Below are positions 1-64,000 of a stretch of 64,000 bases of DNA, piece by piece. The notes beneath the pieces are model-generated. The model saw only the letters and a list, made by a program, of their open reading frames with translations, was not told where the DNA came from and made no database searches. The position numbers and the translations under genes were made by a program. The DNA comes from Actinomadura luteofluorescens (GTDB taxonomy: Bacteria; Actinomycetota; Actinomycetes; Streptosporangiales; Streptosporangiaceae), in assembly GCF_013409365.1 (NCBI RefSeq), contig NZ_JACCBA010000001.1, positions 5,828,001-5,892,000 of the forward strand, in the 5' to 3' direction. Positions within the stretch are counted from its first letter, which is position 1. Each line of letters starts with the position of its first letter.

Positions 1-21
1 GCGTCCGGCATCGTCGGGGGC

Positions 22-687
22 ATGGGTGTTCTCGCTGAACTGATCGACCTGCTTCTTCCGCAGTGCTGCGCCGGGTGCGGGCATCGGCCCGGGCTGCTGT
101 GCGACGCGTGCGCACGTCCCTTGCGGGCGGATGCGCGCCCGGCAGGGCAGGCGCCCGCCGGGCTGCCCCCTCCGTGGACCGTGGCGGCCTATGAGGGGCC
201 GCTCCGCACGATCCTGGCCTCCTACAAGGAGCGCGGACGTGCGGCCCTCGCCGTCCCTCTGGGGGAGGCCCTGGCGACGTCCGTGTACGCGGCCCTCCCG
301 TCCGGCCCCGACCCGCCGATGGTGGTGTGGGTGCCGTCGGGGCGCGGCGCCGTGCGTCGACGCGGCCACGACCCTTTGCGGGGGGCGGTGCACGTCGCGG
401 TTCAGCGGCTTCGCGCGAGCGGTGTCCCCGTGACCTCGCTCGGCGCCCTTCGGCAACGGGGGCGGGTCGCCGACCAGGCCGGGCTCTCCGCCAGGGAACG
501 GGCCGCCAACCTGGCGGGGGCCATCGAGGTGCGCGCCGAGGTCGCCGGGCGCAGCGTCGTCCTGGTCGACGACGTGGTCACGACGGGCGCGTCCCTCGCC
601 GAGGCCGCGCGGGCCCTGCGGGCCGCCGGCGCTGACGTGGCCGGAGCGGCGACCATCGCGGCGACGCCCCGGCACCGGCTCTGGTGA
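22..687 (+). CDS. comF: ComF family protein (phosphoribosyltransferase-like)
   Basis: The 221-residue protein has a Cys-rich N-terminal zinc-ribbon pattern (C15, C16, C19, C27, C30) followed by a type I phosphoribosyltransferase fold. The PRPP-binding signature VVLVDDVVTTGAS lies at about residues 179-191. In competent bacteria ComF supports DNA uptake; in actinobacteria its substrate is unknown and it usually sits just downstream of mtrAB-lpqB and upstream of hpf, as it does here relative to hpf. The ATG at 22 precedes the cysteine cluster by 14 codons, the usual length, so the gene looks complete. The upstream genes lie outside the window. Confidence 0.9.
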   Translation: MGVLAELIDLLLPQCCAGCGHRPGLLCDACARPLRADARPAGQAPAGLPPPWTVAAYEGPLRTILASYKERGRAALAVPLGEALATSVYAALPSGPDPPMVVWVPSGRGAVRRRGHDPLRGAVHVAVQRLRASGVPVTSLGALRQRGRVADQAGLSARERAANLAGAIEVRAEVAGRSVVLVDDVVTTGASLAEAARALRAAGADVAGAATIAATPRHRLW

Positions 688-1340
688 CTCCGCGTAGTGA
701 AAGTTGTCGGACCTGTGTGGTGTAGGGGGACAGTGTGAAGTTAATCGAGTCACATTGGGACATGGGGCAGCAGAGATTTCGGAAACTCACCGGGGAGTCA
801 GTCCCATCTGACCTGGGCGGGCGTTGGGCCTGTGAGCGGCTTGCACACAAGGGTTTCGCGTCCGTGACGGGCCCTCGCGGGGGCGGCGGAAGACCCCGCT
901 GAGGCAGTCAACGATGACGGTCAGTGAGTTTTTCCTCGCCGCACCCCCCTGACATTCGTGGCGTAAGGGGTTAGCGTTCCTGACATGGCACCCGCCCGGG
1001 TCCGTGGTTGCGTTGGATCGCAGTGCCCGTCAGGGGCACGGCAGACGATCCGGCTAGCCGATGCCAGGCGCAGGCGAAACGGCCCACGTAAGGCGACTTC
1101 TCGTCGACCGATCACGGTGCGCCTTAGAGGTAAGTCCTGCCCCGTCGAGGGATCCGACATCCCCCGAACCGGGAGAAGGGCAGTAGTGGCGAGAGCGCCG
1201 CGAGCCCCTCAGCAGGCGGATGTGGGGACGAAGACCAGGTCGGCCGGGCGGGTGCGACCCACCGTCCTTTGGTACCCGTACGGGGCCGTCAGGGGCCCCG
1301 GAACGGGCAGGAAACGTAACCGGGAGAAGGGGGGTCCCAC
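688..1340 (+). promoter_or_regulatory. Long non-coding leader upstream of hpf with strong predicted stems
   Basis: This 650-base gap holds no convincing gene. It contains several inverted repeats in series: GGATCG (1015-1020) pairs with CGATCC (1046-1051) around an inner GTGCCC/GGGCAC hairpin (1023-1028/1034-1039); TAAGGCG (1089-1095) pairs with CGCCTTA (1120-1126); CTGCCC (1137-1142) pairs with GGGCAG (1178-1183). The hpf ribosome-binding site, a purine-rich run, lies at 1321-1334. I read this as a long structured 5' leader or a small RNA. I do not recognise a named riboswitch class in it. Confidence 0.4.
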
Positions 1341-2006
1341 GTGAACATCACCGTGAGGGGCCGGCACACCGACGTCAACGACAGGTTCCGTCGGCACGTC
1401 GACAACAAACTCGCCAAGATCGAGCGGCTCGACCAGAAGGTCATCCGCGTGGACGTGGAGGTCTCAGAGGAACGCAACCCGCGCCTTGCCGACCAGCGCG
1501 AGCGAGTGGAGCTCACGATCCGCTCCCGCGGCCCGGTGATCCGGGCCGAGGCCGCCGCCGACGACCGCTACGGAGCCCTCGACCTGGCGCTGGACAAGCT
1601 GGAGTCGCGGCTCCGCCGCGACTCGGAGCGGCGCAAGGGGCACGGCGCCAAGAACCACGGCGGCAAGGGCCGCGCCAAGCTCGCCACGATGGAGACGCTC
1701 CCCGAGGCACTCCCCGCCGTCGCGCCCGAGCCCGCCGAGCAGCCCGCACCGGCCGCGGAGGCCGAGCCCGTGGCGGTCTCGCCGGAAGAGAACCTCGTCC
1801 CCATCCCCATGGACGGCGACGGCCCCCTCGTCGTCCGCGAGAAGTTCCACCAGGCCGAGCCGATGGGCATCGAACAGGCCCTCTTCGAGATGGAGCTCGT
1901 CGGCCACGACTTCTTCCTGTACCGCGACAAGTCCACCGGGCACCCCTCGGTCGTCTACCGGAGGCGAGGCTGGGACTACGGAGTCATCAGGCTTGTCGAA
2001 GAGTGA
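1341..2006 (+). CDS. hpf: Ribosome hibernation-promoting factor, long form
   Basis: The 221-residue protein starts at GTG 1341 behind a GGGAGAAGGGGGG ribosome-binding site. Residues 1-100 form the S30AE/YfiA ribosome-binding domain (VDNKLAKIERLDQKV, then ELTIRSRGPVIRAEA). A linker rich in Ala, Glu and Pro follows at about 125-155. The C-terminal domain of about 60 residues (REKFHQAEPMGIEQALFEME, ending near RRRGWDYGVIRL) is the dimerisation module of long HPF. The family binds the 30S decoding region and joins ribosomes into inactive 100S dimers in stationary phase or stress. The long structured leader before it suggests post-transcriptional control, which is inference. Confidence 0.95.
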   Translation: MNITVRGRHTDVNDRFRRHVDNKLAKIERLDQKVIRVDVEVSEERNPRLADQRERVELTIRSRGPVIRAEAAADDRYGALDLALDKLESRLRRDSERRKGHGAKNHGGKGRAKLATMETLPEALPAVAPEPAEQPAPAAEAEPVAVSPEENLVPIPMDGDGPLVVREKFHQAEPMGIEQALFEMELVGHDFFLYRDKSTGHPSVVYRRRGWDYGVIRLVEE

Positions 2007-2266
2007 TGCGGTACTCGCGTCACGTCACCGCCCGAACCATGTCATGATCTGAAAAGGCGCACCAGCCGACCGCGACGCGGCGCGTCCCGGGAACCTCCCG
2101 GGGCGCGCGGCGGTTAACCGGGAGACACCCCGGTCCGAAATCCCCCGGGTTCGTCCCCGGACCCCGTAGGTTCCCAGGACGACCCGTAGGAGAACGACCC
2201 TCCGGCAGTTCCATATCGCTGAATAGTGAAGGGGGGAAGCGGCGTCTCCTCCACGCCGCGACTCTG

Positions 2267-3034
2267 GTGAGCGAGAAGCCCGAGACTCGCGACGCCGCGG
2301 CGGTACCCCGCCAGTCCGGCGCCGGCACCGCCCCCGCCGGCCGGGAGGCGAAGGCGCCGACCGGAGCGGCAGACCCCATCGGCGTGCTCATCGTCGACGA
2401 CCACGCGCTGTTCCGCCGCGGCCTGGAGATGGTCCTGCAGGGCGAGGACGACATCGAGGTCATCGGCGAGGGCGGCGACGGCCAGCAGGCCGTGGAGATG
2501 GCCGGCGACCTGCTGCCGGACGTCGTCCTCATGGACATCCGGATGCCGCGCCGCAGCGGCATCGAGGCCTGCACCGCGATCAAGGACGCCGCGCCCAGCG
2601 CGAAGATCGTCATGCTGACCATCAGCGACGAGGAGGAGGACCTCTTCGAGGCGATCAAGGCCGGCGCCAGCGGCTACCTGCTCAAGGAGATCTCGATCGA
2701 CGAGGTCCCGCAGGCCGTCCGCGCCGTCCACGGCGGCCAGTCGCTGATCAGCCCGTCGATGGCGTCCAAGCTCATCACCGAGTTCGCCTCGCTGGCCAAG
2801 CGCAGCGAGGAGCGCACCCAGCAGGTCCCCGCGCCCCGCCTCACCGAGCGCGAGATGGAGGTCCTGCGCCTCGTCGCCCGCGGCCTCGGCAACCGCGAGA
2901 TCGCGCGCGAGCTGTTCATCTCCGAGAACACGGTGAAGAACCACGTGCGCAACATCCTGGAGAAGCTCCAGCTCCACTCCCGGATGGAAGCCGTCGTCTA
3001 CGCCGTCCGCGAAAAACTCCTCGAGATCACCTGA
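2267..3034 (+). CDS. NarL/FixJ-family response regulator
   Basis: The 255-residue protein has a flexible N-terminal extension (1-37), a receiver domain with acidic pair D44/D45, phospho-acceptor D90 in [10 protein letters not shown] and conserved K140, and a LuxR-type helix-turn-helix at about 190-250 ([20 protein letters not shown], then [17 protein letters not shown]). It is a cytoplasmic DNA-binding regulator normally phosphorylated by a sensor kinase, but no kinase gene is adjacent. The proposed GTG start gives an unusually long N-terminal tail, and the best purine-rich ribosome-binding run (2230-2239) is rather far upstream, so the start is uncertain. A regulator of this type commonly follows hpf in actinobacteria. 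Confidence 0.88.
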
Positions 3035-3088
3035 GCCAGGGCAACCGGCAATCCGGTTTTGTCGGTGTTGTGTCGTAGCATCGCCGAC

Positions 3089-4492
3089 GTGGTGGAACTC
3101 AGCGCGGACGAGGCACGGCGGATCCAGTTGCGCGCCCAGGGATTCCTGGGGGCGCGCCCCAAGGGGGGCGTGCCGGCGATGCTGGAACGGCTCGGCGCCG
3201 TCCAGCTCGACACGATCTCGGTCCTGGCCCGGTCCCACGAGCTGGTGCCCTACGCCCGCCTCGGCGCGGTCGGTCGCGACAGGATCGAGGCCGCCTACTG
3301 GGGCGCGCCCCGCGCCGCCAAGTCCGGAACGCGCCGCTCCGCAAAGCCCGCGCCGACCCCCGGGCCGACCGATGACCGCCCAGCCGCCAACGGTCCGGCC
3401 GCCAACGGTCCGGCCGCCAACGGGCCGGGGCCTGGCGATACCGCTTTCGGTCGGGCTCCTGGCGGTTCGGTTTCTGGTGGCTTGAGCGCGGGGGGCTCGG
3501 GGGGCGCTGGGGCGCTCTCGGGCGGTTCGCGTGCGGGTGGGACGTTCGAGTACTGGGCGCATGCCGCGTCCATCCTGCCGATGGCCGACTGGCCGCTGTT
3601 CGCGTTTAGGCGCCGTGCCTACGTGCGTCGCGGCTGGCGGTGGCACAAGGTGCCCGAGGGCGTCTGCGACGAGATCCGCGCACGGCTGGGCGCGGACGGC
3701 CCCCTCACCACCAAGGAGCTCGGCGGCGCCAAGGCGAGCGCCGACTGGTGGGACTGGAGCGACCACAAGATCGGCATCGAGTGGCTGCTGGACATCGGCG
3801 AGGTCGTCTGCGTCGAACGGATCGGCTGGCGCCGCGTGTACGACCTCGCCGAACGCGCCGTCCCTGGAGACCTTCTCGCGCTGGACCTCGACGACGACGC
3901 CTGCCTCACCGCCCTCGTCGCCCGCGCGGGGCGGGCCCTCGGCGTGGCCACCCGCGGCGACCTCGCCGACTACTACCGGATCAAGCAGGACCAGGTCGAC
4001 CGCGTGATCGAGGCGACCGGGCTCGTGCCCGTCGAGGTCGCCGGATGGACCCAGCGGGCCTGGGCCGACCCCGGCGCGCTGGAGTCGACGCCCAAGGGCA
4101 GGCACGCCACCGTGCTGCTCTCGCCCTTCGACTCCCTCGTCTGGGACCGCGCCCGCGCCTCGCGCGTGTTCGGCTTCGACCACCGCCTGGAGGCGTACGT
4201 CCCGAAGGACAAGCGCGTCCACGGCTACTTCGCGATGCCGCTCCTGGCCGGCGGGCGCCTAATCGGACGCGTCGACCCCGCGCGGGAGGGCCGCACGCTC
4301 ATCGCCCGCCAGGTGTCCATGGAGCCGTGGGCGACCCGCACCGCCGCCCGCACGGAATCGTCGGCGACGGCCCTCGCCACCGCCCTGTGGCGCGCCGCGG
4401 AGTGGGTGGGTTGCGACGATGTCCGCGTAGAGCGCACCACCCTGCCCGCCGACCTGCTCAAAACCGCCCTCACCACCACGGCCCCCGCCTGA
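3089..4492 (+). CDS. Winged-helix DNA glycosylase of the AlkX/YcaQ (HTH_42) family
   Basis: The protein matches the winged-helix DNA-binding/HTH_42 family that includes interstrand-crosslink glycosylases. The family's catalytic segment is visible as AVQLDTISVLARSHELVPYARL. Its Q-L-D triplet matches the QxD of the YcaQ/AlkX branch rather than the QxQ of AlkZ, so a role in unhooking or excising alkylated bases is expected. GTG 3089 or 3092 gives the usual VELSADEARR N-terminus; a TTG at 3059 would add ten residues with no recognisable ribosome site. The protein is unusual in carrying about 75 low-complexity residues (Pro/Ala/Gly-rich, with a triple PAANG repeat, DNA 3330-3540) between the catalytic segment and the FEYWAHAASILP motif. 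A 16-bp tandem array begins at its stop codon. Confidence 0.85.
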   Translation: MVELSADEARRIQLRAQGFLGARPKGGVPAMLERLGAVQLDTISVLARSHELVPYARLGAVGRDRIEAAYWGAPRAAKSGTRRSAKPAPTPGPTDDRPAANGPAANGPAANGPGPGDTAFGRAPGGSVSGGLSAGGSGGAGALSGGSRAGGTFEYWAHAASILPMADWPLFAFRRRAYVRRGWRWHKVPEGVCDEIRARLGADGPLTTKELGGAKASADWWDWSDHKIGIEWLLDIGEVVCVERIGWRRVYDLAERAVPGDLLALDLDDDACLTALVARAGRALGVATRGDLADYYRIKQDQVDRVIEATGLVPVEVAGWTQRAWADPGALESTPKGRHATVLLSPFDSLVWDRARASRVFGFDHRLEAYVPKDKRVHGYFAMPLLAGGRLIGRVDPAREGRTLIARQVSMEPWATRTAARTESSATALATALWRAAEWVGCDDVRVERTTLPADLLKTALTTTAPA

Positions 4493-4707
4493 GACCCGGC
4501 CGGTCTGGGGTCCGGCCCGTCTGCAATCCGGCCCTTCTAACGTCCGGTCCGTTTGAGGTCCGGCCGGTCTGGGGCCGGTCCGTCTGAGGTCTGGCCTGTT
4601 TGAGGTCCAGCCCCTCTGACGTTCCGGTCCGTTGGAGGTCCAGCCCGCCGGAGGCCCGGTCTCTTCGACGTCCGGCCTGTCCGGCGTCTCGCCTGTCTGG
4701 CGGTCGG
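4484..4707 (+). repeat. Degenerate 16-bp tandem array overlapping the stop codon of the AlkX-like gene
   Basis: About 14 units of 16 bp (one of 15, one of 17) run head to tail. The consensus is close to CCCGTCTGAGGTCCGG. Unit 1 (4484-4499) contains the gene's own TGA, and later units at about 4548, 4579, 4595 and 4611 keep TGA at the same place, while others have TGG, TGC or TAA. The array decays towards the right. It lies in the gap between convergent genes. No CRISPR-like spacers are present: the units abut directly. Confidence 0.85.
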
Positions 4708-4809
4708 TGGGGTCGGGGCCTGGCTTTGAGGCGAGGCGGGGGGTGGAGTTGCCAAAAGTAGGGAGCCCCCGGGGGGCGGGGGCTGGTGCTGGGGTGGCCG
4801 TGGGGGCGG

Positions 4810-5148
4810 TCAGCCGTGGGGGGCCTGTTGGGTGTCGGTGGCCACGGGGACGTCCAGGACCTCGCCGGCGTCGCCGCCGCGCCGCTTGTCGGAGTGGGAT
4901 CCGAACAGCGAGTAGTCGACGATCTCGGGGATGACGCGGGGCGCGTCCACGACGACGTCGGAGAACAGGTGGACGGCCCAGCTGACGAGCATGCCGAGCA
5001 CGACGATGCCCGCGCCGACCCAGAACATGATCCACATGGGGCCCAGGCAGAGCCCGACGCCGCCGACCACGAAACCGATGAAGATGACGGTGACGGCGAT
5101 CCACGAACTCGGCCGGCCGGCGTGCGAACCGTGCGACTCTTCAGACAT
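4810..5148 (-). CDS. Small two-helix membrane protein, HGxxPAAW-like
   Basis: The 112-residue protein opens with a His-rich stretch followed by HAGRPSSWIAVTVIFIGFVV, which resembles the HGxxPAAW family of small actinobacterial membrane proteins. Two hydrophobic segments follow (about residues 16-34 and 40-62), with a charged cytoplasmic tail ending near residue 112. Function is unknown; the family has no assigned activity. It starts at ATG 5148 and is divergent from secA, with about 180 bases between the starts that must hold both promoters. I recognise the family from the N-terminal motif only. Confidence 0.7.
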   Translation of the reverse strand: MSEESHGSHAGRPSSWIAVTVIFIGFVVGGVGLCLGPMWIMFWVGAGIVVLGMLVSWAVHLFSDVVVDAPRVIPEIVDYSLFGSHSDKRRGGDAGEVLDVPVATDTQQAPHG

Positions 5149-5330
5149 AGCGGCTCCCTCCTGAGGTGTGAGACATCTTCTCCGGGACCCTGACAGTCAA
5201 ACGGGGCGCTCTGTGGATTGCGCTCCGGAGTGACCTAGACCATTCTGGGTCTCGCCTACGATGGGCATCGTACGTGTGGTGTGCGCGCCGCCTGGAGCGG
5301 TGACCCACGATCTGCAAGGAGCCTTCGAGA

Positions 5331-8198
<2,868 letters not shown>

Positions 8199-8230
8199 GG
8201 CGCCTGGAAGCACGCACGGAACGCGCTGAA

Positions 8231-8258
8231 GCGGCCTCCCGACGCCTCGGGAGGCCGC
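8231..8258 (+). terminator. Hairpin terminator after secA
   Basis: GCGGCCTCCC (8231-8240) pairs perfectly with GGGAGGCCGC (8249-8258) across an 8-base loop, 32 bases after the secA stop. There is no clear U-run after it, as is usual in high-GC actinobacteria. It also faces the convergent Rv3235-like gene and may serve both. Confidence 0.7.
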
Positions 8259-8261
8259 TTC

Positions 8262-8394
8262 CGCATGTCAGGGCCGTCTCCGCCTGCCGGGCCCGCTCTC
8301 GCGCGCCAGGGCCCGTTCCCGCGCATCCGGCCCGCTCTCGCGCATCCGGCCCGCTCTCGCGCGCCAGGGCCCGTTCCCGCGTGTCAGGGCGCGG
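8262..8394 (+). repeat. Degenerate 19-bp tandem array between secA and the convergent Rv3235-like gene
   Basis: Six to seven units of about 19-21 bp are present, with consensus CGCATCCGGCCCGCTCTCG alternating with CGCGCCAGGGCCCGTTCCC. The right-hand unit includes the stop codon of the convergent gene (TCA at 8384-8386 on the plus strand). The left-most unit also preserves that TCA in the same context, so the array looks like repeated copying of that gene's 3' end. Confidence 0.8.
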
Positions 8395-8854
8395 TCGTCT
8401 CCAGGGCCGTGCAGCGCCACCGTCCCCGCGCGTGTTCCAGCCGCAGGGCCAGCGCGTGGACGCGTCCCGCCATGACCACCAGGGCGACCGCCTCGGCGAC
8501 CGCGGGCGCCGGCCGCTGCGAGCGCGTCGACAGCACCTTCGGCGGGACGACCCGCCCGCCGCGCGCCCTCCGGCCGAGCTGCGCGGCGATCTCCCTGCAC
8601 ACGGCCGGGACGGCGACGAGCGACAGCTGGTGCGCGGGCCGCGCCCCGGCCAGCACCTCCACGGCGAGCCGCACGGCCGCCTCCGCGACGGCCTGGACCT
8701 CCGCGTCCTCCCCGGCCGCCGGACGGACGAGCCGCAGCCCCGGCCCTCGTGGGGCGGGCCCCGCGGCGGGCCGCAGCGCAAGCGCTCCGTTCACGGGAGG
8801 CGCCGGGCGGTACTGAACGAATCGAACTGCCCCGGTTCTGGCCGGCTGCACCAT
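8384..8854 (-). CDS. Rv3235 family protein
   Basis: The 156-residue protein resembles the small Rv3235 family found near secA1 in actinobacteria; its function is unknown. The C-terminal half is a compact alpha/beta domain (QAVAEAAVRLAVEVLAGARP, then RPAHQLSLVAVPAVCREI, ending RVHALALRLEHARGRWRC). I chose ATG 8854 because AGGAGG lies seven bases upstream; longer in-frame starts lack a ribosome site and add an implausible Arg-rich tail. It has no signal peptide and is probably cytoplasmic. Its stop codon is embedded in the 19-bp tandem array. Confidence 0.8.
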   Translation of the reverse strand: MVQPARTGAVRFVQYRPAPPVNGALALRPAAGPAPRGPGLRLVRPAAGEDAEVQAVAEAAVRLAVEVLAGARPAHQLSLVAVPAVCREIAAQLGRRARGGRVVPPKVLSTRSQRPAPAVAEAVALVVMAGRVHALALRLEHARGRWRCTALETTAP

Positions 8855-9029
8855 GAAACCTCCTGAATCGCTTTTTGAAACAGGAGTCACGAAGCTTGTG
8901 AAAAATACGTCCCTGACCGCATACGGCCGCTCCCGTAACGGGAATGGGAAAGGCGGCGGGACGCGAAGCGCGTCCCGCCGCCTTCGGGAGCGAGTCACGG
9001 GGTGCGGGGCCCGGGACTCACGGGTGGGC

Positions 9030-10397
9030 TCAGCCGGCCGCGGAGTCCTGCGGTTCGGCGGTGCCCTTGCGGTTCCTCTTCTTCTTGCCGCCCGCGAGTT
9101 CGGGGTCGGCGCCCGCGTCGACGGCCGTCGACTCCTCGTCCTCGGGTTCGCGGCCCGGGGTCGCGAAGTTGAACTTCGTGATCAGGAACTTGAAGATGAA
9201 GTAGTACAGGAAGAAGTACAGGACGCCCATGCCGAGGATGAGCCACAGTCCCTTGGTGTTGTCCTTCGAGGCGTTCAGCAGCAGGTCGATGCCGCCCGCG
9301 GAGAAGCCGAAGCCGAGCTGGGCGCCGGCCGCCTCCAGGACCGCCATCGAGATGCCGGTGAGGACGACGTGCACCCCGTACAGGACGGGCGCGACGAACA
9401 TGAACGCGAACTCGATCGGCTCGGTGACGCCGGTGACGAACGCGGTGAGCGCGGCGGAGATCATGATGCCGCCGACCGCGGGACGGCGGTGCGGGGGAGC
9501 GGCGCGCCAGATGGCGAGCGCCGCGCCGGGCAGGCCGAACATCAGGACGGGGAAGAACCCGGCGAGGAAGCCACCCGCGTGCGGGTCGCCGGCCAGGTAC
9601 CGGTTGATCTCGCCGTGCACGGTGCCGTCGGGGCCGTTGTAGGAGCCGAACACGAACCAGATCAGCGAGTTCGGGATGTGGTGCAGGCCGAACGGCAGCA
9701 GCAGGCGGTTGATGACGCCGTAGATGCCGGCGCCGGCCGCGCCCGCGCCGGTGATCCAGTTGCCGAAGTCGGTCAGCCAGCTGCCGAACACCGGCCAGAT
9801 GAAGCCGATCAGGACGCCGAGCACCAGGGCGGCGAGCGCCGTGATGATCGGGACGAACCGCCGGCCGCCGAAGAACGCCAGGTAGGTGGGCAGCTTCACC
9901 CGGTAGAAGCGCTGGTAGAGCAGCGCGGCGACGACGCCGATGAGGATGCCGCCGAGGACGTCGGTGGGGTTCTTGGCCCCGAAGTCGATGACCTCCTTGG
10001 GCGCCCCGTCCACCACCTTGGTGATCAGCACGTTGCCCTTGAGCTCGTCGCTGTGCGAGAACATGATCTTGGAGACCTGGTCGAACACCAGGTACCCGAC
10101 CACGGCGGCGAGCGCGGTGGAGCCGTCGGACTTGCGGGCGAACCCGATCGCCACGCCGACCGCGAACAGCAGCGGCAGGTAGCTGAACAGGGCCTGGCCG
10201 GCGCCGCCGACGACCTCGGCGACGCGGTTCCAGCCGAGGCCGTCCTCACCGAGCATGTCGGGCTGGCCGAACCGGAGCAGCAGAGCGGCGGCGGGCAGCA
10301 CGGCGATCGGCAGCATGAGGCTGCGGCCGATCCGCTGCAGCACCGCGAGGGCGCTCGACCCGCGCCGCGGCGCGGAGTCCACTGTTGTCGCAGTCAT
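9030..10397 (-). CDS. PTS transporter subunit EIIC, N-acetylglucosamine type
   Basis: The 455-residue integral membrane permease belongs to the glucose/GlcNAc superfamily. The N-terminus (ALAVLQRIGRSLMLPIAVLP) is typical, followed by about ten hydrophobic segments, FGLHHIPNSLIWFVFGSYNG in the substrate region and GVTEPIEFAFMFVAPVLYG, the conserved GITEPIEF signature. It lacks fused EIIA and EIIB domains; separate genes for both lie in the divergent operon. A Lys/Arg/Glu-rich tail follows the last helix. ATG 10397 has a GAGGAGGAAC ribosome site. It is co-transcribed with the DasR-like regulator upstream (23 bases apart) and probably takes up and phosphorylates GlcNAc. Confidence 0.93.
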   Translation of the reverse strand: MTATTVDSAPRRGSSALAVLQRIGRSLMLPIAVLPAAALLLRFGQPDMLGEDGLGWNRVAEVVGGAGQALFSYLPLLFAVGVAIGFARKSDGSTALAAVVGYLVFDQVSKIMFSHSDELKGNVLITKVVDGAPKEVIDFGAKNPTDVLGGILIGVVAALLYQRFYRVKLPTYLAFFGGRRFVPIITALAALVLGVLIGFIWPVFGSWLTDFGNWITGAGAAGAGIYGVINRLLLPFGLHHIPNSLIWFVFGSYNGPDGTVHGEINRYLAGDPHAGGFLAGFFPVLMFGLPGAALAIWRAAPPHRRPAVGGIMISAALTAFVTGVTEPIEFAFMFVAPVLYGVHVVLTGISMAVLEAAGAQLGFGFSAGGIDLLLNASKDNTKGLWLILGMGVLYFFLYYFIFKFLITKFNFATPGREPEDEESTAVDAGADPELAGGKKKRNRKGTAEPQDSAAG

Positions 10398-10420
10398 CGC
10401 GAGGTTCCTCCTCAGGGGTT

Positions 10421-11161
10421 TCAGGAGTGCGGCGGGGGATTTCCGAGGGCCGTGTGGATCTGGTACCGGTCCGCCCTGTAGGTCGACACGCCCAGCTCGG
10501 CGCACACTCCTCCGGTGTAGGAGCGCCTTTGCAGGAGCAGCACGGCACTGCCCCGGGCGATCTGCAGGTGCCTGGCGTCGGCGGCGTCGGCCAGGCTGGC
10601 GTCGATGGTCTGGTCGCCCGCGTCGAAGACGAGCCCGTAGACCGCTTCGAGGACGCCGTACAGGGAGCGGTCGGCCAGCCTGCGATCGAGCAGGTCAGGC
10701 GCGAGCGAAGCCAGGATATGCGCGCGTTCGAGTGCCATGGGCTCGCCGTCGGCGGTGCGCAGCCGCTCGATGACGTGGATCTGCGTGCCCGGCTCGACGT
10801 CGAAGATGCGGGCGAGGCGCGCGTCCGCCGGGACCGTGCGCCGGTCCAGGTCGACGGCGCCGGGCCGCAGCCCGCGGGCCAGCATGTCCTCGGTGAACGA
10901 GACGAGCCGCAGCGGCATCTCGATCTTGGGCCGGGCGACGAAGGTGCCCTTGCCGGGGACGCGGTAGAGCCGCCCCTCGGACACCAGCTGGTCGACGCCC
11001 TGCCGGACGGTCATGCGGGACAGCCGGTACCGGACGCACAGCTCGCGCTCCGAGGGGATCGGGGCGTCGACGGGCAGCTCCGCGCTCTCGATGAGGTCGA
11101 GCAGGATGGCGCGGAGCTGGAAGTACTTCGGTACCGGACTGTGCGGGTCGATGGTCGTCAC
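10421..11161 (-). CDS. GntR/HutC-family regulator, DasR-like
   Basis: The 246-residue protein has a winged helix-turn-helix at about residues 10-75 (PIPSERELCVRYRLSRMTVR) and a UTRA ligand-binding domain at about 95-235. The family member DasR represses PTS, nag and chitin genes and is released by GlcN-6-P or GlcNAc-6-P. Placement between two TGGTCTAG-type operators and the EIIC gene supports a DasR function and autoregulation. The ORF begins at 11161 in the gap shared with nagA. The binding specificity is inferred from operator sequence and family. Confidence 0.9.
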   Translation of the reverse strand: MTTIDPHSPVPKYFQLRAILLDLIESAELPVDAPIPSERELCVRYRLSRMTVRQGVDQLVSEGRLYRVPGKGTFVARPKIEMPLRLVSFTEDMLARGLRPGAVDLDRRTVPADARLARIFDVEPGTQIHVIERLRTADGEPMALERAHILASLAPDLLDRRLADRSLYGVLEAVYGLVFDAGDQTIDASLADAADARHLQIARGSAVLLLQRRSYTGGVCAELGVSTYRADRYQIHTALGNPPPHS

Positions 11162-11262
11162 GGGGGTGTCCTCGATGGCCGGTGGCCGGATCGATGGGAT
11201 TCGCCGGGTTTCGACGGATGGGTGGGCTAGTCGGTTTTTCGACGGTATTCGATTTGGTTCGT

Positions 11263-11288
11263 ACTGGTCTAGGCCGGACTAGACCACA
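11263..11288. promoter_or_regulatory. Composite dre-type operator (regulator/EIIC side)
   Basis: ACTGGTCTAG and CTAGACCA face each other around GCCGGA about 100 bases upstream of the DasR-like gene. Each half contains the TGGTCTAG core of the DasR-responsive element (consensus TGGTCTAGACCA). The spacing is longer than a single dre, so this is either two overlapping half-occupied dre sites or a lineage-specific variant. No gene was identified in the rest of the 11162-11614 gap. Confidence 0.75.
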
Positions 11289-11535
11289 GCACCGAAAGGC
11301 ATGTCAATGCACGAATCCGTAACGGCCCGATCACGCCGCGGCGACGTCAAGATCGACAAACTCGCAGGTCAGGTCGGGGCGCCGGACGGTTCCTCCGGTT
11401 CCGATCGGGTCGTCATGACCATTTCCGGCTCCCGTCCCCCGCGCCCCGGCGGCCGGAACTCCCGTGGCGGTCGGTCGCCGTACGAAGTTTCGCCCCGCAT
11501 CTTCATCTCCCTCCGATTCGTGGAGTATGGTGCGT

Positions 11536-11561
11536 ACTGGTCTAGTCCGGACTAGACCAGT
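11536..11561. promoter_or_regulatory. Composite dre-type operator, perfect 26-bp palindrome (nagA side)
   Basis: The 13-base half ACTGGTCTAGTCC is followed at once by its exact reverse complement, centred at 11548/11549, about 55 bases before the nagA start. It matches the dre core on both arms. It most likely represses the nagA-ptsI operon through the neighbouring GntR regulator. Its sister site is at 11263-11288, about 270 bases away, allowing looping or independent control of the two divergent units. Confidence 0.8.
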
Positions 11562-11614
11562 TGGTATCCGGAGGAACTCATCCGCGATCATCGCGTCACA
11601 GAGAGCGCGCCCCC

Positions 11615-12775
11615 ATGGCATCACTGCTGATCACAGCCGACCGCATGATCCTTACCCCGCCGGCCGGCCCCAACCGCGTCGTGTCCCCGGGACACGTCCG
11701 CGTCGCGGACGGAGTGATCACCGAGGCCGGGGAGGGGCGACCGGACGACGTGCCCGACGTCGACCTCCCGGACGGCCTGCTCGCGCCCGGGCTCGTCGAT
11801 CTCCAGGTGAACGGCTACTACGGCCACGACATGGTGGACGCCGCCGATGACGGCTGGCGCACCGTCGTGTCCCGCCTTCCCGAGACCGGCGTGACCGCCT
11901 TCCTCCCCACCTTCATCACGGCCCCGGTGAGCACGCAGGCCGAGGCGCTCCGCCGCGCCCGAGACCTCCTGCCGGACCTGCCGCCAGGGGCCCGCGTCCT
12001 CGGCGTCCACCTCGAAGGCCCGTTCCTGTCGGAGAAGCGCAAGGGCGCGCACAACGCCGCCCACCTCACCGACCCGGCACCCGGTGACATCGCGACCCTG
12101 CTGGAGACGGGCCTGGTCAAGCTCGTCACCCTCGCGCCCGAACGGGACGGCGCCCTGGAGGCGATCCGCACCCTCACCGCGGCCGGAGTGCTGGTCAGCG
12201 TCGGGCACAGCGACGCCACCGCCGCGCAGGTCAGCGCCGCTGCCGACGCCGGGGCACGCAAGGTCACCCACGTCTTCAACGCGCAGACCGGCGTCCACCA
12301 CCGCGACCCGGGCGTGGCCGTCCAGGCCCTCATCGACGAGCGGCTGAGCCCCGGGCTCATCCTCGACCTGCACCACGTCGGCCCCGAGGTGGCGACGCTG
12401 GTGCTGCGGGCCGCGGCGGGACGGGTCGTGCTCGTCACCGACGCGGCCTCGGCCGCCGGGATGCCGCCCGGCACCTACGACCTCGGCGGCGAGCCCATCA
12501 CCATGCCCGAGCAGGGCCCGCCGCTGCGCGCCGACGGCACCATCGCCGGTTCCGGCCTCCGGCTGGACGAGGCGGTCGGCAACGCCGTCGCGCTCGGCGT
12601 CGACCCCGCCGACGCGGTCGACGCCGCGACCCGGATCCCGGCCGACCTCGTCGGCCGGCCCGATCTCGGCAGGATCGCCCCCGGCGCCGCGGCCGACCTG
12701 GTCTGGCTGGGGCCGGACCACCGGGCGCTTGCGACGTGGGTCAACGGGCAGGAAGTCTTCGGAGGGGGATCATGA
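11615..12775 (+). CDS. nagA: N-acetylglucosamine-6-phosphate deacetylase
   Basis: The 386-residue amidohydrolase converts GlcNAc-6-P to GlcN-6-P plus acetate. Visible motifs include DLQVNGYYGHD near the N-terminus (the family's altered HxH), GVHLEGPFLSEKRKGAHN with the metal-binding Glu, VSVGHSDA and THVFNAQTGVHHRDPG with metal and substrate His residues, and LVTDAASAAGMPPGTY with the catalytic Asp. ATG 11615 gives the standard MASLLITADR start. It is the first gene of the dre-controlled operon and overlaps the next gene by four bases (ATGA). Confidence 0.95.
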   Translation: MASLLITADRMILTPPAGPNRVVSPGHVRVADGVITEAGEGRPDDVPDVDLPDGLLAPGLVDLQVNGYYGHDMVDAADDGWRTVVSRLPETGVTAFLPTFITAPVSTQAEALRRARDLLPDLPPGARVLGVHLEGPFLSEKRKGAHNAAHLTDPAPGDIATLLETGLVKLVTLAPERDGALEAIRTLTAAGVLVSVGHSDATAAQVSAAADAGARKVTHVFNAQTGVHHRDPGVAVQALIDERLSPGLILDLHHVGPEVATLVLRAAAGRVVLVTDAASAAGMPPGTYDLGGEPITMPEQGPPLRADGTIAGSGLRLDEAVGNAVALGVDPADAVDAATRIPADLVGRPDLGRIAPGAAADLVWLGPDHRALATWVNGQEVFGGGS

Positions 12776-13812
12776 CCAGTCAGATGCGCGCCGAGATCGG
12801 TGAGCAGCCGGACGCGCTGCGCCGGACGATCGACGCGCTCCTCCCGCGCGTGCCCGACATCGGGGCACTGGCGCGGGAGACCCGGCAGGTGCTGTTCGTC
12901 GCGCGCGGGTCGTCCGACAACGCCGCGGTGTACGGGCGCTACCTGGTGGAGGCGCATGCCGGCCGGCTGGCCACGCTCGCCGCGCCGTCCATCGCGACCG
13001 CCTACCGCCGCCGGCTGGACCTGTCCGGCGTGCTGGCCGTGGCGATCAGCCAGTCCGGCAAGACCGAGGAGATCGTCGAGACCCTCGACTGGGCGCGCGA
13101 CTGCGGCGCCCGGACGGTCGCGGTCACCAACGGCGCCGGGTCGCCGCTCGCCGAGGCCGCCGAGGTCGCGCTGATCACCCAGGCGGGCGCGGAGATCGCG
13201 GTGCCGGCCACCAAGACCTACACGACGCAGCTCGCCGCGCTGTCGGTGCTCGGCCTCGGGCTCGGCGCGGGCGTCGCCGAGGACGACCTGCGCCGCGTCC
13301 CGGACGAGGTCGCCCGGATGATCGCGCTGACCGAGGCCTCGCCCGCGCTGCCGGAGATCGTCGAGGCGCTGGCGAAGGTGCCGGGTACGGTGGTCTCCGG
13401 ACGCGGAATCGCGTTCGGGACCGCGCTGGAGCTGGCCCTGAAGATCAAGGAGGCGTGCTACCTGCACGCCATGGGGCTGTCGTACGCCGACCTGCTGCAC
13501 GGTCCGATCGCCGTCGTCGACGCGCAGACCCCGGCGCTGCTGGTCGCCGCCGACTCCGGCCCGACGCTGCCCGGCACCGTCGCGCTGGCCCGCCGGGTGC
13601 GGGGCGCCGGCGCCTCCGCGTTCGGCGTGGGCGGCGGCGCGGAGCTGGCGGAGGCGTGCACGGCCGCGCTCCCCGGTCCCGCGCTGCCCGAGTGGGTGGC
13701 GCCGCTGGGCCTCATCGTCCCCGGCCAGATCATGGTCGAGAGCCTGGCCCGCCGGCTCGGGATCGACCCCGACGTCCCGCGCGGCCTCAACAAGGTCACC
13801 CAGACCGACTGA
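12772..13812 (+). CDS. SIS-domain sugar isomerase/deaminase (GlmS-C/NagB-II type)
   Basis: The 346-residue protein has two SIS domains like the isomerase half of GlmS but no glutaminase domain. SIS1 carries VLFVARGSSDNAAVYGRYL and AVAISQSGKTEEIVETLDW; SIS2 carries TVVSGRGIAFGTALELALKI. The C-terminus ends near PDVPRGLNKVTQTD, as in this family. No canonical nagB lies in the cluster, so the likely role is GlcN-6-P deaminase, converting the NagA product to fructose-6-P and ammonia; this is inference from context. ATG 12772 overlaps the nagA stop and has GGAGGGGG as ribosome site. Confidence 0.88.
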   Translation: MTSQMRAEIGEQPDALRRTIDALLPRVPDIGALARETRQVLFVARGSSDNAAVYGRYLVEAHAGRLATLAAPSIATAYRRRLDLSGVLAVAISQSGKTEEIVETLDWARDCGARTVAVTNGAGSPLAEAAEVALITQAGAEIAVPATKTYTTQLAALSVLGLGLGAGVAEDDLRRVPDEVARMIALTEASPALPEIVEALAKVPGTVVSGRGIAFGTALELALKIKEACYLHAMGLSYADLLHGPIAVVDAQTPALLVAADSGPTLPGTVALARRVRGAGASAFGVGGGAELAEACTAALPGPALPEWVAPLGLIVPGQIMVESLARRLGIDPDVPRGLNKVTQTD

Positions 13813-13843
13813 GCGACCCGGACCCCGAGAAGAGAGAACGAGC

Positions 13844-14077
13844 ATGGACAAGGCCGAGGCCATCGTCGCCGCCCTGGGCGGGGCCGAGAACATCGTGGAG
13901 ATCGAGCCGTGCGCGACGCGGCTGCGGACCGAGGTCTCCGACGCCGGGAGGGTCGACGAGGCGGCGCTGAAGAAGGCGGGCGCGTACGGCGTCATGCGCA
14001 GCGGCACCGTCGTGCAGGTCGTCGTGGGCCCTGAGGCCGACACCATCGCCAGCGACATCGAGGACATCCTCGACTGA
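13844..14077 (+). CDS. PTS EIIB subunit, glucose/GlcNAc family
   Basis: The 77-residue single-domain protein has the phospho-acceptor cysteine in EPCATRLR and the GAYGVMRSGTVVQVVVGPEA stretch characteristic of the GlcB family. It passes phosphate from EIIA to the sugar bound by EIIC. Its partner EIIC is the separate gene at 9030-10397, an arrangement like NagE2/NagF in Streptomyces. The gene lies 31 bases after the SIS gene and 37 before EIIA in the same operon. Confidence 0.93.
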   Translation: MDKAEAIVAALGGAENIVEIEPCATRLRTEVSDAGRVDEAALKKAGAYGVMRSGTVVQVVVGPEADTIASDIEDILD

Positions 14078-14114
14078 TACCCACCGTCCCCGACCGACCA
14101 AGGGAACCCCTCTG

Positions 14115-14564
14115 ATGACCCGAGTACTGTCCCCGGTCTCCGGCCGGGTCGTCGGCCTCGCCGGCGTCCCCGACCCGGTGTTCGCCCAGGCCATGGTCGG
14201 CCCGGGCACGGCCGTCGACCCCGAGCGCGGTCCCGGCCACGCGATCGCGCCCGTCACCGGGAAGATCGTCAAGCTGCATCCGCACGCCTACGTCGTGGTG
14301 GACGCCGAGGGCCACGGGGTCCTGGTCCACCTCGGCATCGACACCGTCAAGCTGAAGGGGCAGGGTTTCGAGCTCCTGGCCGCCGAGGGCGACGAGGTCA
14401 CCGCCGGGCAGCCGCTCGTCGGCTGGGACCCGGCGGTGATCGAGGCGGGCGGCCGCTCGCCGATCTGCGCGGTCGTCGCGCTGGACGCGGGCGCCGACGC
14501 CCTGTCGGACGTGCGCGAGTCGGGCGAGGTGGCGAAGGGGACCGAGCTGTTCACATGGAGCTGA
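14115..14564 (+). CDS. crr: PTS EIIA subunit, glucose family
   Basis: The 149-residue cytoplasmic phosphocarrier starts TRVLSPVSGRVVGLAGVPDP. It has KLHPHAYVVVDAEGHGVLVH with the first conserved His and then LVHLGIDTVKLKGQGFELL, where LVHLGIDT holds the phosphorylated His. It accepts phosphate from HPr and donates it to EIIB. In Firmicutes and enterics this subunit also regulates other uptake systems; that is unproven here. The HAD gene starts five bases after its stop. Confidence 0.94.
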   Translation: MTRVLSPVSGRVVGLAGVPDPVFAQAMVGPGTAVDPERGPGHAIAPVTGKIVKLHPHAYVVVDAEGHGVLVHLGIDTVKLKGQGFELLAAEGDEVTAGQPLVGWDPAVIEAGGRSPICAVVALDAGADALSDVRESGEVAKGTELFTWS

Positions 14565-14568
14565 GCGC

Positions 14569-15246
14569 ATGGCGGTGATCGGTATCGGCGCGGCGGTGTT
14601 CGACCTCGACGGCACCCTCATCGACACCGAGCCGCGCAACCGCAGGATGTGGTCGCGGCTGTTCGACGCCCACCGCGTCCCCTACGACGAGGCGCTGATC
14701 GGCTCGTTCGCGGGGCGCCGCGGGATCGAGGCGCTGGCGGACCACGCGCACCTGTTCCCCGGGCGGACGGTCGAGGAGCTGTTCGAGCAGGCGGTCTCCT
14801 ACGAGTCGCTGCCGGGGATGCCGGACGTGGCGCCCGTCCCCGGGGCGGTCGACCTCGTCCGGTCGCTGGCGGACGCGGGCGTGCCGCTGGCGGTGGTGAC
14901 GTCGGGGCAGCGGCCCTACGCCGAGCGCCTGCTGGACGTGCTGGGCATCCGCGGCCTGCTGGACCTCGTGGTGACCGCCGGGGACGTCGTCACCGGCAAG
15001 CCGCACCCGGAGGGGTACCTGGCGGCCGCGCGCGACCTGGACGTCCCCCCGCGGGAGGCGGTCGGGTTCGAGGACGCCCCGGCGGGCGTCGCGGCCGTCA
15101 AGGCCGCGGGAATGACCTGCGTGGGCGTCGTCACCACGCAGACGGTGGTCGCGCTGTCCGGGGCCGACCACGTGGTGGCCGATTTCATGGAAGTGGACGT
15201 CGTGCCGGGCCCCGCGCTGCGGGTGCTGCGGACGGTAACGAGCTGA
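14569..15246 (+). CDS. HAD family hydrolase (beta-phosphoglucomutase-like)
   Basis: The 225-residue protein has all four HAD motifs: AVFDLDGTLIDTEP (nucleophile and acid/base Asp), VVTSGQ (motif II Thr/Ser), GKPHPEGYL (motif III Lys) and GFEDAPAGVAAVKAAG (motif IV). A helical cap lies between motifs I and II, as in subclass IA phosphatases and phosphoglucomutases. It sits inside the PTS operon between EIIA and HPr, so a sugar phosphate is the likely substrate, perhaps preventing sugar-phosphate stress. The substrate is inference. Confidence 0.85.
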   Translation: MAVIGIGAAVFDLDGTLIDTEPRNRRMWSRLFDAHRVPYDEALIGSFAGRRGIEALADHAHLFPGRTVEELFEQAVSYESLPGMPDVAPVPGAVDLVRSLADAGVPLAVVTSGQRPYAERLLDVLGIRGLLDLVVTAGDVVTGKPHPEGYLAAARDLDVPPREAVGFEDAPAGVAAVKAAGMTCVGVVTTQTVVALSGADHVVADFMEVDVVPGPALRVLRTVTS

Positions 15247-15260
15247 TTGGGAGTAATGCG

Positions 15261-15533
15261 GTGACCGAGCGCAACGTCAAGATCGAGTCCAGGGTGGGGC
15301 TGCACGCGCGGCCGGCCGCGCTGTTCGTCCAGACCGCGGCCAAGGCCCCGATGGACGTGACGGTGTCCAAGCGCGGCGGCGTCCCGGTGAACGCCAAGAG
15401 CATCCTCGCCGTCCTCGGGCTGGACGCTCGGCACGGCGAGGAGATCGTGCTGGCGGCCGACGGCGAGGGGGCCGACGAGCTGCTCGACAACCTGGAGAAG
15501 CTGCTGTCCACCCCGGAGCCCGAGGGGGCGTGA
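15261..15533 (+). CDS. ptsH: PTS phosphocarrier protein HPr
   Basis: The 90-residue protein begins at GTG 15261 behind GGGAG and has the HPr active site RVGLHARPAALFVQ, where the His is phosphorylated by EI. The regulatory-serine region reads VNAKSILAVLGLDARHGEEI, with the Ser that in Gram-positives may be a kinase target. It passes phosphate from EI to EIIA. One base separates its stop from the ptsI start, so the two are translationally coupled. Confidence 0.95.
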   Translation: MTERNVKIESRVGLHARPAALFVQTAAKAPMDVTVSKRGGVPVNAKSILAVLGLDARHGEEIVLAADGEGADELLDNLEKLLSTPEPEGA

Positions 15534-15534
15534 G

Positions 15535-17217
15535 ATGGGCGAGGTGATGCAGGGCGCGGGCGTCAGCCCCGGCGTCGGGACCGGGCCGGTGCGCACGATC
15601 GCCGGGGCCGTCCCTGAGCCTCCCGCCGGATCGCGGCACGGCGGCGACGCGGGAGCCGAGGGCGACTCCGCCCTGGCCGCGCTGGAGGCGGTCGCCGCCG
15701 ACCTGGAGGAGCGCGGCGAGCGCGCCGCCGCGGCCGGCAACGCCGACGGGCGCGACGTGCTGAACGCGCAGGCGCTGATGGCGCGCGACCCCGGCCTCGC
15801 CGACGGCGTCCGCGCCAAGATCGGTGAGGGGACGTCGGCGGCCCGCGCCGTGTTCGAGGCGTTCGGCGTGTACCGGGAGATGCTCGCCGGGGCCGGCGAG
15901 TACATGGCCGCGCGGGTCACCGACCTAGACGACATCCGCGACCGCGCGATCGCGCGGCTGCTCGGCCTGCCCATGCCCGGCGTCCCGGAGTCCGACGAGC
16001 CGTTCGTGCTCGTCGCCCGCGACCTCGCCCCGGCGGACACGGCCGTCCTCGACCCGGCGCAGGTCGTGGCGTTCGTGACGGAGGAGGGCGGCCCCACCAG
16101 CCACACCGCGATCCTGGCCCGGACGATGGGCGTCCCCGCCGTGGTCGCGCTCGCGGGCGCGACCTCGCTTCCCGAGGGGACCCGCGTCCTGGTCGACGGC
16201 GCGGCGGGGACGGTGCTCCCCGACCCGTCCGAGGCGGAGGTGGCCACGGCGCGTGCCGCGGCCGCCGCCCGCGCGTCGGCGCTGGAGGAGTCCACCGGGC
16301 CGGGCGCGACGAAGGACGGGCATGCGGTCCCGCTGCTGGCCAACGTCGGCGGCCCCAAGGACGTGGAGGCGGCGCTGGCGAACGGCGCCGAGGGCGTCGG
16401 CCTGTACCGGACGGAGTTCCTGTTCCTCGACCGCGCGGCGCCGCCGTCCGACGAGGAGCAGGAGGAGGCGTACCGGAAGGTGCTGGAGGCGTTCCCGGAG
16501 GGCCGCGTGGTCGTCCGGACGCTCGACGCCGGCGCCGACAAGCCGCTGGCGTTCCTGCCCGCCCCCGGCGAGGAGCCGAACCCGGCGCTCGGCGAGCGGG
16601 GCCTGCGGATGATGCGCCGGCACCCGGACGTGCTGGTCTCGCAGCTCGCCGCGCTGACCCGCGCCGCCGCCGGTCTGAGCGTCAAGCTCCAGGTCATGGC
16701 GCCGATGGTGACCGGCGCGGACGAGGCCGCCTACTTCGCGGCCGCGTGCCGGGAGGCCGGCGTCGAGCATCCCGGCGTCATGATCGAGGTGCCCGCCGCC
16801 GCGCTGCGCGCCCGCGACCTGGCGTCCGAGGTGGAGTTCTTCAGCATCGGCACCAACGACCTCACCCAGTACGCGTGCGCGGCGGACCGGCAGGTCGGCG
16901 GCCTCGCGCACCTCCAGGACCCGTGGCAGCCCGCCGTGCTCGACCTGGTCGCCCCCGCGGCCGGCGCGGGCGTCCCGTGCGGCGTGTGCGGGGAGGCGGC
17001 GGGCGATCCGGCGCTCGCGTGCGTGCTGGTGGGCCTCGGTGTGACGTCGCTGTCGATGAGCGCGCCGTCCCTTCCGCTGGTGCGGGCCGCGCTCGTGCGG
17101 CACACGCTGGAGGAGTGCCGCGCGGCGGCCGCGGCGGCCCGCGCCGCCCGCACCGCCGATCAGGCCAGGGAGGCGGCCCGCGCCCACCTGCCCGGGCTGG
17201 CGGACCTCGGGCTGTGA
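15535..17217 (+). CDS. ptsI: PTS enzyme I (PEP-protein phosphotransferase)
   Basis: The 560-residue enzyme autophosphorylates from PEP and charges HPr. It shows the N-terminal HPr-binding region, the swivelling phosphohistidine motif TEEGGPTSHTAILARTMGVP, and the C-terminal TIM barrel with EGVGLYRTEFLFLDR, the metal-binding stretch FFSIGTNDLTQYACAADR, and GVCGEAAGD with the catalytic Cys. A short Ala-rich tail replaces part of the usual C-terminus. It ends the operon, and its stop is seven bases from that of the convergent lipoprotein gene. Confidence 0.96.
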   Translation: MGEVMQGAGVSPGVGTGPVRTIAGAVPEPPAGSRHGGDAGAEGDSALAALEAVAADLEERGERAAAAGNADGRDVLNAQALMARDPGLADGVRAKIGEGTSAARAVFEAFGVYREMLAGAGEYMAARVTDLDDIRDRAIARLLGLPMPGVPESDEPFVLVARDLAPADTAVLDPAQVVAFVTEEGGPTSHTAILARTMGVPAVVALAGATSLPEGTRVLVDGAAGTVLPDPSEAEVATARAAAAARASALEESTGPGATKDGHAVPLLANVGGPKDVEAALANGAEGVGLYRTEFLFLDRAAPPSDEEQEEAYRKVLEAFPEGRVVVRTLDAGADKPLAFLPAPGEEPNPALGERGLRMMRRHPDVLVSQLAALTRAAAGLSVKLQVMAPMVTGADEAAYFAAACREAGVEHPGVMIEVPAAALRARDLASEVEFFSIGTNDLTQYACAADRQVGGLAHLQDPWQPAVLDLVAPAAGAGVPCGVCGEAAGDPALACVLVGLGVTSLSMSAPSLPLVRAALVRHTLEECRAAAAAARAARTADQAREAARAHLPGLADLGL

Positions 17218-17224
17218 CCCCCGG

Positions 17225-17719
17225 TCAGCCGGCGACCTGCCAGCGGTTCCCGTGCCCCCGCAGGACGAAGCTGGCGGCGAGCAGGCCGCCGGGCCGGGCG
17301 GGGGCGCCCTTCCACCGCAGGTGCTCGAACCGGACGGTGCACTCCCCGGCGCCGGGCCCCTGCTCGCAGGTCGGGACGGTCACGCCGCGCAGCGCGGCGA
17401 GGTCCTGAGGGCGCAGCCTCGCGCGGGCCCGGCCGAGCCCTGAACGGCAGCGGCCGGGCCCGCCGAACACGCGCCGCTCGTAGCCGGGCGCCAGATACGC
17501 GCACGCTCTGGCGTTGCCCGCCGCCAGCCCGCGCAGGTACTTGTAGAGCGCCAGCCGCGCCGGGAGCGTCTGCCGCGCCGGCGCGGCGGGGGAGGCCGCG
17601 GCGGGACGGGAGTCGCCGGGCTCGGGGGTGAGCGGCGGCATCGTGACCTCGTTCCCGCCCCCGCAGGCCGCCATCAGCGGGAGCAGCGTCAGGGCGGCGA
17701 GGGACGGGCGGACGCGCAC
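17225..17719 (-). CDS. Putative lipoprotein, unknown function
   Basis: The 164-residue protein starts at GTG 17719 behind AGGAGG. It has a short positively charged N-terminus and a lipobox-like LLPLMAACGGG, so it is probably anchored outside the membrane. The mature part opens with a Pro/Ala/Ser spacer, then a small domain (LPARLALYKYLRGLAAGNAR, CAYLAPGYERRVFG, CTVRFEHLRW) with four cysteines after the lipid Cys. The pattern resembles NTF2-like lipoproteins of actinobacteria, but I do not recognise a specific family. Confidence 0.7.
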   Translation of the reverse strand: MRVRPSLAALTLLPLMAACGGGNEVTMPPLTPEPGDSRPAAASPAAPARQTLPARLALYKYLRGLAAGNARACAYLAPGYERRVFGGPGRCRSGLGRARARLRPQDLAALRGVTVPTCEQGPGAGECTVRFEHLRWKGAPARPGGLLAASFVLRGHGNRWQVAG

Positions 17720-17793
17720 GGGGGACCTCCTGGGGGCGCGAAGGCGGCCCGATCTTCCCAGCAGAGCGGCCCCCGCGTCCATCGGCGGCGGCC

Positions 17794-19431
17794 CTACCGG
17801 TAGCCCGTCCCGTACCCGGCGCGCTTCCCGCCCGCCGGCACCGGCAGCCTGCCCGTGGGCTTCACCGCTCCGCCCAGCACCCGGGCCAGCGCCTCCACCG
17901 AGACCCGGCTGGAGGAGTAGGTGGCGAGCGCCGCCTTCGCGCCGCCCGCCGAGTCGAGGTCGTAGGGGCGGCCGAGCGCGGCGACGACCACCGGCTTCGG
18001 GCCGAGCGCCCGGATCCGGGACGCGGTCGCCGCACCGGCGTTCAGGGTCGTCAGCACCGTGACGTCCGCCGAGCCGGGCGCCGCGACCGCCACCCCTTGG
18101 CGGCGCAGGGCGGCCTGGAGCCGGTCGGCGCCCGGGCCGGACACGGCGACCTTCTTGCCCTTGAGCGGCAGCAGGCCGCCGTCGTTGCGGACGAGGGTGA
18201 CCGCGTGCTCGGCGACGCCCCGCGCGACGGCCTTGTTCGCGGCCGTGCCTACCGCCGCCGCGGCCTTGGCGGGGTCGACGGCGGTCCCCTGGAACAGGCC
18301 GCGCCGCTGCTTGAGCCTGAGGATCCGCGTCACCGACTCGTCCAGCCGCTTCCGCGTGATCTTCCCGGTCTCGACGGCCTTCATCACGGCGCCGTAGGCG
18401 CGCGGCAGGTCCGGCGGCATCAGCAGCTGGTCGGCGCCCGCGTTGATCGCCCTGACCGGGACGCCGGCGTCGCCGTACTTCTCGCGGACCCCGGCCATCT
18501 CCAGCGAGTCGGTGGTGATCACGCCCTGGTAGCCGAGCCTGCCGCGCAGCAGCCCCGTCAGGACCTTCTTGGAGAGCGTGGACGGGTCGCCCGACCCGTC
18601 GAGCTCGGGGACGACGATGTGCGCGGTCATGATCATGTCGACGTCCGCCGCGATCGCCGCCCTGAACGGGGGCGCGTCCAGCAGCTCCCACGTCCGCGGC
18701 GAGTGCCGGATCACCGGGAGGCCCGTGTGGCTGTCGGTGGCGGTGTCGCCGTGGCCGGGGAAGTGCTTGGCCGCGGCGGCGACCCCGGCCTCCTGGAAGC
18801 CGCCGATCGCGCCCCGCACCAGCGTGGACGCCAGGCCCGGCTCGGACCCGAAGGAGCGCAGCCCGATCACCGGGTTGCGCGGGTTCACGTTCACGTCGGC
18901 GTCGGGCGCGTAGTCGAGGTTGATGCCGACCGCGCGCAGCTCGGCGCCGGTGACCCGGGCGGCGGCGCGGGCGTCGGCCGGGCTGCGGGTCGCGCCGAGC
19001 GCCATGTTGCCGGGGAACGTGGTGACGAACGGCGTCCGCGACACGATGCCCTGCTCCTCGTCCACGCCGAGCAGCAGCGGGATCTTCGAGGCCTTCTGCA
19101 GCGCGTTCGACTGCGCGGCCGTCCGCGCCGGGGTGCCGATGTTGCCGGGGAAGTAGATCAGCCCGCCCACCCGGTACTTTCTGATCTTGGTGAGCGCGTC
19201 GGCGCGGCTGGAGAACGTGGGGACGAACAGCTGCCCCACCTTCTCGGCCACGCTCATCTTCGCGACCCGGCCGGGGATCCAGGCGTCCGGCGCGGGCGGC
19301 GAACCGGGCGCGGCGGACCCGGCGGACGGCGTCCGCCCGCCCTTGCCGCTCTCGCCGCCGCCGCAGCCGGCGGCCCCCGCGACCAGCGCGGACACCGCCG
19401 CCGCGAGCGCGAGTGAACGTGAAGCACGCAC
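17794..19431 (-). CDS. Glycoside hydrolase family 3 lipoprotein, NagZ-like beta-N-acetylhexosaminidase
   Basis: The 545-residue protein has a lipoprotein signal (ALVAGAAGCGGG) and a GH3 catalytic domain. The loop AAKHFPGHGDTATDSHTGLP holds the His-Asp dyad specific to NagZ-type hexosaminidases, and GVITTDSLEMAGV contains the nucleophile Asp. A GH3 C-terminal domain of about 150 residues follows (AVTLVRNDGGLLPLKGKKVA), which enteric NagZ lacks but Gram-positive forms have. It should remove GlcNAc from muropeptides at the cell surface, supplying GlcNAc to the PTS and MurNAc products to the murQ pathway. The preferred start is GTG 19431. Confidence 0.9.
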   Translation of the reverse strand: MRASRSLALAAAVSALVAGAAGCGGGESGKGGRTPSAGSAAPGSPPAPDAWIPGRVAKMSVAEKVGQLFVPTFSSRADALTKIRKYRVGGLIYFPGNIGTPARTAAQSNALQKASKIPLLLGVDEEQGIVSRTPFVTTFPGNMALGATRSPADARAAARVTGAELRAVGINLDYAPDADVNVNPRNPVIGLRSFGSEPGLASTLVRGAIGGFQEAGVAAAAKHFPGHGDTATDSHTGLPVIRHSPRTWELLDAPPFRAAIAADVDMIMTAHIVVPELDGSGDPSTLSKKVLTGLLRGRLGYQGVITTDSLEMAGVREKYGDAGVPVRAINAGADQLLMPPDLPRAYGAVMKAVETGKITRKRLDESVTRILRLKQRRGLFQGTAVDPAKAAAAVGTAANKAVARGVAEHAVTLVRNDGGLLPLKGKKVAVSGPGADRLQAALRRQGVAVAAPGSADVTVLTTLNAGAATASRIRALGPKPVVVAALGRPYDLDSAGGAKAALATYSSSRVSVEALARVLGGAVKPTGRLPVPAGGKRAGYGTGYR

Positions 19432-19719
19432 CTGACCAGGCCCCCCGACGTGGTCTCGGTTACTCGGTCGCATCGGACGCCCGCGACCGTAGCCGCTCCC
19501 CGCGCCGCTGTCGACTCCGGCGGCCCCGGACGACCTGGACGACCTGGACGGACGGGGCGGCTCACAGGGCTCTGCGGCCACGGGGGTCACACGGTGATCA
19601 CGATGGACCCCGGACCGCGAGCGGTGTCGGATCATGTGGGGTCCATCGCGATGGACCGGCGGCCGGGCCGGATCGGCCGGGCCGGGCCGGGCGGGCCCTT
19701 CGCCGCGTGGCGGCGGTGC

Positions 19720-20937
19720 TCAGCCCGGCAAGGGGTGGCCGAGGCGGCGCAGCGCCATCCCGGCCGCGCCGACGGCTCCGTCGCCGGCGCTGCGGGGCGC
19801 GTCGGCGAAACGGGCGCGCAGCCCGGAGCGGACGGCCTCGGCGACGGGGCCTTCACGGAGCACCGAGCCGTGCATGACGACCGGTGCGCAGGGGTCGGAC
19901 AAGGCCGGGCGCACCGCGTCGACGTCGGCCAGCAGCCACTGCGCGGCCTCGTCGGTGATGCGCCTGGCCACGGGATCGCCGGCGGCCGCGGCGGCGGCGA
20001 CCACCGGGCCGAGGCGGCCCAGGGCCGCGGGCGGGCGGCCGTACACCTCCTTGATGATCGCCTGGGCGAGGCGGGGATTGGGCGGGGTGCCGGGAGACTC
20101 GGGATGGCACGGCGGCCCGTGCGGGCCCGGCGGCCCGCCGCCGTGGGCGGGGTGGCGGGCGGACGGCGGGTAGGCGGATTCGAGGGCGAGGACGGCGGTG
20201 CCGGTGGCGCGCCCGCCAGGGGAGCCCCCGCCGGCGGACAGCGCGGCGGACTGCGGCGGCACAGCGGGGCCCGGTGACGGCGAAGGGGCGCCGGCCATGG
20301 CCAGCGCCCTTGGGTGGCGGGGTCTTCGCCGTTCCGAGTCGATCTGTGCGACCACGGTGGCTCCGAGCAGCGCCCGGGGGACCGAATCGGTGAGCAGCGT
20401 CGGGGAGCCGCGGCCGTCGTAGGCGGCGAGCGCGGCCCGGACGGCCTCCTTCCCGAGCCACACCGCCGAACCCTCGTCCCCGACGAGCCAGCCGTAGCCG
20501 TCCGCGCGCTGCACGATCGCGCCGTCGTTGATGACCGCCGCGCCGGCGCCCGTGCCGGAGAACACCACGATGCCCTTGGGCTCGCTGGTCCCGGCGGCGA
20601 ACGCCACCGCGATGTCGGTCACCACGGCGGGCGAGCCGCGCAGCCCGACGGCCTGCCAGGCCCGCCGGGCCGCCGCGACCGCGGCGGGCCGGCCGGCCGA
20701 GCCGGCGCCGGCGATGCCGAACACGCCGGTGAGGATGTGGGTACGGTCGAGATCCCCGAGTGCCTCCCGCAGGGCGGTGGTCAGCGCCCCGGCGGTGTCG
20801 CCTCCTGAGTTGGGGTTGGCCCCTGGGCCGGTGCCGGAACCGGCCAGGGCTCCCCCGAGCGTCAGCACGACGCAGCGGGTCTTCGTGCCACCCGCGTCGA
20901 TACCGACCACGTAAGGACCGGCCAAATGGGTCAACAC
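19720..20937 (-). CDS. BadF/BadG-type kinase, probable N-acetylglucosamine or MurNAc kinase
   Basis: The protein of about 405 residues has the ASKHA-fold phosphate-1 motif YVVGIDAGGTKTRCVVLTLGG, then GVFGIAGAGSAGRPA, GIVVFSGTGAGAAVINDG and ADGYGWLVGDEGSAVWLG. It is closest to eukaryote-type GlcNAc kinases, and the neighbours murR, murQ and nagZ-like support amino-sugar phosphorylation. About 95 Pro/Gly/Ala-rich residues of low complexity (DNA about 20050-20340) interrupt the fold before AQAIIKEVYG, and may be an unstructured insert. GTG 20937 is the likely start. It diverges from murR with 61 bases between. Confidence 0.82.
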   Translation of the reverse strand: MLTHLAGPYVVGIDAGGTKTRCVVLTLGGALAGSGTGPGANPNSGGDTAGALTTALREALGDLDRTHILTGVFGIAGAGSAGRPAAVAAARRAWQAVGLRGSPAVVTDIAVAFAAGTSEPKGIVVFSGTGAGAAVINDGAIVQRADGYGWLVGDEGSAVWLGKEAVRAALAAYDGRGSPTLLTDSVPRALLGATVVAQIDSERRRPRHPRALAMAGAPSPSPGPAVPPQSAALSAGGGSPGGRATGTAVLALESAYPPSARHPAHGGGPPGPHGPPCHPESPGTPPNPRLAQAIIKEVYGRPPAALGRLGPVVAAAAAAGDPVARRITDEAAQWLLADVDAVRPALSDPCAPVVMHGSVLREGPVAEAVRSGLRARFADAPRSAGDGAVGAAGMALRRLGHPLPG

Positions 20938-20962
20938 ATGGCGACCGTAGCCTTTCCTAACG

Positions 20963-20991
20963 TTGACGTGACATCCAGCGCGTAAGAAAAT
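20963..20991 (+). promoter_or_regulatory. Putative SigA-type promoter of murR, leaderless
   Basis: TTGACG (20963-20968) is followed after exactly 17 bases by GAAAAT (20986-20991). Seven bases later comes the murR ATG at 20999, so transcription would start at or next to the start codon. No ribosome-binding site precedes the ATG, which fits a leaderless mRNA. The overlapping inverted GAAA-A-TTTC (20986-20994) could be an operator for MurR itself. Confidence 0.55.
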
Positions 20992-20998
20992 TTCCTCC

Positions 20999-21979
20999 AT
21001 GAGGAAACCCATCGGCCCCGCTCGGGGCCCCGAGCGGGGGAACACGGGGGAGCCCGCGGCGCCACGGGACGACGCGGCGGGCAGGGACAGGGACGCCACG
21101 CCGCTGAGCACGGTGGTACGGGTCCGTTCGCTGCTGCCCTCGCTGCCCCCCGCCGAGCGAAGAGTCGCTCAACGCGTCATCGACGACCCCGAAGGGGTCG
21201 CCAACTCGACCATCACCGAACTCGCCCAGAACTGCGGCACCTCCGAGACCACGGTCATCAGGTTCTGCCGGGCGATCGGGTTCCATGGTTACCCAGAGCT
21301 GCGGCTGACCCTCGCCACCGAGGCGGGACGGGCCCAGAGCGCCACAGGCGGCCGGGTCATCGGCAGCGACATCAGTCCCGACGACTCGCTGGAACAGATC
21401 GTGGAGAAGGTCACCTTCGCCGACGCGCGCGCCGTCGAGGAGACCGCCTCCCAACTCGACATCAAGATGCTGGAGCAGGTCGTGGAAGCGGTCGTCAACG
21501 CCAACCGCGTCGACGTCTACGGCGTCGGCGCGAGCGCGTTCGTCGCGGCCGACTTCCAGCAGAAGCTGCACCGCATCGGCCGGGTCTGCTCCGCCTGGGC
21601 GGACGCCCACATCATGCTGACCAGCGCCGCCGTCCTGAGCCCCGGCGACGTGGCGATCGGCATCTCGCACACCGGGGCGACGGTGGAGACCATCGACGCG
21701 CTGGAGGTCGCCAAGACCCGGGGCGCCAGGACCGTGGGGCTCACCAACTTCCCGAAGTCCCCCATAGCGGAAGTCGCGGACATGATCCTGACGACCGCCG
21801 CCAGGGAGACCACGTTCCGCTCGGGCGCGACCGCCAGCCGGCTGGCGCAGCTCACGGTGGTGGACTGCCTCTTCGTCGGAGTTGCGCAGCGCACCTACGG
21901 GTCTACCCGCAAGGCCCTCGAAGCCACGTACGAGGCGGTCCGCGGACGGACCGTGCGACCCGACCGGAGGCGTCGGTGA
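20999..21979 (+). CDS. MurR/RpiR family transcriptional regulator
   Basis: The 326-residue protein has an extended disordered N-terminus (1-38), an RpiR-type helix-turn-helix (ERRVAQRVIDDPEGVANSTI, then GTSETTVIRFCRAIGFHGYP) at about 45-110 and a SIS sugar-phosphate-sensing domain at about 155-290 (YGVGASAFVAADFQQKL, AIGISHTGATVETIDAL). Its stop overlaps the murQ start, so it almost certainly controls MurNAc-6-P catabolism and senses a related phosphosugar. A downstream start that removes the disordered tail cannot be excluded. Confidence 0.9.
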   Translation: MRKPIGPARGPERGNTGEPAAPRDDAAGRDRDATPLSTVVRVRSLLPSLPPAERRVAQRVIDDPEGVANSTITELAQNCGTSETTVIRFCRAIGFHGYPELRLTLATEAGRAQSATGGRVIGSDISPDDSLEQIVEKVTFADARAVEETASQLDIKMLEQVVEAVVNANRVDVYGVGASAFVAADFQQKLHRIGRVCSAWADAHIMLTSAAVLSPGDVAIGISHTGATVETIDALEVAKTRGARTVGLTNFPKSPIAEVADMILTTAARETTFRSGATASRLAQLTVVDCLFVGVAQRTYGSTRKALEATYEAVRGRTVRPDRRRR

Positions 21980-22872
21980 TCGATTGCGAGCTCCCCACGG
22001 AGGGACGGAACCCCCGGACCCTCGACGTCGACACGCTGCCGACCATGGAGGTGCTACGCCTGATCAACTCTGAGGACGCGACCGTGCCGAGGGTGGTCGG
22101 CTCCGTGCTTCCCGAGGTCGCCCGGCTGGTCGACCTCGCCGTGGAGTCCCTGCGCGCGGGCGGCCGCGTGCACTACTTCGGCGCCGGCACGTCCGGCCGG
22201 CTCGCGGTGCTCGACGCCGCCGAGCTTCCCCCCACGTTCGGCATCTGGGGCCGGGTCGTGGCCCACAACGCCGGCGGGCCCGGCGCGCTGTCGCAGGCCG
22301 TCTCCGGCGTGGAGGACGACGTCGATCTCGGCCGCCGGGACGCGCTCGACGTCGGGCCGGGCGACGTCGCGATCGGCATCGCGGCCAGCGGACGCACCCC
22401 GTACGTGGTGGGGGCGCTGCGCGCCGCCGCCGCGGTCGGGGCGCGCACGGCCCTGATCAGCTGCAACCCGCACACGCCGTACGGGGACGAGGTGGAGGTG
22501 CACATCGGGCTCGCCACCGGGCCCGAGGTGATCAGCGGTTCCACCCGGATGAAGGCGGGCACCGCGACCAAGCTGGTGCTCAACTCCTTCTCCACCACCC
22601 TGATGATCAGGATGGGGCGCACCTACTCCAACCTGATGGTCAGCGTGAACGCGCTGAACTCCAAGCTGCGCGCCCGGCTGGTGCGCATCCTCACCGAGGC
22701 GACCGGGATGGACGCCCGCACCTGCGAGAACGCGCTGTCCGAGGCGGGCGGCAACACCCGCGTCGCCCTGGTCTCGCTCCTCGGCGAGGTCCCCGCGTCC
22801 CGCGCCACGATGGTCCTGGAGGAAACCGACGGCGGCGTCCGAGAGGCCTTGCAGAGGCTCAGATCCGCCTAG
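21976..22872 (+). CDS. murQ: N-acetylmuramic acid 6-phosphate etherase
   Basis: The 298-residue SIS-domain lyase cleaves the D-lactyl ether of MurNAc-6-P to give GlcNAc-6-P, which NagA can then deacetylate. Signature stretches are YFGAGTSGRLAVLDAAELPP with the catalytic Glu, VSGVEDDVDLG, GIAASGRTPYVVGALRAA and STRMKAGTATKLVLNSFSTT. Length matches the family. The start is GTG 21976, overlapping the regulator stop by four bases. Copy A of the interspersed repeat begins 88 bases after the stop. Confidence 0.95.
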   Translation: MIDCELPTEGRNPRTLDVDTLPTMEVLRLINSEDATVPRVVGSVLPEVARLVDLAVESLRAGGRVHYFGAGTSGRLAVLDAAELPPTFGIWGRVVAHNAGGPGALSQAVSGVEDDVDLGRRDALDVGPGDVAIGIAASGRTPYVVGALRAAAAVGARTALISCNPHTPYGDEVEVHIGLATGPEVISGSTRMKAGTATKLVLNSFSTTLMIRMGRTYSNLMVSVNALNSKLRARLVRILTEATGMDARTCENALSEAGGNTRVALVSLLGEVPASRATMVLEETDGGVREALQRLRSA

Positions 22873-22960
22873 CACCGCAAGCGAACCGCTGCCCCCCACC
22901 TCATCCCGCGATCCCGACGACACCGGCCACCACAACAACCCCGCAACAACCTGAGTGGCC

Positions 22961-23101
22961 GCGATCGCGTCCGAAGGCAGATTCGAGCGAAGCAAGAATC
23001 TGATCGCGCAGCGAGCCGCCAGGCGAGCCGGAGCGATGCCAGCGATCGCCGCGGTGTCTGACGATGGAGGGCCCTCCGGGCCCGAAGGAGGAGGGCACCG
23101 C
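22961..23101 (+). repeat. Interspersed structured repeat, copy A
   Basis: This is a member of a five-copy family (others at 38245-38385, 38411-38552, 38998-39078, 39162-39303). From 5' to 3' it has GCGATCGC, a CAGATTC/GAATCTG hairpin (22978-22984/22996-23002), an ATCGC/GCGAT stem, a second GCGATCGC, then a hairpin whose outer arms GCGGTGTC (23051-23058) and GGCACCGC (23094-23101) enclose conserved GACGATGGA and GAAGGAGGA bulges and a GGGCC/GGCCC inner stem. It follows murQ and precedes the convergent acyl-CoA dehydrogenase. Similarity to copy E extends left to about 22936. Confidence 0.9.
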
Positions 23102-23114
23102 AATAGGCACAGCA

Positions 23115-23139
23115 GGGCCCTCCGGGCCCGAAGGAGGAG
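23115..23139 (+). repeat. Duplicated tail of interspersed repeat copy A
   Basis: The GGGCCCTCCGGGCCC hairpin and its GAAGGAGGAG flank are repeated 22 bases after copy A. The duplicate ends in AAGGAGGAGAGAA followed by ATG CAA TAA at 23144-23152, a strong ribosome site before a two-codon reading frame. This may be chance. Confidence 0.75.
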
Positions 23140-23153
23140 AGAAATGCAATAAA

Positions 23154-24359
23154 TCAGCGCTCGTACCTACGGAGTTCCTGGCGGGCCACGGTGCGGACGT
23201 GGACCTCGTCGGGGCCGTCGAAGATGCGCATCGCGCGGACCCAGGAGTACATCGCCGCCAGCGGGGTGTCGTCGGAGACGCCGGCGGCGCCGTGCACCTG
23301 GATCGCGCGGTCGAGGACCTCGTGGGCGATGCGCGGCACGACCACCTTGATCGCGGCGATCTCCGTCCGCGCGCCCCGGGCCCCGTGCCGGTCGATCAGC
23401 CAGGCGGTCTTGAGGGTCAGCAGCCGGGCCTGCTCGATCGCCATCCGCGACTCGGCGACCTGCTCCCGGACGACGCCCTGCCGGGCCAGCGGCCCGCCGA
23501 AGGCCTCGCGCGACAGGGCGCGGCGGCACATCAGCTCCAGCGCCCGCTCCGCCATGCCGAGCGCCCGCATGCAGTGGTGGATGCGGCCGGGCCCGAGGCG
23601 CGCCTGCGCGATCATGAATCCGTCGCCCTCGGCCGCGACGAGGTTGGACACCGGTACCCGGACGTCCTCGAAGAGGATCTCCGAGTGGCCGTGCTGGTCC
23701 TGGTAGCCGAACACGGGCAGGTGCCGGACGACCGTCACGCCCGGGGTGTCGCGCGGCACGAGCACCTGCGACTGCTGCCGGTGCGGCGGCCCCCCGGGGT
23801 CGGTCTTGCCCATCACGATGAAGATCTTGCAGCGCTCGTCGGCGGCGCCGGTGATGAACCACTTGCGGCCGTTGATCACGTACTCGTCGCCGTCCCGGAC
23901 GATCGAGGTGGTGATGTTGGTGGCGTCGGAGGAGGCGACCTCGGGCTCGGTCATCGCGAACGCGCTGCGGATCTCGCCGTCCAGCAGGGGCCTGAGCCAG
24001 CGCTCCTTCTGCTCGTCCGTCCCGAACATGTGCAGGACTTCCATGTTCCCGGTGTCGGGCGCCGCGCAGTTGACCGCCTCGGGCGCGAGGTCGGGCGACC
24101 GTCCGGTCAGCTCGGCGAGGGTCGCGTACTCCAGGTTGGACAGGCCGGAGACGTCCGGCAGGAAGAGGTTCCACAGGCCGCGCTCGCGCGCCTCGGCCTT
24201 CAACTCCTCGACGACCGGCGGCAGCGCGTGCGGGTCGTTCTCCGCCCGCCAGGCGGCGTAGACGGGCTCGGCCGGGTAGACGCGCGCCTCCATGAACTCC
24301 TGGAGCCGGTCCCGGTAGTCGCGTGCCTTCGGGCTGAGTTCGAAGTCCATGGGCCGCAT
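23154..24359 (-). CDS. Acyl-CoA dehydrogenase family protein (ACAD10/11-like)
   Basis: The 401-residue flavoprotein has the acyl-CoA dehydrogenase three-domain layout. The FAD/substrate segment FAMTEPEVASSDATNITTSI lies in the middle domain, INGRKWFITGAADERCKIFI follows, and the C-terminal helical domain holds AIQVHGAAGVSDDTPLAAMY. It is close to the ACAD10/ACAD11 branch, which acts on long or hydroxylated/branched acyl-CoAs; the substrate is unknown. ATG 24359 or 24350 may start it. It is divergent from a HAD gene resembling the HAD domain fused to this enzyme in ACAD10. Confidence 0.9.
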   Translation of the reverse strand: MRPMDFELSPKARDYRDRLQEFMEARVYPAEPVYAAWRAENDPHALPPVVEELKAEARERGLWNLFLPDVSGLSNLEYATLAELTGRSPDLAPEAVNCAAPDTGNMEVLHMFGTDEQKERWLRPLLDGEIRSAFAMTEPEVASSDATNITTSIVRDGDEYVINGRKWFITGAADERCKIFIVMGKTDPGGPPHRQQSQVLVPRDTPGVTVVRHLPVFGYQDQHGHSEILFEDVRVPVSNLVAAEGDGFMIAQARLGPGRIHHCMRALGMAERALELMCRRALSREAFGGPLARQGVVREQVAESRMAIEQARLLTLKTAWLIDRHGARGARTEIAAIKVVVPRIAHEVLDRAIQVHGAAGVSDDTPLAAMYSWVRAMRIFDGPDEVHVRTVARQELRRYER

Positions 24360-24411
24360 TCTGACAGAACGGGATTCGGTCGTTTCGCCGGGGATCGCCT
24401 ACCATCGGCGC

Positions 24412-25047
24412 GTGAGCGTCAAAGCTGTGATCACCGACTGGGGCGGCGTCCTCACCTCGCCCCTGGCCGAGGCCATCCAGGTCTGGCTCGCCGCCGACCG
24501 CATCGACGTCGAGCGCTACAAGACCGTCATGCGCGCCTGGGTGAAGCAGGCCTACGACGGCGCCGGGACGAACCCCGTCCACGGCCTGGAGGACGGCTCG
24601 CTGCCCACCTCCGAGTTCGAGCGCCTCCTCGCGGCCGAGCTGCTCACCGTCGACGGCGCCCCCGTGGAGGCCGCCGGGCTCATCGCCCGGATGTTCGGCG
24701 CGTTCGCCCCGGTCGAGCCGATGTACGAGGCGCTGCGCGCGGTCCGCGCGGCGGGCGCCCGCACCGCCCTGCTGTCGAACTCCTGGGGCAACGACTACCC
24801 CCACGACCTGTTCGCCGAGCTCTTCGACGCGGTCGTCATCTCCTGCGAGGTCGGGATGCGCAAGCCCGACGAGCGGATCTTCCGGCACGCCCTGGACCTG
24901 CTCGGCCTGGACGCCGCCGAGTGCGTGTTCATCGACGACATCGAGCACAACATCCGCGCCGCGCAGGCCCTCGGCATCCGCGGCATCCTGCACACCGACC
25001 CCGACACGACGATCGCCGAACTGCGCGGAATGGACCTGCTGCCCTGA
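24412..25047 (+). CDS. HAD family hydrolase (epoxide-hydrolase N-domain/ACAD10-type)
   Basis: The 211-residue protein has HAD motif I VITDWGGVLTSP, motif II TALLSNSWG, motif III GMRKPDERIF and motif IV VFIDDIEHNIRAAQALG. The D-x-GGV form of motif I is typical of the soluble epoxide hydrolase N-domain and ACAD10 HAD domains. Subclass IA phosphatase activity is expected, substrate unknown. GTG 24412 lies 52 bases from the divergent dehydrogenase start, so the two probably share a control region. Confidence 0.87.
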   Translation: MSVKAVITDWGGVLTSPLAEAIQVWLAADRIDVERYKTVMRAWVKQAYDGAGTNPVHGLEDGSLPTSEFERLLAAELLTVDGAPVEAAGLIARMFGAFAPVEPMYEALRAVRAAGARTALLSNSWGNDYPHDLFAELFDAVVISCEVGMRKPDERIFRHALDLLGLDAAECVFIDDIEHNIRAAQALGIRGILHTDPDTTIAELRGMDLLP

Positions 25048-25072
25048 CCGTCTGGCAGACTTGCTGACCGTC

Positions 25073-25582
25073 ATGCGCGTCTACCTGCCGTCCACGCTCA
25101 CGCTGCTCGCCGGCGTCCACGCCGCGCGCGAGATCGGTCCCGCGCCGCTCGCCGCCCACGCGGTCACGCCCGCGCTGCGCGAGTGGTACGCGGGCGGCGA
25201 CCAGGAGGAGCTGGAGTACGCGGCGATGTCGGCCGCCGCCCGCGCCTCGCTGCGCCTGCTCGCCGCCGACCCGTCCGTCCCGCGCCGCCGGGTCGTGCTG
25301 GCCGCCGAGGTCCCCGACGACCAGGTCTCCTGGGCGCGCGGCGACGCGGCCCTCGGCAACGGCGACCGCGCCCTCGTCCAGATCGCGGCCCCCGTCGCGT
25401 GGAAGCGGATCGCCTCCGGCCACGTCGACGACCCCGACGCCGCGCCCGACGTCGACGCCGCCGCGGAGGCCCTCGCCGCCGCCGACGCCGGAGACGAGGA
25501 CGCCCGCTTCACCGTGGACGGCGCCGAGGGCCACGAGCTCCTCTGGTACGCCACCCAGGAACTCGTCCACCTGCTCGACTAG
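25073..25582 (+). CDS. DUF6912 family protein
   Basis: The 169-residue protein starts MRVYLPSTLTLLAGVHAARE, the typical opening of the actinobacterial DUF6912 family. The rest is an acidic alpha-rich protein with ARASLRLLAADPSVPRRRVV and the conserved end HELLWYATQELVHLLD. No catalytic motif is evident and the function is unknown. It begins 26 bases after the HAD stop in the same direction, so co-transcription is likely. Confidence 0.8.
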   Translation: MRVYLPSTLTLLAGVHAAREIGPAPLAAHAVTPALREWYAGGDQEELEYAAMSAAARASLRLLAADPSVPRRRVVLAAEVPDDQVSWARGDAALGNGDRALVQIAAPVAWKRIASGHVDDPDAAPDVDAAAEALAAADAGDEDARFTVDGAEGHELLWYATQELVHLLD

Positions 25583-25648
25583 CGGCCCGGGCGCGGGGTA
25601 GGTCCCTCGGCACGTCGACAATGCCGTCGGATCGCAGGGAGACGTCAG

Positions 25649-27277
<1,629 letters not shown>

Positions 27278-27408
27278 GGCCCCGCCAGGCCCGCCCCCCG
27301 GGCCCTCTTCCCGACCGGTCGTTGGGGTGGGAGGCTTGACGATAGGCTCGCCTCGCCGTCCGGTGGACGGCGCCTGAGCACACCCCCTGGAGGCGTCATG
27401 GGAACGGG

Positions 27409-28119
27409 ATGTCGACGCTGAACCGTCTCGTGCTGTGGAACATCGACCACACCCTGGTCGACGTCGGGCGGATCACCCGGGACGCCTATGCCGAGGCGTT
27501 CCAGCGGACCATCGGGCGCCCGCTGGTGCGCCTGCCGCCCACCCCCGGCCGCACCGAATCCGAGATCATCTTCGAGACCCTCGCGTTCAACGACGTCGTC
27601 ACCACCGACGACCACCTCCCCGCCTTCTTCGACGCGCTGGCCGAGGCGTTCGCGAGCCGCCGCGCCGACCTGGGCGCGCACGGCCGCGTCCTGGCCGGCG
27701 CCCGGGAGGCCGTCGAGGCGCTCGCCCACGTGCCCGGCGTCGTCCAGTCGGTGCTGACCGGATCGCTCCAGCCGAACGCGGTGCTGAAGGTGACCGAGCT
27801 CGGCCTGGCCGGCCGCCTCGACCTGGAGGCCGGCGGCTACGAGAACGGCGTCTACAGCAAGGCCGCCCTCCTGGAGCTCGCCCGCGCCCGCGCCGGGGAG
27901 CGCCACGGCGCCCGCTACCCCGAGTCCGCGACCGTCTACGTCGCCGACTCGCCCCGCGACGTCCAGGCCGCGCACATCGCCGGCTCGCCGATCATCGCCG
28001 TCGCCACCGGGAGCGCCACCGAGGCCGAGCTCCGCGCCGCGGGCGCGGACCACGTCCTGGCGACGCTCGCCGACACGAACGCGGTGGTGAGCGCGGTCGC
28101 CGACCTGACCCGCATGTGA
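27409..28119 (+). CDS. HAD family protein with Asn in place of the nucleophile Asp
   Basis: The 236-residue protein resembles subclass IA HAD phosphatases (phosphoglycolate phosphatase-like), with motif II VLTGSLQPNAVLKV, motif III near GVYSKAALLELA and motif IV TVYVADSPRDVQAAHIAGSP. Motif I reads LWNIDHTLVD: the first Asp, normally the phosphoryl nucleophile, is Asn (codon AAC at 27434-27436), so activity may be lost or changed. A seven-codon frame (27398-27421) with its own GGAGG overlaps the start and may couple translation. The stop region is duplicated 17 bases downstream. Confidence 0.82.
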   Translation: MSTLNRLVLWNIDHTLVDVGRITRDAYAEAFQRTIGRPLVRLPPTPGRTESEIIFETLAFNDVVTTDDHLPAFFDALAEAFASRRADLGAHGRVLAGAREAVEALAHVPGVVQSVLTGSLQPNAVLKVTELGLAGRLDLEAGGYENGVYSKAALLELARARAGERHGARYPESATVYVADSPRDVQAAHIAGSPIIAVATGSATEAELRAAGADHVLATLADTNAVVSAVADLTRM

Positions 28120-28137
28120 GCCGCGCCCGCATGTGAG
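28109..28137 (+). repeat. Two-copy 17-bp tandem duplication of a stop-codon region
   Basis: CCCGCATGTGAG occurs at 28109-28120, where its TGA (28117-28119) is the stop of the HAD gene, and again at 28126-28137. The period is 17 bases, so the copied TGA falls in another reading frame. It is the smallest example of the stop-codon arrays also seen at 4484, 8262 and 44102. Confidence 0.75.
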
Positions 28138-28193
28138 ACAAGGTTGTCACCTCGGAAGGGCGGCGCCGTCCGGACGGTATCGCTAACTTTGAG

Positions 28194-28220
28194 TAATCAC
28201 TTGACGTCAAGGAGTGATTA
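28194..28220 (+). promoter_or_regulatory. Inverted repeat overlapping a ribosome-binding site
   Basis: TAATCACT (28194-28201) is the exact reverse complement of AGTGATTA (28213-28220). The 11-base loop contains TGACGTCA, itself palindromic, and the AAGGAG ribosome site (28209-28214) of the following small secreted protein straddles loop and right arm. It may be an operator or a translation-masking hairpin. Confidence 0.6.
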
Positions 28221-28222
28221 CC

Positions 28223-28537
28223 GTGCCGTGTCGTACCGTCGCCCTGTCCACCGTCCTCGCCGCTGCCCTCGGCGCCGCAGCGCTCCTCCTCACCACGCCC
28301 CCGGCCGATCCCGGCCGGGCCTCCGCGGAGCGCGCCGGGGAGATGCTCGTGTGCGAGCAGGTGGAGTCGCGGTATCCCCAGGTCTTCGGCCGGAACTGCG
28401 ACCCCGCCCAAGGGGGGCCGCTCTCCGACTTCACCGTCATCGACCGCCGCAACGACAACACCTACCACTGCCGGACGGGCTGGGCCGAGGGCTCGCTCTG
28501 GGCCGACGGCCAGAACTGCCGGCCCCGGCAAGGCTGA
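28223..28537 (+). CDS. Small secreted protein, unknown function
   Basis: The 104-residue protein starts at GTG 28223, eight bases after AAGGAG; a GTG at 28214 is too close to that site. A Sec signal peptide with hydrophobic core VALSTVLAAALGAAALLL is followed by a mature domain of about 75 residues with conserved-looking CEQVESRYPQVFGRNCDP and NTYHCRTGWAEGSLWADGQNC. Four cysteines suggest two disulfides. I do not recognise the family. The hairpin over its ribosome site suggests regulated synthesis. Confidence 0.72.
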   Translation: MPCRTVALSTVLAAALGAAALLLTTPPADPGRASAERAGEMLVCEQVESRYPQVFGRNCDPAQGGPLSDFTVIDRRNDNTYHCRTGWAEGSLWADGQNCRPRQG

Positions 28538-28571
28538 TCTCTCCCTTCGGGGTCCTCGGTGCGGCGGCCGA

Positions 28572-28595
28572 CACACCGCCGCGCCCGCCGGTGTG
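28572..28595 (+). terminator. Putative hairpin terminator after the small secreted protein
   Basis: CACACCG (28572-28578) pairs with CGGTGTG (28589-28595) across ten bases, 34 bases after the stop; an alternative GCGGCGG/CCGCCGC hairpin overlaps it. No T-run follows. The rest of the gap to 28813 is G-rich and holds no evident gene. Confidence 0.45.
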
Positions 28596-28813
28596 CCCTC
28601 TCCAAGCTGCCCGTTCTCGCGGGTGTGTGGGGGCGGGGGATGTCCGGGGCCGGTTCTGTGTGGGGGCGCGGGGTTGTCCGAGGACGCGTTTTGACCTGCG
28701 ATGGGACCGGGTTCGGGGCTTGACGGCGGGCGTGGCGGGCAGGTTGCGCGGTGTGCCGGGCGGGCCCGATATTGGGATGGCCGCGCGGCGTGGCGCGGCG
28801 GGGAGGGAGAGAG

Positions 28814-30769
28814 ATGGCCCGGGAGGTATCCGAGGGTTCGGCGCTGTGGGAGCCGTCGGAGGAGGTGGTCGCGAACGCGCGGGTGACGCGGTTCGCCCAC
28901 TGGCTGGGGGACCGGGGCGTCCTCAAGGAGTCCTACGACGAGCTCTGGCACTGGTCGGTCACGGAGGTCGACGCGTTCTGGGACGCGATCTGGTCGTACT
29001 TCGACGTCGTCGGCGAGCGCGGTGAGGGGCCCGTCCGGACGGGCGGACCCATGCCGGTCGACGGGCTGGAGTGGTTCCCGGGCGCGACCGTCAACTACGC
29101 GGCGAACGCGCTGCGCCGGGCGCGGGAGGCGCCCGACGAGACGGCGGTCGTGTTCCGGTCGGAGGCGGGCGGGCACCGGCTGCTGTCGTACCGGGAACTG
29201 GCGCTGCACGTCGCGGAGGTGCGCGCGGGCCTGGCAGAGCTGGGGGTGGGCAAGGGCGACCGGGTCGCCGCCTACATCCCGAACATCCCCGAGGCGCTGA
29301 TCTGCTTCCTGGCGACGGCGTCGCTGGGGGCGGTCTGGTCGTCGTGCTCGCCCGACTTCGGGTCCTCCTCGGTGATCGACCGGTTCGCGCAGATCGAGCC
29401 GAAGGTCCTGATCGCCGTGGACGGCTACGCCTACAACGGCAAGCGGTTCGACCGCCGCGGAATCGTCGCGGAGATCGAGGCCGCCCTGCCGACCCTCGCC
29501 GCCACCGTGCTCGTCCCCTACCTGGACCCGGCCGCGACGCCGGAGGGCCTGCGCGTCGGCATGCACTACGGGGAGCTGCCCCGCCAGGGCCACGACACCC
29601 TGGAGTTCGAGGACGTCCCGTTCGGCCACCCGCTGTGGGTCGTGTACTCGTCCGGGACGACCGGGCTGCCGAAGCCGATCGTCCACGGCCACGGCGGCGT
29701 GGTCCTGGAGCACCTCAAGGCGCTGTCGTTCCACCAGGACGTCGGCCCCGGGGACGTGTTCTTCTGGTACACCACCACCGGCTGGATGATGTGGAACTAC
29801 CTCATCGGCGGCCTGCTGGTGGGGTCCACCGTCGTCATGTACGACGGCGCCCCCCTCGACCTGTGGTCGCTCGCCGCCGAGAACGGCGTCACCTACATGG
29901 GGGTCGGCGCGCCCTACATCACCGCCTCGGCGAAGGAGGGGCGCCGCCCCGGCGAGGAACTCGACCTGTCCCGCCTGCGCGGCATCGGTTCCACCGGCTC
30001 ACCGCTCCCGCCGGAGGGCTTCGCCTGGGTGTACGAGTCGGTCGGCCGCGACCTGCTGCTCGGCTCGTTCTCCGGCGGAACCGACCTGTGCACCGGCTTC
30101 GTCGGCCCCTCGCCGCTGCTGCCGCTGCGCGCCGGCGTCATCCAGTGCCGCGGCCTCGGCGCCAAGGTGGAGGCGTTCGGCGAGGACGGCAAGCCGGTGA
30201 TCGACGAGGTGGGGGAGCTGGTCATCACCGAGCCCATGCCGTCCATGCCCGTCTTCTTCTGGAACGACGAGGGCGGCGAGCGCTACCGCGACTCCTACTT
30301 CGACATGTACCCGGGCGTGTGGCGGCACGGCGACTGGATCAAGGTCCTGCCGGACGGCGGCTGCGTGATCTACGGGCGGTCCGACTCGACCCTCAACCGC
30401 GGCGGCGTCCGCATGGGCACCTCCGACTTCTACCGGGTCGTCGAGGCGTTCGACGAGATCACCGACAGCCTCGTCATCGACACCGGCCGGCTCGGCCAGG
30501 AGGGTCGGCTGCTGCTGTACGTCCAGCTCGCGGAGGGCGCGTCGCTCACCGACGAGCTGGTGGCGGACCTGCGCGGGCGGATCCGGTCGGCGCTGTCGCC
30601 CCGGCACGTCCCGGACGAGATCACCGCGGTGCCCGGCATCCCGCGCACGCTGTCCGGCAAGAAGCTGGAGGTCCCCGTCCGCAAGATCCTCCAGGGCACC
30701 CCGGTCGACCGGGCCGCCAACCGCGACTCCATGGCCAACCCCGAGGTGCTCCGCCACTTCACCCCTTAG
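28814..30769 (+). CDS. Acetoacetate-CoA ligase
   Basis: The 651-residue ANL-superfamily enzyme activates acetoacetate with ATP and CoA. The P-loop signature WVVYSSGTTGLPKPIVHGHG is clear, with GSFSGGTDLCTGFVG and the hinge/A8 region YGRSDSTLNRGGVRMGTSDF. The C-terminal catalytic Lys is in GIPRTLSGKKLEVPVRKIL. The N-terminal ACAS-like extension (YDELWHWSVTEVDAFWDAIW) is typical of acetoacetyl-CoA synthetase. ATG 28814 follows GGGAGGGAGAG. It would let the cell use ketone bodies or polyhydroxybutyrate products. Its last 11 bases overlap the convergent gene. Confidence 0.93.
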   Translation: MAREVSEGSALWEPSEEVVANARVTRFAHWLGDRGVLKESYDELWHWSVTEVDAFWDAIWSYFDVVGERGEGPVRTGGPMPVDGLEWFPGATVNYAANALRRAREAPDETAVVFRSEAGGHRLLSYRELALHVAEVRAGLAELGVGKGDRVAAYIPNIPEALICFLATASLGAVWSSCSPDFGSSSVIDRFAQIEPKVLIAVDGYAYNGKRFDRRGIVAEIEAALPTLAATVLVPYLDPAATPEGLRVGMHYGELPRQGHDTLEFEDVPFGHPLWVVYSSGTTGLPKPIVHGHGGVVLEHLKALSFHQDVGPGDVFFWYTTTGWMMWNYLIGGLLVGSTVVMYDGAPLDLWSLAAENGVTYMGVGAPYITASAKEGRRPGEELDLSRLRGIGSTGSPLPPEGFAWVYESVGRDLLLGSFSGGTDLCTGFVGPSPLLPLRAGVIQCRGLGAKVEAFGEDGKPVIDEVGELVITEPMPSMPVFFWNDEGGERYRDSYFDMYPGVWRHGDWIKVLPDGGCVIYGRSDSTLNRGGVRMGTSDFYRVVEAFDEITDSLVIDTGRLGQEGRLLLYVQLAEGASLTDELVADLRGRIRSALSPRHVPDEITAVPGIPRTLSGKKLEVPVRKILQGTPVDRAANRDSMANPEVLRHFTP

Positions 30770-31352
30770 CGGCGGCGTAGGCGAGGACGTCGCGGCGGCG
30801 GTACAGGCGCCGCACGCGGCCTCCTCCCAGAGGTTCCACCCTGGCGGGCTCCGGCCAGCCCGCCGGCGGGCGCCTGGCGTAGACGGTGACGCTCGTCTGC
30901 GCCAGGCCGAGGATGCGGGCGGCCTCCGCCAGGGTGACCAGGTCGTCCGGCCCTTCCTCGGCGGGACGTTCCTCCAGGGCGCGGTACCAGGCCGTCCAGG
31001 CGGCCTCGTCCCAGTACAGGGCCTTGCCGGCGCGGTGGGCGACGTCGGGGTGGCCGTTGGACGCGCGGTCCGCCCAGAGCTGCTTGAGGCGGTGGCGGCT
31101 GAGACCGTGGCGTTCCGCCAGCTCGTCGCGGGTGGCGAGGCCGGGCGGGACGTCCCGGGACCCCCGCGCCGCGTACCAGCGCTCCCACTCGTCGGCGTCC
31201 CACGCCAGCTGGGAGCCGACCGTCCCGACCGGTTCGGGGTGGCCGTTGGCGGCGCGCTCGCGGTACCACTTCTCCAGGGTGCTGCGCCCGAGCCCGTGCT
31301 CGTCCATGAGTTCGGCGCGCGTGCGAACGCGGCGGCCGTCGAGTGTCGCCAT
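30759..31352 (-). CDS. Triple helix-turn-helix repeat DNA-binding protein
   Basis: The 197-residue protein consists of three tandem modules of about 60 residues, each a MerR/excisionase-like helix-turn-helix with an aromatic wing: RTRAELMDEHGLGRSTLEKW then LAWDADEWERWYAAR; ATRDELAERHGLSRHRLKQL then LYWDEAAWTAWYRAL; and TLAEAARILGLAQTSVTVYA then RLYRRRDVLAYAAA. Repeats 1 and 2 are clearly homologous, both with ANGHP/SNGHP. A DNA-binding or nucleoid-associated role is likely, target unknown. Its stop overlaps the acetoacetate-CoA ligase 3' end by 11 bases. Confidence 0.78.
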   Translation of the reverse strand: MATLDGRRVRTRAELMDEHGLGRSTLEKWYRERAANGHPEPVGTVGSQLAWDADEWERWYAARGSRDVPPGLATRDELAERHGLSRHRLKQLWADRASNGHPDVAHRAGKALYWDEAAWTAWYRALEERPAEEGPDDLVTLAEAARILGLAQTSVTVYARRPPAGWPEPARVEPLGGGRVRRLYRRRDVLAYAAAKG

Positions 31353-31653
31353 GGGCTCAGTCTCCCGCGTGTGGCAGCGTTCCGCTTGTACGCCTCCGCC
31401 GCGCCAGCGAGACTGCCGGATGTGAACGCCGCTTCCGTAGTGACAGCGGGCGCGCCCCCGGCGCTGGGGGAAGTAACGCCATTAAGGTGGTCTACGACCC
31501 AAAGCCGACCCGCGGAGATGATCGTCCATATCGCTCCGAATGGTCGCGGGATCCGGTGAACTCGGCTCGGGCCTCGCGCGTCACACAGTCGGAGGGGTGA
31601 TCCGGGTCGAAGCACACTCGATTCACCGATCAAGGAGAGGGACGGTTCCACGC
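31353..31653. other. Divergent intergenic region without a recognised gene
   Basis: This 300-base gap separates the triple-HTH gene from the Ser/Thr kinase gene and must hold both promoters. I see no strong terminator, RNA gene or convincing promoter hexamer pair. A purine-rich AAGGAGAGG (31632-31640) lies 13 bases before the kinase ATG and is its likely ribosome site. Confidence 0.5.
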
Positions 31654-33234
31654 ATGGAGGTTGGGGCGCTGCGGTCCGGAGACCCGGACCGGCTCGGGAC
31701 CTACGCCCTGATCGGCCGGGTGGGCGAGGGCGGCCAGGGAACGGTGTTCCTCGGCGTGGCCGAGGACGGCCGGCAGGTCGCGATCAAGCTGCTGCACGCC
31801 GAGCTGACGTCCGACGACAAGGCGCTCGCCCGCTTCCTGCGCGAGCTGGAGGTCGCCAAGCAGGTGGCGCCGTTCTGCACGGCGCAGGTGATCGACGCCG
31901 ACGCGACCGGCGACCGGCCCTACATCGTCAGCGAGTACGTGCCCGGCCCGTCGCTGAACCAGCACGTGCTGGCGGACGGCCCGCTCGCCGGCGCCGCGCT
32001 CGACCGGCTCGCCGTCGGCACCGCCACGGCCCTCGCCGCGATCCACCAGGCCGACATCGTCCACCGCGACTTCAAGCCGCACAACGTGCTGATCGGCCCC
32101 GACGGCCCGCGCGTCATCGACTTCGGCGTCGCCCGCGCGCTCAGCGGCGGCACCACTCTCACCAGCCGGGTGATCGGCACCCCGTCCTACATGGCGCCCG
32201 AGCAGATCAGCGGCGACGAGGTCGGGACGCCCGCGGACGTGTTCTGCTGGGCGGCGACGCTGGCCTACGCCGCGACCGGGGAGCCGCCCTTCGGGCAGGA
32301 CACCATCCCCGCGGTGATCAACCGGATCCTGCACGAGGAGCCCGAGCTCGGCGACCTCGACGGGCCGCTGCGCGACCTGGTGCTCGACTGCCTCGACAAG
32401 GACCCCTCCCGCCGTCCCGGCGCCCGGCAGGTGCTGATGCGGCTGCTCGGGCACGAGGAGGCCGCGGCGCGCCCGGCGGCCCGCCCGTCCGGCGACACCG
32501 ACGAGACCGCGATGCTGGCCGCCGGGTCCGTCCTCGCGGCCGAGGGCGGCGACGAGGACGAGGTGTTCGAGCCCGCCGCGGCGCGCGCCGGCGCCCCCCT
32601 CCCCGCCGATGACCCGATCTTCGACGACGCCGCCTTCGAGGCCCCCGCGGCCGCCGGCGCCGTCCCGGACGCCTACGACGCCGACCGCACGCCCGCCGAA
32701 TGGGCCGCCGACGAGACGATGCCCGGCTCCGGCGGCAAGGGCGGCGGCCTGCGTCGCTCGCTCGCCGGCTCGGGACGCTCCGCCGTGCTCGCCGGGGCCG
32801 CGGCCCTGGTCGTCGCGTTCATCGTGGTGTCCTCCGTCCTGCTGCTCGGCTCCGGCGACAGCGGCAAGGCGGGCCGCAAGGTCAGCGACCCGAGCGCGCC
32901 GCCCGCCTCGACCGACGTCGCGCCCACCACCGCGCCGCCGACGAGCCGCCGGGCCGTGCAGGAGCAGCCGCCGACGTCCTACGACCCGGAGCCGACCGGC
33001 AGCCCCACCCCGACCGGCAGTCCCACGCCGACCGACAGCCCGACCCCGACCGGCACGCCGACCCCGACCGACACGCCGACGGGCACGCCCACCGACCCGG
33101 GGACCCCGCCCACGGACCCGGGCGACCCGCCGACCGACCCCGGTGACCCGCCGACCGATCCCGGAGGCGGCGGCACCGACCCCGGCACCGGAACCGGATC
33201 CGGAACGGGCACCGGCGGCCAGGCCGCGGGCTGA
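31654..33234 (+). CDS. Serine/threonine protein kinase, membrane-anchored
   Basis: The 526-residue PknB-like kinase has a glycine loop GRVGEGGQGTVFLG, catalytic Lys in VAIKLLHAEL, catalytic loop IVHRDFKPHNVLIG and DFGVARAL, with activation-segment GTPSYMAPEQISGD, all in the first 270 residues. A juxtamembrane acidic linker leads to one transmembrane helix (SAVLAGAAALVVAFIVVSSV, about residues 373-393). The extracellular tail is Thr/Pro-rich with PTPTGS-type repeats and then DPGDPPTDPGDPPTDPGG, probably spanning the wall. No PASTA domain is present, so the signal it senses is unknown. Confidence 0.93.
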   Translation: MEVGALRSGDPDRLGTYALIGRVGEGGQGTVFLGVAEDGRQVAIKLLHAELTSDDKALARFLRELEVAKQVAPFCTAQVIDADATGDRPYIVSEYVPGPSLNQHVLADGPLAGAALDRLAVGTATALAAIHQADIVHRDFKPHNVLIGPDGPRVIDFGVARALSGGTTLTSRVIGTPSYMAPEQISGDEVGTPADVFCWAATLAYAATGEPPFGQDTIPAVINRILHEEPELGDLDGPLRDLVLDCLDKDPSRRPGARQVLMRLLGHEEAAARPAARPSGDTDETAMLAAGSVLAAEGGDEDEVFEPAAARAGAPLPADDPIFDDAAFEAPAAAGAVPDAYDADRTPAEWAADETMPGSGGKGGGLRRSLAGSGRSAVLAGAAALVVAFIVVSSVLLLGSGDSGKAGRKVSDPSAPPASTDVAPTTAPPTSRRAVQEQPPTSYDPEPTGSPTPTGSPTPTDSPTPTGTPTPTDTPTGTPTDPGTPPTDPGDPPTDPGDPPTDPGGGGTDPGTGTGSGTGTGGQAAG

Positions 33235-33413
33235 CGCGAGCGCGGCACCGATTTTCAAGATCACCCTGAGCGGCGGCGGTGGCCCTGGCAGGGTGGGATA
33301 GGCCACGTCGGCCATGCACGCGACCAGGTCGGCTTTGCGGCGATTCCTGGTTACGCTCGTGCAGTGAGCGGCGCCACAACGAGGTGGCGATGGGTCTCAA
33401 GGGGAGATTGTCG

Positions 33414-36400
33414 ATGAGCGGCATGCTCGATCAAGAGAAGGACGACCTGCTCCGGCGGGCCGCCGAGACGTGCGCGCGGCGTCCGGACGCGCGCGGGGAC
33501 GCGGAGGAGGTCCTCGCCTACCTCCGCCTCTACTACCGCCAGGTCGCGCGGGAGGACCTGCTGGAGCGCGACCCGGCCGGCATCTGCGGGCCCGCGCTGG
33601 CGCACCGCGCGCTCGCCGAGGAGCGGCCGCAGGGACGCGCGAAGGTGCGCGTGTTCACGCCGACGCTGGAGGAGGACGGCTGGAACCCCGGCCGCACCGT
33701 CGTCCAGGTCGTCACGGACGACATGCCGTTCCTGGTCGACTCGGTGACGATGGAGCTGAGCCGCCACCAGCTCGCGACCCAGCTGATCGTCCACCCGCTG
33801 CTGGGCGTGGACCGCGACGTCGCGGGCCACCTCAGGGCGTTCCGCGGCAAGCGCGACAGCGACGCCGACGTCGACGAGTCGTGGATGCACATCGAGGTCG
33901 ACCGCACGACCGACCAGGCCCTCCTGGACGTCCTGGAGAAGGACCTGATCCGCGTCCTGCAGGACGTGCGGGTCGCCGTCGAGGACGAGCCCAAGATGCG
34001 GGCCCGCGCCCACGAGATCGCGACCGCGATCCAGGAGGTCCCGCCGCCGCTGTCCGACAAGGAGCTCGCCGAGGGCGTCGAGCTGCTGGACTGGCTGGCC
34101 GACGGGCACTTCACGTTCCTCGGCTACCGCGACTACACCCTCACCGACGACGGCACGGCGCTGCGCCCCGAGCCCGGCTCGGGTCTCGGCATCCTGCGCA
34201 TGGACAAGCGCGAGTCCGCCGGTTTCGCCGCGCTGCCGCCCGAGGTCCGCGAGAAGGCGACGGAGAAGCGACTGCTCGTCCTCACCAAGGCGAACTCGCG
34301 CTCCACCGTCCACCGCCCCCTGTACCTGGACTACATCGGGGTGAAGAAGTTCGACGCGTCCGGCGAGGTCGTCGGGGAGCGCCGGTTCCTCGGCCTGTTC
34401 ACGCACGTCGCCTACAGCGAGTCGATCGCGCACGTCCCCGTCCTGCGGCCCAAGCTCGACGAGGTGCTGGAGCGCGCCGGGTTCACCCCCGACAGCTACG
34501 ACGGCCAGGACCTCATCGAGATCCTGGAGAGCTACCCGCGCGACGAGCTGTTCCAGATCTCGGTGGACGACCTGCTGAAGATCTCCCTCGGCGTGCTCCG
34601 GCTGCGCGAGCGCCGCCAGTTGAAGCTGTTCCTGCGCAAGGACCTGTACGGCCGCTTCATGTCCTGCATGGTCTACCTGCCGCGCGACCGGTACACCACC
34701 AAGGTCCGGCTGCGCGTCCAGGACCTGCTCAGGGAGGCGTTCGAGGGCGTCAGCGTCGACTACAGCGCGAACGTGACCGAGTCGAACCTGGCCCGGCTGC
34801 ACGTCGTGGTCCGCGGCGAGCGCGGCCGCCCGCTGCCGGACGTCGACGTCCCGGAGCTGGAGGAGCGCCTCGCCGACGCCACCCGCTCCTGGGAGGACGA
34901 CCTCGCCGACGCGATCGTCGCCCAGTGCGGAGAGGAACGTTCCGGAACGCTCGGCCGCTCGTTCGGCGAGGCGTTCCCCGAGGGCTACAAGGCCGACTTC
35001 CCGGCCCGCACCGCCGTCAGCGACCTGCGCCGCCTCGACGCGCTCGACGAGGCCGTCGACACCTCGATCGACCTGTACGAGCCGGCCGGCGCCGGGCCCG
35101 GCGAGCGGCGGCTGAAGATCTACCGGATGGGCGAGCCGATCTCGCTGTCCCGGGTGCTGCCGCTGCTGCAGAACATGGGCGTCGAGGTGATCGACGAGCG
35201 TCCCTACGAGATCAACACCTCCGACGGCCGCCGGTTCTGGATCTACGACCTCGGGCTGCGGTACGTGCCGCCCGCGGACGTCCCGGAAGAGGCCGTCAAG
35301 GACCTGTTCCAGGACGCGTTCACGGTGCTGTGGCGCGGCGACATCGAGAACGACGGCTTCAACGCCCTCGTCCTGCACGTCGGCCTGACCTGGTGGCAGG
35401 CGATGATCCTGCGCGCCTACGCCCTGTACCTGCGGCAGGCGGGCGCCGCGTTCTCCAAGCGGTACTTCGAGGAGGTGCTGCTGCGCAACGCCTCCATCAC
35501 CCGGCTGATCATCCGGCTGTGGGAGAGCAGGCTCGACCCGACCCTGCAGGGCGGCGAGGAGGAGCGCAGCGACGGCATCACCGAGGAGATCCGCGGCAAG
35601 CTGGACGACGTCGCGAGCCTCGACGAGGACCGCATCCTGCGCTCCTACCTGGCGCTCGTCCAGGCGACCCTGCGCACGAACCACTACCAGAACAAGCCGT
35701 ACCTGGCGATGAAGTTCGACCCGGCGGGCATCCCGGACCTGCCGCTGCCCCGCCCCACCTACGAGATCTTCGTGTACTCGCCGAAGGTCGAGGGCGTGCA
35801 CCTGCGGTTCGGGTCGGTCGCGCGCGGCGGGCTGCGCTGGTCGGACCGGCGCGAGGACTTCCGCACCGAGATCCTCGGCCTGGCCAAGGCGCAGGCGGTG
35901 AAGAACACCGTCATCGTCCCGGCCGGCGCCAAGGGCGGCTTCGTCGGCAAGCAGCTGCCCGACCCGTCCGTGGACCGGGAGGCGTGGCAGAAGGCCGGCA
36001 TCGACTGCTACAAGGACTTCATCTCCGGCCTGCTCGACCTCACCGACAACCTCGTGGACGGCAAGGTCGTCCCGCCGCCGAACGTCGTCCGCCACGACGG
36101 CGACGACACCTACATGGTCGTCGCCGCCGACAAGGGCACCGCGACGTTCTCCGACATCGCCAACGGCGTCGCCGCCGACTACGGGTTCTGGCTCGGGGAC
36201 GCGTTCGCCTCGGGCGGCTCGGTCGGCTACGACCACAAGGGCATGGGCATCACCGCCCGCGGCGCCTGGGAGTCGGTGAAGTACCACTTCCGGGCCCTCG
36301 GCAAGGACATCCAGAACGAGGACTTCACCGTCGTCGGCATCGGCGACATGTCCGGGGACGTGTTCGGCAACGGGATGCTCCTGTCGGAGCACATCCGCCT

Positions 36401-38246
36401 GGTCGCCGCGTTCGACCACCGGCACATCTTCATCGACCCCGACCCGGACGCCGCCGCCTCGTTCGCCGAGCGCCGCCGCCTCTTCGAACTGCCGCGCAGC
36501 AGCTGGGCCGACTACGACACCTCGCTGATCTCCAAGGGCGGCGGCGTGTTCCCCCGCACCGTCAAGTCGATCCAGATCACCCCGCAGATGCGGGCGGTGC
36601 TCGGGCTCGGCGACGGCGTGAAGACCCTTCCGCCCTTCGAGCTGATCCGGGCCATCCTGCGCGCCCCGGTCGACCTGCTGTGGAACGGCGGCATCGGCAC
36701 CTACGTCAAGTCGTCCTTCGAGAACAACGCCGACGTCGGTGACAAGGCCAACGACCCCGTCCGCGTGGACGGCGCTGAACTGCACTGCAAGGTCGTCGGC
36801 GAGGGCGGCAACCTCGGCGTGACGCAGCTCGGCCGCATCGAGTTCGCCCGCGGCGGCGGCCTGATCAACACCGACTTCATCGACAACTCCGCGGGCGTCG
36901 ACACCTCCGACCACGAGGTCAACATCAAGATCCTGCTCGACCAGGCGGTGCGGGACGGCGAACTGGCCGGCAAGCAGCGCGACGGCCTGCTCTACGAGAT
37001 GACCGACGAGGTCGGGCGGCTCGTCCTTCGCGACAACTACGCGCAGAACGTGGTGCTCGCCGCCGCCCGCGCGCAGGCCCCCGCGATGCTGCACGTCCAC
37101 GCCCGCTACATGCGCAAGCTGGAACGCGACGGCCGCCTGAAGCGCCGCCTGGAGGCCCTGCCGGACGACAAGGCCCTCGCCGAGCGGCGCCAGTCCGGCC
37201 TCGGGCTGACCAGCCCCGAGTTCTCGGTGCTGCTCGCCTACGCCAAACTCGCCCTGGACGCCGACCTCGTCGCCTCCGACCTCGCCGAAGACCCCTACCT
37301 GGAGTCGTGGCTGGTCGACTACTTCCCGACCCCGCTGCGCGAACGGTTCCGCCCCCACATGGACCGGCACCCGCTCCGCCGCGAGATCATCACGACGGCC
37401 GTGGTGAACGACGTGGTCAACGCCAGCGGCTGCACGTTCGTGTTCCGGATGAACGAGGAGACCGGCGCCTCCTCCTCCGACATCGCCCGCGCCTACCTCG
37501 TCGCCCGCGACGTCTTCCAGATGCCGCGATTCTGGCGATCGGTGGAAAGCCTGTCGCACCACGTCGAGGAGTCGACACAGGTCGCGATGCTGCTGGAGGC
37601 CCGCAAGCTCACCGAACGCGGCGCCCGCTGGCTCCTGCACAACCGGCGCCCCCCGTTCGACATCCAGGAGACGATCGACTTCTTTCGCGGCGGCGCCGCC
37701 ACCCTCAGCGAACACCTCTCGAAGCTGCTCGTCGGCCTGGACCTGGCCGCCTTCGAACAGCGCCGCGACGGCTTCGCCGAACTCGGCGTCCCGGACGAAC
37801 TCGCCGAACAATGCGCCACGTTCGTCCCCGCCTACTCCACCTTCGACGTCGTCGGCATAGCCCACGACACCCAACGCCCGGTGGAGGAAGTAGCCGAAAT
37901 CTACTTCGACCTGGCCGACCGCCTCCAACTGTCCCGCCTGCGCGAACGCATCATCGCGCTACCCCGCGACGACAAGTGGCGCTCCATGGCCCGCTCCGCC
38001 CTCCGCGACGACCTGTACGCCGCCCACTCCGCCCTCACCCGCGACGTCCTCGTCACCAGCGAACCCGGAGGCAACCCCGAAGAACGGATGATCTACTGGG
38101 CGGAAAAGAACAAACCAGCCGTCCGACGAGCCCAGCAGACACTGAGCGAAATCTGGGAAAGCGACAGCTTCGACCTGGCAACCCTCTCAGTAGCCCTAGG
38201 CGCCATCCGCACCCTCGTAACCTCCAGCAGCCTGCCCGCTGAATAG
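33414..38246 (+). CDS. NAD-dependent glutamate dehydrogenase, large (GDH) type
   Basis: This very large enzyme of about 1610 residues deaminates glutamate to 2-oxoglutarate with NAD+. The N-terminal half holds ACT-like regulatory regions. The dehydrogenase core reads GSVARGGLRWSDRREDFRTE, then KAQAVKNTVIVPAGAKGGFV with the catalytic and substrate Lys residues, and the Rossmann part VGIGDMSGDVFGNGMLL. I chose ATG 33414 for its well-spaced AAGGGGAG; ATG 33390 is the alternative. It fits proline/glutamate catabolism together with pruA. Its stop codon overlaps the outer arm of repeat copy B. Confidence 0.95.
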   Translation: MSGMLDQEKDDLLRRAAETCARRPDARGDAEEVLAYLRLYYRQVAREDLLERDPAGICGPALAHRALAEERPQGRAKVRVFTPTLEEDGWNPGRTVVQVVTDDMPFLVDSVTMELSRHQLATQLIVHPLLGVDRDVAGHLRAFRGKRDSDADVDESWMHIEVDRTTDQALLDVLEKDLIRVLQDVRVAVEDEPKMRARAHEIATAIQEVPPPLSDKELAEGVELLDWLADGHFTFLGYRDYTLTDDGTALRPEPGSGLGILRMDKRESAGFAALPPEVREKATEKRLLVLTKANSRSTVHRPLYLDYIGVKKFDASGEVVGERRFLGLFTHVAYSESIAHVPVLRPKLDEVLERAGFTPDSYDGQDLIEILESYPRDELFQISVDDLLKISLGVLRLRERRQLKLFLRKDLYGRFMSCMVYLPRDRYTTKVRLRVQDLLREAFEGVSVDYSANVTESNLARLHVVVRGERGRPLPDVDVPELEERLADATRSWEDDLADAIVAQCGEERSGTLGRSFGEAFPEGYKADFPARTAVSDLRRLDALDEAVDTSIDLYEPAGAGPGERRLKIYRMGEPISLSRVLPLLQNMGVEVIDERPYEINTSDGRRFWIYDLGLRYVPPADVPEEAVKDLFQDAFTVLWRGDIENDGFNALVLHVGLTWWQAMILRAYALYLRQAGAAFSKRYFEEVLLRNASITRLIIRLWESRLDPTLQGGEEERSDGITEEIRGKLDDVASLDEDRILRSYLALVQATLRTNHYQNKPYLAMKFDPAGIPDLPLPRPTYEIFVYSPKVEGVHLRFGSVARGGLRWSDRREDFRTEILGLAKAQAVKNTVIVPAGAKGGFVGKQLPDPSVDREAWQKAGIDCYKDFISGLLDLTDNLVDGKVVPPPNVVRHDGDDTYMVVAADKGTATFSDIANGVAADYGFWLGDAFASGGSVGYDHKGMGITARGAWESVKYHFRALGKDIQNEDFTVVGIGDMSGDVFGNGMLLSEHIRLVAAFDHRHIFIDPDPDAAASFAERRRLFELPRSSWADYDTSLISKGGGVFPRTVKSIQITPQMRAVLGLGDGVKTLPPFELIRAILRAPVDLLWNGGIGTYVKSSFENNADVGDKANDPVRVDGAELHCKVVGEGGNLGVTQLGRIEFARGGGLINTDFIDNSAGVDTSDHEVNIKILLDQAVRDGELAGKQRDGLLYEMTDEVGRLVLRDNYAQNVVLAAARAQAPAMLHVHARYMRKLERDGRLKRRLEALPDDKALAERRQSGLGLTSPEFSVLLAYAKLALDADLVASDLAEDPYLESWLVDYFPTPLRERFRPHMDRHPLRREIITTAVVNDVVNASGCTFVFRMNEETGASSSDIARAYLVARDVFQMPRFWRSVESLSHHVEESTQVAMLLEARKLTERGARWLLHNRRPPFDIQETIDFFRGGAATLSEHLSKLLVGLDLAAFEQRRDGFAELGVPDELAEQCATFVPAYSTFDVVGIAHDTQRPVEEVAEIYFDLADRLQLSRLRERIIALPRDDKWRSMARSALRDDLYAAHSALTRDVLVTSEPGGNPEERMIYWAEKNKPAVRRAQQTLSEIWESDSFDLATLSVALGAIRTLVTSSSLPAE

Positions 38247-38385
38247 CTTTTTCTCCTCCTTCGGGCCTGGCGGCCCTCCATCGTCGAAAAAGCTGGGCGA
38301 TCGCTGGCATCGCTTCGACTCGCCTTGCGGCTCGCTGCGCGATCAGATTCTTGCTTCGCTCGAATCTGCCTTCGGACGCGATCGC
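38245..38385 (-). repeat. Interspersed structured repeat, copy B
   Basis: This copy is inverted relative to copy A. Its outer terminal-hairpin arms are AGCTTTTT (38245-38252) and AAAAAGCT (38287-38294), wholly different in sequence from other copies yet perfectly paired. The conserved GACGATGGA and GAAGGAGGA bulges and GGGCC/GGCCC inner stem are intact. The CAGATTC/GAATCTG hairpin (plus-strand about 38344-38368) is also intact. It begins within the glutamate dehydrogenase stop codon, so its hairpin may terminate that transcript. Confidence 0.9.
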
Positions 38386-38410
38386 AATCATTGGGCCCGC
38401 GGTGCTTATG

Positions 38411-38552
38411 GCAGTGCCCTCCTCCTTCGGGCCCGGAGGGCCCTCCATCGTCGGGCACCGCGGGCGATCGCTGGCATCGCTTCGACTCGCCTGGCGGCTC
38501 GCTGCGCGATCAGGTTCTCGCTTCGCTCGAACCTGCCTTCGGACGCGATCGC
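38411..38552 (-). repeat. Interspersed structured repeat, copy C
   Basis: Same orientation as copy B, 25 bases further on. The outer arms are GCAGTGCCC (38411-38419) and GGGCACCGC (38453-38461). The internal hairpin is CAGGTTC/GAACCTG, a paired substitution relative to CAGATTC/GAATCTG in copies A, B and E. It lies just left of a gene remnant. Confidence 0.9.
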
Positions 38553-38580
38553 AACCATTGAGCCCGTCGCGTGGTTCACT

Positions 38581-38691
38581 TCAAACCACGCGGCGGGCGC
38601 CCTTGCCCGGGCGCTTGATGAAGGGCGTCCCGAACAGGTAGTGCGTGTCCCACCGGCCGTTGGCGATCTGACGCGGGCGCGCTAGCCACTG
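38581..38691 (-). pseudogene. 3' remnant of an unidentified protein-coding gene
   Basis: On the minus strand an open frame ends at 38581 with a strongly GC-biased third codon position and a protein-like sequence QWLARPRQIANGRWD then THYLFGTPFIKRPGKGARRV. Coding character fades right of about 38692, where the divergent small membrane-protein gene starts, and no start codon with a ribosome site is visible. I read it as a decayed C-terminal fragment, possibly left after recombination at the flanking repeats. The parent family is not recognised. Confidence 0.4.
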
Positions 38692-38712
38692 CCTTTTGCC
38701 GAAAGGACTGCC

Positions 38713-38970
38713 GTGAACCTCGGCATGCGCAAGCTGTGCATATCCCTCGCGCTCTCCCTGGGCTTCAACGTCGCCGCGCTGATCACCTTTCTCCTCCTGG
38801 CAGGCGGCGAGACCGGAGCCATCATCGCCACCGCCCTGGGCGTGGGCACAGGAGCCAGCGGCGTGACCTTAGCGATCATGGCCTCCCACGGCCTCCTGAC
38901 TCCACCCCACCCGCCCACTAGCTTCGAGAACCCGTCCCGGCGCTATCCGCAGACCCGGCAGCAGCCCTGA
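38713..38970 (+). CDS. Small membrane protein, unknown function
   Basis: The 85-residue protein starts at GTG 38713 with GAAAGGA upstream. One hydrophobic segment (LCISLALSLGFNVAALITFL) and a second (GVGTGASGVTLAIMASHGLL) flank a short GGETG turn, giving a helical hairpin, and a Pro/Arg/Gln tail follows. No known domain is evident. It lies within the repeat-rich patch between copies C and D. Confidence 0.6.
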   Translation: MNLGMRKLCISLALSLGFNVAALITFLLLAGGETGAIIATALGVGTGASGVTLAIMASHGLLTPPHPPTSFENPSRRYPQTRQQP

Positions 38971-38997
38971 GCCCGCCCACCGCCAAGGGCCTCGCCG

Positions 38998-39078
38998 GCG
39001 ATCGCGTCCGAAGGCAGGTTCAAGCGAAGCGAGAACCTCATCGCGCAGCGAGCCGCCAAGGCGAGTCGAAGCGATGCC
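38998..39078 (+). repeat. Interspersed structured repeat, copy D (truncated)
   Basis: Only the 5' two-thirds of the element are present: GCGATCGC, the CAGGTTC/GAACCTC hairpin (six of seven pairs kept), and the ATCGC/GCGAT stem, ending at GCGATGCC. The terminal covarying hairpin is missing. It begins 28 bases after the small membrane-protein gene. Confidence 0.85.
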
Positions 39079-39161
39079 GTTGCCCGCACCTTCTCTTAAA
39101 GAGGACCACCGGGCGCAACAAGCTCAGCCGATACAGCAACCCCGCAGCAACCTGAGGGGCC

Positions 39162-39303
39162 GCGATCGCGTCCGAAGGCAGATTCGAGCGAAGCAAGAAT
39201 CTGATCGCGCAGCGAGCCGCAAGGCGAGTCGGAGCGATGCCAGCGATCGCCCGCGGTGCTCGACGATGGAGGGCCGCCAAGGCCCGAAGGAGGAGAGCAC
39301 TGC
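39162..39303 (+). repeat. Interspersed structured repeat, copy E
   Basis: A full copy in the same orientation as A. The outer arms are GCGGTGCT (39253-39260) and AGCACTGC (39296-39303), paired with one G-T wobble, and the inner stem is GGGCC/GGCCC around GCCAA. Similarity to copy A extends left to about 39137 (CAACCCCGCA...). The rest of the 38971-39388 gap contains no recognised gene. Confidence 0.9.
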
Positions 39304-39388
39304 AGAGAAAACTGCAAAAAACCATCGGACACCGGCCGGTTCCGCCGCAGCGGTCAGGAGGGGCGGGCCGGCCGGCATCCGACGGGGT

Positions 39389-40372
39389 TCAGGAGCCCTG
39401 GGCGGTGACGGCTTTGCGGTACATGCCGCTGATGGTGGCTCGGCCTTTGGGCGGGATGGTGGCCAGGTACTGCACGAGGACGGTGGTGTCGAGGCGCGTC
39501 CGGGCGGTGGTGGATGGGGCGAGGCCGACGAGGTCGCCGCTTACGGCGAGTTTGCCTCGTTGGGCGGCCGAGTAGGCCTCGTTCTGTTTGAGGACGTACC
39601 AGACGACGGCTCCGCGGTCTTTGGTGCGGAGCCCGTAGACCTTGTACTCGGCGGGAGAGAAGCGGGACGAGAGTGTGACGCCGCGGGTGGCGAGGGTCTT
39701 CTCGCCTGCTTTGAGCGCCTTGTAGGTTTCGCTGGTTTTCGCCCCGTCGGCGAGGACGGAGGCTCCGGAGGCGCGGGGCCCGTCGGTGAGGAGGGCGGCG
39801 TGGGCCTTCGGGAGCTTCGCGGGGGCGACCGCGAGGTCTTCGACGTCGGGGGCGACCGGGGTGGCGTACCCCTGCGGGTCGAGCGCGACGTGGGCGAGGG
39901 CGAGTTCGGACGGGTACGGGTCGGCGGCGAGCAGCCAGGGCGCGTTCTCGCTGGACTGGGTGAACAGCAGCGCGTGCCGCAGGGCCTGCTTGCCCTTGCC
40001 GCTGACGGCGTCGGCCGCGAACCAGCGCGGGTGGCCGGTCAGCCGCGGGATGTAGAACGTGGTGTGGCTGAAGACGACCTTGGGTGGACGCTGCCGGACG
40101 GCGCGGCGGAGCTTGAGGGCGGCGACGTCCATGGTGAGCTGCGGGTCGGTCTCGACGGTGCGCAGTGTTCTGCCGCTGAATCTGAGCCCTGCCTGGTTCA
40201 TGCCCGAGGCGAAGGACGTGAGTACCTGCTGTGCCTGCTCTTTGGTGAGGGCGGGCGGCCCCTGCGGCTTCCCCGGGGCCGCGGAGGACGTGTTGTTGCC
40301 GGAGCAGCCGGTGCTGACGGCGGCGGCCAGCAGGCCGGGTAGGAGTAGTGGGACGAGAGTGCGTGCTGCCAT
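39389..40372 (-). CDS. Putative lipoprotein, paralogue of the gene at 41759
   Basis: The 327-residue protein starts at ATG 40372 and has a lipoprotein signal (LLLPGLLAAAVSTGCSGN). Its mature part aligns by eye with the lipoprotein at 41759-42814: TFYIPRLTGHPRWFAADA against LYVPKLRDAAYPQWFVVSVD, and LDPQGYATPVAPD against IDAAGYATAMSAE. Another shared landmark is YGLRTKDRGAVVWYVLKQNE. Probable surface-exposed protein of unknown function. A 28-bp palindrome lies 46 bases upstream. Confidence 0.78.
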   Translation of the reverse strand: MAARTLVPLLLPGLLAAAVSTGCSGNNTSSAAPGKPQGPPALTKEQAQQVLTSFASGMNQAGLRFSGRTLRTVETDPQLTMDVAALKLRRAVRQRPPKVVFSHTTFYIPRLTGHPRWFAADAVSGKGKQALRHALLFTQSSENAPWLLAADPYPSELALAHVALDPQGYATPVAPDVEDLAVAPAKLPKAHAALLTDGPRASGASVLADGAKTSETYKALKAGEKTLATRGVTLSSRFSPAEYKVYGLRTKDRGAVVWYVLKQNEAYSAAQRGKLAVSGDLVGLAPSTTARTRLDTTVLVQYLATIPPKGRATISGMYRKAVTAQGS

Positions 40373-40417
40373 GAGGCCCCCCGAATGGCGACGTTGGTCC
40401 GGACCACCCGGCATCCT

Positions 40418-40445
40418 CGCAGAGTGATCATGTGATCACTCTGCG
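40418..40445. promoter_or_regulatory. 28-bp near-perfect palindrome between prfB and the lipoprotein gene
   Basis: CGCAGAGTGATCA (40418-40430) and TGATCACTCTGCG (40433-40445) are exact reverse complements separated by two bases. It lies 53 bases after the prfB stop and 46 before the lipoprotein start. The two-base gap and lack of a T-run fit a protein-binding operator better than a terminator. Confidence 0.65.
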
Positions 40446-40498
40446 AACACGAAAGTCGGCCGTAAAAGGTGGGGGACCGGTCAGGGGACGGTCTCGGG

Positions 40499-41608
40499 TC
40501 AGGCGCTCTCCTGCTGGCGCAGCCAGCGGATCTCGGCCTCGATGAACTCGTCGATGTCGCCGTCCAGGACCGCGGAGGTGTTGCCGACCTCGACGCCGGT
40601 GCGCAGATCCTTGACGATCTTGAACGGGTGCAGCACGTAGTTGCGGATCTGCGTGCCCCAGCTCGTGGTGCCCTCGCCGCGCAGTTCGGAGAGCTTCTCC
40701 GCCTCTTCCTTGCGCTTGCGCTCCAGCAGCTTGGCCTGCAGGACGTTCATGGCCGTGGCCTTGTTCTGCAGCTGGCTGCGCTCGTTCTGGCAGGACACGA
40801 CGATGCCGCTCGGGATGTGGGTGATCCGCACGGCGGAGTCGGTCGTGTTGACGCCCTGGCCGCCGGGCCCCGACGACCGGTAGACGTCGATCCGCAGTTC
40901 GCTCTCGTCGATCTCGACGTGGTCGCTCTGCTCCACCACGGGGACGACGTCCAGGCCCGCGAACGACGTCTGCCGCCGGCCCTGGTTGTCGAACGGGGAG
41001 ATCCGGATGAGCCGGTGGGTGCCGTGCTCGCCGCGCAGCGTGCCGTAGGCGTAGGGGGCCTTCACGGCGAAGGTGGTCGACTTGATCCCGGCCTCTTCGG
41101 CGTAGGACGTGTCGTAGACCTCCGTCGGGTAGCCGTGCCGCTCGGCCCAGCGCAGGTACATCCGCCGCAGCTGCTCGGCCCAGTCGGCCGCGTCCACCCC
41201 GCCGGCCTGGGCGTTGATGGTGACCAGCGCCTCGCGGGCGTCGTACTCGCCCGACATGAGCGTGCGCACCTCGAGCTGCTGGACGGCCTTGTGCAGCGCC
41301 GCCAGCTCCTCGTCGGCCTCGGTGCGCGTGTCGGCGTCGTCCATCTCCCGGGCCATCTCGTACAGCGTGGCGGCGTCCTCCAGCCGCTGCCGCAGGCCCT
41401 CGACCCGGTTGAGCTCGCTCTCCAGGTACGACAGGCGGCGCGTCACCCCCTGGGCGCGCTCCTGGTCGCTCCACAGGTCGGGGTCGGCCGACTGCTCGCG
41501 CAGTTCGGCGATGTCGCGGCGCATGGTGTCGAGGTCCAGCACCTGCTCGATGCTGGACAGGGTCGAGCCGAGCTCCTTGAGCTGTTCTTCGGGTTCGATG
41601 CCTGCCAC
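40499..41608 (-). CDS. prfB: Peptide chain release factor 2
   Basis: The 369-residue class I release factor recognises UGA and UAA. It has the codon-recognition motif SPF in [15 protein letters not shown] and the peptidyl-hydrolysis motif GGQ in [18 protein letters not shown]. It reads as one uninterrupted frame, so the autoregulatory +1 frameshift known from many bacteria is absent. The start [13 protein letters not shown] is usual for actinobacteria. It sits beside ftsE/ftsX, a common gene order. Confidence 0.96.
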
Positions 41609-41758
41609 GTTCCGAGCTTATCGCCGTCCCGGCACTGCTTATCGCCTCGTGGCGGGCGACCGGAGGTCCGGTCAATACCATGCGGGTGGCAGAATCACGG
41701 GCCGAGGAGGTCGGCCGAGGACGGCCGGCCCGGGATTCTCGCTCCGGGGGACGGGTCT

Positions 41759-42814
41759 TTGCACAGCTTCCTGCGGGTGGTCGCGGCCGGGGCGCTGCTC
41801 ACCCTGCTCACCGCCGCGGGCTGCGCCGAGGGGAAGACGGAGGCGCGGCCGACCGTCACCGTGCCCGAGACGTCCCCGCCCGCGCCGTTGGCACTGACCC
41901 CGCAGGTCGCCAGCCAGGCGTTCCGCTCCTACGTCACCGACGAGGACGTGGCCAGGGCCGCGGGCGACGAACGTCTGGCGCTGACGTGGACGTCCGACGG
42001 CCAGTCCCAGCTGACCGCGGCCGAGTTCCGCAAGGCGGCCTACGACGGCGATCCGGTGCGGCGTTTCGTGTACGGCACGCCCAAGCTGTACGTGCCGAAG
42101 CTGAGGGACGCCGCCTACCCGCAATGGTTCGTGGTGTCGGTCGACCGTTCCGTCGTGGGCCAGCCCAAGAGCAAGCGCAGGGCGCTGATGAGCTTCATCC
42201 TGCGGGGGCCGTCCGACCACTGGAAGCTCACCCTCGCGACCCTCCTGCAGGAGAAGGCCAAGGAGCCGAAGGTCGCGATCGACGCCGCCGGCTACGCGAC
42301 GGCCATGAGCGCGGAGGACGCGTCCGTGCTGATCCGCCCCCGCGACGTCGGCGGGATCCAGGCGACGATCGCCGCGGAGGGGCCGCGCAGCGTCGCCGCG
42401 AAGGTGATGCGGTCGAACGCGGTCACCACCGGCTTCTACCAGGACGCCAAGAAGGCCAGGAAGAAGGCCAAGAAGAAGGACGTCACCTACACGGCCGTCT
42501 ACACCGCGACGCCGTTCCCCTACTTCGGGCTACGGACCGAGCACGGCGGCGGCCTGGTGATCTACTCGCTGTTCCGCAACACCTCGCTGATCGCCAAGGA
42601 TCCGGGCACGCCGAAGCCGGAGATCCCGCAGGAGGCCGAGCACCTGCTCGACGGGACGGTCGAGGGCAACGAGGTCGACACCACGGCCACGCTGCACTTC
42701 GCCGCGTTCGATCCGCCGAAGGCCAAGAAGGGCGCGACCCAGCCGAAGGCGCACATGGTCGCCGACGACGGCACCGTGACCAAGGCGGGTACGCCGCCGG
42801 TCAAGAAGCCGTGA
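41759..42814 (+). CDS. Putative lipoprotein, paralogue of the gene at 39389
   Basis: The protein of about 351 residues has a lipoprotein signal (FLRVVAAGALLTLLTAAGCAEG); TTG 41759 follows a GGGGGACGGG ribosome site, and GTG 41777 is an alternative. The mature domain shares LYVPKLRD, AGYATAMSAED and YFGLRTEHGGGLVIYSLFRN landmarks with the lipoprotein on the other side of prfB. A Lys-rich stretch (KKARKKAKKKD) is present. Function unknown; probably cell-surface. Confidence 0.76.
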   Translation: MHSFLRVVAAGALLTLLTAAGCAEGKTEARPTVTVPETSPPAPLALTPQVASQAFRSYVTDEDVARAAGDERLALTWTSDGQSQLTAAEFRKAAYDGDPVRRFVYGTPKLYVPKLRDAAYPQWFVVSVDRSVVGQPKSKRRALMSFILRGPSDHWKLTLATLLQEKAKEPKVAIDAAGYATAMSAEDASVLIRPRDVGGIQATIAAEGPRSVAAKVMRSNAVTTGFYQDAKKARKKAKKKDVTYTAVYTATPFPYFGLRTEHGGGLVIYSLFRNTSLIAKDPGTPKPEIPQEAEHLLDGTVEGNEVDTTATLHFAAFDPPKAKKGATQPKAHMVADDGTVTKAGTPPVKKP

Positions 42815-42827
42815 CGCGCCGGGCCGG

Positions 42828-43013
42828 TCAGCCGTAGACGCGCTGCAGGACGAGCGCCGCGAACAGCAGCGCGACGAGGACCGCCAGGACGACGGCGGGC
42901 GGCACGGACGGGCCGTGGTGGTGCAGCTCCGAGCGGGCCTCCCGGCAGGTGGGGCAGCGTCCCTCCACCACCGGGTTCGAGCACCGAGCGCAGATGAGAT
43001 GTTCGCAGCTCAT
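42828..43013 (-). CDS. Small zinc-ribbon membrane protein
   Basis: The 61-residue protein starts MSCEHLICARCSNPVVEGRC, with CxxC pairs (ICARC, GRCPTC) expected to bind zinc, and ends in one transmembrane helix (AVVLAVLVALLFAALVL). A longer start at 43043 is possible, but no strong ribosome site decides. Its stop is 14 bases from that of the convergent lipoprotein. Function unknown. Confidence 0.65.
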   Translation of the reverse strand: MSCEHLICARCSNPVVEGRCPTCREARSELHHHGPSVPPAVVLAVLVALLFAALVLQRVYG

Positions 43014-43422
43014 GTCGTGGGCCCCAATCTCCGTCAACGGCACGTGGTCCGTGCGGGAAGCGTCGGCCTGTCTGGTCGGTCGTCCACCTATTAGGTATCT
43101 TTCGCCGTCATCCAGCCTAGCCGGACTGTATGGTCGTTCCGGCAAGTCCGGGGGCTAGACGGTATAAAACGGCCGGACGTCGGGAGACGGTTTACATGGC
43201 ACTGATCGGACGTCACGCACTGATCGGACGCGGTGCCGGCCCCGGACGCCCGTACCACTGCGAGTGGGACGAGGTGGTCGCCTCTCCCCTCTACACTGCT
43301 CGAAGGCTCCGCGTCCCACCTGGCCGTGAAGCCGGGCGGCGCAGGCAAGGGGTCACGGACGCTTCCGTGGCCGCGGGCCGGCCCGCTCCCCAACCCCTAC
43401 AGCGAACCGCCGTGATGCAGCC

Positions 43423-44112
43423 GTGATCCATTTCGACAACGTCACCAAGGTCTACCCGAGCCAGAACCGGCCCGCCCTGCAGCATGTGAACGTCGCCATC
43501 GAGAAGGGCGAGTTCCTGTTCCTGGTGGGCCCGTCCGGCTCCGGTAAGTCGACCTTCCTGCGCCTCGTCCTGAAGGAGGAGCGTCCTTCCCAGGGTCACG
43601 TGCACGTGGCGGGCAAGGACCTGAGCAGGCTGAGCAACTGGAAGGTGCCGCACCTGCGCCGCAGGATCGGCTGCGTCTTCCAGGACTTCCGGCTCCTGCC
43701 CAACAAGAACGTCTTCGAGAACGTCGCGTTCGCCCTCGAGGTGATCGGCAAGCCGCGGCGCTTCATCGGCAAGGTCGTCCCCGAGGTCATCGACCTGGTC
43801 GGCCTGGAGGGCAAGGCCCACCGGATGCCGGACGAGCTGTCCGGCGGCGAGCAGCAGCGCGTCGCCATCGCGCGGGCGTTCGTCAACCGCCCGATGATCC
43901 TGCTCGCCGACGAGCCGACGGGCAACATCGACCCCGCGACCTCGATCGGCATCATGAAGGTGCTGGACCGCATCAACCGGACCGGTACGACCGTCGTCAT
44001 GGCCACCCACGACGCAGCCATCGTCGACGCCTTCCGCAAGCGCGTCGTCGAGCTGGAGGACGGCCGCGTCGTCCGCGACCAGTCGCGCGGCGTCTACGGC
44101 CAGGCGTACTGA
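43423..44112 (+). CDS. ftsE: Cell division ATP-binding protein FtsE
   Basis: The 229-residue ABC ATPase has Walker [10 protein letters not shown] (residues 36-44), signature [15 protein letters not shown] and Walker [13 protein letters not shown], with the FtsE-typical [20 protein letters not shown]. It pairs with FtsX at the septum and, in actinobacteria, activates peptidoglycan hydrolases. The start is GTG 43423. Its stop codon lies in the first unit of a 14-bp tandem array. Confidence 0.97.
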
Positions 44113-44171
44113 TACGGGCGCGCTGACACAGGCGTACTGACACAGGCGTGCCGACAAGGGCGCACTGACAT
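44102..44171 (+). repeat. 14-bp tandem array of five units overlapping the ftsE stop codon
   Basis: Units are AGGCGTACTGATAC, GGGCGCGCTGACAC, AGGCGTACTGACAC, AGGCGTGCCGACAA and GGGCGCACTGACAT, exactly 14 bases each. The first unit contains the ftsE stop TGA; TGA recurs at the same place in units 2, 3 and 5, stepping through reading frames because 14 is not a multiple of three. It occupies the ftsE-ftsX spacer. Confidence 0.88.
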
Positions 44172-44295
44172 CTGAACCATCGATTCCCGCCGGGTCGTAG
44201 GAAACCCAGAGGGGTGCCCGAAAGGAAGCCGCCCGCGCCGCATCCCGCGGCGCCCCGGCTCCCGGCCCAGCAACGGCGATCAAGGACAGCGAGGC

Positions 44296-45201
44296 ATGCG
44301 CGTACAGTTCGTTCTCCAGGAGATCTGGATCGGTCTCCGCAGGAACATGACGATGACGATCTCCCTCGTCATCACCGTCGCCATCGCCATGGCGCTCTTC
44401 GGCACCGGGCTGCTCCTGCGGCAGCAGGTCTCCGCCTCCAAGAGCTACTGGTACGACAAGATCGAGGTCTCGATCTTCCTGTGCGCGAAGACGAGCTCCA
44501 ACCCCGTCTGCCAGAAGCAGGACGTCACCGAACAGCAGCGGGAGACGCTCAAGGCGCAGCTGGCGAAGATGCCGCAGGTCTCGGATGTCCAGTACGAGAA
44601 CAAGCAGCAGGCCTACGCCCGCTTCAAGGACCGCTTCGCCGGCTCGCCCGGATTCGTGGAGAGCACCCGCGAGGGCGACATCCCCGACTCGTTCCGGGTC
44701 AAGCTGAAGAACCCGGAGGAGTACAAGGCGGTCGCGCAGGCGATGCTCAACCAGCCCGGCGTCGACTCGGTCATCAACGAGCAGGAGATCCTGAAGCGGT
44801 TCTTCCGGATCCTGAACGGACTGCAGGTCGCCGCGCTGACGATCGCCTTGATCCAGGTGATCGCCGCGGTGATGCTGGTCGGCAACACCGTCCGGCTGTC
44901 GGCGTTCAACCGGCGCCGGGAGACCGGCATCATGCGGCTGGTCGGGGCGTCCAACACCTATATCCAGTTGCCGTTCATCCTGGAGGGCGCGATCGCCGGG
45001 CTGATCGGCGGGTTGTTCGCGTCCGTCCTACTGATCTTCAGTAAGAAACTCCTGGTCGACAGACTCGCGGGGGACGTCCAGCTCGTCAGCCAGCTCGGCT
45101 GGAGCGTGGTGATCCTCGTCATCATCGTGTCGATCTGCTTCGGCGTCCTGCTGTGCGCCGTCTCCTCGTTCCTGACCCTGCGCAGATACCTGCGAATCTG
45201 A
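44296..45201 (+). CDS. ftsX: Cell division protein FtsX (permease-like)
   Basis: The 301-residue membrane protein has the FtsX layout: cytoplasmic start, TM1 (MTISLVITVAIAMALFGTGL), a large extracellular domain of about 130 residues with two cysteines (FLCAKTSSNPVCQKQDV), and three further helices (LTIALIQVIAAVMLVGNTVR; LEGAIAGLIGGLFASVLLIF; VVILVIIVSICFGVLLCAVS). The extracellular domain recruits wall hydrolases. It lies 183 bases after ftsE, an unusually wide gap partly filled by the 14-bp array. Confidence 0.96.
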   Translation: MRVQFVLQEIWIGLRRNMTMTISLVITVAIAMALFGTGLLLRQQVSASKSYWYDKIEVSIFLCAKTSSNPVCQKQDVTEQQRETLKAQLAKMPQVSDVQYENKQQAYARFKDRFAGSPGFVESTREGDIPDSFRVKLKNPEEYKAVAQAMLNQPGVDSVINEQEILKRFFRILNGLQVAALTIALIQVIAAVMLVGNTVRLSAFNRRRETGIMRLVGASNTYIQLPFILEGAIAGLIGGLFASVLLIFSKKLLVDRLAGDVQLVSQLGWSVVILVIIVSICFGVLLCAVSSFLTLRRYLRI

Positions 45202-45207
45202 CGTGAC

Positions 45208-45240
45208 GGCCGGATCCGGCCCAACCGCCGGATCCGGGCC
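45208..45240 (+). terminator. Hairpin after ftsX
   Basis: GGCCGGATCCGG (45208-45219) pairs with CCGGATCCGGGCC (45228-45240) across about eight bases, starting six bases after the ftsX stop, with one bulged G. It is a very stable GC stem and a likely terminator separating ftsX from the protease gene. Confidence 0.65.
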
Positions 45241-45294
45241 GCGGCACCGCCCTACACTTGGCCGCATGTTCCCCTCCGCGCCCCCGTCGCGCCC

Positions 45295-46473
45295 GTGTCC
45301 CCGCTGAGCAGGCGACCGGGCGGCGTGCTGCGCGGCGCCGCCATCGCGGCGGCGCTCCTCTGCGCCTACGGCGCGGGGGTCGTGAGCGGTTCGGGCTCCG
45401 AGCGCCACGCGGCCGTCGCCGGGGGCGGCACCGTCCTCGACGAGGCCGCCGCGAAGATCGGCGGCCGGGCCGCGCGGCCCGTCGACCGCGGCGCCCTCGA
45501 CCGCGCCGCCATCGAGGGCATGCTGCGCGGGCTCGGCGACCGGTGGGCGCACTACTACTCGGCCCGCGAGTTCGACGACGTCGAGGGGCGCCTCACCGGC
45601 CGCTACAGCGGTGTCGGCCTGTGGCTCGGCCGCGAGGACGGCGACTCCCGCGTGCTGGTGGCGAGCGTCCAGCCCGGCACCCCCGCCGCCCGCGCCGGCG
45701 TCCAGGCCGGTGACGTCGTCACCCGCGTCGGTGACGCCTCCGTGACCGGCTGGGGCATCTCGCGCGTCGCGGAGGCGCTGCGCGGGCGCCCGGACGAGAC
45801 GGTCGAACTCACCGTGGAGCGCGAGCGTCGAACCAGGAGGTTCCACCTCGTCCGCACGAAGGTCTCTGGAGGGGACGTCACCGTGACCGAGCTTCCCGAG
45901 CGCGCGCGGATGATCCGGGTCGGCGCCTTCACGCGCGGGACGGGCGGCCAGGTCCGCGCGGCCGTCACCGGGCGCTCGCCCGCGGGCCGTCCCCGGGGCG
46001 GCGTCCTGCTCGACCTGCGAGGCAACCCCGGAGGGCTGGTCGACGAGGCGGTCGAGACGGCGTCGGCGTTCCTGTCCGGCGGCCCGGTCGTGACCTACGA
46101 GCCGCGCGGCAGGCCCGTCCAGCGGCGCACCGTCACCGCCCCCGGCGACGCCGAGACTCCGCTCGTCGTGCTGGTCGACGCGGGCACCGCGAGCGCCGCG
46201 GAGATCGTCGCGGGCTCCCTGCGCGACCGCGACCGCGCGGTGATCGTAGGATCGCGTACGTACGGGAAGGGCTCGGTGCAGGAACCCCTCCGGCTCGCCG
46301 ACGGGTCGGTCATCGAACTGACCGTCGGTCGCTACCGCACCCCGAGCGGCCGTAACCTCGACGGGGTCGGCATCGAACCCGACGTGGAGGTCTCCGCCGA
46401 CCGCCCCGCCAGGGCGGCCGAGCGGCGCGCCCGGACGGTGCTGCGCGGCCTCCACGCGACGATGCCGGGCTGA
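45295..46473 (+). CDS. S41 family C-terminal processing peptidase
   Basis: The 392-residue protease has an N-terminal membrane anchor (VLRGAAIAAALLCAYGAGVV), a small helical region, a PDZ domain (LVASVQPGTPAARAGVQAGD) and the S41 tail-specific protease core with LLDLRGNPGGLVDEAVE. The nucleophile Ser is in VDAGTASAAEIVAG and the general-base Lys in SRTYGKGSVQ. It acts outside the membrane, probably on wall or secreted proteins. The GTG start at 45295 overlaps a 13-codon frame beginning at ATG 45267. smpB follows after 30 bases. Confidence 0.92.
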   Translation: MSPLSRRPGGVLRGAAIAAALLCAYGAGVVSGSGSERHAAVAGGGTVLDEAAAKIGGRAARPVDRGALDRAAIEGMLRGLGDRWAHYYSAREFDDVEGRLTGRYSGVGLWLGREDGDSRVLVASVQPGTPAARAGVQAGDVVTRVGDASVTGWGISRVAEALRGRPDETVELTVERERRTRRFHLVRTKVSGGDVTVTELPERARMIRVGAFTRGTGGQVRAAVTGRSPAGRPRGGVLLDLRGNPGGLVDEAVETASAFLSGGPVVTYEPRGRPVQRRTVTAPGDAETPLVVLVDAGTASAAEIVAGSLRDRDRAVIVGSRTYGKGSVQEPLRLADGSVIELTVGRYRTPSGRNLDGVGIEPDVEVSADRPARAAERRARTVLRGLHATMPG

Positions 46474-46503
46474 AGACGACGACGCGGGACGAGGACTGAG
46501 GAC

Positions 46504-46996
46504 GTGGCACGGGACACCGGGCGGAAGAACGACACCGGGCGCAAGCTCATCGCCCAGAACAAGCGGGCCCGCTACGACTTCCACATCGACGACACGTGGG
46601 AAGCGGGCATGGTGCTCATGGGCACCGAGGTGAAGGCGCTGCGCGCCGGGCGGGCCCTCCCTGGCCGACGGCTTCGCGCACGTGCGCGACGGCGAGGTGT
46701 GGCTGGAGAACGTCCACATCCCCGAGTACACGCAGGGCACCTGGACCAACCACGCGCCCCGCAGGCGCCGCAAGCTGCTGCTGCACCGCCGCGAGATCCA
46801 GAAGATCATCGCGAGGTCGGAGGAGCCGGGCTGGACGCTGATCCCGCTCTCGCTGTACTTCAAGGACGGGAAGGCCAAGGTCGAGATCGGCCTGGCCCGT
46901 GGTAAGAAGACCTACGACAAGCGCCAGGCCATCGCCAAGCGGGAAGCCGAGCGTGAGATGCAGAAGGCCGCGGCGGCCCGGTTCAGGAGACGGTGA
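46504..46996 (+). pseudogene. smpB: SsrA-binding protein SmpB, interrupted by a +1 frameshift
   Basis: The first frame gives [20 protein letters not shown] then [20 protein letters not shown] and KALRAGRA, a normal SmpB start. The homology then continues in another frame: [20 protein letters not shown], the motif [18 protein letters not shown], and the basic tail ending AAAARFRRR. One extra C in the CCC at 46655-46657 accounts for the shift; without it the protein is a normal 163 residues. SmpB delivers tmRNA to stalled ribosomes, and intact tmRNA lies 2.3 kb away, so loss would be surprising. A sequencing or assembly error is the likeliest cause. Confidence 0.88.
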
Positions 46997-46999
46997 AGG

Positions 47000-48943
47000 G
47001 TGTCGATGACGAACCGAGGCCGGAGGCGGGCCCGTACCGGGGCCCGGACGCCGCTGCTTTCGCCCGCGCGGCGCCGGGCGGTCGCGCTGGCGTCCTGCGG
47101 CGCCCTGGTCGGGACGATGACGACCGGATGCTGGGCCGAGCCGTCGGCGATGCCCGCCGTCCGCGACTTCCTGATCGCCTGGCAGGTCGGCAACTACGAG
47201 GCCGCCGCCGGGCGGACCGTCGGCGCCGACCGCAGGCAGGTCGAGGACGCGCTCGGCCGCGTCCGGCAGCAGCTCGACGCGGCGTCCCTGCGGCTGTCGC
47301 TCGGCACCGAGGTCGAGGGCTCCGGCGTCGACCAGATCGTCAAGAAGGGCGACGAGGCCGACGCCCGCTTCACCGTGAAGATCGACCTGGGTGAGAACGG
47401 GCAGCCGTGGGAGTACCCCGGCCTCATGCACCTGCGCCGCGTCGGCGGCAAGTGGAAGGTCGTCTGGGACCAGTCCATCATCAACACCAAGCTGAAGCCG
47501 GGGCAGCGCCTCGCCGTGGTGACGCAGGTGCCCAAGCGCTCCCCGATCACCGACACGCAGGGCCGCTCCGCGCTGCGCGAGATCGGCGCCTACCAGGTCG
47601 GGGTGTATCCGGGGCAGCTCGCCGACCCGCAGAAGACCATCGACCAGCTGACGAAGCAGACCAAGATCGACGGTGGCCGGCGGCTGGACTCCGAGCGCCT
47701 GCTCGGCCGCGTCCGGTCCGCCCCGCCGCAGACGTACCTGCCGCTGCTGACCCTGCAGGTCCCGACGCACAACCTGCTGATCCAGCGGCTCACCCACATC
47801 CCGGGCCTGCGGTTCCAGGGCGTCCGCGCGCCGATCGCGCCCGCGTACGCGCCCGAGCTGATCGGCAACCTCGGCCCCGCCACCGCCGACCGGCTCCAGC
47901 AGGTCGGCGCCCCCTACCAGCCGGGCGACACGATCGGCGTCAGCGGCATCCAGCTGCTCCAGCAGCGCCGCCTCGCCGGGACGCCCACCGTCAGCGTCGT
48001 CGCGCAGGACGAGACCGGCAAGAGCACCGAGCAGCTGCGCTCCTGGCCCGGCCAGGAGCCGCAGCAGGTCCAGACGACCCTCGACCCCGGCTACCAGCGC
48101 CACGCCGACGACGCGCTGGCCGGCCTCCAGTTCCCGGCGTCCATGGTCGCCGTGCGGCCGAGCACCGGCGAGGTGCTCGCCGTGTCCAACCACGGAACGG
48201 GCGGCCGGAACTCCGCGTTCGAGGGCCACTACCCGCCCGGCCTGACGTTCGGGATCGTGTCCGCCGAAGCGCTGTTCTCCCAGGCCGGCATGAAGCAGTC
48301 CACCGAGACCACCTGCCCCGGCACCGTCACCGTCGGCGGCAAGACGTTCACCAACAACGCCCGTCCCGACAGCAGCTTCGCCAACCACTTCGCCGCGTCC
48401 TGCAAGACGACCCTCGCCCAGCTCAGCAGCAAGGTGGACGCGCAGACCCTCCTCCGGGAGGCGTCCCAGCTAGGCCTCGGCAAGAACTGGGGCCTCGGCG
48501 TCCCCGCCTTCACCGGCTCCGTCCCGGCCCCCGCGAACGACGGCGACAAGGCCGCGGCCATGGTCGGTGAGGGCGCCGTCCAGGTCAGCCCCCTCGCGAT
48601 GGCCATGGTGGCCGCCGCCGCCTACAGCGGCACCTGGCGGCCGCCCTACGTCCTCAAGGACCCGTCCACGACGGCCCAGGCGCCGGCGGCGCAGAGCCTG
48701 CCGCCCGAGTCCATCTCCAACCTCAAGAAGGTCCTGAGCCGCACCGCGTCCCGCGGCAACGCCAAAGGCGCCCGCGTCTCCGGCGACGTCGTCGGCGTCG
48801 CCGCCCTCACGACCTACAACGAGGGCGGCCGCCCGAAGACCGTCTCCTGGTTCGTGGGCTCCAGCGGCGACCGCGCCTTCGCCATCGCGGTCGAGGGCGT
48901 CATCAACACCCCGGCGCTGGCCGCCAAGTTCCTGGGCGGCTAG
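47000..48943 (+). CDS. Penicillin-binding protein-like lipoprotein with degenerate active site
   Basis: The 647-residue protein has a probable lipobox at C44 (TMTTGC), an NTF2-like MecA-N-type domain (about 50-160), a PBP dimerisation-like domain (about 165-330) and a class B transpeptidase-like domain (about 355-647; TTLDPGYQRHADDALAGLQF). The active site is lost: the SxxK motif reads LTFG (L415, G418), SxN reads S467-C-K469, and the KTG motif reads VVG (about 597-599). It is therefore probably a non-catalytic scaffold or sensor paralogue. It begins four bases after smpB. Confidence 0.88.
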   Translation: MSMTNRGRRRARTGARTPLLSPARRRAVALASCGALVGTMTTGCWAEPSAMPAVRDFLIAWQVGNYEAAAGRTVGADRRQVEDALGRVRQQLDAASLRLSLGTEVEGSGVDQIVKKGDEADARFTVKIDLGENGQPWEYPGLMHLRRVGGKWKVVWDQSIINTKLKPGQRLAVVTQVPKRSPITDTQGRSALREIGAYQVGVYPGQLADPQKTIDQLTKQTKIDGGRRLDSERLLGRVRSAPPQTYLPLLTLQVPTHNLLIQRLTHIPGLRFQGVRAPIAPAYAPELIGNLGPATADRLQQVGAPYQPGDTIGVSGIQLLQQRRLAGTPTVSVVAQDETGKSTEQLRSWPGQEPQQVQTTLDPGYQRHADDALAGLQFPASMVAVRPSTGEVLAVSNHGTGGRNSAFEGHYPPGLTFGIVSAEALFSQAGMKQSTETTCPGTVTVGGKTFTNNARPDSSFANHFAASCKTTLAQLSSKVDAQTLLREASQLGLGKNWGLGVPAFTGSVPAPANDGDKAAAMVGEGAVQVSPLAMAMVAAAAYSGTWRPPYVLKDPSTTAQAPAAQSLPPESISNLKKVLSRTASRGNAKGARVSGDVVGVAALTTYNEGGRPKTVSWFVGSSGDRAFAIAVEGVINTPALAAKFLGG

Positions 48944-49058
48944 GTCCTTTGTCGGCTCTTTACGGACCGGACGCAACCAACCCGCCCCCCGCGTGCGTCT
49001 TTACGGGTGACTGAGCCACCGCTTGGGGGGTTGCGGACTCAGTCGCCGTGATGAGACC

Positions 49059-49083
49059 AGAGCCTCGTCTCGGGGGAGGCTCT
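49059..49083 (+). terminator. Hairpin between the PBP-like gene and ssrA
   Basis: AGAGCCTC (49059-49066) pairs exactly with GAGGCTCT (49076-49083) across a nine-base loop, about 115 bases after the PBP-like stop. It is the likely end of the upstream transcript. Confidence 0.55.
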
Positions 49084-49114
49084 GCCGTCCGGACCGGCCC
49101 GACCCTGCCGGTCG

Positions 49115-49152
49115 ACCCCGGTGGACGTGACATCGTTCGCGTCCACCGGGGT
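49115..49152 (+). terminator. Long 13-bp hairpin upstream of ssrA
   Basis: ACCCCGGTGGACG (49115-49127) is the exact reverse complement of CGTCCACCGGGGT (49140-49152), with a 12-base loop. It is about 100 bases before the tmRNA start. It may be a second terminator insulating ssrA or a protein-binding site near its promoter. No gene was found between 48944 and 49250. Confidence 0.55.
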
Positions 49153-49250
49153 TCACGTGTGCCCGGGGGAATCACGTTGCCCCCGCACGCGTTATCCTTG
49201 TAACGTCATCGTGCGGACGTCTTCGGACCGACGCTTTGACAACTCAACAT

Positions 49251-49620
49251 GGGGGTGACCGGCTTCGACTTCGGTCGTTCGAGCCAGGGGAAGCGGGTCG
49301 AGGGTTGCTGTCGTGACCTCGTAAATCCTGTGACAGCAAACCAATAACTGCCAACAAGAAGCAGTCCGAGTTCGCCCTCGCCGCCTGAGCGAGGAGCGAA
49401 CTCTGTCAGCCCGGGCGCGTCTCCGTCCCGGGGTCTGGCATCGCAAGGAGACTCCACCTACCGGTCCGGTCGCGGGCCCGGCAGGGACATCTAACAGCGA
49501 CTGAGTCCGTCGGCGACACGCCTGCGTGAGCGCCGGGACTGAGAAAACACTAAGCAGGCTGCACCCGGAGAAGCCCTGACCCATCACCGAAGGACGCGGG
49601 TTCGATTCCCGCCACCTCCA
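49251..49620 (+). ncRNA. ssrA: Transfer-messenger RNA (tmRNA)
   Basis: The 5' end GGGGGTGACCGGCTTCGACT and the 3' end GGGTTCGATTCCCGCCACCT plus CCA are standard tmRNA termini. GGGGGTG (49251-49257) pairs with CACCTCC in the acceptor stem, and a T-arm GCGGG-TTCGATT-CCCGC (49596-49612) is intact. The tag frame resumes at GCC 49350 and encodes ANKKQSEFALAA, ending with TGA at 49386-49388; the LAA end is the usual protease degron. With SmpB it rescues stalled ribosomes and marks the products for proteolysis. No encoded CCA follows the discriminator A at 49620. Confidence 0.95.
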
Positions 49621-49627
49621 CGGCAAG

Positions 49628-49666
49628 AGAAGCCGCTGATCAGACGAGTTCTGGTCGGCGGCTTCT
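49628..49666 (+). terminator. Intrinsic-type terminator after ssrA
   Basis: AGAAGCCGC (49628-49636) pairs with GCGGCTTCT (49658-49666), and the inner GATCAG/CTGGTC extends the stem with one G-T pair. It starts eight bases past the tmRNA 3' end and closes the transcript. Confidence 0.75.
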
Positions 49667-49734
49667 TGCGTGTGCACCCATGTAAGGCACCCCCTTCCCG
49701 AGCGCCCCGGCGACCGCCGCGCTACACCCCCCAT

Positions 49735-49746
49735 GTAGACGTCTAC
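49735..49746. promoter_or_regulatory. 12-bp perfect palindrome, possible operator
   Basis: GTAGACGTCTAC is a perfect palindrome 73 bases before the stop end of the minus-strand hypothetical gene. It could be a regulator site, but no promoter is evident nearby. Otherwise I see nothing in 49667-49819. Confidence 0.3.
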
Positions 49747-49819
49747 GGCCGACGCGCGGATGGAAGGGGCAACGCGCCCGGGAGTGAGGGGGAAGTCTCG
49801 ACCGGCCGCGCTGCCCCGG

Positions 49820-50101
49820 CTATGGGCGCCCGGCCCGCCGGGCGCGGTCCCGCTCGCGCTGCCGCTCCGGATCAAGCGAGGCCACGCCGCCCCGCGCCGC
49901 CGCGATGGCCGCGCCGAGCCGTTCCGGGGTCGTGCCTTCGACGAGCCGCGCCTCGGGGAGGAGCGCCCACCAGCTCCGCGTGAAGTACCCGAACCACACG
50001 GCCGTTCCGCCGTAGTGGTCCTGGATGCGGCGGGCCTCCAACACACGGATCGGCACGGGATCGATCACGGCCGTGTCGCGCGGCGCCTGCTCACTCGTCA
50101 C
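49820..50101 (-). CDS. Hypothetical protein, 93 residues
   Basis: Starting at GTG 50101, the protein reads IDPVPIRVLEARRIQDHYGG, then TAVWFGYFTRSWWALLPEAR and an Arg-rich C-terminus. It overlaps the upstream gene by 11 bases, so the two are translationally coupled. The aromatic core (WFGYFTRSWWAL) resembles small proteins encoded beside XRE/TPR regulators in many actinomycetes; the function is unknown. Confidence 0.65.
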   Translation of the reverse strand: MTSEQAPRDTAVIDPVPIRVLEARRIQDHYGGTAVWFGYFTRSWWALLPEARLVEGTTPERLGAAIAAARGGVASLDPERQRERDRARRAGRP

Positions 50102-50306
50102 GGGTCACCGCCCGGATCTTGTCCGCGAGTTCCTCGGCCGTGTCGGCGCAGACGTCGGAAGGCCGGTCGAGGATTTTGCGCGTGAGGGGCCCGCGGGTCG
50201 CCCACCATCGCCCGGTGTCCCGGGTATGGATGATCGACCAAGCGGGAAACGCGTCCCGCAACCTCGCCTTGGCCTCTTCGACTGACACGTCAGGGGCGTT
50301 CACCAT
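50091..50306 (-). CDS. Hypothetical protein, 71 residues
   Basis: ATG 50306 follows GAGGGAG. The protein has VSVEEAKARLRDAFPAWSII, then GRWWATRGPLTRKILDR and an acidic C-terminal helix (TAEELADKIRAVTRDE). WWATR followed by a short helix is a recurring pattern in small partner proteins near actinobacterial XRE regulators. It is the first gene of a two-gene minus-strand unit divergent from the regulator at 50445. Confidence 0.62.
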   Translation of the reverse strand: MVNAPDVSVEEAKARLRDAFPAWSIIHTRDTGRWWATRGPLTRKILDRPSDVCADTAEELADKIRAVTRDE

Positions 50307-50444
50307 GCGCTCCCTCACTCGTGGTGATTGGGTCACGCTCAGTGAAAGCCCTACGCCTGCGACGCGGGAGCCGGATACTGGCTGTCAGAAGGCGGACTGT
50401 TCAGAAGGGTCCGCCTGCCCCGGTCCCGGCGGGATGGTGCACGC

Positions 50445-51731
50445 ATGACCGACGACGAACTCCCGCGCTGGGCAGCGCGCTTAAGCACCGAGCGCGAAGC
50501 CCGCGCATGGTCCAAACCGAGGATGGCGAAAGCCCTCTACGCCGCCCGTGACCTGCGCCCCAACCGCACGCAGGTGGAGTCGCTCGCCCGTCAGATCCGC
50601 AAGTACGAACGCGGCGAGCACTTCCCCCGGGAGTGGGCCGCCGACTACGCGGCGGCGTTCGGGATCGGGGAAGTCGAACTGTTCGGGCGGCTTGACAGCG
50701 TCGATGACAATGAAGACGTGGAACGCCGTACCCTCCTCGGTCTGCTGGCCACCACGGCCGCCGCCGGCTCTCTGGCCCGTGACGCGGCACCGTTACGCGA
50801 GGCGTTCGAGGCCGGGGTCGCCGCCGATGCCAACGACCGCGACGCCGATACCTGGGAGCGCGTCGCGCACGACTACGCCCACGAGGTCGGCTGGGCTTCC
50901 GCGACCGCCCTCCAGCCGGAACTCGCGGCGGACTTCGCCGAGCTGGCGAGGCTCGTCCCCACCGCCCGCGGAACCGCCCAGCTCCGTCTGATCCATGTCG
51001 CCGCCCAGATGGCAGCGCTCATGGCGATCAACCTGACCAACCTCGGCGAGGGGCGTGCCGCGCGCCGCTGGTGGCGCACCGCCGCCCGCGCCGCCGACCA
51101 CACCGGCGACCACGCCACCGCCGCCCGCATCCGGGGCCGCGCCGCGATCTTCGCCCTCTACACCGAGACGCCCCGCCTGTCGGTCGTCGAGGCTGCCGAA
51201 GAGGCGATCGCGGTCGGGCGCGGGGACGCCGCAGGTGCCGTGAACGCGTACGCGGCCAAGGCTCAGGCCCTCGCCGAGCTCGGCCGTCATGCCGAGGCCG
51301 GGGACGCCCTGCGCGACCTGCGCGGCGTGTTCGAGCGCCTCCCCGAGGCCGTGCGGAACGGGCGAGGCAACTGGGGCTGGTCGGTCGGCCGCCTCCACTT
51401 CGTCGCCAGCCTCGTCCACACCTGCGCCGGGAACGTGGGACCGGCGTTGGAAGCTCAGGACGCTGCGCTGGGTGTCTGCTCCCCTCAAAATTGGGGATTC
51501 CGCGGCCAGATCGAGATGCAGCGCGCCGGCGTACTGATCGGCGCCGGGGACGTCGACGATGGTGTGCACCACATGACACGGGTCTTGGAGGGCCTGTCGG
51601 CCGAGCAGCGCGGAGACGGGCTCGTGCGCGGCAGCGCGCTTACCTCGTTGCGGCTTGCGGCACCCGCTCAGGCCGGGCGCGCCTCGGTCCAGCAGGCGCG
51701 CGAACTGCTCGCAGCAACGGGAGACCGATGA
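50445..51731 (+). CDS. XRE-type transcriptional regulator with TPR-like C-terminal domain
   Basis: The 428-residue protein has an N-terminal helix-turn-helix-like domain (about 1-80; REARAWSKPRMAKALYAARD, QIRKYERGEHFPREWAADYA) and a long alpha-helical domain with TPR-like pairs (WWRTAARAADHTGDHATAAR, AYAAKAQALAELGRHAEAGD). This architecture is widespread in Streptomyces and relatives, where many members influence development, and often lies next to small divergent genes as here. A 6-bp-stem inverted repeat (GGCGGA/TCCGCC, 50391-50415) lies just upstream and may be autoregulatory. The stop overlaps the GNAT start. Confidence 0.8.
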   Translation: MTDDELPRWAARLSTEREARAWSKPRMAKALYAARDLRPNRTQVESLARQIRKYERGEHFPREWAADYAAAFGIGEVELFGRLDSVDDNEDVERRTLLGLLATTAAAGSLARDAAPLREAFEAGVAADANDRDADTWERVAHDYAHEVGWASATALQPELAADFAELARLVPTARGTAQLRLIHVAAQMAALMAINLTNLGEGRAARRWWRTAARAADHTGDHATAARIRGRAAIFALYTETPRLSVVEAAEEAIAVGRGDAAGAVNAYAAKAQALAELGRHAEAGDALRDLRGVFERLPEAVRNGRGNWGWSVGRLHFVASLVHTCAGNVGPALEAQDAALGVCSPQNWGFRGQIEMQRAGVLIGAGDVDDGVHHMTRVLEGLSAEQRGDGLVRGSALTSLRLAAPAQAGRASVQQARELLAATGDR

Positions 51732-52279
51732 CCGCGGATCCCACCTTCACCCGCCACGACCCCGCCGACGCCGAGAAGGTCCTCGACAGCGTGATCGTGC
51801 CCGTCTATGTGGCCTCGCACCAGGACGTGGTCGACCAGCCTTTCTACTCCGCGGAGCGGTTCGGCGAGCGGTTCCCTGGCTACGCCAAGGCCCCGGGCTT
51901 CGAGATCGTCATCGCCTACGTCGGCGGGCGCCCGGTGGGCCAGGCGTTCGGGTACGCGCTGCCGGTGAACGCGCGCTGGTGGAACGGGCTGACGACCCCG
52001 GTCCCGGACGGGTTCACCGTCGAGACCGGGTCGAGGACGTTCGCGTTCAACGAGCTGATGGTGATTCCGGAGTGGCAGGGCAGGGGGGTGGCGCACGCGC
52101 TGCACGATGCACTGCTGGGCGGCCGGTCCGAGGAGCGGGCGACGCTGCTGGTCCGCGAGGACAACGACTCCGCGCAGCGCGCGTACGCACGGTGGGGATG
52201 GCGCAAGGCGGGCAAGGCGCAGCCGTTCCCCGACTCCCCGCACTTCGATGTGATGGTCGTGGATCTGCCGTTGAGCTAG
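51728..52279 (+). CDS. GNAT family N-acetyltransferase
   Basis: The 183-residue protein has the GNAT core: a beta-strand with AFNELMVIPEWQGRGVAHAL (acetyl-CoA-binding Q/R-x-x-G-x-G/A loop) and RATLLVREDNDSAQRAYARW at the C-terminal strand-helix. The substrate is unknown. ATG 51728 overlaps the regulator stop by four bases, so it is likely the regulator's co-expressed effector. Confidence 0.85.
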   Translation: MTADPTFTRHDPADAEKVLDSVIVPVYVASHQDVVDQPFYSAERFGERFPGYAKAPGFEIVIAYVGGRPVGQAFGYALPVNARWWNGLTTPVPDGFTVETGSRTFAFNELMVIPEWQGRGVAHALHDALLGGRSEERATLLVREDNDSAQRAYARWGWRKAGKAQPFPDSPHFDVMVVDLPLS

Positions 52280-52307
52280 GGCCGTGTGCCGGGCCGCGTT
52301 TGGCCGC

Positions 52308-52988
52308 TCAGATGATCCGGACCGCTTCCACCACCTCGTCGGCGGTGAGGGCATGGACGGTGGCCTGCCAGCACTCGAAGGGGCCGTAGTTGTCCCGGTT
52401 GAGGATGCACTCCCAGGACGTCTCGATTTCGTTCCGCAGGGTGGTGGGCCAGTTCCGGGTCGGGGCTTCACGCATCCCCGCTGCCCGGAGGCGGGCGTCG
52501 AACTCGTCGTGAGTGTCCTCCCAGCGGGCGAACGCCTCGTCCTCGGACTCGCCGGGCAGCCTCGGCATGCCGAGGCCCCGGTTCAGGACCATGTGCCACT
52601 CGTCGAAGTGTGAGAGGAGTACGCGGTCGCGGGGGACCCGGCAGGTGAGCAGCACCTGGCCGCGCGAGTGGCGGCAGGCACTGACCAGATGCTTGCGGTT
52701 GGTGCGTGCCCAGAGCCACAGCGCACCCTGGCCGCTGGTCGGTAGGCGCGCCGCCATCATCCGGTACATCCAGTCGTAGGCGTCCGCGAACTCGGTCACC
52801 GCCAGGGCCGGGTCCGGCGTCAGTGTGCCCGTCGTGAGCAGGGCCTCGAACGCCTCGACCGATTGGACGGTGTGCAGCAACAGCCGTTCCGCGTCGAGGT
52901 CGTAGCCCATCGGACCGGCGGGCACGGCCTGCTCGGGCTCGGCGTCGCGGATCGGGAAACGGGTGCCCGCCGTCTCGTCGTCCAGCAA
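52308..52988 (-). CDS. DUF3841-like protein
   Basis: The 226-residue protein fits the DUF3841 pattern: RLLLHTVQSVEAFEALLTTG near the N-terminus, YDWMYRMMAARLPTSGQGAL followed by WLWART, VLLTCRVPRDRVLLSHFDEW, and a C-terminal ETSWECILNRDNYGPFECWQ. Function is unknown. It begins at TTG 52988, 13 bases after the AAA-protein stop on the same strand, and may be co-transcribed with it. The start is uncertain because no clear ribosome site is seen. Confidence 0.65.
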   Translation of the reverse strand: MLDDETAGTRFPIRDAEPEQAVPAGPMGYDLDAERLLLHTVQSVEAFEALLTTGTLTPDPALAVTEFADAYDWMYRMMAARLPTSGQGALWLWARTNRKHLVSACRHSRGQVLLTCRVPRDRVLLSHFDEWHMVLNRGLGMPRLPGESEDEAFARWEDTHDEFDARLRAAGMREAPTRNWPTTLRNEIETSWECILNRDNYGPFECWQATVHALTADEVVEAVRII

Positions 52989-53001
52989 CGGGTTGGGGCC
53001 T

Positions 53002-55077
53002 CTAGATGATGTCTTCGGGGAGGAGGGTGGTGAGTTGTTCGGTGGTGAGTTCGGCGCCGGTGTTGGCGAGTTGTTCGGTGCGGCGGGCGTGGGCGGTCAC
53101 CGCGGAACGGAAGAGTTTGTCGATCTCGCGTCCGTTGCCCACCTGGAATCGGTCGCGGTTGGCCGCCAGGTAGGTGGTGAGGGCCTGCTGGGTGGGTTCC
53201 GGGACGCGGTAGTCGGCCGTCTTGGCCTTGCCCAGGAAGATCGAGACCAGGCCGTCGACCTCGTAGGGGGAGAAGGTGAGGGTGCGCGCGAAACGCGACG
53301 CCAGGCCCGGGTTGGTGGCCAGGAACCCCTTCATCTCCGAGGTGTATCCGGCCGCGATGACGATGATCTCGTCGCGGTGGTCCTCCATGAGTTTGACGAG
53401 GGTGTCGATGGCCTCCTGCCCGAAGTCGTTGCCTGATCCGGCCTGGCGCGACAGCGTGTAGGCCTCGTCGATGAACAGGACGCCGCCGCGGGCGCGTTCG
53501 AAGACCTCGCTGGTCTTCTGTGCGGTGTGTCCGACGTACTGTCCGACCAGGTCGAGGCGTGCGGCTTCGACGACCTGGCCTTGTGCCAGGACGCCCAGGG
53601 CGGTGAGGAGTTCTCCGTAGAGGCGTGCGACGGTGGTCTTGCCGGTGCCGGGGGGGCCGGCGAAGATCAGGTGGCCGGTGAAGGGTTCGGCTTCGAGTCC
53701 GGCGGCGCGGCGGCGCCGGGCCGAGGCGATGAGGTCGAGCAGGTCGCGGATGTCGCGTTTGACCTCGTCCAGTCCGGTCATCGCCGCCAGCCGCGCCAGC
53801 AGGGCGGTGACCTGGTCGGGGTCGCGGGCCTCTCCGAACCGGGCGGCCAGGCCGGTGTCGACGTCGAGGTCTTCGGCGATCAGCCGGGACAGTTCCTCGC
53901 CGGAGGGCAGTTCTTCCATGTCGGCCAGGCGTTGTGCCTGCCGTTCCACCGCCGCTTCGAAGACGCGGCGTGCGGCGCGGCCGTTGCCGAACGAGGCGTC
54001 GCGCTTCATGGACGTGAAGTGCGCCAAGAGTGCTTGCCGTGCGCTGTCCGCTAGCTGGTAGCCGTCCTTGTCGGCCTGTGTTCCGACGATCTGGACGAGT
54101 TCGGCGGGGCTGTAGTTCTCGAACTCCACCGTCCGGGAGAACCGCGAACTCAACCCCGGGTTGGCGGACAGGAACTCGCGCATCTCCGCCGAGTATCCGG
54201 CAGCGATCACCACGACCTCGTCGCGGTGGTCCTCCATCAGCTTCACCAGGGTGTCGATGGCCTCCTGACCGAAGTCGGTGCCGGTCGCCTTGCGCGACAG
54301 CGTGTAGGCCTCGTCGATGAACAGCACACCGCCGCGAGCCCGGTCGAACACCTCGGTCGTGCGCAGCGCCGTCCCGCCGATGTTCTCCGACACCAGATCG
54401 GCCCGGCTGACCTCGACCACCTGGCCCTTCTCCACCACACCCAGCGCTGCGAGGATGCCGCCGTACAGCCGCGCCACGGTGGTCTTACCAGTGCCGGGCG
54501 GGCCCGCGAAGACCATGTGCCGGCCCTTCGCCGAACCCGGCGGCAGGCCCGCCAACCGCCGCTGCTCGGCCACCTTCTGCACTTTCGCCAGAATGCGGAT
54601 CTCACGCTTGACCCCGGCCAGACCGATCATCGCGTCCAACTCGGCCAGCAGCACGTCCGCCGACGGCCCGCCGACCTTCTTCGGCGCGGGCGGCGCGGCC
54701 TTGGGCTCCGCGGGCGCATGGCTGACGGGCTCTGCGGGCTTCTGGCTCGCGGGCTCTGCGGGCTTCTTACTCGCGGGCTCGGCCGGTTCCTTGCTCTTGG
54801 GCTCGGCCGGCGCCTGCTTCTCGGCCTTGGCGGTCGCGGCGGCGAAATCGAAGTCGAACAGGTCGGGCCTTGCGTTGCCGACGCTCGTCAGGTCCTCGAT
54901 CTCCACGCTCGCCCCGAGGCTGGCGAGGACGCCCCGGCTGTGGTTGCCGGCCAGCGTGCAGCCGCGGAGGGTGAGGTGGCCCTCCGGTTCCACGTTCACG
55001 CCGGAGAGCTTGCTGCCGGTGATCGTCATGCCGTCCAGCAGGACGCGGGGATCGCCGCCCTTCAGCCCGACGCCGGA
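53002..55077 (-). CDS. Double CbxX/SpoVK-type AAA+ ATPase portion of a frameshifted beta-helix/AAA protein
   Basis: This frame holds the last beta-helix coils (VLLDGMTITGSKLSGVNVEP), an Ala/Glu/Pro/Lys-rich linker with PAEPAS-type repeats, and two AAA+ domains. Each has Walker A FAGPPGTGKTTVARLYG and Walker B GGVLFIDEAYTLSR, the CbxX/CfqX (SpoVK, EccA-like) pattern. Such ATPases remodel protein complexes; EccA relatives serve type VII secretion. The frame continues the gene that starts at 56042 and is cut off from it by a one-base deletion near 55078-55083. Confidence 0.85.
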   Translation of the reverse strand, partial: SGVGLKGGDPRVLLDGMTITGSKLSGVNVEPEGHLTLRGCTLAGNHSRGVLASLGASVEIEDLTSVGNARPDLFDFDFAAATAKAEKQAPAEPKSKEPAEPASKKPAEPASQKPAEPVSHAPAEPKAAPPAPKKVGGPSADVLLAELDAMIGLAGVKREIRILAKVQKVAEQRRLAGLPPGSAKGRHMVFAGPPGTGKTTVARLYGGILAALGVVEKGQVVEVSRADLVSENIGGTALRTTEVFDRARGGVLFIDEAYTLSRKATGTDFGQEAIDTLVKLMEDHRDEVVVIAAGYSAEMREFLSANPGLSSRFSRTVEFENYSPAELVQIVGTQADKDGYQLADSARQALLAHFTSMKRDASFGNGRAARRVFEAAVERQAQRLADMEELPSGEELSRLIAEDLDVDTGLAARFGEARDPDQVTALLARLAAMTGLDEVKRDIRDLLDLIASARRRRAAGLEAEPFTGHLIFAGPPGTGKTTVARLYGELLTALGVLAQGQVVEAARLDLVGQYVGHTAQKTSEVFERARGGVLFIDEAYTLSRQAGSGNDFGQEAIDTLVKLMEDHRDEIIVIAAGYTSEMKGFLATNPGLASRFARTLTFSPYEVDGLVSIFLGKAKTADYRVPEPTQQALTTYLAANRDRFQVGNGREIDKLFRSAVTAHARRTEQLANTGAELTTEQLTTLLPEDII

Positions 55078-56042
55078 CCTCCCGCATCGGCGACCCGCCC
55101 CCGGACGACCGTGACGTCCGCCTTGTCGGAGAGGTAGAAGCCGCTGGAGGCCGCGCCGACGACCTCGCAGTCCTCCAGAAGCGCCCTGCCCTTCTGCACC
55201 ACCGTGCCGATCCGCCGCGGCGAGGTCATCTTGATCCGCCGGGCGATCAGCGAGCCGCCGGCCGTCACCCACACCCCGTCGAACCCGGGGCGCACGAGAC
55301 GGCAGTCCTCCGCGAGCGCGACGCCCTTGGTCGTCACGAACAGGGACGCCTTCTCGGTCTCCTTGTCCGAGCCGTCGATCTCGCAGTCGCGGATCGTCGC
55401 CTCCGCACGGTCGTCGACCCTGATGCCCGCGTTGGCCGGGTTGCTGACCGTGCACCGCTCGATCTGCGGCTTGGCGCCCTCGGTCACCCAGATGCCGTCC
55501 CCGCCCGCGTCCCTGACCTGGCACGACCGGAGGGTCACCGTGCTGCCGCTGCGGAGTGCCACCGCGTTGCCGCTCGTCCCGGTGACGGTGGTGCCTTCCA
55601 TGACCCCCGACGAGGCGCTGTACACGACCGCGCCGTCCTGGACCTCGCAGTCCCGCAAGGTGAGGTTCGCGCCCTTCGACGCCCGCACGGCGAGGGAGCC
55701 CTTGGTCATGAACTCGCACCGCTCCGCCACGATGGTGCCTTCGGCGGCCTCCAGGGCCAGGCCCTTGTCGCTCCAGTTCCGGACGATCAGGCCCTGCAAC
55801 GTCACCTTGCCCGTGACCTCGATCGTGCCGACGGTGCGACCGTCCAGCGTCACCGAGCCGAGCCCCTCCACGGCGGTCATGACGAAGTCGCCCGTACTGC
55901 GGAATCCCGTGTTCGGATACGAGCCCGGCTCGATCAAGATGTGCCGTCCAGGGGGTGCACCCGACGGCAGCGGCGCCTTCAGCGCTTCGAGTACCGTCCG
56001 ATACGCCCCGGGGGAGGTCAGTGACACGACCAGACGATGCAC
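55062..56042 (-). CDS. Right-handed beta-helix N-terminal portion of the same frameshifted protein
   Basis: GTG 56042 is the likely start (VHRLVVSLTSPGAYRTVLEA): AGGAGG lies six bases upstream, inside a spurious ATG frame. About 325 residues form pectate-lyase-like parallel beta-helix coils with repeating VTLRSCQVRDAGGDGIWVTE and ATIRDCEIDG patterns. The frame stops at 55062 right after VADAGGPASG, while homologous coils resume in the next frame; the intact protein would be about 1010 residues. The helix is presumably a ligand- or polymer-binding scaffold for the AAA domains. Confidence 0.82.
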   Translation of the reverse strand: MHRLVVSLTSPGAYRTVLEALKAPLPSGAPPGRHILIEPGSYPNTGFRSTGDFVMTAVEGLGSVTLDGRTVGTIEVTGKVTLQGLIVRNWSDKGLALEAAEGTIVAERCEFMTKGSLAVRASKGANLTLRDCEVQDGAVVYSASSGVMEGTTVTGTSGNAVALRSGSTVTLRSCQVRDAGGDGIWVTEGAKPQIERCTVSNPANAGIRVDDRAEATIRDCEIDGSDKETEKASLFVTTKGVALAEDCRLVRPGFDGVWVTAGGSLIARRIKMTSPRRIGTVVQKGRALLEDCEVVGAASSGFYLSDKADVTVVRGRVADAGGPASG

Positions 56043-56219
56043 CCCGAACCTCCTCATGAATCACCGCAATGGTGCCATGGCGAGGCCCGTTCCCGCTTCG
56101 GCAATCCTCGCCTCTGAACTGGACGCCGGTGACTCGCCATTGGTTCGGATCACGAGCCGTGCCGCTCGTGCCGGACGGCCGGCGCCCCCGCCGCTTCCGC
56201 GGCCCGATAGGTTGCCCGC

Positions 56220-56654
56220 GTGGACATACGGGTCACCGGGATCGTCATCGAGGACGAGCGCATCCTGCTGCTCGACCAGGACACCGACACCGGACGGTCG
56301 TGGTCCTTGCCGGGCGGCAAGGTGGAGGCGTCCGAGCCGCTGGCCGACGCGCTGGTCCGGGAGATGCGGGAGGAGACGGGCGCCGACGTCGAGGTCGGCC
56401 GGCTGTTGTACGTATGCGACCACATCCGTGGTGACGTGCATGTCCTGCACATCACCTTCGAGGTGCGCCGCACGGGTGGAACGGTCGGAGTCGTGCCCGG
56501 GACGGCGGACTCACGTCCGATCCGCGGGGTCGAGTTCGTGCGCCTGGCTGACCTGGCGTCGCTCGGTTTCGGCGAGCGGTTCGCCGACCTCGCCAGGGCC
56601 GGATTCCCCGGCGCCGGCTCCTACATGGGCGCCAAGAGCAACATCGGTCTGTGA
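56220..56654 (+). CDS. Nudix hydrolase
   Basis: The 144-residue protein contains a complete Nudix box GGKVEASEPLADALVREMRE plus ETGADV, fitting Gx5Ex7REuxEExGu. A short N-terminal strand (VTGIVIEDERILLLDQD) and C-terminal strands complete the fold. It would hydrolyse a nucleoside diphosphate derivative; the specific substrate is unknown. The GTG start at 56220 gives a normal length. The kinase gene follows 81 bases later. Confidence 0.9.
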   Translation: MDIRVTGIVIEDERILLLDQDTDTGRSWSLPGGKVEASEPLADALVREMREETGADVEVGRLLYVCDHIRGDVHVLHITFEVRRTGGTVGVVPGTADSRPIRGVEFVRLADLASLGFGERFADLARAGFPGAGSYMGAKSNIGL

Positions 56655-56735
56655 GGCCGGGGCCCTGCCGGAAGGCCCGCGACGGCAGAAGAACATTCTT
56701 GTACGAGTGTTGAGGGCGTCGGTAGGTTCGCCGGT

Positions 56736-58076
56736 GTGACAAGTGCACCGGAGGCGGCCCCCGGACGGCTGGTCGGTGGGCGGTACCGGCTGATCGGGAC
56801 GCTGGGGCGAGGCGGGTTCGGGCTCGTCTGGAAGGCCCACGACACCGCCCTCGGGCTCGACGTGGCGGTCAAGGAGATGCGGCCGCCCGCCGCCGAGCTG
56901 ACCGAACGGATCGCGCGCGCCACCCGCGAGGCGCGCAACGCCGCCCGGCTGCGCGACCATCCGAACATCGTCAGCGTGCACGACGTCGTGGTCGAGGACG
57001 GCCTCCCCTGGATCGTCATGCAGCTCGTCGACGGGCACTCGCTGCACGACCGGATCGCGCTGTCCGGACCCCTGCCGGTCGCCGCGGCCGCGCGCGTCGC
57101 CGCCGGCCTGCTGGACGCGCTGGACACGGCGCATCGCGTCGGGATCGTCCATCGGGACGTGAAACCGGCCAACGTGCTGCTCACCGGTGACGGGGACGCC
57201 GTCCTCACCGACTTCGGCATCGCGATCCATCACGCTGACACCACGCTCACCGCGACCGGCGCGTTCATCGGGTCGCTGGAGTACATGGCGCCGGAACGCA
57301 TCGACGGGAACGGCGACCCCGCCTCCGACCTGTTCTCCCTCGGCGCGACGCTCTACCACGCGGTGGAAGGCGTCTCCCCGTTCCGCCGCGACACCACCTC
57401 CGCCACGCTCAAGGCCGTCATCAGCGACCCTCCGGCACCGCCGAGGCGCGCAGGGAAGCTCGCCGGGCTCATCACCCGCCTCCTGGCCAAGGACCCGGCC
57501 GAGCGTCCGACGATCTCCGAGGCGCGGGTTCTGCTCGCGCGCGCCACCGGGCCGGAACGCCCGGGCCTCCGGGACTCGGGCCCGGCCGAGCGTTCGACGG
57601 TCACCAAGGTCCGCCGGCCGCCCGCCGAAGCCGAATCGAACGACGGCCGCACACGGATCGGTGCCAAGGCGTCGTGGTGGAGCCGGGCTTCGATCGTCCA
57701 CCGGACGGCCGCGGTGGTCGCGGTGGCCGCGGCCCTGCTCGTCCTGGTCATGCTCATCGGCCGCCAGGTCTACGGGCGGCCGGCTTCCGGCGCGACGATC
57801 GGCGACTGCGTTTACCTCTCCGGCTCCTCCGACTTCGCGTTCGGCACGAAGCAGGGGGACTGGTACCGGACGCCGTGCGGCCTTCGATTCGCCAAGGGCA
57901 CGGCCTACCGGGTCGTCGGCCAGACCGCCGACGACCCCGACGACCCCGATCGGACGGATCCCACCCACGGCTGCAAGCACTACTCGGGCTGGAACAGCAG
58001 CGCGATGGTCAAGACGTTCCTCGGCGTGGACCCGAGGGGGCTGGCCAAGAACCTGTGTCTCGCGCCGGTCGACTGA
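56736..58076 (+). CDS. Serine/threonine protein kinase with small Cys-containing ectodomain
   Basis: The 446-residue kinase has the glycine loop GTLGRGGFGLVWKAHD, catalytic Lys in VAVKEMRPP, catalytic loop GIVHRDVKPANVLLTG and DFGIAI, and activation segment GSLEYMAPERIDG. A cytoplasmic linker leads to one transmembrane helix (TAAVVAVAAALLVLVMLIG, about 328-346). The extracellular domain of about 95 residues has four cysteines (GDCVYL, TPCGLRF, HGCKHY, NLCLAPVD), probably two disulfides, and no PASTA repeats. The ectodomain is not a family I recognise. Confidence 0.92.
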   Translation: MTSAPEAAPGRLVGGRYRLIGTLGRGGFGLVWKAHDTALGLDVAVKEMRPPAAELTERIARATREARNAARLRDHPNIVSVHDVVVEDGLPWIVMQLVDGHSLHDRIALSGPLPVAAAARVAAGLLDALDTAHRVGIVHRDVKPANVLLTGDGDAVLTDFGIAIHHADTTLTATGAFIGSLEYMAPERIDGNGDPASDLFSLGATLYHAVEGVSPFRRDTTSATLKAVISDPPAPPRRAGKLAGLITRLLAKDPAERPTISEARVLLARATGPERPGLRDSGPAERSTVTKVRRPPAEAESNDGRTRIGAKASWWSRASIVHRTAAVVAVAAALLVLVMLIGRQVYGRPASGATIGDCVYLSGSSDFAFGTKQGDWYRTPCGLRFAKGTAYRVVGQTADDPDDPDRTDPTHGCKHYSGWNSSAMVKTFLGVDPRGLAKNLCLAPVD

Positions 58077-58081
58077 CCTGC

Positions 58082-58693
58082 CTAGCGGCGCACCTTGTAC
58101 CTGAGGTGCAGGACCCGTTCGCCCTGGATGACCACGTGGGGGTCCTCCAGCAGGTGCTGCCGGTCGACGCGGCCGAAGAAGCGCTTGCCCGACCCGAACA
58201 CCACCGGCACGACGTCCATCGCCACCTCGTCCACGAGACCGGCCGCGAGGATCTGGCCGCCCACGTCGCCGGCGTTCACGGCGACGCTGCGGTCCCCGGC
58301 CAGTTCCCGGGCCTTGCCGATCGCGGCCGTCACGTCGTCGACGAAGTGGTACGACGCCTCGGGGTGCCAGCCCTCGGGCTTGGGCCGGTGGGACACCACG
58401 ACCACGTGGTCGCCCGTGGGCGGCCGGCCCTCCCAGCCGTTCACCAGGTCGAACAGGGTGCGGCCCATCACGATCGTGCCGATCTGCTCCCATGTCGACC
58501 GGACGTACTCCGCCGACGCCTTCGAGACCCGGACGCCGCCTCCCGTCCCGGAGTGGTCGTACTCATCGCCGCCGCCTCCGCCGATCGGGACGTCCCCGTC
58601 GAAGTACCAGTCGTGGAGCGTTCCGACCTCGTCGTTCTCGTCGGCGATGAAGCCGTCGACCGACATCACGCTGTGCATGATCACCGTGCTCAC
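58082..58693 (-). CDS. Dihydrofolate reductase/RibD C-terminal domain family protein
   Basis: The 203-residue protein begins MSTVIMHSVMSVDGFIADEN, the usual opening of the RibD-C/DHFR-like family, and has TIVMGRTLFDLVNGWEGRPP and VAVNAGDVGGQILAAGLVDE. Members are NADPH-binding reductases of mostly unknown substrate; it is unlikely to be the housekeeping folate enzyme. GTG 58693 has GAGGGGGG upstream. It lies between a convergent kinase gene and an AraC-type gene on its own strand. Confidence 0.87.
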   Translation of the reverse strand: MSTVIMHSVMSVDGFIADENDEVGTLHDWYFDGDVPIGGGGGDEYDHSGTGGGVRVSKASAEYVRSTWEQIGTIVMGRTLFDLVNGWEGRPPTGDHVVVVSHRPKPEGWHPEASYHFVDDVTAAIGKARELAGDRSVAVNAGDVGGQILAAGLVDEVAMDVVPVVFGSGKRFFGRVDRQHLLEDPHVVIQGERVLHLRYKVRR

Positions 58694-58768
58694 GGGTCCC
58701 CCCTCGGGTCTCCTTGCGTCCTCGCCCTCGATCTTGTCGTTCCCGGGAGGGGCCGGGCATGTAAGAAA

Positions 58769-59611
58769 TCAATCGGCGGGCATCGGGCCGCTGTCCGGAG
58801 GGAACCCCGCCTCGGCGGGGAACCGGCGCCGCAGGGCCAGGTACTCCGTCGGGGTGTGGCCGGTGAAGTCCTTGAACTCCCTGCTGAAGTGGGCGTGGTC
58901 GAAGTAGCCCGCCATGTGGGCGAGATCCGACCAGTCGACCGGGCGCAGCGCGTCCACGGAAAGGATCAGCCGGGCGAAGCGGTAGATACGCGCCACCCGC
59001 TTCGGGGTGACCCCGACATGGGACTTGAACTGCACGGCCAGGTGATTGCCGCTCACTCCGGCGGCATCTGCCAGGGCGCCGACAGGGACAGCGCCGTGGG
59101 ACGTCTCCAGACGCACGCCGGTGTGCCGGACCAGGCCGAGGCCCCGCGCGGGCGCCTCGGCGAGGCGTGCTAGCAGCTCCTCCTCCACGATCCGCAGCGC
59201 TTCGGCGGCCGATGCGACCTCGCCGACCTGGTTGCGGATCCGGTCCAGCGAACGTTGCCAGACGGCGTCGACCGGCACCCACCGGTCCCGCAGTTCGGCC
59301 ACGGGCATGTCGACGAACGGCGACAGGCCCCAAGGCTTGAAGTGCACTCCGACCAGGCGGACGCGCGTGGGGTACTCGACGAGGAAACGCCGGGTCCACA
59401 GCCCCATGAACCACCCGTCGGCGAACACCTCCGACGGAACCGAAGGGTCGGAATCCAGCAGGCGGGCCGGCTCGCCCAGGTTGATGAACAGGTGCGCGGA
59501 CGGCATCGGCGGCACGTTCATCCGGCGGTGGCGCGGCACCCCGGACAGGCAGTAGATGTCGTCGATGAACCGGTCGAGCGGCGGGGCGGGCACCCGGCCG
59601 AGGTATTCCAT
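58769..59611 (-). CDS. AraC family transcriptional regulator
   Basis: The 280-residue protein has an N-terminal effector-like domain (about 1-155) and a C-terminal double helix-turn-helix (SHGAVPVGALADAAGVSGNH, then LAHMAGYFDHAHFSREFKDF and GHTPTEYLALRRRFPAE). The last stretch is the AraC signature. It lies 75 bases upstream of the DHFR-like gene on the same strand and may control it. The effector is unknown. Confidence 0.9.
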   Translation of the reverse strand: MEYLGRVPAPPLDRFIDDIYCLSGVPRHRRMNVPPMPSAHLFINLGEPARLLDSDPSVPSEVFADGWFMGLWTRRFLVEYPTRVRLVGVHFKPWGLSPFVDMPVAELRDRWVPVDAVWQRSLDRIRNQVGEVASAAEALRIVEEELLARLAEAPARGLGLVRHTGVRLETSHGAVPVGALADAAGVSGNHLAVQFKSHVGVTPKRVARIYRFARLILSVDALRPVDWSDLAHMAGYFDHAHFSREFKDFTGHTPTEYLALRRRFPAEAGFPPDSGPMPAD

Positions 59612-59842
59612 GGCCTCAGTGTGGCCGAGTAGGGCCCGCTCCGAGGAGGGCCCGCTTCGCGGAGGGACGGCGCGTCAGCGGGTACCGGCGCCGCCCGCGG
59701 CGAGGGTCGTTACATTCTGTTCCGCGATGATTTCCTACCGTATCGGGGAGAGTATCTGCGGGTCCGCTCGCCGTAGCGTCTCTCTATGGCGGCACTTGGT
59801 ATCGCCCCTTGGTGGTCTCAGTGCCTCAGGAGGGAGACCACC

Positions 59843-60958
59843 GTGCTGTACGGGGTCGACGTGGCGAGTTACGAGGGCAGGCCAGACTGGCGGCGCGTCT
59901 ACGATTCGGGGATCCGGTTCGCCTTCTCCAAGGTCAGCGAATCGACGGATTACGTGAACCCGACCTGGAGCCACAACCGTTCCGGGATGCTCGGGCTCGG
60001 CGGCGACTTCGTGCCGGGCGCCTACCACTTCCTTCACGGCGGCAACGGCGCCGCGCAAGCCCGCTACTTCCTCGACAAGGCCGGCGAGCTGTCCGGTGTC
60101 GCCGTCGCGCTCGACGTCGAAGCGTCCGGTGCCGACGCGCCCACCGCCCGGGCATGGGTGGCCGAGGTGAAGAGCCGCACGGGCGGCCACCCCGTCATCG
60201 GCTACTTCCCGCGCTGGTACTGGGAGGAGCACGGCCGGCCCGATCTCGGCTTCTTCGACACGATCTGGGAGTCCCGGTACGTCTCCGGCTCCGGCTCCCC
60301 GACCGCTCTCTACCGGAAGGTCCCCGCCTCGTTCTGGACCCCGTACGGCGGGGAGCCGATCTCGATCCTGCAGTACTCGTCCAGCGGCTCGGTGCCGGGC
60401 ATCACGGGCCACTGCGACGTCAACGCCTTCCGCGGCTCGGTCGCGGAGTTGAAGGCGCTGGCCCTCGGGTCACACGAGGAGGACGAAGTGCCCATCCGCA
60501 GCAGTTACGGCAAGTCCAGGACGCAGGCTCTGGCGTGGGGGAAGTTCACCGTCCTCAACTGGGACGTCACCCACGCCGACCCGGCCGGCTCCCACTCCGA
60601 GCCGGACAAGGACCATCCCGACGGCTATCCCGGCTACGTCGCTCCGCTCTCGACGTGGGCGGACATCACCGCCATCGTCGGCGTCGAGGGAATGGGCGTC
60701 GGCGACGAGTACCAGATGCGGTTCGAGGTGCACGACTGGGAGGACGGCCAGTCGGCGGGGGTGTGGACCGAGACCCGCGCCGACGCCCTGGCCACCAGCG
60801 GCGCCCAGTACGTCACCGGTGCCATGCCCAAGGGGCTCAGCAAGGGCCAGCACGTGTACGTCGCGATCGCCGTGTTCCCCTCAGGAGGCGACCCGGGAAC
60901 CCGTCCCGTGCCCCGTGCGACGTCCGGCCGCTGGACGATAGCCCAGGACCGCGGCTGA
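59843..60958 (+). CDS. GH25 lysozyme-like protein with an extra C-terminal domain
   Basis: GTG 59843 follows AGGAGGGA by six bases and opens with LYGVDVASYEGRPDW, a GH25 muramidase start with the catalytic Asp. The second catalytic pair is in VAVALDVEASGA, and ISILQYSSSGSVPGITGHCD completes the barrel at about residue 200. About 160 residues follow with an immunoglobulin-like pattern (TQALAWGKFTVLNWDVTHAD, GEEYQMRFEVHDW-like) that may bind wall or substrate. No signal peptide is visible from this start, so export would need another route or lysis. Peptidoglycan cleavage is inferred from the family. Confidence 0.82.
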   Translation: MLYGVDVASYEGRPDWRRVYDSGIRFAFSKVSESTDYVNPTWSHNRSGMLGLGGDFVPGAYHFLHGGNGAAQARYFLDKAGELSGVAVALDVEASGADAPTARAWVAEVKSRTGGHPVIGYFPRWYWEEHGRPDLGFFDTIWESRYVSGSGSPTALYRKVPASFWTPYGGEPISILQYSSSGSVPGITGHCDVNAFRGSVAELKALALGSHEEDEVPIRSSYGKSRTQALAWGKFTVLNWDVTHADPAGSHSEPDKDHPDGYPGYVAPLSTWADITAIVGVEGMGVGDEYQMRFEVHDWEDGQSAGVWTETRADALATSGAQYVTGAMPKGLSKGQHVYVAIAVFPSGGDPGTRPVPRATSGRWTIAQDRG

Positions 60959-60990
60959 ACGGCGGGCCAGGCGGCTCGCCGAGAGCGGTA

Positions 60991-61551
60991 CTAGGACGTT
61001 TGCTTGGCTTCTCGCCATTCGGGGGCGAGCACCGACCAGACTTCCATGTCCTGCCGTTTTCCGCGGTAGAGGTAGCTCTCCCGCAGGGTGCCCTCCTTCG
61101 TCATTCCGAGCCGCCTGGCGACGGCGATGCTGGGCTGGTTGGCGGTCGAGACGTGCCACTCCACGCGGTGGATGCCGCGCTCTTCGACGGCCCAGTCGAT
61201 GATGGCGCGCACCGCCCTCGTCACCAGGCCCCTGCCCGCCGCCGACGGCTCCAGCCAGCAGCCGGCCTCGGCCGTGCCCTGCCCGACGTCCATCGTCACG
61301 AAGAGCACCCCGCCTACCAGCCGGCCCTCGGCCCATATGCCGTAGATGCGTCCCTTGTCGGCTGCGGCTTTGTCGGCGTACCCCTGGAGGTGCGCGCGGC
61401 TGGAGTCCAGGTCCGTGACGCGGTCCGGAAGCCCGACGTACTGGCCGATGAACTCTCGTCCCCGGTCGATATGGGCCAGGAACTCCCCGGCCTGCCATGG
61501 TTCGAGCGGACGCAACTCCGCGCCGTCGTCACCAAGGGACACCGCGTACAT
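60991..61551 (-). CDS. GNAT family N-acetyltransferase (RimJ/RimL-like)
   Basis: ATG 61551 follows GGAGG by five bases; a GTG at 61578 would add nine residues. The 186-residue protein has the RimJ-type core: VGGVLFVTMDVGQGTAEAGC, AGRGLVTRAVRAIIDWAVEE (acetyl-CoA loop), GIHRVEWHVSTANQPSIAVA and RRLGMTKEGTLRESYLYRGK. It may acetylate a protein N-terminus or a small molecule. Its stop is 33 bases from that of the convergent GH25-like gene. Confidence 0.88.
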   Translation of the reverse strand: MYAVSLGDDGAELRPLEPWQAGEFLAHIDRGREFIGQYVGLPDRVTDLDSSRAHLQGYADKAAADKGRIYGIWAEGRLVGGVLFVTMDVGQGTAEAGCWLEPSAAGRGLVTRAVRAIIDWAVEERGIHRVEWHVSTANQPSIAVARRLGMTKEGTLRESYLYRGKRQDMEVWSVLAPEWREAKQTS

Positions 61552-61628
61552 CCACGCCTCCACGGTCAGGACCAGCACAGACTGCGCTGGATCCTCTCAT
61601 GGGAGCGGGGCGCCCGGCGCCGCGGAAC

Positions 61629-62042
61629 TCAGGGGCGCCAGGGCATGTGCTGGAGGGTCCAGGTGTTGCCGTCCGGGTCGGCGAAACGGGCGTAGAAGAC
61701 GCCGCCCATGTCCTCGACCGGGGCCACGTCCGCGCCGCGCCCGATGAGGTCGGACCTGGCCTGCTCGATGTCGCTGACGACGAGGTGCAGGCCGCGCTGC
61801 GTCCCGACCGGCATGTCCATTCCCGGCAGGCCCTCCGTCAGCGCGATCGAGCAGGCCGAGCCTGGCGGTGTGAGCTGGACGTACCGGACGCCGTCCGCCG
61901 GGCGCACGTCGACGTCGGCGTTGAAGCCGAGACCGGTGTAGAAGTCCTTGGCCCGGTCGATGTCGCGGACGGGTACCGGGACGAGTTCGAGCAGGAGCAT
62001 CCCCGGGCGCACGGGCAGCACCGGGGTCTGGGACTCGGTCAT
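61629..62042 (-). CDS. VOC family protein (glyoxalase/bleomycin-resistance fold)
   Basis: The 137-residue protein starts at ATG 62042 behind GAAAGGA and overlaps the SRPBCC gene stop by four bases. It has one vicinal-oxygen-chelate unit of two beta-alpha-beta-beta-beta modules: VPVRDIDRAKDFYTGLGFNA and GLHLVVSDIEQARSDLIGRG, ending ARFADPDGNTWTLQHMPW. The conserved end Glu/His pattern suggests metal or ligand binding, substrate unknown. It is the last gene of a small operon led by an ArsR repressor. Confidence 0.9.
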   Translation of the reverse strand: MTESQTPVLPVRPGMLLLELVPVPVRDIDRAKDFYTGLGFNADVDVRPADGVRYVQLTPPGSACSIALTEGLPGMDMPVGTQRGLHLVVSDIEQARSDLIGRGADVAPVEDMGGVFYARFADPDGNTWTLQHMPWRP

Positions 62043-62536
62043 GTGCGGTGTCCTTTCGAAAGCAGGTCGTCGAGTCGGTCGTAGGACTGGCCCGCGCCGC
62101 GTCTCATCGGGCTGCGGAGCACGCCGTCGCGTATCTCGCGGGTGGGGTAGCGAACGGTGACGGCCATGGCGGTGCGGCCGTCCCGCTCGTCGAAGACGGT
62201 GGTGACCAGGGCCTCGCCGGCCTCCCAGCCGTCGCGGACCTCGCTCTGCACCAGCCTCGCGGGCGCGTCCACCTCGAAGAAGACGCCGCCGTAGCCCATC
62301 TCGGCGCCGCCCGGGCCGCGGGAGACGAAACGCCAGGCGCCGCCGGGGCGCAGGTCGATCTCGCAGACGGCGAGCCGCCAGCCGCGCGCGCCGTGCCACT
62401 GCCTGAGCAGTTCCGGACGGGTGAACGCGTCGAACACCCGGCGGCGGGGCGCGTCGAACGTCCTGCTGAGCAGGATCTCGGTACCGGACGGCGTGCTGAC
62501 CGCGAGGCCCGCCCCGCGGGGCGGCCACGCCGTCAC
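62039..62536 (-). CDS. SRPBCC (AHSA1-like) domain protein
   Basis: The 165-residue protein has the AHSA1/START-like fold pattern: ILLSRTFDAPRRRVFDAFTR, PELLRQWHGARGW, DLRPGGAWRFVSRGPGG and a C-terminal helix (PMRRGAGQSYDRLDDLLSKG). Members bind hydrophobic ligands. The GTG start at 62536 overlaps the ArsR stop by four bases. Such ArsR-SRPBCC-VOC cassettes recur in actinobacteria, presumably handling a common small molecule, which is unknown. Confidence 0.88.
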   Translation of the reverse strand: MTAWPPRGAGLAVSTPSGTEILLSRTFDAPRRRVFDAFTRPELLRQWHGARGWRLAVCEIDLRPGGAWRFVSRGPGGAEMGYGGVFFEVDAPARLVQSEVRDGWEAGEALVTTVFDERDGRTAMAVTVRYPTREIRDGVLRSPMRRGAGQSYDRLDDLLSKGHRT

Positions 62537-62868
62537 GATTCGTCCTGCTCTTCGAGCCTTGCGAGCAGCTCGTCGAGCCGCTGGTAGCTCTCCTCCCAGT
62601 ACTCGCGGAAGTCGGCGAGCCAGTCCAGGGCCTCCCGGAGGGGACGGGCCTCAAGACTGCACGGCCGCCGCTGCGCGTCCCGGCCGCGCGAGACCAGGCC
62701 GGCGCGTTCCAGGACGCGCAGGTGCTTGGACACGGCGGGCTGGCTCATGGCGAACGGCGCGGCCAGCTCGCCCACGGACGCGTCGCCCTGGGTGAGCCGG
62801 CTCAGGATCGCCCGCCTCGTCGGATCGGCCAGAGCGGCGAACGTCGTGTCCAGGGTGGCGGTGTCCAC
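62533..62868 (-). CDS. ArsR/SmtB family repressor (SdpR-like)
   Basis: The 111-residue winged-helix protein reads TTFAALADPTRRAILSRLTQ, GELAAPFAMSQPAVSKHLRV (recognition helix), LERAGLVSRGRDAQRRPCSL and ends in a coiled C-terminal helix (REYWEESYQRLDELLARLEE). It lacks the CxC metal site of ArsR proper and resembles the SdpR group that pairs with AHSA1-like genes. It starts at GTG 62868, just beside a palindromic operator, and heads the operon. Confidence 0.92.
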   Translation of the reverse strand: MDTATLDTTFAALADPTRRAILSRLTQGDASVGELAAPFAMSQPAVSKHLRVLERAGLVSRGRDAQRRPCSLEARPLREALDWLADFREYWEESYQRLDELLARLEEQDES

Positions 62869-62879
62869 AGAGAACCTCC

Positions 62880-62900
62880 GGTTATATAACCAGTTGGTTT
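62880..62900. promoter_or_regulatory. Operator region of the ArsR operon
   Basis: GGTTATATAACC (62880-62891) is a perfect palindrome and overlaps AACCAGTTGGTT (62889-62900), an inverted AACC/GGTT with a central GT-rich core. AT-rich inverted repeats right before the start are typical ArsR-type operators. The site lies 12 bases upstream of the repressor start, consistent with autorepression. Confidence 0.65.
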
Positions 62901-62996
62901 TCTATCCGTGGACGCCGCGGCCTGTCAAGCGAGGGGCCGTGTCAGGGGCATGCCCGCCGGGGGCGCCCGCATGCCGGACGCCCCCGGTACGGTCGC

Positions 62997-64000
62997 TCAG
63001 AGGGTCTTGCGCGAGTCGGCGTCTCTGCGGTCGTGCTCCTCCTGCGAGTACGGGCGGGTCACCGGCATCGGCAGCTGGAAGCCCCTGATCCCGGGCAGCA
63101 GCTTGACGTTGGCCGGGAGCGTGCCGGGCCAGCTCTCCGACCACACGGACAGCGCGTTGTCGAGGTCGAGGAGCTCGTCGTAGCCGTGGTCGACGGCGCC
63201 GGACAACAGCAGCTCCGACGGCAGGTGCATCCCGCAGTACTTGGCCCACAGGTCGCGGCGCAGGCGGCGGACGAGGCCGGTGCCCGTGGCGTCCAGGACG
63301 GCGACGGACAGCTCGGTGTCGGTGTAGAGGCTGCGCCGCATCGCGTTCGCCGACCCCACGACGCAGAAGACGTCGTCGATGATCGTCACCTTGCAGTGCA
63401 CGGTCGTGCCGGGCCAGCCGTACATCTCCAGGTTCTGCAGACCGCTGCGGCTGCCCAGCAGGAGCTGCGGGAGGCGCGGGACCAGGTGATGGTTGACCGC
63501 CTCGGGCATGTCCCCGCTCGGCGGGTCGGTGGGATCGCCGCCGTGCAGCAGGATCACCTTGAGGTCCGGTTTCGCCAGCATCCGGGCGTTGATCCAGCCC
63601 ATGATCTCCTGGCTGCTGAAGGCCTGGTCGGCGATGAAGATGTACTTCTCGGCCTGGCCGATCGCCTTCTGCAGCGCCAGCTTGAACTCGAAGAGGCCGT
63701 CGGGCGCGAAGCTGATCGGTGCCTTCCTGAAGCCGACGCCGGCGGTGATGAGCGCGCGTACCACCGAGTTCTTGTCGTAGAGCCACTCAGGGCCGGACGA
63801 GGAGAACCGCATCTGCGGCACCGTCCGGAGCACCTGGACGTGGGCGCCGGTGCCGTTGCCGTCCGGCGGTTTCGGCGGGTCGGGGACCGGCGTGGCCGTC
63901 TTGAGCCGTGACTCGATCGGGTGGCGGTCGACCGTGAAGCTCTCGACGGGCAGCTTGAGGTTCTCGGCCCACATCTGCTGGAAGAAGCGGTGGACCGCGG
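62997..64000 (-). CDS. Phospholipase D-like domain protein, 5' end outside the window
   Basis: The open frame continues through the right edge (HRFFQQMWAENLKLPVESFT), so the gene is partial. It has one complete HKD motif VHCKVTIIDDVFCVVGSAN (HxKx4Dx6GSxN) and flanking EKYIFIADQAFSSQEIMGWI and VAVLDATGTGLVRRLRRDLW. Functional phospholipases D need two HKD motifs; the first would lie in the missing N-terminal part. It may hydrolyse or exchange phospholipid headgroups; nucleases share the motif. Confidence 0.88.
   Translation of the reverse strand, partial: AVHRFFQQMWAENLKLPVESFTVDRHPIESRLKTATPVPDPPKPPDGNGTGAHVQVLRTVPQMRFSSSGPEWLYDKNSVVRALITAGVGFRKAPISFAPDGLFEFKLALQKAIGQAEKYIFIADQAFSSQEIMGWINARMLAKPDLKVILLHGGDPTDPPSGDMPEAVNHHLVPRLPQLLLGSRSGLQNLEMYGWPGTTVHCKVTIIDDVFCVVGSANAMRRSLYTDTELSVAVLDATGTGLVRRLRRDLWAKYCGMHLPSELLLSGAVDHGYDELLDLDNALSVWSESWPGTLPANVKLLPGIRGFQLPMPVTRPYSQEEHDRRDADSRKTL

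What the first reader, a model, noticed from the sequence alone, without database searches (positions are those of the whole stretch)
38245..39303. Cluster of a structured interspersed repeat with covarying stems
Four of five copies sit here (B 38245-38385 and C 38411-38552 inverted; D 38998-39078 truncated; E 39162-39303 direct). The terminal hairpin arms differ between full copies (GCGGTGTC/GGCACCGC in A, AGCTTTTT/AAAAAGCT in B, GCGGTGCCC/GGGCACTGC in C, GCGGTGCT/AGCACTGC in E, all in element orientation) yet always pair, while the enclosed GACGATGGA and GAAGGAGGA bulges hardly change. A second stem shows a paired change (CAGATTC/GAATCTG versus CAGGTTC/GAACCTG). Selection or copying that preserves structure rather than sequence is the simplest reading. 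I know no described family that matches; it could be a REP/MITE-like element, a transcript-end structure or a protein-bound RNA or DNA module.
Basis: partly seen in the sequence, partly recalled or inferred. Interest (0 to 1): 0.88.

Follow-up and report, generated by a model that had tools for sequence, protein, structure and literature searches.

The report
Folded repeats at Actinomadura gene ends
A roughly 190-base DNA repeat, found here only in the bacterial genus Actinomadura in the broad sense, occurs up to dozens of times per genome, mostly at the ends of genes, keeps its folded shape while its letters change, and on average marks a point where the make-up of the two DNA strands flips, which hints that the DNA is repeatedly opened there.

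Summary
A-E are copies of a ~190-nt element: C/A-rich leader, branched module 1, terminal hairpin. Of 297 genomes from the order 40 match, all among the 56 listed genus members. On 135 relatives' copies 97% of pair cells pair and 31 of 40 pairs change on both sides. The element strand folds far better than its reverse.
The hairpin end tends to abut stop codons of opposite-strand genes (85 opposite, 9 same-strand within 15 nt, of 281). 72 of 176 non-own clusters share a site with the own genome, while hairpin type follows lineage. Unexpectedly, mean GC skew switches sign at the element whatever the gene orientation; 303 intergenic and 32 hairpin controls stay within about 0.03. No Y1 transposase (RAYT type) or RVT_1 matched in the genome; no Rfam match to the element. 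Best reading: a strand-specific folded 3'-end element, probably a terminator/insulator, homogenised by unknown machinery. What opens the DNA is unresolved.

The parts
22961..23103 (+). Copy A: module 1 (22961-23049) plus terminal hairpin, between two convergent genes (plus gene ends 22872, minus gene ends 23154)
22919..22960 (+). C/A-rich leader of copy A (consensus about ACCTCAGCCnnCACCGCAACCACGCAACAACCTCAATGGTT)
   Evidence: sequence; positional information content over 67 own copies, and a leader motif with at least 12 of 18 matches in 51 of 67
23114..23148 (+). extra partial hairpin unit after copy A, about 5 nt before the end of the opposite-strand gene at 23154
38245..38385 (-). Copy B, full; hairpin end overlaps the stop-codon region of the plus-strand gene ending at 38246; AT-rich arms AGCTTTTT/AAAAAGCT
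38411..38552 (-). Copy C, full, in tandem with B
38998..39078 (+). Copy D, module 1 only (terminal hairpin missing)
   Evidence: listed as a shortened match 38998-39107
39162..39303 (+). Copy E, full; module 1 39162-39250, terminal hairpin 39253-39303
39120..39161 (+). leader of copy E
   Evidence: sequence against the consensus
37001..41000 (.). local GC-skew switch at the B-E cluster: -0.167 and -0.154 in 37-39 kb, +0.167 and +0.095 in 39-41 kb

Best explanation
The element is a strand-specific folded cassette at gene 3' ends, of about 190 nt: a C/A-rich leader, a branched module 1, a terminal hairpin and a short AATAAACAC tail. Shown: the structure is kept through compensatory change and folds best on the element strand; copies are enriched at the stop codon of a gene on the opposite strand; many sites are shared between species; hairpin type follows lineage; mean strand composition switches at the copies. 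Inferred: the active molecule is the RNA (or single-stranded DNA) of the element strand; it ends transcription that would otherwise run antisense into the neighbouring gene, module 1 plus the T-run of the hairpin arm acting as terminator, while the hairpin serves transcripts coming from the gene side. Inferred too: the copies are multiplied and homogenised by recombination or by unidentified mobile-element machinery, and something repeatedly exposes, as single strand, the strand running away from the element on either side, which leaves a skew of the C-to-T and A-to-G kind.
For: Covariation: 31 of 40 pairs with both-side changes, at least one in every helix, 97.0% of cells paired on 135 relatives' copies, 0 of 500 shuffles as high. 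Fold z-scores -3.69 (30 own copies drawn at random from the full-length ones) and -4.05 (50 relatives' copies, likewise) against -1.48 and -1.65 for the reverse strand; the element strand is the more stable in 30 of 30 and 48 of 50. G-U 284 against A-C 89 pair cells, but 241 of the G-U cells come from P4 and the outer hairpin arms, and P1 and P3 show no bias. Placement: 54 of 71 own copies face an opposite-strand gene (6 small partial matches of the 77 left out); within 15 nt 85 opposite against 9 same-strand of 281. T-run of 3 or more after module 1 in 18 of 22 own copies abutting an opposite stop codon against 14 of 44 others; relatives 20 of 59 against 23 of 118. Terminal hairpins of unrelated sequence that still pair occur. 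Shared sites: 28 of 51 own copies with an anchor gene (40 distinct genes), 72 of 176 non-own clusters (some genomes and sites counted more than once). Skew: 55 own and 122 relatives' clusters, third codon positions, downstream skew by units .090.178.195 for 41, 10 and 4 clusters, at most about 0.03 in 303 intergenic and 32 hairpin controls.
Against: No expression or transcript-end data were available. 10 of 71 own copies lie between same-direction genes reading with them and 7 between divergent genes, and 5 of 71 overlap a called gene, where a 3'-end role is not obvious. Most own copies that do not abut a stop lack the T-run (30 of 44), as do 39 of 59 stop-abutting relatives' copies. In the window piece the terminator scan finds 1 site against 1.1 in shuffles (that one is the end of module 1 plus T-run of copy B). 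Skew as a consequence of the element is only partly supported by orthologs: filled against empty right flank .099 against .058, 23 of 31 sites; left flank -.062 against -.049, 17 of 31. In the 6 genomes discordant between two genes 4 go the predicted way, one of them (G007) by a trivial margin, 2 the other way. Upstream skew does not rise from one to two units (-.064, -.063). A second folded family of similar layout shows no consistent skew in 5 own copies.
Confidence: 0.42

Rival explanations
1. A non-autonomous mobile repeat (REP/MITE-like in behaviour) copied as a folded single strand by an unidentified transposase; gene ends are merely where insertions are tolerated, and transposition intermediates cause the skew.
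Against: No Y1 transposase and no RVT_1 match in the own genome; other transposase families were not searched. No match on plasmids or phages. No obvious target duplication in the eight filled/empty alignments. Many positions are shared between species, unlike a freely jumping element.
Confidence: 0.3
2. Both arms stay complementary because of template switching (quasi-palindrome correction), without selection for structure.
For: Arms differ between copies yet pair; almost perfect hairpins of unrelated sequence occur.
Against: Every helix has pairs with both-side changes, including 3 of 7 pairs of the outer stem of module 1, whose strands lie about 75 nt apart; G-U pairs persist in the hairpin arms; the T-run depends on position.
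Confidence: 0.1
3. The element is a bidirectional source of antisense transcripts; R-loops or transcription bubbles running outward give the skew.
For: The signature sits on the strand running away from the element in both directions and decays over about 1-3 kb; downstream it is higher with more units.
Against: No sigma-70-type promoter match in 38100-39450 (0 found, shuffles 0.2; actinobacterial promoters are only partly covered); by eye no fixed -10 motif in the flanking consensus.
Confidence: 0.15

Closest known systems
REP/BIME/REPIN repeats with RAYT transposases
   Same: many intergenic structured copies, arrays, lineage-specific types (general knowledge and listings)
   Different: about 190 nt and branched rather than a 20-40 bp palindrome (size from the start of the abstract of PMC3733652 in a listing); no Y1 transposase match in this genome; flanking GC-skew switch
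Intrinsic (including U-poor) terminators of high-GC bacteria
   Same: strong stem-loop next to stop codons; PMC8269248 (passages) reports 353 U-lacking and 182 U-rich highly structured transcript ends in Streptomyces clavuligerus
   Different: one recurrent sequence family with a conserved leader and module 1 and a preferred orientation to the gene; termination not shown
MITEs and other small mobile repeats (e.g. ERIC, Correia; recalled, not tested)
   Same: short, non-coding, multi-copy, taxon-limited
   Different: no terminal inverted repeats or target duplication evident in the eight alignments
Replication origins (GC-skew switch; recalled)
   Same: sign of the switch and its two-sidedness
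   Different: dozens per chromosome, reach of a few kb; third-position shift of about 0.1-0.2 (my subtraction) where the residual in fetched stretches away from elements is 0.005-0.015 in size

Membership tests
REP/REPIN with RAYT | Y1 transposase (PF01797) encoded in the genome | tested here: not met
   0 matches at E up to 0.001 in the own genome; 5 of 14 control genomes ring
REP/REPIN with RAYT | 20-40 nt palindrome | tested here: not met
   142-nt core with a branched module and a hairpin, plus leader
REP/REPIN with RAYT | GTAG or CGTC tag beside the palindrome | not tested
   tag not searched for
MITE | terminal inverted repeats and target-site duplication | tested here: inconclusive
   eight filled/empty alignments show neither clearly; flanks are too diverged for exact junctions
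Retroelement or group II intron derivative | reverse transcriptase in carrier genomes | tested here: not met
   own genome and G020, both rich in copies, have no RVT_1 match; 23 of 60 genus genomes have one
Intrinsic terminator | stem followed by a U-rich tract | tested here: inconclusive
   T-run after module 1 in 18 of 22 own stop-abutting copies and 14 of 44 others, relatives 20 of 59 and 23 of 118; scan of the window piece at chance level
Intrinsic terminator | transcription ends there | not testable with these tools
   no RNA data
Known Rfam RNA family | match at gathering score | tested here: not met
   only tmRNA and raiA in the window, neither at the element

The most novel reading that the evidence does not exclude
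Each copy is a point from which DNA is recurrently opened or copied outward in both directions (strand displacement, break-induced synthesis or R-loops), so that a bacterial chromosome carries dozens of mini-origin-like spots that shape the neutral mutations of the flanking 1-3 kb, and the same activity homogenises the folded repeats at fixed positions.
Probability: 0.33. Interest if true: 0.9.

Novelty: new variant of a known kind. Interest (0 to 1): 0.78.

Why it matters
It gives a well-bounded system (one genus in the broad sense, up to dozens of copies per genome, filled and empty orthologous sites) in which structure conservation, concerted change of dispersed copies and a local strand asymmetry can be studied together. 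If the skew is caused by the element, it exposes an unrecognised strand-opening process at bacterial gene ends. If the element is an antisense insulator, it is a dedicated answer to transcription entering genes from their 3' side.

Tried and rejected
Y1 transposase, RVT_1, Rfam at the element, plasmids and phages: all negative. Other transposase families (for example IS91, IS607, TnpB, DDE) were not searched. Replication direction as cause of the skew: no consistent difference by genome half and strand (upstream -0.119, -0.051, -0.051, -0.048; downstream .117.114.144.089), the halves being only a guess at the replichores. Gene orientation as cause: rejected, all four gene configurations show it. 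Hairpins as such: 32 controls negative. Selection on proteins: the shift sits mainly in third positions. Deamination on 3' tails after resection would give the opposite sign (reasoning). Partial units as 5'-truncated retrocopies: not favoured, units lacking the other end exist too. Rho-type loading at the C/A-rich leader is a lead only (C/G 2.79 at -40 to -21 in 44 own copies).

Limits: genes come from a simple codon-usage caller of my own, so some are missed and starts are rough. Array members were counted singly, and some genomes are present in two collections. In the skew profiles mixed-orientation clusters were dropped, sites near a locus end. The output was cut; the eight sites were picked from its visible part, and one search used four sites chosen by me. 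R1 scans of relatives covered loci found by a module-1 pattern or by R1 itself, apart from the AHCY and polA loci.

Literature: the listings showed no title on such an element or skew in Actinomadura. Passages of PMC12306157, PMC8049555 and PMC8269248 were seen; a term search in PMC3733652 found nothing; other papers only as listings. Subscription papers are not covered.
Full report
WHAT WAS CHECKED. The five copies described are real and at the stated places. In element orientation a full copy is a GCGATCGC-closed module 1 (about 89 nt, two predicted inner hairpins and, by eye, a tiny CC-GAA-GG third) followed by a 51-nt terminal hairpin whose arms flank GACGATGGA and GAAGGAGGA. The positional consensus of 67 own copies adds about 42 nt of conserved C/A-rich leader and an AATAAACAC tail, so the unit is about 190 nt.

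COPY NUMBER AND RANGE. The window is part of a 9.62-Mb single-contig genome. Blastn gave 55 matches with only 40 of 141 candidates scored. The exact module-2 pattern gave 56 (control 0). In one search, 18 of the 24 genus members (own included) and 0 of 16 others match. Of 297 genomes drawn from the order, 40 match, all among the 56 listed genus members; the other 241, of which 237 are not listed one by one, do not (stricter filters). Plasmids and phages gave no match.

STRUCTURE. On 43 own copies RNAalifold predicts 40 pairs, 9 with both-side changes. On 135 distinct copies from 100 of the 117 named loci, 97.0% of 5192 cells are standard pairs, 31 of 40 pairs have both-side changes and the covariation score is 0.258 against 0.082 in shuffles and at most 0.043 for slid partners. 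These loci were found by an exact pattern inside module 1 and aligned with R1, so they lean to its structure, most of all in the pattern's own stretch. Examples read by eye: the outer stem as GCGATTGC/GCAATCGC and GTGATCGC/GCGATCAC; the tiny hairpin as GC-GAA-GC. Some copies carry terminal hairpins of unrelated sequence that still pair, a few almost perfectly. One strand is favoured: the RNA fold z-score of copy E is -3.56 for the element strand and -0.95 for the reverse, and -2.18 for the element strand as DNA; over 30 own and 50 relatives' copies drawn at random the means are -3.69 and -4.05 against -1.48 and -1.65. G-U outnumbers A-C 284 to 89 cells (shuffles 546 to 385), but only in P4 (141 to 16) and the outer hairpin arms (100 to 31); P1 is 16 to 21, P3 18 to 14 and the inner hairpin stem 9 to 7. 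RNA and single-stranded DNA cannot be told apart here.

PLACEMENT. Of 71 own copies (6 small partial matches left out) 30 lie between convergent genes, 24 face an opposite-strand gene in a tandem pair, 10 lie between genes reading with them and 7 between divergent genes; 5 overlap a called gene (neighbouring pairs in the same loci and the window: 72 convergent of 382). Over the genomes sampled, 197 of 281 face an opposite-strand gene, 85 within 15 nt of its end against 9 same-strand cases. Of 20 of the 40 distinct own anchor genes scanned against NCBIfam, hits over the curated cut-off include an ECF sigma factor (TIGR02947), adenosylhomocysteinase, formate dehydrogenase, DNA polymerase I and an acyl-CoA ligase; several had no hit. 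Own copies that abut an opposite stop codon mostly have a T-run right after module 1 (18 of 22 against 14 of 44 others); in relatives this is weaker (20 of 59 against 23 of 118). This is the best lead to function: in the element direction, module 1 followed by a T-run resembles an intrinsic terminator, placed where transcription would enter the neighbouring gene antisense. That is inference.

EVOLUTION. 28 of 51 own copies with an anchor gene have an orthologous gene with an element at its end among the sampled loci, and 72 of 176 non-own clusters (some from one genome in two collections, several at one gene) have an own element at the orthologous place; 17 had a matching own flank without one. 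At AHCY, 11 of 23 relatives carry an R1 match, G013 a contig-end fragment seen by eye, and 11 none; G009 keeps a TTTCATTGC remnant. At polA 4 of 23 carry an R1 match and 7 carry all or part of a different folded element of similar layout, family II (in L323 only its terminal half). Hairpin type follows lineage: 58 of 69 own full copies are alpha (GACGATGGA/GAAGGAGGA; three of the other 11 are near-alpha), while of the copies sampled G005 has 8 of 8 and G020 8 of 11 of the beta types, though own and beta genomes share sites. Shared positions with lineage-wide change of type point to concerted change (gene conversion or replacement in place) rather than free jumping; repeated insertion at hot spots is not excluded. 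Filled and empty sites show gain or loss. No Y1 transposase or RVT_1 match in the own genome.

THE SKEW SWITCH. On the element strand, mean GC skew is -0.218 in the 200 nt upstream and +0.147 in the 200 nt downstream (55 own clusters, standard errors 0.015), falling to about zero by some 2 kb downstream and 3 kb upstream; 122 clusters of named relatives give -0.198 and +0.124 (the first upstream bin contains the leader, and not every cluster reaches every bin). It is alike for all four gene configurations (206 copies: upstream -0.05 to -0.09, downstream +0.09 to +0.12) and at most about 0.03 at 303 intergenic and 32 hairpin controls, with no switch at 26 convergent pairs. It lies mainly in third codon positions: on the element strand downstream T rises from .017-.019 to .035-.044, A falls from .017-.018 to .009-.011, C falls and G rises by about .1; upstream A, C and G mirror this while T hardly changes (own and named loci). 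That is what deamination of an exposed strand running away from the element would give, apart from the missing T change upstream. Downstream, two- and three-unit arrays show more (.178, n 10.195, n 4) than single copies (.090, n 41); upstream the values for one, two and three units are -.064, -.063 and -.117. The residual in fetched stretches away from elements is only .005 to .015 in size. In the window the skew is -0.154 in 38-39 kb and +0.167 in 39-40 kb.

CAUSE OR PREFERENCE. Against orthologous empty sites the filled side has more skew on the right (.099 against .058; 23 of 31 sites) and hardly on the left (-.062 against -.049; 17 of 31); filled-filled pairs are equal (.119 against .124; 84 sites). 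The empty class rests on gap length and several of its sites come from one gene. At AHCY the third-position bias is .359 with (12) and .233 without (11); at polA .558 with (4).334 with family II (7).196 without (12), with overlapping ranges and shared ancestry; of 6 genomes discordant between the two genes 4 go the expected way, one by a trivial margin. The element as cause is likely but not proved.

VERDICT. A genus-specific family of folded gene-end repeats, not a REP/RAYT system by the tests made, with a probable terminator or insulator role and an unexplained strand-opening signature. No title on it turned up in the held library with the searches named.

Noticed in passing
L319 1297-1496, L320 2256-2455, L322 1297-1496, L323 2268-2467, L324 1297-1496, L325 1297-1496, L326 2256-2455; own-genome L212 ~7560-7780, L227 ~6440-6640, L228 ~5320-5530, L246 ~8100-8320, L247 ~17340-17550: A second folded repeat family (outer stem like CGCGAGCGCG/CGCGCTCGC, two enclosed hairpins, then a terminal hairpin) with a similar layout; at the polA 3' end of 7 relatives (partial in L323), and in 5 own loci right after a TAG. 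No consistent skew in the 5 own copies.
   Followed up: partly
L241 4877-5019, L226 5089-5228, L235 4609-4748, L101 2402-2547, L167 2843-2981, L100 1372-1509, L176 7236-7378: Copies whose terminal hairpin has an unrelated sequence and pairs almost perfectly; the hairpin of L241 is conserved in L200 at what looks like the orthologous site.
   Followed up: partly
window 991-1252: raiA RNA motif (Rfam RF03072, 143.6 bits)
   Followed up: no
window 49251-49623: tmRNA gene (Rfam RF00023)
   Followed up: no
window 53282-53673 and 54131-54519: Direct repeat of about 390 nt, 74-81% alike, 846-849 bp apart; nature not examined
   Followed up: no
L277 (G009) behind the AHCY gene: Site without the element but with a leftover TTTCATTGC, much like the reverse of the element tail, as if an element had been deleted
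   Followed up: no
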